Assembly: GCA_016192945.1 (NCBI GenBank)
Contig: JACPTE010000011.1
Location: 1-34,533, forward strand
DNA: 34,533 nucleotides
Reading direction: 5' to 3'
Source: Candidatus Woesearchaeota archaeon
GTDB taxonomy: Archaea > Nanobdellota > Nanobdellia > Woesearchaeales > UBA10216
The translations under genes and the position numbers were made by a program. The notes beneath the pieces are model-generated. The model had not been told where the DNA came from, did no database searches, and saw nothing but the letters and a program-made list of their open reading frames with translations. Below, one piece after another: positions 1-34,533 of the stretch. Within the stretch, counting starts at the first letter, position 1. Each line of letters begins with the position of its first letter.

Positions 1-727
1 TTTCAATGACGCGTTCAGGAAGCCCGGCAAGCCTCGCTGACTTTACAGCCTCCTCAACCCGTCCCTTCAGCTCATGCTCACTGCAAGCCCTTGCATAAAG
101 TTCCCTGGCCCTTTCCTCCTGCCCTATTGACATTGCAATCTCAGCAGCAGGGCCAAATCCCCTGTTTTCAACGAAGAAAACAATCGCCCTTTCGTAAAGC
201 GAGCCTGCCTTGTCTTTCAGCCCTGCCTCAGCTGCCATTATTGCAGCTGTCTCAAAATACCCCTGTCCCTCATAATATTCTGCTGCCCTGGCAAACAACT
301 CCTGAGCCTTGTCCTTCAGCCCTGCATTCCTCGCGATATATGCAGCCTTGTCAAGGCGCAAATTATGCTCCTCAACTCCAACAGCCATAAGGAACAGCTG
401 TTTAGCCCTTCCCCTGCGGCCTGATGCCCTTGCAGCGTATGCAGCCTTTTCAAGTCCCTCTGCATGCTTATAATTCCCAGTATAAGCCCCAATAAGCGTT
501 TCATACAATTCCTCTGCCTTGTCTTTCAGCCCTGCCTTCCTGGCGAGCCTGGCAGCCACAGCAATCAACTCCGCGTTCCCTGAACATTCAAGATATCCTA
601 TAGCCTGGACAACCATTGCCTCAGGAATTTCAACACGGCCAAATAATCTTGCAACAAGAACGCCCCTGCCCTCATTAGTGCTCAGCCTGCTAACCAGCTC
701 ATCCAGGGTTTGCGCTCTTGAATCCAT
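1..727 (-). CDS. TPR-like helical repeat protein, truncated by window edge
   Basis: Open frame on the minus strand from ATG at 727 to the window edge with no stop, so absent from the ORF track. Begins MDSRAQTLDELVSRLSTNEGRGVLVARLFGRVEIPEAM; repeated 'AGLKDKAEELYE / AGLKDKAQELFARAAEYY / AGLKDKAGSLYERA / QEERARELYARA' units. Confidence 0.85.
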   Translation of the reverse strand, partial: MDSRAQTLDELVSRLSTNEGRGVLVARLFGRVEIPEAMVVQAIGYLECSGNAELIAVAARLARKAGLKDKAEELYETLIGAYTGNYKHAEGLEKAAYAARASGRRGRAKQLFLMAVGVEEHNLRLDKAAYIARNAGLKDKAQELFARAAEYYEGQGYFETAAIMAAEAGLKDKAGSLYERAIVFFVENRGFGPAAEIAMSIGQEERARELYARACSEHELKGRVEEAVKSARLAGLPERVIE

Positions 728-877
728 AAATCGCATTCAAAACTGCAAGTATATTTTTTTTTCACTTAAACAGGCTTAACAATTTAAACAATATAAAGAG
801 GCTAATGTTCATATAAAATTGCAAATCATCATAAAAATTATAAAAGGCCAAGAAAATGATAGCAGAAGGGTGATAAA

Positions 878-1534
878 ATGAAACTGTTCATAGACACTGC
901 AAACATAGCTGACATCAGGAGGCTTAATGAGCTGGGCATAGTTGATGGAGTGACAACAAACCCCTCATGGATAAGCAGAGACAGCAAGGGGCGCTCATTC
1001 AAGGAGATAGTCCAGGAAATATGCAGGGAGGTAAAGGGGCCTGTAAGCGCAGAGGTGACAAGCACAGACACAGCAGGCATGCTCAAGGAGGCAAGGGACA
1101 TAAGCACATGGGCAAAGAACACGGTTATAAAGCTGCCAACAACTGCTGAGGGATTAAAAGCCCTCAAAACGCTTTCAGGAGAGGGCATAAAGACAAACAT
1201 GACACTCGTGTTTTCAGCCAACCAGGCGCTGCTCGCCGGGAAGCTTGAGGCAACATTTGTAAGCCCCTTCATCGGAAGGCTTTACGATGCAGGCTACGAC
1301 GGGATGCAGCTGATAAAAGACTGCACAGCCATATACAGGAACTACGGGTTCAAGACCAAAATACTCGCGGCAAGCTTCCGCGAGCCCCGCGAGATAACAG
1401 AGGCAGCTCTCGCAGGAGCTGATATTGCAACAGTCAAGCCTGAGCTTGTTGAGCAGATGATAAAAAACCCGTTCACAGATGCAGGGCTCAAGTCATTCCT
1501 TGACAGCTGGGCAGCAATGAAAAAACAGAAGTGA
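878..1534 (+). CDS. fsa: Transaldolase / fructose-6-phosphate aldolase family
   Basis: MKLFIDTANIADIRRL...DGVTTNPS...VIKLPTTAEGLKA...TNMTLVFSANQALLA: family N-terminal and Schiff-base Lys region. Confidence 0.9.
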   Translation: MKLFIDTANIADIRRLNELGIVDGVTTNPSWISRDSKGRSFKEIVQEICREVKGPVSAEVTSTDTAGMLKEARDISTWAKNTVIKLPTTAEGLKALKTLSGEGIKTNMTLVFSANQALLAGKLEATFVSPFIGRLYDAGYDGMQLIKDCTAIYRNYGFKTKILAASFREPREITEAALAGADIATVKPELVEQMIKNPFTDAGLKSFLDSWAAMKKQK

Positions 1535-1537
1535 AAG

Positions 1538-2854
1538 ATGAGATTATTCGGAACTGACGGGATAAGGGGAAAGCCCAACAAGAGCCCACTCACACCGCAG
1601 GAAATAGCCCGGATAGGCCAGTCATTTGCCCGCTCTATTGGAAAGGCCCCGAGGATTCTCGCATGCAGGGACACGCGTGAGTCAGGGGCGATGATACAGG
1701 CTGCCGTAACTGCAGGCCTTGCATCAGCAGGGGCAGATGTTTTTGATGCGGGAGTGCTCAACACCCCGGCAGCAGCATACATCGCAAAAGCTATGAAGAT
1801 GGATGCTGCTGTAGTCATCTCAGCATCCCACAACCCCGCAGATGAGAACGGCATAAAATTCTTCACAGGCAGCGGGGCAAAGCTAACTGAAAAGCAGGAG
1901 GCGGAAATAGAGCAGGCATACTTCTCAAATAAGGGCATGAGCGCTTCCAAGACAGGGCTTGTGCACAACTTTATAGGGGCTGGAACAAGGTACATTGACT
2001 TTGCCAGGCAAGCCTTTGGAGACTCTGTTAAAGGCATAAATGCGGTTATAGACTGCTCAAACGGGGCAGCTTACCTTGTAGCGCCCCGGATAATGGATGA
2101 GCTGGGGATTAAGGTAAAGGCAATTAGCGCAGAGCCAGACGGATTCAACATAAACAGGGAATGCGGCTCAGAACACCCTGAGAAGCTAAGGCAGGCAGTG
2201 CTCAAGGCAGGGGCGGATATCGGGGTTGCGTTTGACGGAGACGCAGACAGGGCGATGCTGATAGACGAGGAGGGAACCATCCTTTCAGGCGACCAGCTGA
2301 TAGGGATAGCAGCAATCCACATGGCGAAAAAGAAAACGCTTGCAAACAGCAGGGTAATTGTAACCCATTACAGCAACTACGGGCTTGAAGAAACGCTGAA
2401 AAAATATTCAATAGGAACAATAAGATGCGAGGTTGGAGACCAGAAAGTGGCTGCCGCGATGGCAGCGCATGGCTGCAACCTGGGGGGAGAGCAGTCAGGC
2501 CACATAATATTCTCAGACATAATGCCCACTGGAGACGGGATAATCACAGCGCTCCAGATGATGCGGATAATGAAAAGCGAGGGCAAAAAGCTCTCAGAGC
2601 TCGCCAGGATTATAGAAAAGCTCCCCCAGGCAATTGTCAGCATTCCGGTCAGGGAAAAGAAGGAGATTGAGGGGCTAAGGCTTGCCCAAAGCATCTCAGA
2701 AGCTGAAAAGCTCCTTGAAGGAAGCGGGCGCGTATACGTGAGATACTCAGGAACCCAAAGCCTGCTCAGGATAATGGTTGAGGGGAAAAACGAAAAGCAG
2801 ATAAATAAGATAGCCCAGGAATTGGCAAGGCTCGCCAAATCCGAGCTCGGATAG
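1538..2854 (+). CDS. glmM: Phosphoglucosamine mutase / phosphohexomutase
   Basis: MRLFGTDGIRGKPN, phosphoserine loop VISASHNPADENGIKFF, metal loop AFDGDADRAMLID, sugar loop GGEQSGHIIF. Starts 3 nt after fsa stop. Confidence 0.93.
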   Translation: MRLFGTDGIRGKPNKSPLTPQEIARIGQSFARSIGKAPRILACRDTRESGAMIQAAVTAGLASAGADVFDAGVLNTPAAAYIAKAMKMDAAVVISASHNPADENGIKFFTGSGAKLTEKQEAEIEQAYFSNKGMSASKTGLVHNFIGAGTRYIDFARQAFGDSVKGINAVIDCSNGAAYLVAPRIMDELGIKVKAISAEPDGFNINRECGSEHPEKLRQAVLKAGADIGVAFDGDADRAMLIDEEGTILSGDQLIGIAAIHMAKKKTLANSRVIVTHYSNYGLEETLKKYSIGTIRCEVGDQKVAAAMAAHGCNLGGEQSGHIIFSDIMPTGDGIITALQMMRIMKSEGKKLSELARIIEKLPQAIVSIPVREKKEIEGLRLAQSISEAEKLLEGSGRVYVRYSGTQSLLRIMVEGKNEKQINKIAQELARLAKSELG

Positions 2855-2863
2855 ACTCCAAAA

Positions 2864-4060
2864 ATGACTGTGACACAGGCAATAATACTGGCTGCGGGAA
2901 AATCCACAAGAACCTGGCCCCTGACAGCCAAAAAGCCAAAAGCACTCCTTGAAATAGCAAACAAGACAATACTACAGCACAACCTGGAAAGCCTCCAGGG
3001 CCTGGTCAGGGAGGCAGTCATCATAACCGGCTTTGAAGCCCACCAGGTAACCCAGAAGACAGGATACAAGTCAGGCAGCATAAACATAACATACCTTGAG
3101 CAGATACAGCAGCTTGGAACAGCCCACGCCCTCAGGACAGCTGAAACCAGGGCAAAAAGCAAGTTCCTTGTACTGATGGGCGATGACCTTTACAGCAGGG
3201 CAGACATAAAGAAATGCCTTGCACATGAAAGGGCGCTCCTTGCCCAAAGCGTGCCTGACGTAAGCCAGTTCGGCACAGTCAGGGCATCAAAAAACATCCT
3301 GACAGCCATAGACGAGAAAAAGCCACTTGCAAGGGAGGGGCTTGCCAACACAGGATGCTACGTTCTCGGGCGCGAGATTTTTGCATCCATCCGGAAAACA
3401 AAAAAATCAGAAAGGGGCGAATTTGAGCTTACTGATGCAATCAACATAGTCGCGCAGAAAAGCAAAATAGCATTAGTCCAGGGCGATGGGTGGATGCCCA
3501 TAACATACCCGTGGTCGCTACTAAGCGCAAACGAGCATATGCTCAGCGCCATAAAGCCCTCTGTAAAGGGAACAGTTGAAAAGGGCGCAACAATCAAGGG
3601 AAACACAATCATAGGAAAGGGAACCACTTTAAAGTCAGGCGCATACATAGAAGGGCCTGCTGTAATAGGGGAGAACTGCAGCATAGGGCCTAACTGCTAC
3701 ATAAGGGCTTACACATCAATAGGCAACAACTGCCTTGTAGGAAACGCAACCGAGATAAAAAACTCAATACTAATGCACGGAACCCATGTCGGCCACCTCA
3801 GCTACATTGGCGACTCTGTAATAGGGGAGAACTCAAACCTCGGGGCAAGCACAATAACCGCCAACCTGAGGCACGACAGCAAAACAGTGAAGTCAATGGT
3901 CAAGGGCGAGCTAATTGACACAGGCAGGCGCAAGCTCGGGGCGATAATAGGCGACAATGTCCACACAGGAATCCACACCACAATCTACCCAGGCAGGAAA
4001 ATCTGGCCAGACAGGACAACCCTCCCGGGAGATGTTGTAAGGAAGGATGTTGAGCAGTAA
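2864..4060 (+). CDS. glmU: Bifunctional sugar-1-phosphate nucleotidylyltransferase / acetyltransferase (GlmU-like)
   Basis: N-terminal IILAAGKSTRTWPLTAKKPKALLEI nucleotidyltransferase signature; C-terminal left-handed beta-helix hexapeptides (GATIKGNTIIGKGTTLKSGAYIEGPAVIGENCSIG). Confidence 0.88.
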   Translation: MTVTQAIILAAGKSTRTWPLTAKKPKALLEIANKTILQHNLESLQGLVREAVIITGFEAHQVTQKTGYKSGSINITYLEQIQQLGTAHALRTAETRAKSKFLVLMGDDLYSRADIKKCLAHERALLAQSVPDVSQFGTVRASKNILTAIDEKKPLAREGLANTGCYVLGREIFASIRKTKKSERGEFELTDAINIVAQKSKIALVQGDGWMPITYPWSLLSANEHMLSAIKPSVKGTVEKGATIKGNTIIGKGTTLKSGAYIEGPAVIGENCSIGPNCYIRAYTSIGNNCLVGNATEIKNSILMHGTHVGHLSYIGDSVIGENSNLGASTITANLRHDSKTVKSMVKGELIDTGRRKLGAIIGDNVHTGIHTTIYPGRKIWPDRTTLPGDVVRKDVEQ

Positions 4061-4064
4061 GCTT

Positions 4065-4397
4065 TCAAGTTGTTATGACAATCTTGTTTTTCCCTTCTGG
4101 ATGCACTAAAACGGTTTGACCCTTCTGCAGCCCTACAAAATCGGCTATTCTCCTGTTAATCCTTATGTCCAGGCTATCACCAACTTTACCTACAGTGGTT
4201 TTCACCCCTAAACCCCATAATCCTTTTTCTTTCGCTACCTTGTCGATTTCATCAGATACATCTTCTGTGAAAACCTTTTCTCCGCATTTAGTGCAGACTT
4301 CTGCCGGGAACTTTCCTAAACTGACTCCAAAAAGACTAAAGTCTGTTTTCATTGCCACTATTTTTCCACCGCATTCATCACATTTGCCTCTTATCAT
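4065..4397 (-). CDS. YgiT-type zinc finger / AbrB-type antitoxin (MqsA-like)
   Basis: CDECGGK...CTKCGEKVF two CxxC pairs followed by an AbrB-like C-terminus (INRRIADFVGLQKGQTVLVHPEG); overlaps the upstream DUF4258 ORF by 4 nt. Confidence 0.75.
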   Translation of the reverse strand: MIRGKCDECGGKIVAMKTDFSLFGVSLGKFPAEVCTKCGEKVFTEDVSDEIDKVAKEKGLWGLGVKTTVGKVGDSLDIRINRRIADFVGLQKGQTVLVHPEGKNKIVITT

Positions 4398-4597
4398 TTT
4401 ATCACCATCACCGTTTTGATTTTATAAACCCCTGTTTTTATGATCTTGTAGGCAACCAGGAAATATGTATAATTTGCCAAATAACCATCTGTCTGCCTGA
4501 TTTTTGAGCCTCTTTCTATTGCCTCCTTGACCATCTCTTTTGTTATCGCATGCTCAGCCATTCGCTTCTTTGCATGCTCGCTTAATAACAAAATCAT
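4394..4597 (-). CDS. DUF4258-family putative toxin
   Basis: LSEHAKKRMAEHAITKEMVKEAIERGSKI...TVMVIK; small basic protein with ATGA overlap to the YgiT-type gene. Confidence 0.75.
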   Translation of the reverse strand: MILLLSEHAKKRMAEHAITKEMVKEAIERGSKIRQTDGYLANYTYFLVAYKIIKTGVYKIKTVMVIK

Positions 4598-4600
4598 ATT

Positions 4601-4617
4601 ATTATGATAATCATAAT
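4601..4617. promoter_or_regulatory. Perfect palindrome ATTATGAT-A-ATCATAAT, candidate TA operator
   Basis: 8-nt arms around one central A, lying between a minus-strand TATA-like ATTTATATACTAAT (about 4619-4632) and the DUF4258 start at 4597. Confidence 0.7.
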
Positions 4618-4677
4618 GATTAGTATATAAATATTCTGATATCAGGAGTTGCAGTCAGGGCAATTTCAAAAATAATG

Positions 4678-4811
4678 CGCCGCGGCTGGGAGTCTCACCC
4701 AGAACTTGTGAACGAATCTAGCTCATTCTCAAGCTAACGGTTTTGAGCCCAGATGCTCCTTTGGAGCGACGGGTCTGAACCGTCCGTCAAACCAAATTAG
4801 ACGTCCGCGGC
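4678..4811 (-). tRNA. tRNA-Leu(CAG) with a 50-nt intron in the T-loop
   Basis: Acceptor GCCGCGG/CCGCGGC; D-arm GTC-TAATTTGGTTT-GAC; anticodon arm GACGG-TTCAGAC-CCGTC; class II variable arm GCTCC-AAA-GGAGC; T-arm CTGGG-CTCAAA|intron|T-CCCAG. Exon 1 4811-4742, intron 4741-4692, exon 2 4691-4678. The spliced T-loop is CTCAAAT and the mature length is 84 nt. Confidence 0.88.
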
Positions 4812-4830
4812 ATAAGTTTTTTATAGTCCA

Positions 4831-4887
4831 TACCTCTTATCTATCGAGGGTCTGAACCGTTTGCGACCAACCAAATCTGATGGCCGC
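4831..4887 (-). pseudogene. Degenerate 5'-half tRNA-Leu-like sequence
   Basis: Minus strand GCGGCCATCAGATTTGGTTGGTCGCAAACGGTTCAGACCCTCG aligns with the tRNA-Leu 5' half (ATTTGGTT, ACGGTTCAGACCC identical); no T-arm or 3' half. Confidence 0.7.
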
Positions 4888-4984
4888 ATTTTCTTTTTTA
4901 TTCTAATGCTTTATTAATCATTCGCCCGATTGTCCAGTGTCCTGTGCAAACTTTCGGGATAATTGAAAATATTTCTAGAAAAAA

Positions 4985-5734
4985 TCACTCACTCTTGCTT
5001 ATCTTCCTCGCAAAGCTCAAAAAACCGGAATGGCCGATTGCAGCAGACTTAGGGCGGACTTTTCTGTCATTAGCTTCCCACTCCCGCTCTATAATCTCTA
5101 TTGTCTTCAGGCTCATCAGCCTGGGCTCTTTTGAAACCGCAGAGACAAAGTCAGTTACCTGCGGAGTTGTGGGCGAGTAAGAAGCCAGGAAACCCCCTAC
5201 GTTCAGGCAGTCAGCAGCAGCTCCAACTGCCTTCCACGGCTCAGCAAGGTCCAATGTCACCAAATCCACATTTTTCTCATCAAAGCCGGCATAAGCATCC
5301 TTGTTCTTGACTTTTACATTCCCAAGCCCAAGCTCCTTCACGTTCTGCAGTGCTATGGCGAAGAAGTCAGGCCTGATTTCATAAGTGTAAACCTCCTTCA
5401 CGATGTTTGCAAGAAAGCACGCGAGCGCTCCGCTCCCTGAGCCCGCATCAACAACAACGCTCTCCCTGCCTATGCCGGTAGCTGCAATTATGGCTGCAAT
5501 GTCCTTGAGGGGCACAATCTGGGGACCCCTCCTGATTTTCCTGTACAAGTCTGAAAATCCCGGGCTCAGCACAAAAAGCTCCTTCCCAGTGTTCGTCTTT
5601 ACAGAATCCCCGCTGGCTGCCTTCCTCAAATCATCCTTTTTTACCATCCCAAACTGGGTGTGGTAGTCAGCATCAAGCCCCTTCACATAGAAAAGCTTTC
5701 CAGAGCCAGACACCAAGACCTTCTCAAGCTTCAT
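4985..5734 (-). CDS. trmI: tRNA (adenine-58-N1)-methyltransferase
   Basis: GPQIVPLKDIAAIIAATGIGRESVVVDAGSGSGALACFLA...VTLDLAEPWKAV...SYSPTTPQV: TrmI SAM-binding layout. Confidence 0.88.
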   Translation of the reverse strand: MKLEKVLVSGSGKLFYVKGLDADYHTQFGMVKKDDLRKAASGDSVKTNTGKELFVLSPGFSDLYRKIRRGPQIVPLKDIAAIIAATGIGRESVVVDAGSGSGALACFLANIVKEVYTYEIRPDFFAIALQNVKELGLGNVKVKNKDAYAGFDEKNVDLVTLDLAEPWKAVGAAADCLNVGGFLASYSPTTPQVTDFVSAVSKEPRLMSLKTIEIIEREWEANDRKVRPKSAAIGHSGFLSFARKISKSE

Positions 5735-5785
5735 AAGAAAAAGAAAGAAAACAGAATATAAAAATCCTTTGAAACAGGCAGGGAA

Positions 5786-5947
5786 TTAAGCCCACTGGTC
5801 GTCTTCGCCCTTCTCAGAGCCCTCATCTCCAAACTCATCATCCCAGTCGTCGTCTTCTTCGTCGTCTTCTTCCTCTTCGTCTTCCTTTTCCTCTTCAAAC
5901 CAGTCTTCATCTCCCTTCTTCTTGCCCTTTTTGTCCTTAGAGTCCAT
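5786..5947 (-). CDS. Ultra-acidic microprotein (53 aa)
   Basis: Manual translation: MDSKDKKGKKKGDEDWFEEEKEDEEEEDDEEDDDWDDEFGDEGSEKGEDDQWA*. Shine-Dalgarno-like GGGAGATG upstream of ATG; below the ORF-track length cutoff. Confidence 0.75.
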   Translation of the reverse strand: MDSKDKKGKKKGDEDWFEEEKEDEEEEDDEEDDDWDDEFGDEGSEKGEDDQWA

Positions 5948-5971
5948 TACAATCATCTCCCGTGATAGAAT

Positions 5972-6070
5972 TCACCATTCATCATCTGGCTCATCATTCT
6001 CGTCGTCAAAAGCGTCATCGTCATCGCTGTCCTCGTCATCATCATAACCTTCCCATTTATCCTTAGGCAT
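5972..6070 (-). CDS. Ultra-acidic microprotein (32 aa)
   Basis: Manual translation: MPKDKWEGYDDDEDSDDDDAFDDENDEPDDEW*. Strong SD GGAGGTG before the ATG and TATA-like TTTATATATAA upstream (about 6107-6122). Confidence 0.72.
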   Translation of the reverse strand: MPKDKWEGYDDDEDSDDDDAFDDENDEPDDEW

Positions 6071-6132
6071 AAAATCCACCTCCTGTCGCGTTTCCGTTGC
6101 TTACGCATTATATATAAATTTTTTGGTGGCAG

Positions 6133-6933
6133 CTAGAAATCGCTCGTCTTGAAAAACCGGATTCCAGAATCAGCCAGCAGCTTTTTAACGCTTTCCTTGC
6201 GCTCGCCCAGCCCCTTCCAGTCAACAATTGCTGTTTCCGCCCTCGGAATGCACTTGTCAACTGCCTGCATCAGCATCTCAATGTCAAAATCAGCAAGATT
6301 GTGCTTTGGGCACACATGCGCAACAGAAAAGTCCGAGTTGAGCATTATCTTGGCGAAATTGCCGCAATAATGGGTGCCCCCGAGCCCTACAGCTGACTTG
6401 ACATCCTGCTTACCGCAATCATTTATTGAGCGGATAATCGCGTCAGCAACAACCGCCCCGGCATCCACGTTCAGGTACATCGCCTCGCTGCTGCCAATCT
6501 CAATGAACATGCCGGGCTTCCCAAGATAAGGCCCGTGATGCGTCGCCTCCTGCACAGCTTCAATGCCCAGGCTGTTTTCCTTCAGGTGAAGGAATGCAGA
6601 CTTCAGAAGCCCTGATGGAGACGCGCACAGCATCCTGCCAATCCCGCCCAACTCAGCCTTGCCCCAGTTGCCAATGCTGTGCACTGTAAATGCATCAACT
6701 CCAGCCTTGCTCCTGTGAGTGCTTGCGAAGATGAAAATGTCCGCATCAATCTCCCGGTCTATGTTTTCAAGGAACAGCAGCTCCCTGTCAAGCGAATGCA
6801 TGCTGATTATTTTGCCATTGTGAACTAACCGGTAAATTCCTCTGTCATCTTCAAAGCCGTACCTCTTCAGAAGCTGCTGCCTTATAGTGACGCTGGCAGC
6901 ATTCCTGTCAGATGTTATTATCGCGAATTTCAT
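6133..6933 (-). CDS. dtdA: D-aminoacyl-tRNA deacylase, archaeal/plant GEK1 type
   Basis: MKFAIITSDRNAASVTIRQQLL...VQEATHHGPYLGKPGMFIEIGSSE...VGLGGTHYCGNF. Confidence 0.9.
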   Translation of the reverse strand: MKFAIITSDRNAASVTIRQQLLKRYGFEDDRGIYRLVHNGKIISMHSLDRELLFLENIDREIDADIFIFASTHRSKAGVDAFTVHSIGNWGKAELGGIGRMLCASPSGLLKSAFLHLKENSLGIEAVQEATHHGPYLGKPGMFIEIGSSEAMYLNVDAGAVVADAIIRSINDCGKQDVKSAVGLGGTHYCGNFAKIMLNSDFSVAHVCPKHNLADFDIEMLMQAVDKCIPRAETAIVDWKGLGERKESVKKLLADSGIRFFKTSDF

Positions 6934-9239
6934 GGATGCACGCTATACCTTAGAAGCCTGTTTGAAAACTTAAACTCCCCAACCCATAAAAAGCTTCCGT
7001 CAAAACCAAGGAATGCGGGCATGAAAAGCCTGTCTTCGGAATTGCTCCTGTAATCGCTTATGAGGTCAGGCTGGCCCAAGACGATGTCAGGCTCATCAAG
7101 CCCGCTTTCAGGAAACCTGCTCCAAACCAGAATCCTGTTGTGGTCGGCTACAAAAAGGCTGTTGTTATAAACATAAACCCCAAGCAACAGGCTGATTTGC
7201 GCTGTAGGCTGCAAATCCGCTATGCCCTTTGAATGGTTTATCACCTTAATTTCAAAATCTGCCGGTTTCCCATTCTGCCCAGGCATGCTCTTCCAGACAA
7301 GCACCCTCCTGTTTGACTGGTCAGCAACAACCAGCCTCTTCCCATCAGTTGATACCTGCATGGGGTGGTCAAGCTGGTTGAGCATGCTTCCCGGTGAAGC
7401 CGAGTCAAAGTCAGGCTGGCCCAAAACCAAGTCCGCAGGGGTCTGGTTCTTTGCAGGCATGCTGTTCCAAATCAGAACCCTGTTATTCCCGGTGTCGCTC
7501 ACTATAAGCCTGCGGCCATCTGTTGCTGCCATGCTGGGGCTGTTAAAGCCGGCGCTTCCTGCCCCCGGCCTTCCCCAGTCGTCCAACACAACTTTTTTGC
7601 CAAGGACTATGTCAGGCAGCTGATTATCCCTCTCAGGAATCCTGTTCCATATGAAGACGCTGCTTCCCTCACGGTGCACCATTATCAATCTTGTTCCGTC
7701 ACTGATTGTGTTGCCTCCAACGACTGTAGTTCCAAGCAATTTGCCAACAACAACATCAGCTTTTGACTTGTTCTCATCAGGGATATGATTATAAATCCAT
7801 GCGCCAAAGCCATCCACCCCCACAATCAGCCGCTTTCCATCGGTGAAAGGCGCAGGGCTTGAGCCAAAACTGCGCTTTGAAAGGAATATTTCCGGAGTGC
7901 CCAGAACAACATCAGCTTTTGCATCCGGCTTTTCAGGAATCTTATTGAATATTAGCACGCGGTTGAAATTTGTGTCAGCAACAATCAGCCTCTTGCCATC
8001 ACTGGCAACCCCTGCAGGAAAGGCGAAAGTGTCTGAAAAGAATATGTTCCTGTCAGGGGCAGCGAGATACTCATCCCTCGTCCTCTGCACACCAACCTTC
8101 AAATCAGGATTTTGGCCGTTTTGATAGGGCAGGGTGTTCCAGACAAAAACATGATGCGAACTGGCGGCAAACAGCCTGTTATCCCTCATTGACAGCCCTG
8201 CAACCATGTCCACAGGCTCATCTTTCTCCCTCCGGGGGTATAAGGCCAAGTCAGCAGGCTTTCCGCTTTCCCTTGGAAATTCCCTCCATACATATGCCCC
8301 GTTTCCCCCATACATCCCGACAGCCAGGTATTTGCCGTCAGACGCAATGCTTCTCGGAGTCATCATTGTTACCAAGGGAACATTTCCACTAGCGCCCAGG
8401 TCAGCAAACCTGCTGGAGAAATCAGGCTTCCCCAGGACAATATCCGCATCCTGGTTGTTTGCAGCAGGGAACGCATTCCAGATGAGGACAGTGCTGTCTG
8501 TTGTGCTTGTCACCACCACTTTTTTGCCGTCTGTCCACGCATCCCATGGCCAATAAATCCTCTTATTGGGGTTGCGGGTGTCAGTATGGTTTTTTTCGCC
8601 CTCCCAATCAGCATATGAAGGCCAGCTGTCAAAATCAGACGCGCCCAAAACCAAGTCAGCAGGCTGGCCATTCCTTGATGGAAACTCATTCCAGACAAGA
8701 ACCCTGTCATTGTTTGCATCAGCCACAATAAGCCTGCGGCCATCTGTTGAAACTCCCATCGGCCAGTTCATCCCATCTGCCCCAAGCCTCCCAACATTTG
8801 AGCTGAAGTCCGGCTGCCCAAGCACCAAGTCAGGGAGCTGGTTATTACTGGTTGGAATATCATTCCATATTAACACGCGGTTATTCCAGGTGTCAGAAAC
8901 AATAAGCCTCCTGCCGTCAGTAGCAACCTTTCCAGGATGGTTAAGGGAAAGAGGCCCTCCGCTCTCGTTAAACCCTGTCGCATACAGCACCAAATCAGCA
9001 GCCTGCCCTGAGCTGAACCAGCCAGATGGCCTGTCAACAGCATATCTATAGCCCGGCTTAAATGCCTGCTGCGCTTCCTGCACGGCTTGGGAAGCTAAGC
9101 CTCCTGACTCGCCTGTTTCATTCTCAGCCTTTACTGGAGAATCGGTATCCTGCTTTGCAGGCTCCTTATAGCAGCCGCTCACAGCTGCAATCACCACAAT
9201 CACCAGGAAAATAATCACAAAGTTCAATGATAGCCTCAT
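6930..9239 (-). CDS. NHL-like beta-propeller lipoprotein
   Basis: Signal peptide with lipobox-like VSGC (MRLSLNFVIIFLVIVVIAAVSGCYKEP); many repeats like TDGRRLIVSDTWNNRVLIWNDIPTSNNQLPDLVLGQPDF. ORF track extends to 9302; 9239 chosen for the signal peptide. Confidence 0.82.
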   Translation of the reverse strand: MRLSLNFVIIFLVIVVIAAVSGCYKEPAKQDTDSPVKAENETGESGGLASQAVQEAQQAFKPGYRYAVDRPSGWFSSGQAADLVLYATGFNESGGPLSLNHPGKVATDGRRLIVSDTWNNRVLIWNDIPTSNNQLPDLVLGQPDFSSNVGRLGADGMNWPMGVSTDGRRLIVADANNDRVLVWNEFPSRNGQPADLVLGASDFDSWPSYADWEGEKNHTDTRNPNKRIYWPWDAWTDGKKVVVTSTTDSTVLIWNAFPAANNQDADIVLGKPDFSSRFADLGASGNVPLVTMMTPRSIASDGKYLAVGMYGGNGAYVWREFPRESGKPADLALYPRREKDEPVDMVAGLSMRDNRLFAASSHHVFVWNTLPYQNGQNPDLKVGVQRTRDEYLAAPDRNIFFSDTFAFPAGVASDGKRLIVADTNFNRVLIFNKIPEKPDAKADVVLGTPEIFLSKRSFGSSPAPFTDGKRLIVGVDGFGAWIYNHIPDENKSKADVVVGKLLGTTVVGGNTISDGTRLIMVHREGSSVFIWNRIPERDNQLPDIVLGKKVVLDDWGRPGAGSAGFNSPSMAATDGRRLIVSDTGNNRVLIWNSMPAKNQTPADLVLGQPDFDSASPGSMLNQLDHPMQVSTDGKRLVVADQSNRRVLVWKSMPGQNGKPADFEIKVINHSKGIADLQPTAQISLLLGVYVYNNSLFVADHNRILVWSRFPESGLDEPDIVLGQPDLISDYRSNSEDRLFMPAFLGFDGSFLWVGEFKFSNRLLRYSVHP

Positions 9240-9322
9240 AAAAGAAAATGTGCTATTATTCTTTAAAAGGTTTTTGACATTCTCAGTAAAGTTTAAATAC
9301 AATCCGAGTTTAGCAAAATTTT

Positions 9323-9862
9323 ATGGCCGAATATCTTTACCAGCTCAAAATCCCGAAGGCTCGCATCGCAGTCCTCATAGGAAAAAAGGGGGAAATGAAA
9401 AGGCAGATAGAGTCAGAGACAAACACAGGAATCTCAGTTGACTCTGATGAAGGCGACGTGTCAATCAAGGGCGGGGATGGGCTTTCGCTTTATTCAGCCA
9501 GGGAAGTGATATCCGCCATTGGGAGGGGATTCAACCCAAACACCGCGAGGCTTCTCCTGAAGGGGGACTATGTTTTTGAGAAGATAGACATTTCAGAGCA
9601 CGCATCAACAAAAAGCAGGTTCATAAGGCTCAAGGGAAGGATTATCGGCGCAGGAGGAAAGTGCCGGAGGCTGATAGAGGAGCTTTCAGGCAGCTACCTG
9701 ACGATTTACGGCAAGACAATCGGAATAATAGGCGAGCCTGAAAACGTGGCTATTGCAAGGAAAGCCATAGAGCTGCTTGCAAAGGGCAGCATGCACAGCA
9801 CTGTATACAGGTGGCTGGAAAAGAGAAGGAAAGAGCTAAAGCACAAGAGCATGATTTATTAA
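9323..9862 (+). CDS. KH-domain ribosome-biogenesis protein (archaeal Dim2/Pno1-like)
   Basis: Two KH-like segments: IPKARIAVLIGKKGEMKRQIE and LKGRIIGAGGKCRRLIEELSGSYLTIYG. Confidence 0.88.
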   Translation: MAEYLYQLKIPKARIAVLIGKKGEMKRQIESETNTGISVDSDEGDVSIKGGDGLSLYSAREVISAIGRGFNPNTARLLLKGDYVFEKIDISEHASTKSRFIRLKGRIIGAGGKCRRLIEELSGSYLTIYGKTIGIIGEPENVAIARKAIELLAKGSMHSTVYRWLEKRRKELKHKSMIY

Positions 9863-9884
9863 CAACCAGAAACCAGGAAACAAA

Positions 9885-11384
9885 ATGGCTGAAGCAGAGA
9901 TAAAGGCGTACGAGCTCGCAAGGAAGCAGCGGGAAATATCAATTGCAGAGTTCTTTGAGAAAAACAGGCACCTCCTCGGATTTGACAACAAGCGAAAGGC
10001 CCTGCTCACAGCAGTCAAGGAGGCTGTTGATAAGGTTTTCGCAAAGCTGCTGTATGGCAGCAAGTTCCACCATCTCCAGCAGAAGAGGGGCCAGCAGGGA
10101 ATAGGCATAAGCGCGGCAGTGCTGTATGCCCAGCTCACAACAGGAAAGCCTGCAAAAATAACATCAAGGATAGGCCAGAAAGAGCCTGCATACTATCAGG
10201 AGCTCAACATAGACATACAGGGAAACAAGCCTGAGATAATCAAACAGGAGCAGGCCAATTGGAACAAGGAGCACGGGACAAAAATAGAGATGGAGCTTGA
10301 GGCATCATACCAGAAGGGGCTTCAGTCAGTTGACGAATACCTGAAGCAGACAGCAATAATAAACCCCCATGTAACCATAATATACACTTCCCCAAAGGCA
10401 GAGCAGGAAATCTACTCAAGGTCAACAGAGCAGCTGCCTGCCGAACCAAAGGAAATAAAGCCGCACCCCTATGGGGTTGAGATAGGGCTCCTTATGAGGA
10501 TGCTGGACAACACAACAGCAAGGAGCCTGCAATCATTCCTTACAACAGAGTTCTCCAGGGTTGGAGATGGCACTGCAAAGGAGATATGCCAGAATGCAGG
10601 CCTACTCCCAGGCATGAAGCCTGCAGAGGCAACAAGAATCCACGCAGAAAAGCTGATGCAGGGAATAGAAAAAACCAGGATAATCGCACCCCCGACTGAC
10701 TGCATATCGCCCATCACAGAGGCGCTGATAGAGAAGGGGCTGCGCTCAGTGATAAACGCAGAGTTCTACTGCTCAACAACAAGGCCGCCAGCAGTGTACA
10801 GGGGCAACCCGTTTGTAATAGAGGCGGGCATAGCATACGGGGGCGAAATACCCGCTGACAGCTCAGCTACAATACTCAGGTTCGCGAACAGGGTGCCGCT
10901 ACTCTACCAGCAGGGAGCGTGCTCAATGACCGAGTCAATCGCGAAAACAAGCTGGAAGCCATACGGGCTCGGGCAGAGCCAGAACTCCATCCCAACAGGG
11001 CCGGCAGTGATACTCGTCCACATTGCATCCGTGTGGGTTCCCTTCACATCAGAGGCAAAAGAGGCATTGGCGCATTACCCTGAGATAATAAAAGAGATAA
11101 AGCTCGCCCTCCAGGAGTGCGGAAGGAAACTCGGGCTATACATAAGCAGGAAAACAAGGACAACAAGGCAGCTGGAACGGGCCAGCCTGTTTGAAAACTA
11201 CATCCCGGAAATAGCAGAATCACTCTCGCACCTCTCTGGGGAGCAAAAAGAAAAAATCCTTGAGCAGCTCAAAAAAATCCTCAACAAGCCTGAAATAAGG
11301 GCGCAGATGGAAAAAGACCAAAACCAGGACTATGACGAGAAAATGAAGCTCTCGCTGGAAAAGGGGAATCAAAATGAAGAGTGA
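9885..11384 (+). CDS. top6B: DNA topoisomerase VI subunit B
   Basis: ISIAEFFEKNRHLLGFDNKRKALLTAVKEAVDK N-terminus; long C-terminal region typical of Top6B; overlaps top6A by 11 nt. Confidence 0.88.
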   Translation: MAEAEIKAYELARKQREISIAEFFEKNRHLLGFDNKRKALLTAVKEAVDKVFAKLLYGSKFHHLQQKRGQQGIGISAAVLYAQLTTGKPAKITSRIGQKEPAYYQELNIDIQGNKPEIIKQEQANWNKEHGTKIEMELEASYQKGLQSVDEYLKQTAIINPHVTIIYTSPKAEQEIYSRSTEQLPAEPKEIKPHPYGVEIGLLMRMLDNTTARSLQSFLTTEFSRVGDGTAKEICQNAGLLPGMKPAEATRIHAEKLMQGIEKTRIIAPPTDCISPITEALIEKGLRSVINAEFYCSTTRPPAVYRGNPFVIEAGIAYGGEIPADSSATILRFANRVPLLYQQGACSMTESIAKTSWKPYGLGQSQNSIPTGPAVILVHIASVWVPFTSEAKEALAHYPEIIKEIKLALQECGRKLGLYISRKTRTTRQLERASLFENYIPEIAESLSHLSGEQKEKILEQLKKILNKPEIRAQMEKDQNQDYDEKMKLSLEKGNQNEE

Positions 11385-12456
11385 AAGCCCAAAAAAAGCC
11401 CTTATCGGGCTTGGAAAGGGGATTGTCCAGGACATAGAAAAGGGGCAGAACCCATCAATAGAGATAAGCATCAGGGCGCTTTCAAACGTCTCATTTGACA
11501 AAAAAACAAAAAAGCTGCTATTGGGAGAAAAAACATCAAAGCGGGAATTCTTCAACGCAGGCCACATAAAGAAGTTCGTCCAGACCCTTGAAGTCGCAAA
11601 AATATCAAAAGACCTCATTGACAGCTCAAAGCACGCCAGCCTGAGGGATGTCTTCTACATGACAAAAAGAACCATACAAGGCACAAAAATAAACATAGTT
11701 GACGAGCAGGCAGAGACAGACAACGCAATAGAAGACCTGGAGCTGATAACAGACTTCTCAAGGGAGCAGCTCAACATGAACGCCAACAAGATGGGCTCTG
11801 TTGCCGGCAGGGTGATAATAGAAGACAAGGGGGATGCGATAGACTGGAGCAAGCTGGGCTCAGGCGGCTGGAGCATACCATCAAACGTAGAGGAAATAGA
11901 GTTCAAGAAAGTCTCGGCAAAATACGTCATATACATGGAAAAGGCAGCAGTATGGGAAAGGCTTCACGAAGACAAGTTCTGGGACAAGCAAAACTGCATA
12001 ATAATCAGCTCACAGGGGCAGACAACAAGGGGCATAAGAAGGCTCCTGCAAAGGCTCCACTCAGAGCACAGCCTCCCAATCTACATACTCACAGACTTTG
12101 ACCCTTACGGAATATACATCTACAGCGTCATCAAGTTCGGGAGCATAAGCCTCGCGCACATGGCAGAGTCAATGGCAATACCTGATGTGAAGTTCCTGGG
12201 AATAAGCGCAGATGACGTAATTAACTATGACCTGAAAAAGCACTTCATCACACTCAAGCCAGTGGACGTATCAAGGCTCAAGCAGATTTCAGACTACGAC
12301 TGGTTCAAGAACTCAAAGCCATGGCAAAGGCAGTTCAAGATGATGCGCGATTTTAATGCCAAGCTGGAAATCCAGGCGCTGTCATCAAGGGGAATTTCCT
12401 TCATTACCGACAAATACCTTCCAGAGAAAATCAGGAAAGAAGAGCTTATTGATTAA
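11374..12456 (+). CDS. top6A: DNA topoisomerase VI subunit A
   Basis: SLRDVFYMTKRTI (catalytic Tyr region), Toprim-like ILTDFDPYGIYIYSVIKFGS. Confidence 0.93.
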   Translation: MKSESPKKALIGLGKGIVQDIEKGQNPSIEISIRALSNVSFDKKTKKLLLGEKTSKREFFNAGHIKKFVQTLEVAKISKDLIDSSKHASLRDVFYMTKRTIQGTKINIVDEQAETDNAIEDLELITDFSREQLNMNANKMGSVAGRVIIEDKGDAIDWSKLGSGGWSIPSNVEEIEFKKVSAKYVIYMEKAAVWERLHEDKFWDKQNCIIISSQGQTTRGIRRLLQRLHSEHSLPIYILTDFDPYGIYIYSVIKFGSISLAHMAESMAIPDVKFLGISADDVINYDLKKHFITLKPVDVSRLKQISDYDWFKNSKPWQRQFKMMRDFNAKLEIQALSSRGISFITDKYLPEKIRKEELID

Positions 12457-12494
12457 AGCAAAAGTTTTAAAAGCCCTGCTCACTGGTAACAGGC

Positions 12495-12767
12495 ATGCTT
12501 AAAACCCTGAAGTTCTTCTTCATGGGCTTCCACAAGGGAGCTATGAACATAATGCTGCATGCTGCAGGGCTTGCAATGCTGGTCATCGGGGCATCAAGCA
12601 GGAACATAATGCTCATAGCCTCAGCCGTACTGCTGGCAGAGGCAGGCCACCTGTACAACCACTTCACAAGAATAGTGAAGTACGAGCAGGGGGTAATCCC
12701 GATACAGGCAGCATTTTCCATACTGCTCATAGCAATTCTTATGCTTGTGTTCGGATGGTTCGCATGA
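12495..12767 (+). CDS. Small integral membrane protein
   Basis: 90 aa with hydrophobic segments MLHAAGLAMLVIGA, NIMLIASAVLL, AAFSILLIAILMLVFGWFA; ATG overlaps the next ORF. Confidence 0.6.
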   Translation: MLKTLKFFFMGFHKGAMNIMLHAAGLAMLVIGASSRNIMLIASAVLLAEAGHLYNHFTRIVKYEQGVIPIQAAFSILLIAILMLVFGWFA

Positions 12768-13303
12768 AGCGATGGATGCACCAGGCAGAAAAAACAATTG
12801 ACAGCATTATCCCGCCGCTGCTTTTCCTGTTCCTCCTGCTAATGGCATTTGAGGTGTTCTTCCCTGAGCAGGCAGCGCTGTTCAAGAACCACCTGGACAT
12901 TTTTGACACCCTGCTGTTCCTGATAATAGCTTCAGACCTTTTCTTCAAGTACCAAAGAATGAGAAGCGTTCCCAGATTCCTGAAAAAATACTGGCTGCAG
13001 ATAATAGCCATAATACCTTTCTATGTCGTGTTCAGGTTCCTTGAATACTTCCAGCTTGCAGAATACGTCTCAGCAGGGGAAAAATATGTCAACCAGACGC
13101 AGGTTTTTGGAAAGGCCCCTGCATTAATCATAAAGCAGGCAGAAAGAACAGAGGGAATAAGCAGGACATCGCAGCTGCTGAAGTTCAAGCCCCTCTCCAG
13201 GCTCCCCCACCTTTTTGCCGGGCTCCCCTTCTTTGAAAAGCCCACAGGCAGGCATCATAAGGAGGTCAAGAGCAATCGCAGAGGCAGGCGCGCACATATT
13301 TGA
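12755..13303 (+). CDS. Membrane protein resembling an ion-channel voltage-sensor segment
   Basis: IIPPLLFLFLLLMAFEVFF...LFLIIASDLFFKY...RFLKKYWLQIIAIIPFYVVF resembles S1-S3 of VIC-type channels; no pore/selectivity filter found. Confidence 0.55.
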   Translation: MVRMKRWMHQAEKTIDSIIPPLLFLFLLLMAFEVFFPEQAALFKNHLDIFDTLLFLIIASDLFFKYQRMRSVPRFLKKYWLQIIAIIPFYVVFRFLEYFQLAEYVSAGEKYVNQTQVFGKAPALIIKQAERTEGISRTSQLLKFKPLSRLPHLFAGLPFFEKPTGRHHKEVKSNRRGRRAHI

Positions 13304-13336
13304 CTTTCAGGCGTTATTGAAAACCTTTGTTTTGCA

Positions 13337-13485
13337 GGTCAGACGCTTCCTTTCAGGAAGCTCTCAGCACCCCGAAGGGGGCAACCCCCGCTTCGCTGAC
13401 CACTATGAGCCAGTCGGTGCGGCGGGGGAGGGTTGTTCCTTCGGATACCCCCGCAGGTTTTTTCAGCAGAAAAAACCGTCGCACC
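13337..13485. ncRNA. Candidate structured RNA: two adjacent multi-branch hairpin domains
   Basis: Domain 1: outer stem GGTCAG(13337-42)/CTGACC(13396-401) enclosing GCTTCC-tttca-GGAAGC and GGGGG-caa-CCCCC. Domain 2: outer stem GGTGCG(13416-21)/CGCACC(13480-85) enclosing GCGGGGG(13422-28)/CCCCCGC(13448-54) and GGTTTTTT-cagcag-AAAAAACC(13456-77). Confidence 0.5.
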
Positions 13486-13539
13486 ATCAAAAAGAAAGTA
13501 GCTTTTCAATGCCACCAACTTTCAGCAATCTTTTTAAAT

Positions 13540-13550
13540 ACTGTTCTGAC
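13540..13550 (+). promoter_or_regulatory. TATA-like promoter element upstream of the tRNA-Arg half/full tandem
   Basis: CTTTTTAAATACTG about 20-25 nt before the 5'-half tRNA at 13565; no comparable box directly upstream of the intact tRNA at 13668. Confidence 0.6.
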
Positions 13551-13561
13551 TTTTCTTGATT

Positions 13562-13601
13562 TATGGACCTGTAGCCTAGCCTGGATAAGGCGACAGCCTT
13601 C
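13562..13601 (+). pseudogene. Exact 5'-half copy of tRNA-Arg, ending in the anticodon
   Basis: TATGGACCTGTAGCCTAGCCTGGATAAGGCGACAGCCTTC (40 nt) identical to 13665-13704; then diverges to CGCGCGCAAAC instead of TAAGCTGT. Confidence 0.9.
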
Positions 13602-13667
13602 CGCGCGCAAACTAGCGGTTTGCGTCGCTACTCAAGTGGTGGGGTGTGAAGCCCCATAACGGACTAT

Positions 13668-13742
13668 GGACCTGTAGCCTAGCCTGGATAAGGCGACAGC
13701 CTTCTAAGCTGTAAATCCGGGGTTCGAATCCCCGCAGGTCCA
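13668..13742 (+). tRNA. tRNA-Arg(TCT)
   Basis: GGACCTG/CAGGTCC acceptor, anticodon arm ACAGC-CTTCTAA-GCTGT, T-arm CGGGG-TTCGAAT-CCCCG, discriminator A. Confidence 0.95.
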
Positions 13743-13843
13743 CTCTATAACTATGCGGGGTGTTTTAATTGCAGAAAAAATCAAGGGACAGCGCAGCTAA
13801 AAAGAAAGACATATTTTGACATTAAGCTGATTGCCATAAACTG

Positions 13844-14200
13844 ATGACAGACCTGGTTGCGTGCTTGGGAACTGATGAAAGGGTATGGGAATACCTCAAG
13901 AGGCTGATTGAGAGGCAGGAATGGGGAAATGTTTACCTCATCTCAGGCAAGGGTGAAACCTCTTTCAAGTGCGGGGAGCGCGAAGCCATCTTCCTAGAAG
14001 TGGACACTAAACTTCCGCTTCAGCAGCTTACAGAGCAGATAAGAAAAAAGCTGGACAGCAGGATACTTGACACAGAGGCAGCAGTCAACATCTCCCTTGG
14101 GACAGGAAAGGAGCACATGGCGCTGATATCAGCCCTACTGAAGCTCGGGCTGGGAATAAGGCTGGTGGCATACACGCCTGATGGCGTCAGGGAGATTTAG
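13844..14200 (+). CDS. Small CARF-like Rossmann domain protein (tentative)
   Basis: 118 aa: LVACLGTDERVWEYLKRLIERQEWGNVYLISGKG...AAVNISLGTGKEHMALISALLKLGLGIRLVAYTPDG, resembling the CARF (Csa3 N-domain-like) pattern; no effector or HTH fused. Confidence 0.5.
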   Translation: MTDLVACLGTDERVWEYLKRLIERQEWGNVYLISGKGETSFKCGEREAIFLEVDTKLPLQQLTEQIRKKLDSRILDTEAAVNISLGTGKEHMALISALLKLGLGIRLVAYTPDGVREI

Positions 14201-14888
14201 GCCTGATAATCCTGTACCACTGGTAAACAGCCCTGTCCGAAGCCCTCACCAGTTCAACGCCCTCTCCCCGGATAATTGCGCAGTTCTTCTGAATCCTTAT
14301 TGAAGTGGGGCCCTCATCCCTCAGGTAAATAACAGAAACATTATCTGAAGAATCAGCGCACGTGACTATCGGCCTCCTGCTGCAGGCAGTCACATTAGCA
14401 GTGCAGGCTGCAATGGGAGTTATGTTAAATGTGTTGGCAAGGCTCAGGCTGATTTCGCTGGCAGCAAGGGCAACATAGGCATATTTCTCGCTCTCAGGGT
14501 CAAAAGTTATGTACACCTCGCTATTAGCCCTCCAGCCCTCATCCCCCTCTATGCTTATGTTCTCAGCCTGATACGGGTTAAACCTCAAGCTCAGGATGTA
14601 AACCTGCCCGTTGCTCTGCCAGTTTGTTATCCACAGCGGCTCTGTGTAATTGAAGATAAACCCGTTATAATTAACCGTCTGGGATTTTGGAGGCTCTGTC
14701 TGGACATTCCTGAAAACAAAAAGAGCAGCAGCCACTATTATTATAGCAACAGAAATGATTATGAAATACAGCGTGCTTTTGTCCTTTTCAGGCTCAGAAA
14801 CCCCTTGGGGAGACTCGCTGATTCCATTGCCGCCTCCTGATGATGCATCTTCCAGCTTCCCATCAACTGCCCTTTCTTCAGCTTCCAT
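14187..14888 (-). CDS. Membrane-anchored extracytoplasmic protein (paralog of next)
   Basis: One TM (LYFIIISVAIIIVAAALFVF) then a domain with CTANVTACSRRPIVTCADSSDNVSVIYL...CAIIRGEGVELVRASDRAVYQWYRII. Confidence 0.65.
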   Translation of the reverse strand: MEAEERAVDGKLEDASSGGGNGISESPQGVSEPEKDKSTLYFIIISVAIIIVAAALFVFRNVQTEPPKSQTVNYNGFIFNYTEPLWITNWQSNGQVYILSLRFNPYQAENISIEGDEGWRANSEVYITFDPESEKYAYVALAASEISLSLANTFNITPIAACTANVTACSRRPIVTCADSSDNVSVIYLRDEGPTSIRIQKNCAIIRGEGVELVRASDRAVYQWYRIIRPKSP

Positions 14889-15459
14889 CCATCACACCGA
14901 AAAACCCGTACAGCAGCCTGTCCCTTGCCCTGAGCACATCAAGCGGGGTCTCAGCCTCTGCAATTATGCAGTTCCCCCTCTCATAAAACAGGGTTCGGTT
15001 CCCCTGCTCAAAGCTTATTACAGGAACATACGCGGTTGCATTAGCGCAGGTTATTACAGGCAGCGATGATGCATTGGTTGTGAACCCCTGAACTACAAAT
15101 ATCCCTGAAGACTCCCCAAGCGCCTTCCTCAGGTCAAACTGGGCAGCAGCAACAGCCCCTGCAATGCTGCTGTTGAAGTCAGAGGTGACAAGCACCATCC
15201 TTGTGCTGTTAATCCTTCCAACTAAAGAGCTGTTGAGCCTTAACTCCTCAATCTCAGAGGGAAAGTAAGTGAATGGTATCTGCATTCCCCTGATGTCTGC
15301 AACAAGCCCTGTTCCAGTCCTGTCAAACCTGAAGCCCCTGTAATACAGGCTCCCTGTGCTGCTTCCAGTGTAATTGACCAGCACAATGCCTACAACGCTT
15401 GTAACCATCAAAAAGCCGACGACAATAGAAAACAGAATGGTCTTTGAGCGGTCTTTCAT
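14878..15459 (-). CDS. Membrane-anchored extracytoplasmic protein (paralog of previous)
   Basis: N-terminal TM (TILFSIVVGFLMVTSVVGIVLV); C-terminus PVITCANATAYVPVISF...CIIAEAETPLDVLRARDRLLYGFFGVM matches the adjacent gene. Confidence 0.65.
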   Translation of the reverse strand: MKDRSKTILFSIVVGFLMVTSVVGIVLVNYTGSSTGSLYYRGFRFDRTGTGLVADIRGMQIPFTYFPSEIEELRLNSSLVGRINSTRMVLVTSDFNSSIAGAVAAAQFDLRKALGESSGIFVVQGFTTNASSLPVITCANATAYVPVISFEQGNRTLFYERGNCIIAEAETPLDVLRARDRLLYGFFGVMDGS

Positions 15460-15529
15460 GAACGCTGCAAAACCAAGCAGGTATTTAAATTTTTGGCTAA
15501 ACCCAAAAGAATCCGGAATCTATCAAAAT

Positions 15530-16126
15530 TCACTGCCTTTCAAGCTCTGTAATCTTGGTCCTGAGCAGGGCTATTGTCTTGCTGTTCTCCTGGTTAGTAA
15601 GCGTCCTTCCGCACTCAGGGCACTTAAAGCCCACATCAGTTGCGTTGTCAAAGTCCATCCTTGTGCAGAGGCTCGGGCACATATAGAACAAATCCCTGTT
15701 ATCCTCTTCCCTCTTGAGCCTTTCCCTCAGGTCCTCAAGCTTCCTCTTCTTCAGCATAGCTGCAGAGTGCTTCAGGCCAGGGGGATTAAATGTCCAGTAG
15801 CTTATATACCAGCCCTTCTGCCTGTCCTTTTTCCTGTAATAAGTAACAAGATTATGGCTGTGAAGCCTGTAAAGCATGCTTCTGACAGCATTAACCTCTG
15901 CGCTTATATCCTCAGCTATCTTGAACTCAGAAATGTTCTTCTTGTCACGCAAATACTGGACTACTGGAATGACATCATCCCCAATAACCTCACCTAAGGT
16001 ATCCTGCATGCCTTGAGACAGAGGCTTGCCTAGTGTTGAGCTAGCCTTCAGTAAAGCCATCTTGGTGGACTTCATTCTCTTCACAACCTTTTTCATCATT
16101 CCTGTAAAACCCCCAATCTTTACCAT
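15530..16126 (-). CDS. tfe: Transcription factor E (TFE alpha)
   Basis: Winged helix (VVQYLRDKKNISEFKIAEDISAEVNAVRSMLYRLHSHNLVTYYRKKDRQKGWYISYW) plus zinc ribbon YMCPSLC...GFKCPECGRTL; TATA-like TTAAATAC just upstream. Confidence 0.9.
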   Translation of the reverse strand: MVKIGGFTGMMKKVVKRMKSTKMALLKASSTLGKPLSQGMQDTLGEVIGDDVIPVVQYLRDKKNISEFKIAEDISAEVNAVRSMLYRLHSHNLVTYYRKKDRQKGWYISYWTFNPPGLKHSAAMLKKRKLEDLRERLKREEDNRDLFYMCPSLCTRMDFDNATDVGFKCPECGRTLTNQENSKTIALLRTKITELERQ

Positions 16127-16308
16127 TCTGGGGCATACTAGTATTTAAGCATTTCGCTGTTAAAGGAAATAAATATAAACTTTATATAAAATATAAGCTT
16201 TTCCTATGGATAAATCCTGATAAGTATGCCTACTGCAAGCTATTTTGACAGAATAATGCAAAGAAGCGAAGAGCCGCTTCCTGCAATTTAAACACTTATA
16301 ATAGATGT

Positions 16309-16539
16309 TTACTTCTTCCTGCCGCCCGATTTCCCTGAGCTGGGCGCCGGAGCGCATACAGAGCAGCTTACACCGCAAGGGCAATGCGGCTTGACAAGCT
16401 TCAGCAAGCCCCCTAAAACCATCAATGCACCTATTAATAATGCCCAATCCACCAATTTCAGATACCAGTTGACCAGAACTATCACGCCTATGACCAAAAC
16501 CTTGGCACCTGAACACTTATGGCATACTCCCGGTTCCAT
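16309..16539 (-). CDS. Small Cys-containing membrane protein
   Basis: 76 aa MEPGVCHKCSGAKVLVIGVIVLVNWYLKLVDWALLIGALMVLGGLLKL...CPCGVSCSVCAP; SD GAGGTGG upstream. Confidence 0.65.
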   Translation of the reverse strand: MEPGVCHKCSGAKVLVIGVIVLVNWYLKLVDWALLIGALMVLGGLLKLVKPHCPCGVSCSVCAPAPSSGKSGGRKK

Positions 16540-16644
16540 AAATTACCACCTCTTTTTATCTATCTATGAGATAAGAGGTATAAATACTTTACGCTTATGC
16601 ATTCAGCATGGATTATGATATACAAAGCCAGAATCACACTAAAG

Positions 16645-16989
16645 TCAGCTTTGGGATGCCACGTCTTCCTGTCCCAGCAGGGATGAATCACCGCCCTCTT
16701 CAGCGGCAATATCTGCATCGCTTAGCGTCTGGACTGATGATGCAGGGGGATTTGCTGCGCCTTGGACACCCTGTGGCAGTGCTGGCGTTGCTGCCGGCTC
16801 TGTTGAGCTGCCTTGCTGAACTGCATCCGGAACATCTGAGCCTGAAATGGTGTTCTCATCACCTACCGGGCTTGGTACAGCAACATCATTCTCATCCAGC
16901 TTTTCTCCCGGGCCTTTCTGCCCGCAGCCTGAAATGACCAGTGCCAAGGCTAAAATTACGCCTCCAACAGCCAGAACAGGTCTTCTCAT
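16645..16989 (-). CDS. Putative lipoprotein
   Basis: MRRPVLAVGGVILALALVISGCGQKG lipobox followed by a low-complexity tail. Confidence 0.6.
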   Translation of the reverse strand: MRRPVLAVGGVILALALVISGCGQKGPGEKLDENDVAVPSPVGDENTISGSDVPDAVQQGSSTEPAATPALPQGVQGAANPPASSVQTLSDADIAAEEGGDSSLLGQEDVASQS

Positions 16990-16991
16990 CT

Positions 16992-17954
16992 TCAGCCAGA
17001 CCTCAATGTTCGCACCAATTCGCTCAGGTCCTTTGCAGCCTGCCTAATCTGGCTCCAGACAGCATTATCCTTGCCCTTCTGCGGGTATTGGGCTGTGCCT
17101 GTTGCGTCAAGGGCTGCTTTTGCAGCATCCAGCCCTGCCTGAATCATGCTTATCCTGTCAGCCTGGCTGGCTGCCTTTGGACTGGCCTTGACAACAGCCA
17201 GTATGGCATTCAGCTTCTCAATCTCAAACTTTGCAGAGAAGTGGAAATTCACGCCGCTCTTGCACCCGTCGTGCAGGCAATATTTCTCCATGGCTGCTGC
17301 CAGCTCCTTTCCATCCTTTGCCTGTGAAATATCAGATTTCAGCGGCTCAACAACCTGCGACCTTGCACTATTAACAATGCCAATAATATTGCTGGTGTCA
17401 ATGCCCTTTGCAGTCAGGTTTGCTGCCCTGGCACCTGCCTTGTCAATCTCATCATTGAAAACATCAACCCTTGAATTGGAGTAGCTCTTCATTGCAGAGA
17501 AATGGCACGCATCAAAAGTGGACTTTAGCTGCTCACCCCCTGACTTCAGGCTGGCGCGAGTTTCTTTTGTGAGGTTCTTTCCATGAGCCTGCCTCACATC
17601 CTGAATAGCCTTCCTGGCATCCTTCATATGCGCATCGTAAGAGCTCTTGACGTAATTCCTATACCCGTCAACAGCACCCTGGCTGGCATAAGACTGGAGC
17701 TGCGCAACATCCTGCTTCAGCGCATCAGACTGCTGGCTCAGTGAAGCGGCATCAGGAAAGCCTGAAACAAGCAGGCTGATAAGCCCCTCTGTGTAGTCCG
17801 CCTTGCACTTCGCCTCTGCAACAGCAGCCTCAAGATGCCTTGACTCAGCTGCCTGGCGATTTTCTGCACCATAAGCAAAGGGCGCTGCAAAAACCATCAA
17901 TAAAAACAACACAAGGAATTTCTTCATATTCACACCTCTCATATCTTCACCCAT
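16992..17954 (-). CDS. Secreted, mostly helical protein of unknown function
   Basis: Internal start with signal peptide MKKFLVLFLLMVFAAPFAYGAENRQ; Ala/Lys/Gln-rich helical body with paired Cys (CHFSAMKS, YCLHDGCK). Confidence 0.65.
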   Translation of the reverse strand: MGEDMRGVNMKKFLVLFLLMVFAAPFAYGAENRQAAESRHLEAAVAEAKCKADYTEGLISLLVSGFPDAASLSQQSDALKQDVAQLQSYASQGAVDGYRNYVKSSYDAHMKDARKAIQDVRQAHGKNLTKETRASLKSGGEQLKSTFDACHFSAMKSYSNSRVDVFNDEIDKAGARAANLTAKGIDTSNIIGIVNSARSQVVEPLKSDISQAKDGKELAAAMEKYCLHDGCKSGVNFHFSAKFEIEKLNAILAVVKASPKAASQADRISMIQAGLDAAKAALDATGTAQYPQKGKDNAVWSQIRQAAKDLSELVRTLRSG

Positions 17955-18045
17955 CCCTGCACATCCCCATATTTAAATCTTGTGAATACGATTTCTGAAG
18001 CGAGGAATAGCAAAACTTAAATAGTTTGCCCTATAAATCATATTC

Positions 18046-21000
18046 GTGTTGCAAGGCAGACTGTATTTGAGAAGGATTTTTTTGCTGATCATTATAGCCC
18101 TATCATTCCTATCCATTTCAGCCGTTGTTCAGGCCAGCCACTTTTCAAGGATTTATCAGATAACAGGAAGCGCAATAGAAAACACGACAGCATCATCAAA
18201 GCCTGACCTGACTGTGCCTTTCATTGTTTACACTCCCCAGAGCATCACAGAAGGAGACTCAGTCCTGCTCACAGCCAACTTCAAGAACACAGGCCAGGCA
18301 AACTCGGGCGGATTCGCATACAAATGGTATCTTGACAACGCAGAAGCAGGCTCAGGAACAAACCCAGGAATAGGCGCAGGGCTCACATGGAATGAGCATT
18401 ACAGCTGGAAGGCAACAGCAGGAACACACTCAATAAAGCTGGTCATAGACTCAAACAGCCAGGTTGATGAATCAAACGAGGCAAACAACGAATATGCAGT
18501 CACAGTAACACCCGCAGGCAAAATTACAGGAACAACAAATGTAACACTGCCGACAAACAACGCAACGCCAGCAGCCTGTACTGATTCTGATGTAAGCACA
18601 CAATTCCCTGATGGAATCAACATATATGCCAAGGGCAGTGTAACTGCCAGTTCAGGCACAAGTGTACCATCTGCAAATGGAACTTCATATACATCTTATG
18701 ACAATTGCCTGTACTCAGACCCAAGCTATTCACGTGATACCAGCTTCTGCAATCAGCTTAATTGCTACGTCAATGAATTCTACTGTGCAGGACCAGCAGG
18801 AGGGGCTAAAACGCAATACGTGAAGACAATCAAGTGCGATTACGGCTGCAAGGATGGGGAATGCTTCGCTGCATCCCAGCCAGGATGGCTATACTTTAAT
18901 TCCAATACACCAGAGGTAAGCATCTATATTGATAATTCATTCAGGGGATTGACTCCGATAAACCTGACACTCAGTTCAGGAAGCCATGCATTAAAGGCCA
19001 CCAAGCAGGGCTATAATGATGACACCTCGGATGTTTACGTGACTTCGTTCAGCTCATTATATTCAGGCATCTATATGACGCAGGCCAGCCAGGGAAGCAC
19101 AACATGCACTGATTCTGACGGCGGCAAGACTTATGGCACTTACGGGACAGTAACAGAGTGCTCTTCCCAGGGTGGGGCTGGCAGCAACGGCAGTTGCTTC
19201 TCGCTTAATGACTTCTGTTCAGGCTCTATGCTGAGCGAATACTTCTGCTATGCCAACAGCTCTTCAGGCCGCGAGGCTTACCAGTGCCAGAACGGGTGCG
19301 GCAGCGGAGCATGCGTGTCGTCAACTCCTTTGCCATTACCTCCCCCTGATGCTGCCAATAATACAGCAGATTATTCTGTACAGCTTGCAAAAGGATGGAA
19401 CCTGCTCAGTCCTGCATCCCTTGGAGTTTCACCCAGCACGATAACAAACACAGACTGCAGCATGAATGAATTGACACTCTATTCATATTTCCCCACGGAA
19501 TCAAAATACGGGCGATATGAGCTTGTTTCAGCAGGGCAAAGTTCATACGTGCTGAATGGAAAAACAGACAAGGATACTGAGCTTCTCAACAAGTATTCAG
19601 GAAGCAATTACATGATTTCAACAAATGCAAACAGCTGGTGGGCAATATCAAAGAAAAACTGCAAAATTACAGGAACAATGAAAGGCGAAATAGTTGAGCC
19701 CGGATTCCTTAAAAAGGAAAAGAAGCTGGTAAAGGGATGGAACTTCATCAGCATAACGCCTGATGTGGTCGGCCATAACCTGAATGAAATAAAAGGAACA
19801 TGCAAGATAACCAAGGCGTACACATTTGACCAGCAAGTGCAAGATTGGGAGCCTGTGACAGACTCAGGGTTCCCAACAACATCATTAGGATACGGAATGA
19901 TTCTGAACACAACTAGCGAATGCAACCTGAAGCCTGCAGCCCCTCCATCCCCTCAACCAGATACGTGTGCGGATTCTGACGGCGGCAAGACCTACGGCAC
20001 TTACGGGACAGTAACAGAGTGCTCTTCCCAGGGCGGGACTAGCAGCAACGGCAGTTGCTTCTCGCTTAATGACTTCTGTTCAGGCTCACAGAAGTCTGTC
20101 TTGGGTGAGGGCGAAACAAAGAATATCAATGCTGGTGGCAAAAATTATGATGTTATAGCATCATTCATCGGGGCGGATGGCGTAGTGCTGACAGTGAATG
20201 GTGCATTGACAGACACGCTCAAGAAGGGAGACTCTTACCTTACGGGTGATGGCGCGAGGATTACAACTGTGGGAATGACATACTCAAAAGACTTTCCAAC
20301 TGAAAGAAGTGTTCAGATTGAATTAACACCACCGAACTCTATGCTGAACGAATACTTCTGCTATGCCAACAGCTCTTCAGGCCGCGAGGCTTACCAGTGC
20401 CAGAACGGGTGCAGCAGCGGAGCATGCAACACATTATCAAAAGGCACTCTTAATATAAACTCCAATCCTCAGCTTGCGAATGTTTATGTGGACGCGGCAT
20501 ATAGTGGTCAGACGCCCCTGACAGTAAGCAATCTTCCTGCACAGGATCACACAGTCAGGATTTCAAAACAGGGATATGAAGATTACGAAACAACAGTCGC
20601 AGTTCCTGTTTCGGGGGAGCTAAAGATTGATGCAACCCTGAATACAGCTGGGGCGTTTATGAGCACAGACCTGTCGGTCCTGTATATAGGAGAATCAAAA
20701 AGCGGCAATAGCATAACATTCACTGCGTATGTCAAGAACAACGGGAATGCTGCAAGCTCGCAGGCTGCATATAAGTGGTATGTTGACGGGGCTGAAATTA
20801 AGACTGGAATATTAAGCCAGCTGGAGCCGAACATTATTGGGAGTGCCTCCACAACATGGACAAGGCAGTCAGGGTATGTTGCGTCATACCCCCTGAAGCA
20901 TAAGGTAAAATTTGCGGTATCAGCCAGTGACAAGAGAAGGGAAAACAACGAGAGGGAAGACTATGTGGACGCGTTAAGCGTCAAGATTTTTGTCAAGAAG

Positions 21001-23121
21001 GGAACATATGACAAGTACACAACTGGCGGATATACTTTTGAGGAGAGAATGCAGCACAGCATTGACAGGGCTAACCAGATGTTTGAAGAGGCCATTTACA
21101 AAAGCTCTCCGAATGGAATTCTTGAAAGGTTCAGGATAGAGGGCATAGAGAAGTATGACTCGGCAGTTCCTGCTGAGTTTGACAGCCATCTTGGTGTGGA
21201 CTTAGCTGTTCTTGCTGATGAGGGTGGGCCTAGGCTCGGTTACCTGCCATATCCTAATTATAATATAGGGCACAACTTTCTTATTGGTGGTGAGGGGATT
21301 TTCTCAGATGATGGGGAGAGGGCTCTGGTTCATGAGATGGGGCATTATAGGGATGTAGTCCACCCGTATATAGCCAGCATAGATGGCAGCAAAAATGCTG
21401 TGAACAGCGTGGCTTACACTTCGAAATATGATGGTGATGTGATGAACTGGTACTGGTCTACAGCAGGGTTTTCTGAATATTCGGCTGGTGTTGTCAACAA
21501 GTATCTTGGGCAGGGAAGCCCGCCTGTGGCAGAATGGGCTGATTTTAATGTTAATGGACAGGCAAGAAGCGGGTTCTTATGGAAGGACATACCTGCACAA
21601 AACAGGATAAGGGTGATGAATAACGGAGCTGCGGTATCAGGAGCGCAAATTTCAGTTTACAGGTCTTCGGGAACATTTGAAGTGGGAGGGCAATCAATCT
21701 CAGCATCATCAATATTATCTGGCACAACAGACAGCAGCGGATACTTCAGCTTGGGGCAGCCGTTTGACTCAACAAACAGCGACTGGGGAAAACGGGGAAC
21801 AGTGCTGCTAATCAAGATTACAAGCAGCGGCCAGGCGAAATACAAGTGGCTGGAGATATTTGACTTCAACCTAGCATACTGGGCAGGTGATGCGGCAACC
21901 CACACGTTTGAACTGGAGCTCGGATGCACAACTCCAAGAGATGACTTAACAATAACAAAGGATACAACGCTATGCCAGGGAACGTACACTCTAACTGACT
22001 CAAACAAGGACGGAATAATAAAAATTGCAGCAAACAACTTGATACTTGATTGCGGAGGAGCAATCATTTCAGGGCCAGCAATATCCCCAAGGCAGGCAGG
22101 AGACAGCACAAGAAGCTACACAGTAAACAATGAATATACCGGGATAGGCATATCGGTTATTGAAAGGAATGGAGTTGAAATCAGGAACTGCAATATACAG
22201 AAATACAGATACGGGATTCTTGCAAGGGACAGCAAAATAATAAACATACACCACAACACACTATCAAACAATTTCGACAACACAGGCACAGTATCAGGAA
22301 TGCCGTACAGGTATGGAGGCTGGCTCCAGCCATGGGACTTCAAGAATGGAGGAGGAGGGGCATTGCTGCAAAGGGTTGAAAACAGCGTTTTCATGAACAA
22401 CCCTTCAAGGAACCAGATGATTGGCATAAGCCTTCTAAATAGCAGGAACATCAAGATAAACAATAATGACTTATCCAGAAACACGGGAGCAGGAATATAC
22501 ATGTCAGGCTCCACTTACAATGACGTTCACAATAACAACATAGACTATGGAATCAGAACCTGTGAAAGTGCTCCGGAAGGGGGGTGTGACGCAGCAGGAA
22601 TCCTGATTGAAGAAGGCTCAAGCTATAACGAAATTGCGTCAAACAGCATGAAATTTGGAGGAGATGGCTACTTTGCAAGGGCAAACACAAACCTTAACGG
22701 GCAAACCAGCATTCCTCCAAGCATACAAAACAACTACAACATAGTAAAGGATAATGACGGCTCATACTCGCCGCATAACGCGTTTGAGGCAACATTCTCT
22801 GTCGGAAACAAGTTCATCAGCAACAAGGCATCAAACAGCGGCTACGGATTCTGGCTCGGATTCTCAAGCAGCATGCTGATAGAGAACAATGAAATAAACA
22901 GCAACGGCAATGGAATAGATGTAGAACATGGGCACGGAACAACAATAAACAACAACCGCATAAACAACAACCAGCAAGCTGCAATCAACCTGCGTGCAGG
23001 CAACGCTGCACTAAGGCAATATTTCCCCTCAAGCAACTATGTGATAAGCTACAACCAGATGACAGGCAACGGCCAGAACCTCGCAGCAACAGACACAACA
23101 GGCATTACACAACAGACCTAA
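18046..23121 (+). CDS. Giant secreted mosaic protein: CARDB-like, PEGA-like, Cys-rich modules, metzincin-like segment, C-terminal right-handed beta-helix
   Basis: 1691 aa, GTG start about 25-30 nt after TTAAATA (likely leaderless), signal peptide, CARDB-like KPDLTVPFIVYTPQSITEGDSVLLTANFKNTG, PEGA-like GWLYFNSNTPEVSIYIDNSFRGLTPINLTL, HEMGHYRDVVH, NosD/CASH-like ENNEINSNGNGIDVEHGHGTTINNNRINNN. Confidence 0.88.
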   Translation: MLQGRLYLRRIFLLIIIALSFLSISAVVQASHFSRIYQITGSAIENTTASSKPDLTVPFIVYTPQSITEGDSVLLTANFKNTGQANSGGFAYKWYLDNAEAGSGTNPGIGAGLTWNEHYSWKATAGTHSIKLVIDSNSQVDESNEANNEYAVTVTPAGKITGTTNVTLPTNNATPAACTDSDVSTQFPDGINIYAKGSVTASSGTSVPSANGTSYTSYDNCLYSDPSYSRDTSFCNQLNCYVNEFYCAGPAGGAKTQYVKTIKCDYGCKDGECFAASQPGWLYFNSNTPEVSIYIDNSFRGLTPINLTLSSGSHALKATKQGYNDDTSDVYVTSFSSLYSGIYMTQASQGSTTCTDSDGGKTYGTYGTVTECSSQGGAGSNGSCFSLNDFCSGSMLSEYFCYANSSSGREAYQCQNGCGSGACVSSTPLPLPPPDAANNTADYSVQLAKGWNLLSPASLGVSPSTITNTDCSMNELTLYSYFPTESKYGRYELVSAGQSSYVLNGKTDKDTELLNKYSGSNYMISTNANSWWAISKKNCKITGTMKGEIVEPGFLKKEKKLVKGWNFISITPDVVGHNLNEIKGTCKITKAYTFDQQVQDWEPVTDSGFPTTSLGYGMILNTTSECNLKPAAPPSPQPDTCADSDGGKTYGTYGTVTECSSQGGTSSNGSCFSLNDFCSGSQKSVLGEGETKNINAGGKNYDVIASFIGADGVVLTVNGALTDTLKKGDSYLTGDGARITTVGMTYSKDFPTERSVQIELTPPNSMLNEYFCYANSSSGREAYQCQNGCSSGACNTLSKGTLNINSNPQLANVYVDAAYSGQTPLTVSNLPAQDHTVRISKQGYEDYETTVAVPVSGELKIDATLNTAGAFMSTDLSVLYIGESKSGNSITFTAYVKNNGNAASSQAAYKWYVDGAEIKTGILSQLEPNIIGSASTTWTRQSGYVASYPLKHKVKFAVSASDKRRENNEREDYVDALSVKIFVKKGTYDKYTTGGYTFEERMQHSIDRANQMFEEAIYKSSPNGILERFRIEGIEKYDSAVPAEFDSHLGVDLAVLADEGGPRLGYLPYPNYNIGHNFLIGGEGIFSDDGERALVHEMGHYRDVVHPYIASIDGSKNAVNSVAYTSKYDGDVMNWYWSTAGFSEYSAGVVNKYLGQGSPPVAEWADFNVNGQARSGFLWKDIPAQNRIRVMNNGAAVSGAQISVYRSSGTFEVGGQSISASSILSGTTDSSGYFSLGQPFDSTNSDWGKRGTVLLIKITSSGQAKYKWLEIFDFNLAYWAGDAATHTFELELGCTTPRDDLTITKDTTLCQGTYTLTDSNKDGIIKIAANNLILDCGGAIISGPAISPRQAGDSTRSYTVNNEYTGIGISVIERNGVEIRNCNIQKYRYGILARDSKIINIHHNTLSNNFDNTGTVSGMPYRYGGWLQPWDFKNGGGGALLQRVENSVFMNNPSRNQMIGISLLNSRNIKINNNDLSRNTGAGIYMSGSTYNDVHNNNIDYGIRTCESAPEGGCDAAGILIEEGSSYNEIASNSMKFGGDGYFARANTNLNGQTSIPPSIQNNYNIVKDNDGSYSPHNAFEATFSVGNKFISNKASNSGYGFWLGFSSSMLIENNEINSNGNGIDVEHGHGTTINNNRINNNQQAAINLRAGNAALRQYFPSSNYVISYNQMTGNGQNLAATDTTGITQQT
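20087..20340 (+). repeat. Domain cassette shared with 26331-26580
   Basis: QKSVLGEGETKNINAGGKNYDVIASFIGADGVVLTVNGALTDTLKKGDSYLTGDGA...QIELTPPNS; near-identical nucleotides to the second copy. Confidence 0.9.
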
Positions 23122-23175
23122 AGACCACAGCATTATCAAATATGACTCTTATCTTGCTGCCGCTCATTTTGAATA

Positions 23176-23262
23176 AGCCCCCGGAGAGATTTGCACTCTC
23201 AGCCTACAGCTTACGAAGTTCGGCACAGAAGTTCTGCCGCTCTGCTGTTGAGCTACGAGGGC
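23176..23262 (-). tRNA. tRNA-like gene, best read as tRNA-Thr(CGT) with a ~15-nt intron (unresolved)
   Basis: Acceptor GCCCTCG/CGGGGGC, D-stem GCTC/GAGC, T-arm GAGAG-TGCAAAT-CTCTC, discriminator T (consistent with archaeal tRNA-Thr). 87 nt; removing 15 nt (ACTTCTGTGCCGAAC) gives 72 nt with loop TTCGTAA but an A-G mismatch at 31-39. TATA-like ATTTAAAT upstream. Confidence 0.55.
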
Positions 23263-23338
23263 GTGTTTGAAAAAATAAGCAACGAATTCAATTTAAATAT
23301 CTTTCTACCACTGGGCTACGGAGGCATCATTGCAGGAG

Positions 23339-23545
23339 TCAGTCCAGTGCTGACAGCATCTTGTCCTTCTCCCTGAACTTTCCCTGGCACTCAAAGCAGA
23401 CTGGATGAACCTTTCCCTTGGCATCCCTTACAAGCGTTCCCACTATCTTCTTCAGAAAGGTCTCTGCAATCTGCTTTCTGCATATATCGCATCTCATCCA
23501 GCCAGTAAACCTTGCAGTGCTATAAATATTTTTGTCCAATTTCAC
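23339..23545 (-). CDS. Small four-Cys zinc-finger protein
   Basis: 68 aa: MRCDICRKQIAETFLKKIVGTLVRDAKGKVHPVCFECQGKF, two CxxC knuckles. Confidence 0.75.
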   Translation of the reverse strand: MKLDKNIYSTARFTGWMRCDICRKQIAETFLKKIVGTLVRDAKGKVHPVCFECQGKFREKDKMLSALD

Positions 23546-23593
23546 CTGAAATTATAGAAATGTTTAAATACTTGCTCTGGGAACAACAGGATT

Positions 23594-26500
23594 GTGTTGC
23601 CAATCAGAATACCTGGAAAAAGCATTTTCCTTTATTCCAGCCTCTTCATATTCATTCTTGCGCTTTCCATAGCCCAGGCAACACATCTTACCAAAATAAC
23701 AGGAAGAGCAATAGAAAACACGACAGCACCAAAGCCTGACCTGACATTGACAGATGCCATATTCACGCCAGCAAGCCCAACCAGCAATGACTACTTCACG
23801 GTTGACATGGTTGTCAAGAACGCTGGAGGCGCTGCCTCAGGCAATTCTGTTCTAAGCGTGTATGTTGACGGAATAAAAGACTACTGGAGGCTCGGCGTAG
23901 ACTCCATAGAGCCAGGCAATTCAAGAACCATCAGGATATCCCCTGGAAAATGGGCAGCAGGGCAGTACCCATTCAAGGTAACTGCTGATGCTGACAACAC
24001 AATCACAGAATCAGACGAAACCAATAATCTCCTGACAAAAACGCTTACAGTGGCTGCAGCAAGCAGTTCCTCAAGCTCAAGCAGCTCTTCAAGCTCAGGC
24101 GGCGGGGGAAGCAACACGTCAACAAGCAACGCCAGCGGGGGTGGAAGCGGATGGTCTGGAGCACTGGCAGAATTAAGCTCAGGAAACCTTAGCGTCACCT
24201 CAACGCCTACAGGGGCAAATGTGTATGTTGACTATGCATTGCGCGGAACCACTCCTGCAACAATCGCTGACTTGAGCATAGGAATACATAAAGTTAACAT
24301 AAGCAAATACGGATACCAGGACTATGTTCAGGACGTTGCCATAATCTCGGGCCAGACAACCAGCCTGTCACCAGTGCTCGCTTCACTCTCATCATCCAGC
24401 AGTTCTTCAGGTTCAAGCAGTTCTTCAAGCTCGGGCGGCGGGGGAAGCAACACATCATCATCCAGCAGTTCCAGCAGCAGCAGTGGTGGTGGGGGCAGCT
24501 CCAATGCTGTCCCGAACTCAGTAACACTGAACGGGAAGTGGGAATATGTTGTTAATTCAAACGGCGTAAATGGCGCAAGGCCAATAAGCTATGGCTACGG
24601 CGGGCACCCCCTGATTGTGCTTACAGACAGCTCAACCACACTTGGCGGCTCAAACGACTTCATATTCAAAGTGAAAATAACAGGGGCTGGTGAGGCGGGA
24701 ATATGCGGCAGGATGGACAGGAATGGAGTCGGCTTCTGCATGAGCAGGGGCTGGGGCGGGACCAACAACATAATGATTTCACAGTTCTCAGGCTACCCAT
24801 TCAACCCGGGCCACATACAGGCAGGGCCTGCAGTGAACACCGACCAACCAGTATACATCCAGCTGAAAATGCAAGGCAACACAATCTCAGGCAAAGTGTG
24901 GGGAGAAGGACAGACTGAACCTTCATCTGACATGGTAACAGCAACATCAACATTATTCTCAAGAACAGGCGAACTAGGGTTTTATACATACACTTCAAAC
25001 CCCCTGTTCCAGACACAGTCAATCCAGGCAATATCACCAAGAACCTGCACAGACTCTGACAGCGGGATAGCTTACAATACAAAAGGGTATGTCCACATAT
25101 GCGAGTCAAGCTTCGTAAGCAGCAGCAGCGGAGGAGGTTGCACATCCCTCTATGACTTCTGCTCAGGCTCAACATTGGGCGAGTATTACTGCTATGCCAA
25201 CGGCTCTTCAGGCAGTCAAGCTTATGAGTGCCCGAACGGATGCAAAGATGGGGCGTGCGTAAGTGCAACACCAATCAGTAGCGATAATGTCACGCTACAG
25301 CCTGCTGGCTCTAATAATTACAAGCTGTCATTCAAGAACAAGGCAGGAATCTCATACAACTCAAATGTCTTTGCCTTGATTAACGGCAAGGCATCATTCG
25401 GCGAGTCAACCAGCTCAACAACCAAGCACAACCTTGTTTTCAATGAGTCGCCTTTAATGGCTATATATCAGGGTGATTATTTTATTGTAAGCAGGGAAGG
25501 CTACAGCAGGATACTGCAACTCAAAGAAATCAACCCCGGAAGCAGCACAACTGACAAGACAGGAACTTTCAAATTCAGGGATGTTGGAACAGGCGACACT
25601 ATTATACTGACATATGCCGGGCTGACAGGCAGCCTGAATATTGATGGCAACCAATACGCGGTTAAGGTTTCCTCGGACTCTCAAACAGCATCAGTTGCTG
25701 TGGACCTTGATGGCAGCGGGGTTATTGGGGACACCCCCTTTGGCGTCAGCTTGAGCACAAAGGATGATGGCAAGATATACTTTATAGAAAGAGACAAGTT
25801 CGTGTACCTTCAGGTTGCCAATAAGGCAGGGGACTTTGTTGATGTTACGATGGGTTCAAACACTCAGGGAAACCTGGACATAAAAAGTATCGGCGGAGAT
25901 TATTCGCCACCTTCGTCAGTTGAGATGAAGGCGACTTTGGACAGGACATCCTCAGGAACTGGCCAGGCTATTCTGACTGTCGCGCTTAAGGACATCACTG
26001 AAACAGAAACTTCCTGCTCTGACTCTGACGGCGGCAAGGCCTATGGCACTTACGGGACGGTAACAGTGTGCTCTTCCCAGGGGGCTGGCAGCACTGGCAG
26101 CTGCTTCTCGCTTAATGACTTCTGCTCAGGCTCTACGCTGAACGAGTATTTCTGTTATGCCAACGGCTCTGCAGGCCGCGAAGCTTACCAGTGCAAAAAT
26201 GGTTGCAGTGCTTTGCCGGCATGTTTAGAAGAGCAGCCTACCCCAAAACCATACTGCGATGGCGGCCATTATGAGCCGTGCTACTGCAACGAGAACGAGA
26301 ACAAGATATGTGTAATTTCAGTGCCTCTTTCACAGAAGTCTGTCCTGAATGAGGGCGAAACACAGAATATCAATGCTGGCGGCAAAAATTATGAGGTTAC
26401 AGCATCATTCATCGGGGCGGATGGCGTAGTGCTGACAGTGAATGGTGCATTGACAGACACGCTCAAGAAGGGAGACACTTACCTTATGGGTGATGGAGCC

Positions 26501-27439
26501 AAGATTACAATTACCGGAATGACATACTCAAAAGACTTTCCAACTGAAAGAAGTGTTCAGATTGAATTAACACCACCGAGCCCTGAGCCAACCCCGGAAT
26601 ACTGCTCATGCCAGCCACAGCAGCAGAACCTTCCAAAATATGATGTCAGGTTCTCAAGAGGATGGAACCTTGCAGCTCCATTTGTATTCGGCTTAGATTC
26701 TTGGGAGACAGTTACAGAAACAGACTGCTCACCAGGCGACTTCAAGCTGGCTTCATACTTCCCTATTGAAAAAACATTCGGGATATATGAGCTTTCGTCC
26801 AGCCAGGCAGGCCAAGCAGAAACACCACAAACATCTGCCAGCAGGATTCTGGCCAATGCAAAGAGCAGGGTTAGCTCAACCAGCGCAGCAAAAGCATCAG
26901 AGATTGCAAAAAAAGGGCTTGCAGCAACTACAGGAAAGGCAGTTGAAACCAGCACAAAACCAGAAACTTCCAACAGATGGCCGAAAGATATATCAATAAT
27001 CGGGAGAACAAGGCATGATGACGAGCTGCTCCAGAAATACTACAATGTAGAAGACAACGGATACCTAATATCAACTATTGTTAACAGCTGGTGGGTGCTC
27101 TCCACAAGGGATTGCTCAATAAAAGGCAATTTTCGCAGCAGTGATTCCATCATCGGCGTAATCAATGAGCATAACATCAAGCTTGTAAAGGGCTGGAACT
27201 TCCTGAGCGTCACTCCAGACACATTTGACCACACAGTCAACGACTTCAAGGGGACATGCAGCATAAGCAAGGCATACTCCTACAATGCCGAAACGAACTC
27301 GTGGGATAACGCCCTGAACGTGAAGCTCACTCAGGAATCAGTAGGATACGGGATGCTTGTGAAGACAGCAGGCGAATGCGTCCTCGGCTTTGAGTCTGAG
27401 GAGCCTATCACGCCACCCCCACTGCCTAATTCTTCTTAA
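23594..27439 (+). CDS. Large secreted mosaic protein (CARDB-like, PEGA-like, Ser/Gly linkers, Cys-rich modules), paralogous in parts to 18046-23121
   Basis: 1281 aa, GTG start about 25-30 nt after TTTAAATA; ITGRAIENTTAPKPDLT after the signal peptide as in the neighbour; Ser runs with GGGGSNTS; KGWNFLSVTPD module. Confidence 0.88.
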   Translation: MLPIRIPGKSIFLYSSLFIFILALSIAQATHLTKITGRAIENTTAPKPDLTLTDAIFTPASPTSNDYFTVDMVVKNAGGAASGNSVLSVYVDGIKDYWRLGVDSIEPGNSRTIRISPGKWAAGQYPFKVTADADNTITESDETNNLLTKTLTVAAASSSSSSSSSSSSGGGGSNTSTSNASGGGSGWSGALAELSSGNLSVTSTPTGANVYVDYALRGTTPATIADLSIGIHKVNISKYGYQDYVQDVAIISGQTTSLSPVLASLSSSSSSSGSSSSSSSGGGGSNTSSSSSSSSSSGGGGSSNAVPNSVTLNGKWEYVVNSNGVNGARPISYGYGGHPLIVLTDSSTTLGGSNDFIFKVKITGAGEAGICGRMDRNGVGFCMSRGWGGTNNIMISQFSGYPFNPGHIQAGPAVNTDQPVYIQLKMQGNTISGKVWGEGQTEPSSDMVTATSTLFSRTGELGFYTYTSNPLFQTQSIQAISPRTCTDSDSGIAYNTKGYVHICESSFVSSSSGGGCTSLYDFCSGSTLGEYYCYANGSSGSQAYECPNGCKDGACVSATPISSDNVTLQPAGSNNYKLSFKNKAGISYNSNVFALINGKASFGESTSSTTKHNLVFNESPLMAIYQGDYFIVSREGYSRILQLKEINPGSSTTDKTGTFKFRDVGTGDTIILTYAGLTGSLNIDGNQYAVKVSSDSQTASVAVDLDGSGVIGDTPFGVSLSTKDDGKIYFIERDKFVYLQVANKAGDFVDVTMGSNTQGNLDIKSIGGDYSPPSSVEMKATLDRTSSGTGQAILTVALKDITETETSCSDSDGGKAYGTYGTVTVCSSQGAGSTGSCFSLNDFCSGSTLNEYFCYANGSAGREAYQCKNGCSALPACLEEQPTPKPYCDGGHYEPCYCNENENKICVISVPLSQKSVLNEGETQNINAGGKNYEVTASFIGADGVVLTVNGALTDTLKKGDTYLMGDGAKITITGMTYSKDFPTERSVQIELTPPSPEPTPEYCSCQPQQQNLPKYDVRFSRGWNLAAPFVFGLDSWETVTETDCSPGDFKLASYFPIEKTFGIYELSSSQAGQAETPQTSASRILANAKSRVSSTSAAKASEIAKKGLAATTGKAVETSTKPETSNRWPKDISIIGRTRHDDELLQKYYNVEDNGYLISTIVNSWWVLSTRDCSIKGNFRSSDSIIGVINEHNIKLVKGWNFLSVTPDTFDHTVNDFKGTCSISKAYSYNAETNSWDNALNVKLTQESVGYGMLVKTAGECVLGFESEEPITPPPLPNSS
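24058..24505 (+). repeat. Two low-complexity Ser/Gly-encoding tracts flanking a PEGA-like unit
   Basis: AGCAGTTCCTCAAGCTCAAGCAGCTCTTCAAGCTCAGGCGGCGGGGGAAGCAACAC and AGCAGTTCTTCAAGCTCGGGCGGCGGGGGAAGCAACAC. Confidence 0.8.
26331..26580 (+). repeat. Domain cassette shared with 20087-20340
   Basis: QKSVLNEGETQNINAGGKNYEVTASFIGADGVVLTVNGALTDTLKKGDTYLMGDGAKITITGMTYSKDFPTERSVQIELTPPSP. Confidence 0.9.
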
Positions 27440-27468
27440 TTTTTCTGCTTTTTTTTCAAAGTTCCCAA

Positions 27469-28155
27469 TCACCCTATCACAGTGCCCTTAAACTTCTTCC
27501 CAAGAAGGAAACTCTCAAGGTTCATAAGATTCTTGCCAACAACAACAACACCAATCCCTGACTCGTGGGCAAACCTGCTGGCAACAGGGTCAAAAGGCAC
27601 GTTCAAGCCAGGGCTCCACTCAGAGCCGAACATCTTCCTGAACTCATCCCAGGATATCTTACTCAAAGGCTTGGCATCCCTGTGCTCATCAGGGTTGCGG
27701 TCATAAACAAAATCCTTATTGGTGAGGTTCACTATCGTGCCAACTCCAAATTTCCTTGCCAGAAAAGCAGACACATAATCAGTGCTCCAGCCGGGCTTCC
27801 AGCCAGCAGCAACAAGCACCTTCTCCCTGAAATCAACATCCCTGCCAGGGTTGTTAATGACTTCCCTGTAAGCAACATCATGAAGGGCAACCCGCAGAAG
27901 CTCTGCATTAAGCCTGGTTGAAGCCACGCCAATCCAGTCAAGGTCATCCTTCCTCAAGCCCACAACCTCGCCAGCAGCCCTCTGGTAATCCCTGCAAACC
28001 CTCCCGCCGCCGCAAACAACCACAAACCTGAAGCCCTTCCCGGACAGCTTGACAATCAGCTTTCTAAAACCCCTCAGAAAACCAACATCCACGCCAGACG
28101 GCACCAGGACAGAGCCGCCAAGGGAAATCACAAAAAGCCCGGACTTTTCAGCCAT
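27469..28155 (-). CDS. pyrH: UMP kinase, archaeal type
   Basis: LFVISLGGSVLVP...VVCGGGRVCRDYQRAA...GWKPGWSTDYVSAFLA...NLTNKDFVYDRNP. Confidence 0.9.
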   Translation of the reverse strand: MAEKSGLFVISLGGSVLVPSGVDVGFLRGFRKLIVKLSGKGFRFVVVCGGGRVCRDYQRAAGEVVGLRKDDLDWIGVASTRLNAELLRVALHDVAYREVINNPGRDVDFREKVLVAAGWKPGWSTDYVSAFLARKFGVGTIVNLTNKDFVYDRNPDEHRDAKPLSKISWDEFRKMFGSEWSPGLNVPFDPVASRFAHESGIGVVVVGKNLMNLESFLLGKKFKGTVIG

Positions 28156-28192
28156 AACCCACCACTGCAAAAGGCAGGCTTATAAAGGTTTC

Positions 28193-28441
28193 TTAATACG
28201 GGCTGTTTACTTCCAGCCCTTCAACTCTTCTGAAGTCCTTCAGGTTGCGGGTAACGAGCTTTGCTTTCATCTTTTTCGCTGTGGCAGCTATAAGGGCATC
28301 ATCCAGCCCCATTTTGAATTTCCTCCTTAATGCCCCGCCCAACTTGCGCGATTTCACTGTCAACAGGAATCTTCACAAAACCAAGCATAGAATCAATTAT
28401 GAATAGTCAATAAAAACATCAGTATCAATAACAGCCCTCAT
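28193..28441 (-). pseudogene. vapC: Decayed VapC (PIN-domain) toxin
   Basis: Starts MRAVIDTDVFIDYS then in-frame TAA; later, in different frames, IPVDSEIAQVG and RRKFKMGLDDALIAATAKKMKAKLVTRNLKDFRRVEGLEVNSPY*. Middle of the PIN domain missing. Confidence 0.8.
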
Positions 28442-28698
28442 AAGCCGAGCCTCATGCGCCTCTTTTCAGAGCCCTCCCTCATATTCCTTACATACTCCGC
28501 AGAGTCCCCATCAGGGCCCTTTAAAATTCCAAATGCCTTTTCAAATGCATCGCTTTTAAGTTTTCTCATCATAATTCCGCTATCGCAGGTTTTTACTATT
28601 ATTTCATCCCCTACTTTGATGCCTGCTGTTTTCCTTACGTCTTTTGGCAGGGTAATCTGGTAGTTCCTCGTTACCTTTGTAATGCCCATGATACGCAC
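28438..28698 (-). CDS. vapB: AbrB/VapB-type antitoxin
   Basis: MGITKVTRNYQITLPKDVRKTAGIKVGDEIIVK SpoVT/AbrB fold; ATGA overlap with vapC remnant. Confidence 0.85.
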   Translation of the reverse strand: MRIMGITKVTRNYQITLPKDVRKTAGIKVGDEIIVKTCDSGIMMRKLKSDAFEKAFGILKGPDGDSAEYVRNMREGSEKRRMRLGL

Positions 28699-28863
28699 TA
28701 GATATTCATAGTAATTATTACTCGTTTTTTTTAGTAATATTTAAATCTTGCGCTAATTTCGCTTAGTCAGTTATTCTTCTGAATGAGCCCAATGCCATCA
28801 AAACGAAAGCTTTAAATAAAAGCGACCTATACAACAATTATATCTTTGTTTCTGATAAAGGTT

Positions 28864-29508
28864 ATGAAAATGGAATCAATCCAGGTCAAGAAAGGGACAA
28901 CAACAGTAGGGATAGTGTGCAAGGACGGCATAATACTTGCAGCAGACAAAAGAGCCACAGTAGGCGGGCTTATAGCTGACAAGAAGTCCCAGAAGATATT
29001 CACAATAAACGACAGGATGGCCATAACAATGGCCGGCACAGTAAGCGACGCCCAGCTGCTCTACAAGCTGATAAAGGCGGAGCTGAGGCTCAAGCAGCTA
29101 AGGACAGAAAGGGAGCCTAATGTAAAGGAATCCGCAAACCTTCTCGCAGGAATGATTTACGGCAACATAAGAAAGTTCAGCGTAATACCCGGAATCTCGC
29201 ATTTCCTCCTCGCAGGGGTTGATGCAGAGGGCTTCCACCTATACGACCTGTTCGCTGACGGCTCAATAACAGAGATTGACGACTATGTCTCATCAGGCTC
29301 AGGAAGCGTTATGGCATATGGCGTTCTTGAAACAATGTACAGGAAAGACCTTACAGTAAAGGATGCCCTGACAATAGCTGTAAGGTCAGTAAGCGCGGCA
29401 ATATCAAGGGATACTGGCTCAGGAGAAGGGATAGACGCGGTCTCAATCACCAGCGAAGGAGTAAAAACAGTCTTCCACAAGACCATTGACACATCAGTAA
29501 AGGTTTAG
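28864..29508 (+). CDS. psmB: Proteasome subunit beta
   Basis: MKMESIQVKKG|TTTVGIVCKDGIILAADKRAT: short propeptide and N-terminal Thr active site. ORF track starts at 28846. Confidence 0.93.
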   Translation: MKMESIQVKKGTTTVGIVCKDGIILAADKRATVGGLIADKKSQKIFTINDRMAITMAGTVSDAQLLYKLIKAELRLKQLRTEREPNVKESANLLAGMIYGNIRKFSVIPGISHFLLAGVDAEGFHLYDLFADGSITEIDDYVSSGSGSVMAYGVLETMYRKDLTVKDALTIAVRSVSAAISRDTGSGEGIDAVSITSEGVKTVFHKTIDTSVKV

Positions 29509-29578
29509 CATCAGAAATAATCATCATTTTTTTTTGTTACTGGAGTCCTAATAATTTCCGAATATTCAAGGTGTTTCT

Positions 29579-31477
29579 GTGAGCAAAATAATAAAAGAGA
29601 TTCTTAAAAGCCTGCCAGAGGAAAAAATAAGCGACGCAGTCTTTGAAGGGGCAAACATAGTCCTGTACACAAAGGACAAGAGCTTCTTCCTGGACAACGA
29701 AGGTATTATAAAAAGGATAGTTGATGACATAAAAAAGCGGGTAGAGCTGCGGCCAGACCCTGAGATAACCATGAACCAGGAAGAGGCGCAGGAAATAATA
29801 AAAAAGATAGTGCCTGAAAAGGCAGGCGTCAGCAACATAATATTTGACACGCACAGAAGCCAGGTTGTTATAGAGGCAGAGAAGCCTGGGCTCGCAATAG
29901 GCAAGCAGGGAAGCATACTAAGGGATATCAGGAACTCAACGCTGTGGGTTCCCCTGATAAGAAGGACACCTGCACTAAGGTCAAAGCTCATAGAAAACAT
30001 AAGAAGCGTACTATACCAGAACTCTGAATACAGGCGCAAGTTCCTGAACAAGACAGGGCACAGGATATACGACGGCTGGCTCAGGGAGAAAAAGAACGAG
30101 TGGATAAGGCTCAGCTTCCTCGGCGCAGGAAGGCAGGTCGGAAGAAGCTGCCTGTTCCTGCAGACGCCAGAGTCAAGGATACTGCTTGACTGCGGAGTGG
30201 ACGTTGCAGCAAGCGACCAGAACGCATACCCCTACCTTGAAGCCCCTGAGTTTGACATAAACCAGCTTGACGCAGTAATAGTAACACACAGCCACGTAGA
30301 CCACTGCGGGTTCGTCCCCTACCTGTACAAATACGGATTCAAGGGGCCGACATACATGACAGCCCCCACAAGGGATGTTTCAGCACTACTACTGCTTGAC
30401 TACATAAAGATAATGCGCTCAGAGGGCAAGGAGGCGATATTCTCCACAGAAGACGTCAAGGAGATGGTCAAGCACATAATCACGCTTGAATATGAGGAAG
30501 TCACAGATGTAACACCAGACATCAGGATAACACTGTACGATGCAGGGCACGTTCTCGGCTCATCAATGATACACCTCCACGTAGGAAACGGGCTGCACAA
30601 CATACTATATACCGGCGACATGAAATACGGCAAGACAATGCTGCTGGAGCCGGCAGTAACCCAGTTCCCAAGGCTGGAAACCCTGATAATAGAGTCAACA
30701 TACGGGGGAAAGGAAAACGCAATGCCCGACAAGAAGGAAAGCGACGAGGAGCGTGGTGAAATAATAAAGGAAACAGTTGCAAGGGGAGGCAAAGTGCTCA
30801 TACCAACCCTCGGAGTCGGAAGAAGCCAGGAGGTAATGCTCATACTAGAGCACTTAGTGAGGACAGGGTTCATAGACAAAATACCGGTCTTCATAGACGG
30901 CCTCGTATGGGACGTGACAGCAATCTACACAGCATACCCCGAATACCTGAACAACAACATAAGAAAGCTCATATTCCACAAGGACCAGAACCCATTCCTC
31001 TCAGAAATATTCAAGGAAGTGGCATCACAAAAGGAAAGGATGCAGATAATAGAGGAAGCAGGCTCATGTGTGATACTTGCAACATCAGGAATGCTCACCG
31101 GAGGGCCAAGCGTTGAATACCTGAAGCACCTCTCAGACAACCCGAAAAACAGCCTCGTGTTCGTCAACTACCAGGGAGAGGGAAGCCTTGGAAGGAGAAT
31201 CCAGCGGGGAGAGCGCGAAATACCATACGGAAACGGCGCAAACACGCAGGAGATAATGCAGATAAAAATGCAGGTGCACAGCGTAGAGGGATTCTCAGCC
31301 CACTCAAGCAGGAAACAGCTGCTGAACTTCCTCTACAAATGCTCGCCAAAGCCAAAGAAAGTCATAATAAACCATGGCGAGGCATCCAGATGCCTGGACC
31401 TTGCAAGCGCCATACACAAGGTAAACAGGATAGAGACAATAGCCCCAAGAAACCTTGAGACAGTCAGGATTAAGTAA
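29579..31477 (+). CDS. KH-domain beta-CASP ribonuclease (archaeal CPSF1)
   Basis: GTG start; KH-like AIGKQGSILRDI; metallo-beta-lactamase motif VTHSHVDHCGFVPYL; YTGDMKYG; beta-CASP TSGMLTGGPSVEYL; GFSAHSSRKQLL; INHGE. Confidence 0.95.
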   Translation: MSKIIKEILKSLPEEKISDAVFEGANIVLYTKDKSFFLDNEGIIKRIVDDIKKRVELRPDPEITMNQEEAQEIIKKIVPEKAGVSNIIFDTHRSQVVIEAEKPGLAIGKQGSILRDIRNSTLWVPLIRRTPALRSKLIENIRSVLYQNSEYRRKFLNKTGHRIYDGWLREKKNEWIRLSFLGAGRQVGRSCLFLQTPESRILLDCGVDVAASDQNAYPYLEAPEFDINQLDAVIVTHSHVDHCGFVPYLYKYGFKGPTYMTAPTRDVSALLLLDYIKIMRSEGKEAIFSTEDVKEMVKHIITLEYEEVTDVTPDIRITLYDAGHVLGSSMIHLHVGNGLHNILYTGDMKYGKTMLLEPAVTQFPRLETLIIESTYGGKENAMPDKKESDEERGEIIKETVARGGKVLIPTLGVGRSQEVMLILEHLVRTGFIDKIPVFIDGLVWDVTAIYTAYPEYLNNNIRKLIFHKDQNPFLSEIFKEVASQKERMQIIEEAGSCVILATSGMLTGGPSVEYLKHLSDNPKNSLVFVNYQGEGSLGRRIQRGEREIPYGNGANTQEIMQIKMQVHSVEGFSAHSSRKQLLNFLYKCSPKPKKVIINHGEASRCLDLASAIHKVNRIETIAPRNLETVRIK

Positions 31478-31506
31478 ACTATTGCAAAAAATATATAAAT
31501 TCCCAA

Positions 31507-31689
31507 ATGAGAGCGTATCATATGAGCGAACTAGATATAAAACACATGCACTCGGACATAGAGCTGTTAAGGAAAGATGTTGCAATAATAAAGCACATAC
31601 TTTCTGAAGAGGGCGAACTAACTGAGGAGGCAAAGAAGCGGCTGGAGAAAGCCCGTGCAAATCCCCAGTCCATGTATGCAGAGCTTTGA
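31507..31689 (+). CDS. RelB-like antitoxin
   Basis: Small helical protein (LDIKHMHSDIELLRKDVAIIKHILSEEGELTEEAKKRLEKA), 4-nt overlap with the downstream RelE-like ORF; likely start 31522. Confidence 0.7.
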   Translation: MRAYHMSELDIKHMHSDIELLRKDVAIIKHILSEEGELTEEAKKRLEKARANPQSMYAEL

Positions 31690-31955
31690 TTATGATGTGG
31701 AAAGTTCTTTTGTCTCCAGATGTTCAAGACTTCTTAAAGAAGCAGGACAGGCAAATTGCAGAAAGGCTGAGAAAAGGCTTGGAAAAACTTAAAACAGGCA
31801 GCCCGTTTCATTACCTTGAACATTTTGAGGGCAGCGATTATTACAAATACAGAATAGGCGACTATCGGTGTTTAATAGATGTAGACTTTGAATATAAAAT
31901 TCTCAAGGTCCAGGTTTTGGACCACAGAAGCTCAATATACAAGGGCAAGCATTGA
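31686..31955 (+). CDS. relE: RelE/ParE-family toxin
   Basis: WKVLLSPDVQDFLKKQDRQIAERLRKGLEKL...YYKYRIGDYRCLIDVDFEYKILKVQVLDHRSSIYKG. Confidence 0.88.
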   Translation: MIMMWKVLLSPDVQDFLKKQDRQIAERLRKGLEKLKTGSPFHYLEHFEGSDYYKYRIGDYRCLIDVDFEYKILKVQVLDHRSSIYKGKH

Positions 31956-32055
31956 CGTATCATAAATCGTAAGAATACCTCTGCCTTTAGCTTCTGGTTT
32001 ATATTCTTGCTGAGCCAAAAAAGTGTAAACCTAATTCGGTACTATGCAGCGATTC

Positions 32056-32403
32056 TCAGTGCCCGGAATGCAGCAGGTCTATGACTTCCTTGAGTATGAT
32101 GAATGAGCCGGCAACCGCCAGCGCAGCAGAACTGAGGCTGTGCCCGCTGAACCCCAGGAAAGCAAGCAATAAGCCCAGGCCAACCCCTATGAAGTTAAGC
32201 ACTGAGGCATAATTGAAAATGTCAAGCACTTCCTTGACAACAACAAAAATCCCTACAATCGCAGTGAACAACGAGCCCAGGCCATGCCCATTTATCCCGC
32301 GCGTAGCCAGGAAAACGCCCAAACCTATGCCTATGATAGTCAGGGACCTGTATATGCCTATGCTTAAAATCCCCACATAATCAAAAACCCTTCCCATCTT
32401 CAA
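32056..32403 (-). CDS. Small multi-TM membrane protein
   Basis: 115 aa, two similar halves: GIGLGVFLATRGINGHGLGSLFTAIVGIFVVVKEVLD / GVGLGLLLAFLGFSGHSLSSAALAVAGSFIILKEVID. Confidence 0.6.
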   Translation of the reverse strand: MKMGRVFDYVGILSIGIYRSLTIIGIGLGVFLATRGINGHGLGSLFTAIVGIFVVVKEVLDIFNYASVLNFIGVGLGLLLAFLGFSGHSLSSAALAVAGSFIILKEVIDLLHSGH

Positions 32404-32446
32404 AAAAAGCAGAGACCTTCAATTTAAAAAATTAACTATTGTTAAC

Positions 32447-33124
32447 TCACAGGTGCATTGCCTTCACCAGGTCATTTCTTGAAAGCTCAGACCAATGCCT
32501 GCCTGTGAAGTGCATCCTCGCCCCAGGTGAGTCCCACAAGAGAAATCCATCAAGCTCCCTGCTGCCTGCCTTCACAATCAGGTCAGGCGGGATAAAATAA
32601 GACGAATACGCGTTCTCCTTTATCATCTCCCTGGTGATGTTCTCAGGGTCAAGCTTGTCTGACCTTACCTTAAGGGCAATAACCCTGCAGGAATCCAGAA
32701 TCTCCTCCTGGCCGCCATAATTTACGCATAAGTTCAGGAAAAACCTGTCGTAGTCCTTCGTCTCCTCAATAAGCGACTTTATTGACTCAACAATGCTTCC
32801 CTGAAGGTTATACCATTTCCCGAGAACAGAAACCTTGACCTGGTTTCCATGAACCTCGCGGCTGCCCTTAATCTGCTCAAAAAGCCCTGCAAGGCTCCTT
32901 GAATTCTCAGCAAACCCCCTGTTCAGTTCCTTCTGAAGAGGCAAAACCAGCATTGAGACAACAGGAATCCCGAATTCAACCTGAAAGCCCAGGATTTCCA
33001 TTACAATGCCAGCCCTCCTGCTATAAAGCACATCAAGGGAAGCGCCTTTCCTGGCAGAATAATCAGGGTCACCCTCTGAAAAGAGGCTTATTCCAACATG
33101 CTTTGGGCGCATCAGCTCTGCCAT
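32447..33124 (-). CDS. Divergent cis-prenyltransferase (UppS/NgBR-like) homolog
   Basis: LCVNYGGQEEILDSCR matches the cis-PT NYGGR.EI motif; DLIVKAGSRELDGFLLWDSPGARMHFTGRHWSEL parallels the C-terminal motif; PKHVGISLFSEGD in place of the DGNGRWA motif. Confidence 0.75.
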   Translation of the reverse strand: MAELMRPKHVGISLFSEGDPDYSARKGASLDVLYSRRAGIVMEILGFQVEFGIPVVSMLVLPLQKELNRGFAENSRSLAGLFEQIKGSREVHGNQVKVSVLGKWYNLQGSIVESIKSLIEETKDYDRFFLNLCVNYGGQEEILDSCRVIALKVRSDKLDPENITREMIKENAYSSYFIPPDLIVKAGSRELDGFLLWDSPGARMHFTGRHWSELSRNDLVKAMHL

Positions 33125-33174
33125 AAGGGTTGGAAAAGCAAAGATTATTATATATTTTTCCAACAGAGCACACT

Positions 33175-34056
33175 ATGATAGAGGCGGTAACCTACCCCAT
33201 AACTGCATTAATGCTTGCAATAGGGGCATTCACTGACATAAAAACCCGCGAGGTTCCTGACTGGGTGAACTATAGCGCCATAGCTGCCGGAATAGCAGTC
33301 AGCCTGTTATTCTCCATAATAAGCAGCACAGTCTGGCCAATACTATTCAGCCTGACAGGCACTCTGGTTTTCTTCGCAATAGCCTGCGCAATGTTCTACT
33401 CAGGGCAATGGGGAGGGGGGGACAGCAAGATGCTGATAGCGCTTGGCTCGCTGCTCGGGCTGGAATTCAGCTTCCAATACCCCTTTATCAGCCTGAGCCA
33501 GATAATAGTGTCGTTCTGGATAAACCTCCTTTTCGTGGGCGTGGCTTATGCGCTTTTCTGGAGCGCCTTCCTCGCATTAAGGAACAGGGAAAAATTCGTG
33601 CTCCAGTTCAGGCAGCAGGCAGCAGGCATAAAAACAGGAAGACTGGCAATAACCGCATTATTCGCAGTTGCAGCTGCCTTCATTTTCCTTGCCCCTGAGC
33701 CCGGCATAAGATTCGCTGCCATCGGGATTGCAGCCACTCTCGCATCAGGAGGCCTCATCTGGATGTTCGCCAAGTCAGTTGAAAAAAGCTGCATGATAAA
33801 GCAGATAGAGCCTGAAAAGCTCACAGAGGGGGACTGGATAGCCCGGGATGTCTATGTCAACAAAAAATACATATGCGGGCCAAAAGACCTTGGCATAGAG
33901 AAAAGGCAGATAAGGCAGCTGATACGGCTCAAGCAGCAGGGAAAAATAAGAAAAATCCTCGTGAAGGAGGGCATACCATTCGTGCCGGCATTTCTCCTCT
34001 CATTCATCTTCAGCGTGAGCCTAGGGAATGTGCTCCTCATGCTACTGCATTTTTGA
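33175..34056 (+). CDS. A24-type prepilin/preflagellin peptidase
   Basis: AFTDIKTREVPDWVNY and GGGDSKMLIALGSLLG (two catalytic Asp motifs), multiple TM segments. ORF track extends to 33130. Confidence 0.88.
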   Translation: MIEAVTYPITALMLAIGAFTDIKTREVPDWVNYSAIAAGIAVSLLFSIISSTVWPILFSLTGTLVFFAIACAMFYSGQWGGGDSKMLIALGSLLGLEFSFQYPFISLSQIIVSFWINLLFVGVAYALFWSAFLALRNREKFVLQFRQQAAGIKTGRLAITALFAVAAAFIFLAPEPGIRFAAIGIAATLASGGLIWMFAKSVEKSCMIKQIEPEKLTEGDWIARDVYVNKKYICGPKDLGIEKRQIRQLIRLKQQGKIRKILVKEGIPFVPAFLLSFIFSVSLGNVLLMLLHF

Positions 34057-34140
34057 GTTATTTATATATCATTTAAGATAGATTTAATAAATTGCGATTA
34101 ATTTGAATTGACATTATGTGTAAGCGGGAATTGGCTAAAG

Positions 34141-34533
34141 ATGAAAAATCACCTGTTGATCAAAAAATTAGAAGGCGTTCAAACTATAAAATCAATTATG
34201 GCTTTATTAAATGTGAACAGGCAGAAAGCAATATACACTGTTTATAGATTAAGAAAAGAGGGCTATGTAAAATCAAAGCGATTGAAAGAAGGGAACAGGG
34301 CATATTATATCTCATTTGAAAATAAGTTAAAAGGAACCAGTTACTATGATTTGATAAACAGCATATCTCCTGTAAAAATATCTGAGCCAGCCATTTATCG
34401 CATTTATGGCAAAGAAATAAGCTATGAGGAAGCTTTGATTTTTGCCATAAAAACAGGAAGCCTAAGAACGATTTTAGCATCTTTAGCTTTATTCAGGAGA
34501 ATCAATGACTGGACGAAGCTATATCATTTAGCA
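34141..34533 (+). CDS. HTH-like protein, truncated by window edge
   Basis: Manual translation, open to window end: MKNHLLIKKLEGVQTIKSIMALLNVNRQKAIYTVYRLRKEGYVKSKRLKEGNRAYYISFENKLKG...; winged-HTH-like; missed by the ORF track because no stop is present. Confidence 0.7.
   Translation, partial: MKNHLLIKKLEGVQTIKSIMALLNVNRQKAIYTVYRLRKEGYVKSKRLKEGNRAYYISFENKLKGTSYYDLINSISPVKISEPAIYRIYGKEISYEEALIFAIKTGSLRTILASLALFRRINDWTKLYHLA

What the first reader, a model, noticed from the sequence alone, without database searches (positions are those of the whole stretch)
13562..13742. Exact 5'-half tRNA-Arg copy placed between the promoter and the intact tRNA-Arg(TCT)
Seen directly: 40 nt (TATGGACC...GCCTTC) are identical at 13562-13601 and 13665-13704. 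The first copy stops inside the anticodon and continues into 63 unrelated nt with their own hairpins (CGCAAAC-tagcg-GTTTGCG and TGGGG-tgtgaag-CCCCA). The only clear TATA-like box precedes the half copy, so the primary transcript probably starts at the tRNA half and reads into the full tRNA. Inference: this could be a genetically encoded 5' tRNA half, an RNase P/maturation decoy, a scar of element integration at the anticodon loop, or residue of tandem duplication.
Basis: partly seen in the sequence, partly recalled or inferred. Interest (0 to 1): 0.72.

Follow-up and report, generated by a model that had tools for sequence, protein, structure and literature searches.

The report
Mobile hairpin insertion duplicating tRNA half
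In this tiny archaeon a 63-base two-hairpin insert, probably one copy of a small mobile element found across related archaea, sits inside the arginine tRNA gene with a 40-base direct repeat, so an orphan tRNA half lies between the promoter and a still intact tRNA; related elements elsewhere are tRNA introns, which hints at how archaeal tRNA introns may arise.

Summary
A 40-nt exact repeat (13562-13601, 13665-13704) puts tRNA-Arg(TCT) nt 1-37 plus 3 upstream nt behind the only good TATA box, followed by 63 nt and then the intact gene. It is not a one-off. In 159 tRNA genes of eight Woesearchaeal genomes, 10 have a copy of their first 12 nt upstream and 10 a copy of their last 12 nt downstream, against 9 and 2 hits for 1881 internal 12-mers. 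Inserts between partial copy and intact gene are two-hairpin elements, in one orientation at tRNA 5' ends and reversed at 3' ends. Their core hairpin, N1N2A-Y-CTTTT...AAAAG-C-TN2'N1'ACCAAA, is strongly covarying and present in 41 of 211 phylum genomes (control: none). The same core occurs in D-, anticodon- and T-loop tRNA introns and at protein-gene ends with direct repeats up to 96 nt. Best reading: insertion of a miniature mobile element with a TSD-like duplication; the tRNA half is a by-product. The window insert itself is a diverged member (similar to a G007 tRNA-Glu insert, missing the core motif). Mobilising enzyme unknown: no Cas1; Y1 transposase does not track. A functional leader is not excluded.

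The parts
13533..13540 (+). TATA box TTTAAATA, the only strong one; 32 nt before nt 1 of the first (partial) tRNA copy
   Evidence: same spacing as promoters of ordinary tRNA genes of the family
13562..13601 (+). direct repeat copy 1: TAT + tRNA-Arg nt 1-37 (orphan 5' half), ends inside the anticodon
   Evidence: 40/40 identical to copy 2
13602..13664 (+). 63-nt insert with two hairpins; probably a diverged member of the two-hairpin element family
   Evidence: hairpins; similarity to G007 tRNA-Glu insert, 0/500 shuffles; G001 tRNA-Asp insert 4/500
13603..13628 (+). hairpin 1 (GCGCGCAAAC-TAGC-GGTTTGCGTCGC)
13639..13657 (+). hairpin 2 (TGGGG-TGTGAAG-CCCCA and flanking pairs)
13665..13704 (+). 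direct repeat copy 2, inside the intact gene
13668..13743 (+). intact tRNA-Arg(TCT), no intron

Best explanation
One copy of a miniature, non-coding, two-hairpin mobile element inserted into the tRNA-Arg(TCT) gene at the anticodon loop. The event duplicated about 40 bp (3 nt of leader plus nt 1-37), so the order became promoter - orphan 5' half - element - intact tRNA. Transcription starts at the orphan half (inferred from the TATA position) and reads into the intact gene; RNase P, whose RNA gene is present, would then cut the mature 5' end and discard the half plus element as leader (inferred). The tRNA survives because the duplication restored it. Shown: the repeat, the promoter position, recurrence of the layout, the related element at other tRNA ends, in tRNA introns and at protein-gene ends with direct repeats. 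Inferred: that the element moved here as DNA or RNA, and that the half has no function. Unknown: the enzyme.
For: Terminal-only partial copies are strongly enriched (10/159 and 10/159 against 9/1881 and 2/1881 internal 12-mers). Young examples have long exact repeats that include non-tRNA DNA: 40 (window), 44 (G007 Thr, 30 nt of it upstream), 50 (G007 Glu), 43 (G003 Arg-TCG 3' side), so duplication is at DNA level. Inserts at different tRNAs of one genome are near-identical (G003 Arg and Cys), and the strong hits of pattern and model searches checked by reading lie at tRNA ends. 3'-side inserts are the reverse complement of 5'-side ones. Core AAAAGCTYRACCAAA: 73 hits in 27/145 order genomes, reversed control 3; broader core 41/211 phylum genomes, control 0. 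19 of 79 copies have significant flanking direct repeats, e.g. 51/51 nt exact at an ORF end (L377), 33 nt at an ORF start (L327). Core hairpin: 78/97 copies fully complementary with six pair combinations at the foot and a kept Y.C mismatch. Window insert resembles the G007 Glu insert, whose array also holds a perfect core copy. Relatives G001, G007, G008 have the promoter directly next to tRNA-Arg; G007 is also syntenic with the window upstream of the tRNA.
Against: The window insert itself lacks the core CTTTT/AAAAG...ACCAAA and was not hit by the covariance model R2 nor by the core pattern; only one of nine family inserts matches it beyond all shuffles, and the summed score over the nine was reached in the shuffles. 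Direct-repeat length varies widely (12-96), unlike ordinary transposases. No enzyme: Cas1 absent from 21 genomes; Y1 transposase absent from most element-rich genomes. Leader heads stay exactly equal to their own tRNA at orthologous loci (Glu, Ser), which a purely inert relic would not need.
Confidence: 0.6

Rival explanations
1. A functional leader: the duplicated 5' strand in the leader competes with the native 5' strand for the 3' acceptor strand, making tRNA maturation a switch, with the hairpins as structural spacer.
For: RNAfold pairs the leader head with the 3' acceptor strand in 7 of 8 loci. Leader heads match their own tRNA exactly and persist at orthologous tRNAs: Glu in G000, G003, G007; Ser(TGA) in G003, G008 and in G037 of another family, where tRNA and leader share the changed base. 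Hairpin 1 keeps pairing through compensatory changes.
Against: Elements occur in both orientations relative to the tRNA and at protein genes and inside introns, so no one RNA function fits. An identical competitor strand is expected to win or tie in folding software. G008 Ser goes the other way. Concerted exchange between direct repeats could also keep heads identical.
Confidence: 0.15
2. Local tandem duplication by polymerase slippage or template switching at hairpins, with no mobile element; the 63 nt are just diverged local DNA.
For: Breakpoints fall in tRNA loops (D-loop nt 12-14, anticodon loop, T-loop nt 59-62); arrays of two units exist (Glu, Ser) and look like minisatellites.
Against: Inserts share sequence between different tRNAs and genomes and have a conserved covarying core found away from tRNAs.
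Confidence: 0.15
3. Relic of intron loss: an older intron-containing gene (5' half - intron) whose 3' part was replaced by an intron-less copy made from mature tRNA.
For: Insert position and orientation equal those of the core element in anticodon-loop introns of the same tRNA in relatives (L057, L064); partial copies often end near intron positions (37/38, 59/60).
Against: The repeat includes 3 nt upstream of mature nt 1; other repeats include 25-38 nt of upstream DNA, which mature tRNA lacks. 3'-side inserts are antisense.
Confidence: 0.07
4. A genetically encoded 5' tRNA half made as a small RNA.
For: Promoter spacing puts the transcription start at the half.
Against: Most other loci carry only nt 1-12 to 1-16, not a half; no independent terminator or conserved processing site seen.
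Confidence: 0.03

Closest known systems
tRNA-Thr fragment + 1.8-kb mobile element + intact tRNA-Thr with gained intron in Caldiarchaeum (Sugahara et al. 2012, PMC3293823)
   Same: 5' tRNA fragment upstream, foreign DNA between, complete tRNA downstream; mobile element linked to intron gain
   Different: There the insert is 1.8 kb and codes a putative recombinase; here it is 63 nt, non-coding, and related inserts recur at many tRNAs, also at the 3' side and at protein genes
Integration of SSV1 / pNOB8-type elements into archaeal tRNA genes
   Same: direct repeat of part of a tRNA of about 44 bp with the gene restored (SSV1 44 bp, quoted in PMC3293823)
   Different: no integrase gene, far too small, several copies per genome, also at protein-gene ends
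[quoted passage not shown] 2010, cited in PMC4390854; content from memory)
   Same: related introns at different positions of different tRNAs
   Different: here the intron-like element also sits outside genes with direct repeats, in another archaeal lineage
Eukaryotic introners (from memory; PMC11782384 cites Roy et al. 2023)
   Same: mobile elements found as introns
   Different: tRNA genes and archaeal splicing instead of spliceosomal introns; mobility enzyme unknown

Membership tests
Two-hairpin element family of this lineage (defined here) | lies between a partial terminal gene copy and the intact gene, hairpin 1 next to the partial copy | tested here: met
Two-hairpin element family of this lineage (defined here) | core N1N2A-Y-CTTTT..AAAAG-C-TN2'N1'ACCAAA in hairpin 1 | tested here: not met
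   window hairpin 1 is GCGCAAAC-TAGC-GGTTTGCGTCG; no R2 hit at the window; no core-pattern hit in G000
Two-hairpin element family of this lineage (defined here) | sequence similarity to known members | tested here: inconclusive
   0/500 shuffles for G007 Glu insert, 4/500 for G001 Asp, others not significant; summed score 176, best shuffle 180
Archaeal split / trans-spliced tRNA half | no intact copy of that tRNA; halves joined by BHB splicing | tested here: not met
   intact tRNA-Arg(TCT) present; no other long copy found in the own genome
BHB intron (5' half spliced to second 3' half) | bulge-helix-bulge at the junctions | tested here: not met
   identical repeats need a self-pairing 4-mer; only TGTA, CTAG, CTGG (nt 6-20) qualify, none at the anticodon junction; full BHB modelling not done
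Casposon / Cas1 integration | Cas1 in the genome, 14-15 bp target duplication | tested here: not met
   PF01867 absent in 21 genomes; young repeats 40-50 nt
IS200/IS605 (Y1) derived MITE | Y1 transposase present where element is abundant; no target duplication | tested here: not met
   PF01797 absent from G009, G103, G099, G183, G248; direct repeats present. G000 itself has two Y1 hits
tRNA-targeting integrative element (SSV/pNOB8 type) | direct repeat of tRNA part with restored tRNA | tested here: met
tRNA-targeting integrative element (SSV/pNOB8 type) | integrase gene in the element | tested here: not met
   insert is 63 nt

The most novel reading that the evidence does not exclude
A tiny mobile element family of the Woesearchaeales and relatives is a running source of tRNA introns (archaeal introners). 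It inserts with long direct repeats; at gene ends it leaves a spare terminal copy (the window is such a case at the anticodon loop), inside tRNA loops it persists as a spliced intron. The window would be an early stage that could become an anticodon-loop intron if the second 5' half decayed.
Probability: 0.35. Interest if true: 0.88.

Novelty: new variant of a known kind. Interest (0 to 1): 0.66.

Why it matters
Where archaeal tRNA introns come from is a long-standing open question; the evidence known to me is one population case with a 1.8-kb element and sequence-related introns in one order. Here a single short, covarying motif links tRNA introns at three positions, partial tRNA copies at gene ends and insertions at protein genes in about a fifth of 211 phylum genomes, giving many insertions on which gain, orientation and repeat formation can be tested directly.

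Tried and rejected
Casposase/Cas1 (no Cas1 in 21 genomes). Y1 transposase (no association). Loss of RNase P as the reason for leaderless tRNAs (RNase P RNA found in G000 and 16 relatives). Splicing of the half to the second 3' part (self-pairing requirement). A known RNA family in the insert (Rfam at E<=10: only the tRNA and chance hits). A decayed third tRNA copy in 13304-13528 (63/500 shuffles as good). First covariance model R1 from a poor alignment, replaced by R2. Literature searches for a prior description in Woesearchaeota/DPANN or for archaeal introners found none in the open-access library; subscription papers were not searchable.

Full report
WHAT IS THERE. The window is contig C7 of a 1.07-Mb, 92% complete genome. 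Its closest held relatives, by topoisomerase VI-A next to the tRNA, are Candidatus Woesearchaeota groundwater MAGs (85% identity to JACPBS010000006; that contig has the same number and length as G003:C5, so it is my G003). The 40-nt repeat is exact, the downstream tRNA-Arg(TCT) is complete and intron-less, and 63 nt with two hairpins lie between. The only strong TATA box is 32 nt before nt 1 of the orphan half; the intact tRNA has no good box (4/8 against 8/8). Among 102 tRNA genes of the family without copies, 66 have a box of 7/8 or better, mostly 31-37 nt before nt 1; of nine first copies five reach 8/8, one 7/8 and three 5-6/8. RNase P RNA is present, so the intact tRNA can be freed from such a leader.

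EMPTY SITE. In G001, G007 and G008 the promoter sits directly before tRNA-Arg(TCT). G007 shares the upstream gene with the window (by reading). So the extra 103 nt look like a gain in the G000 lineage or in its common lineage with G003, which has its own partial copy at this gene.

RECURRENCE. G003 has a 12-nt 5' copy (one mismatch) before tRNA-Arg, 24 nt before tRNA-Cys, two copies before tRNA-Glu, two before tRNA-Ser(TGA), and 3' copies after Arg(TCG), Ser and Asn; G000 has two copies before tRNA-Glu. In 159 tRNA genes of eight genomes, 10 have a 5'-terminal copy upstream and 10 a 3'-terminal copy downstream within 250 nt; internal 12-mers gave 9 and 2 hits out of 1881. Copies are terminal: 5' ones start at nt 1 or include upstream DNA, 3' ones end at or run past the last nucleotide. 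Inner breakpoints lie in or near tRNA loops (nt 12-14, about 24, 37, and 59-62).

THE INSERT FAMILY. Inserts between copy and gene share two hairpins and sequence. The G003 Arg and Cys inserts are nearly identical; a pattern from them hits only three places in 145 order genomes, all at tRNA 5' ends. The strong hits of model R2 (E < 0.005), as far as checked by reading, lie at tRNA loci of G000, G003, G007 and G001. Its hairpin pairs through compensatory changes (six double-change cells, 0/500 shuffles). Inserts on the 3' side of tRNAs are the reverse complement, and a separate profile built from 3'-side inserts of other families also hits the 5'-side inserts in reverse; a joint profile recovers both.

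THE CORE LOOKS MOBILE. The 15-mer AAAAGCTYRACCAAA gave 73 hits in 27 of 145 order genomes, up to 10 per genome, reversed control 3. A looser hairpin pattern gave hits in 41 of 211 phylum genomes, up to about 16 per genome, control 0. In 97 fetched copies the hairpin foot is N1N2A/TN2'N1' with CAA/TTG, TAA/TTA, CGA/TCG, GCA/TGC, TGA/TCA, CCA/TGG (78 fully complementary), with a kept pyrimidine-C mismatch and ACCAAA tail. By reading (not formally scored), a bit more than half of the copies are in tRNA introns (D-loop: L324, L325, L329, L350, L352; anticodon loop: L332, L358; T-loop: L330, L334-L336, L355-L357, L360, L362) or tRNA flanks; the rest are mostly at protein-gene ends, including about 17 copies, mostly right at start codons, in G074 and G130. 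A few 15-mer hits are chance matches in coding sequence without the hairpin (L319-L321, L340). A crude T-arm motif is near 34 of 78 core copies against 16% of random positions. Nineteen of 79 copies have significant direct repeats of 17-96 nt whose first copy usually ends where hairpin 1 begins; L377 has 51/51 nt, the last 51 nt of an ORF. Insertion with a long duplication is therefore not tRNA-specific.

IS THE WINDOW INSERT A MEMBER? By layout yes: position, orientation, two hairpins, long exact repeat including non-tRNA bases. By sequence only partly: it aligns with the G007 tRNA-Glu insert (CTACTCAAG, hairpin 2, CGGAC) better than 500 shuffles and with the G001 Asp insert at 4/500, but not significantly with the other seven, the summed score was reached by shuffles, and hairpin 1 lacks the core. 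The G007 Glu array holds both a perfect core copy and the diverged type that resembles the window, which links them. I put membership near 0.65.

MECHANISM. Best supported: insertion of a short element with a TSD-like duplication that restores the gene. The enzyme is open. Cas1 and Y1 transposases were tested and do not fit. Variable repeat length argues for widely spaced nicks with fill-in (as in target-primed reverse transcription) or for recombination of an excised circle; this is inference. Arrays such as Glu could grow and be homogenised by recombination between the repeats (inference).

FUNCTION. The leader head is predicted to outcompete the native 5' strand for the 3' acceptor strand in seven of eight loci, and heads stay identical to their own tRNA at orthologous genes. 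That is compatible with a switch or with concerted evolution; the data do not decide. No evidence was found for a stable encoded tRNA half.

KNOWN BACKGROUND. The closest case is Caldiarchaeum tRNA-Thr, where a 5' fragment, a 1.8-kb recombinase-coding insert and an intron-bearing tRNA are adjacent, and the authors propose intron gain through mobile-element integration (PMC3293823). SSV1 integration gives a 44-bp tRNA direct repeat (same source). Intron transposition is reported for Thermoproteales (cited in PMC4390854). I found no description of this element family.

VERDICT. Taken alone the window locus is a modest finding; the link to tRNA introns raises its interest.

Noticed in passing
window 23176-23262 (-): A second tRNA gene (RF00005, 44 bits), missed by ARAGORN; its extra length suggests an intron.
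   Followed up: no
window 13330-13495: GC-rich, strongly foldable stretch (-72.8 kcal/mol for 166 nt) between the membrane-protein ORF and the tRNA promoter; the spacer is much shorter in G007. No Rfam match; not a significant tRNA remnant.
   Followed up: partly
L366-L381 (G074, G130): About 17 copies of the core hairpin in these two sister genomes, most of them immediately before start codons of protein genes (..AAAAGGTT|ATG), i.e. as 5'-UTR elements.
   Followed up: partly
L147 (G003), L226 (G008), L302 (G037): tRNA-Ser(TGA) has a conserved 5' partial copy with a hairpin in two families; in G037 the copy carries the same changed base as its own tRNA.
   Followed up: partly
L324, L325, L329, L350, L352, L354, L361, L364: D-loop introns in tRNA-Glu, tRNA-Arg(TCT) and other tRNAs made of this element; those of L361 and L364 begin and end with inverted copies of the core.
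   Followed up: partly
L019 / L058 (G007:C24): The contig ends 42 nt into tRNA-Arg(TCT), so the downstream side of this syntenic locus could not be compared.
   Followed up: no
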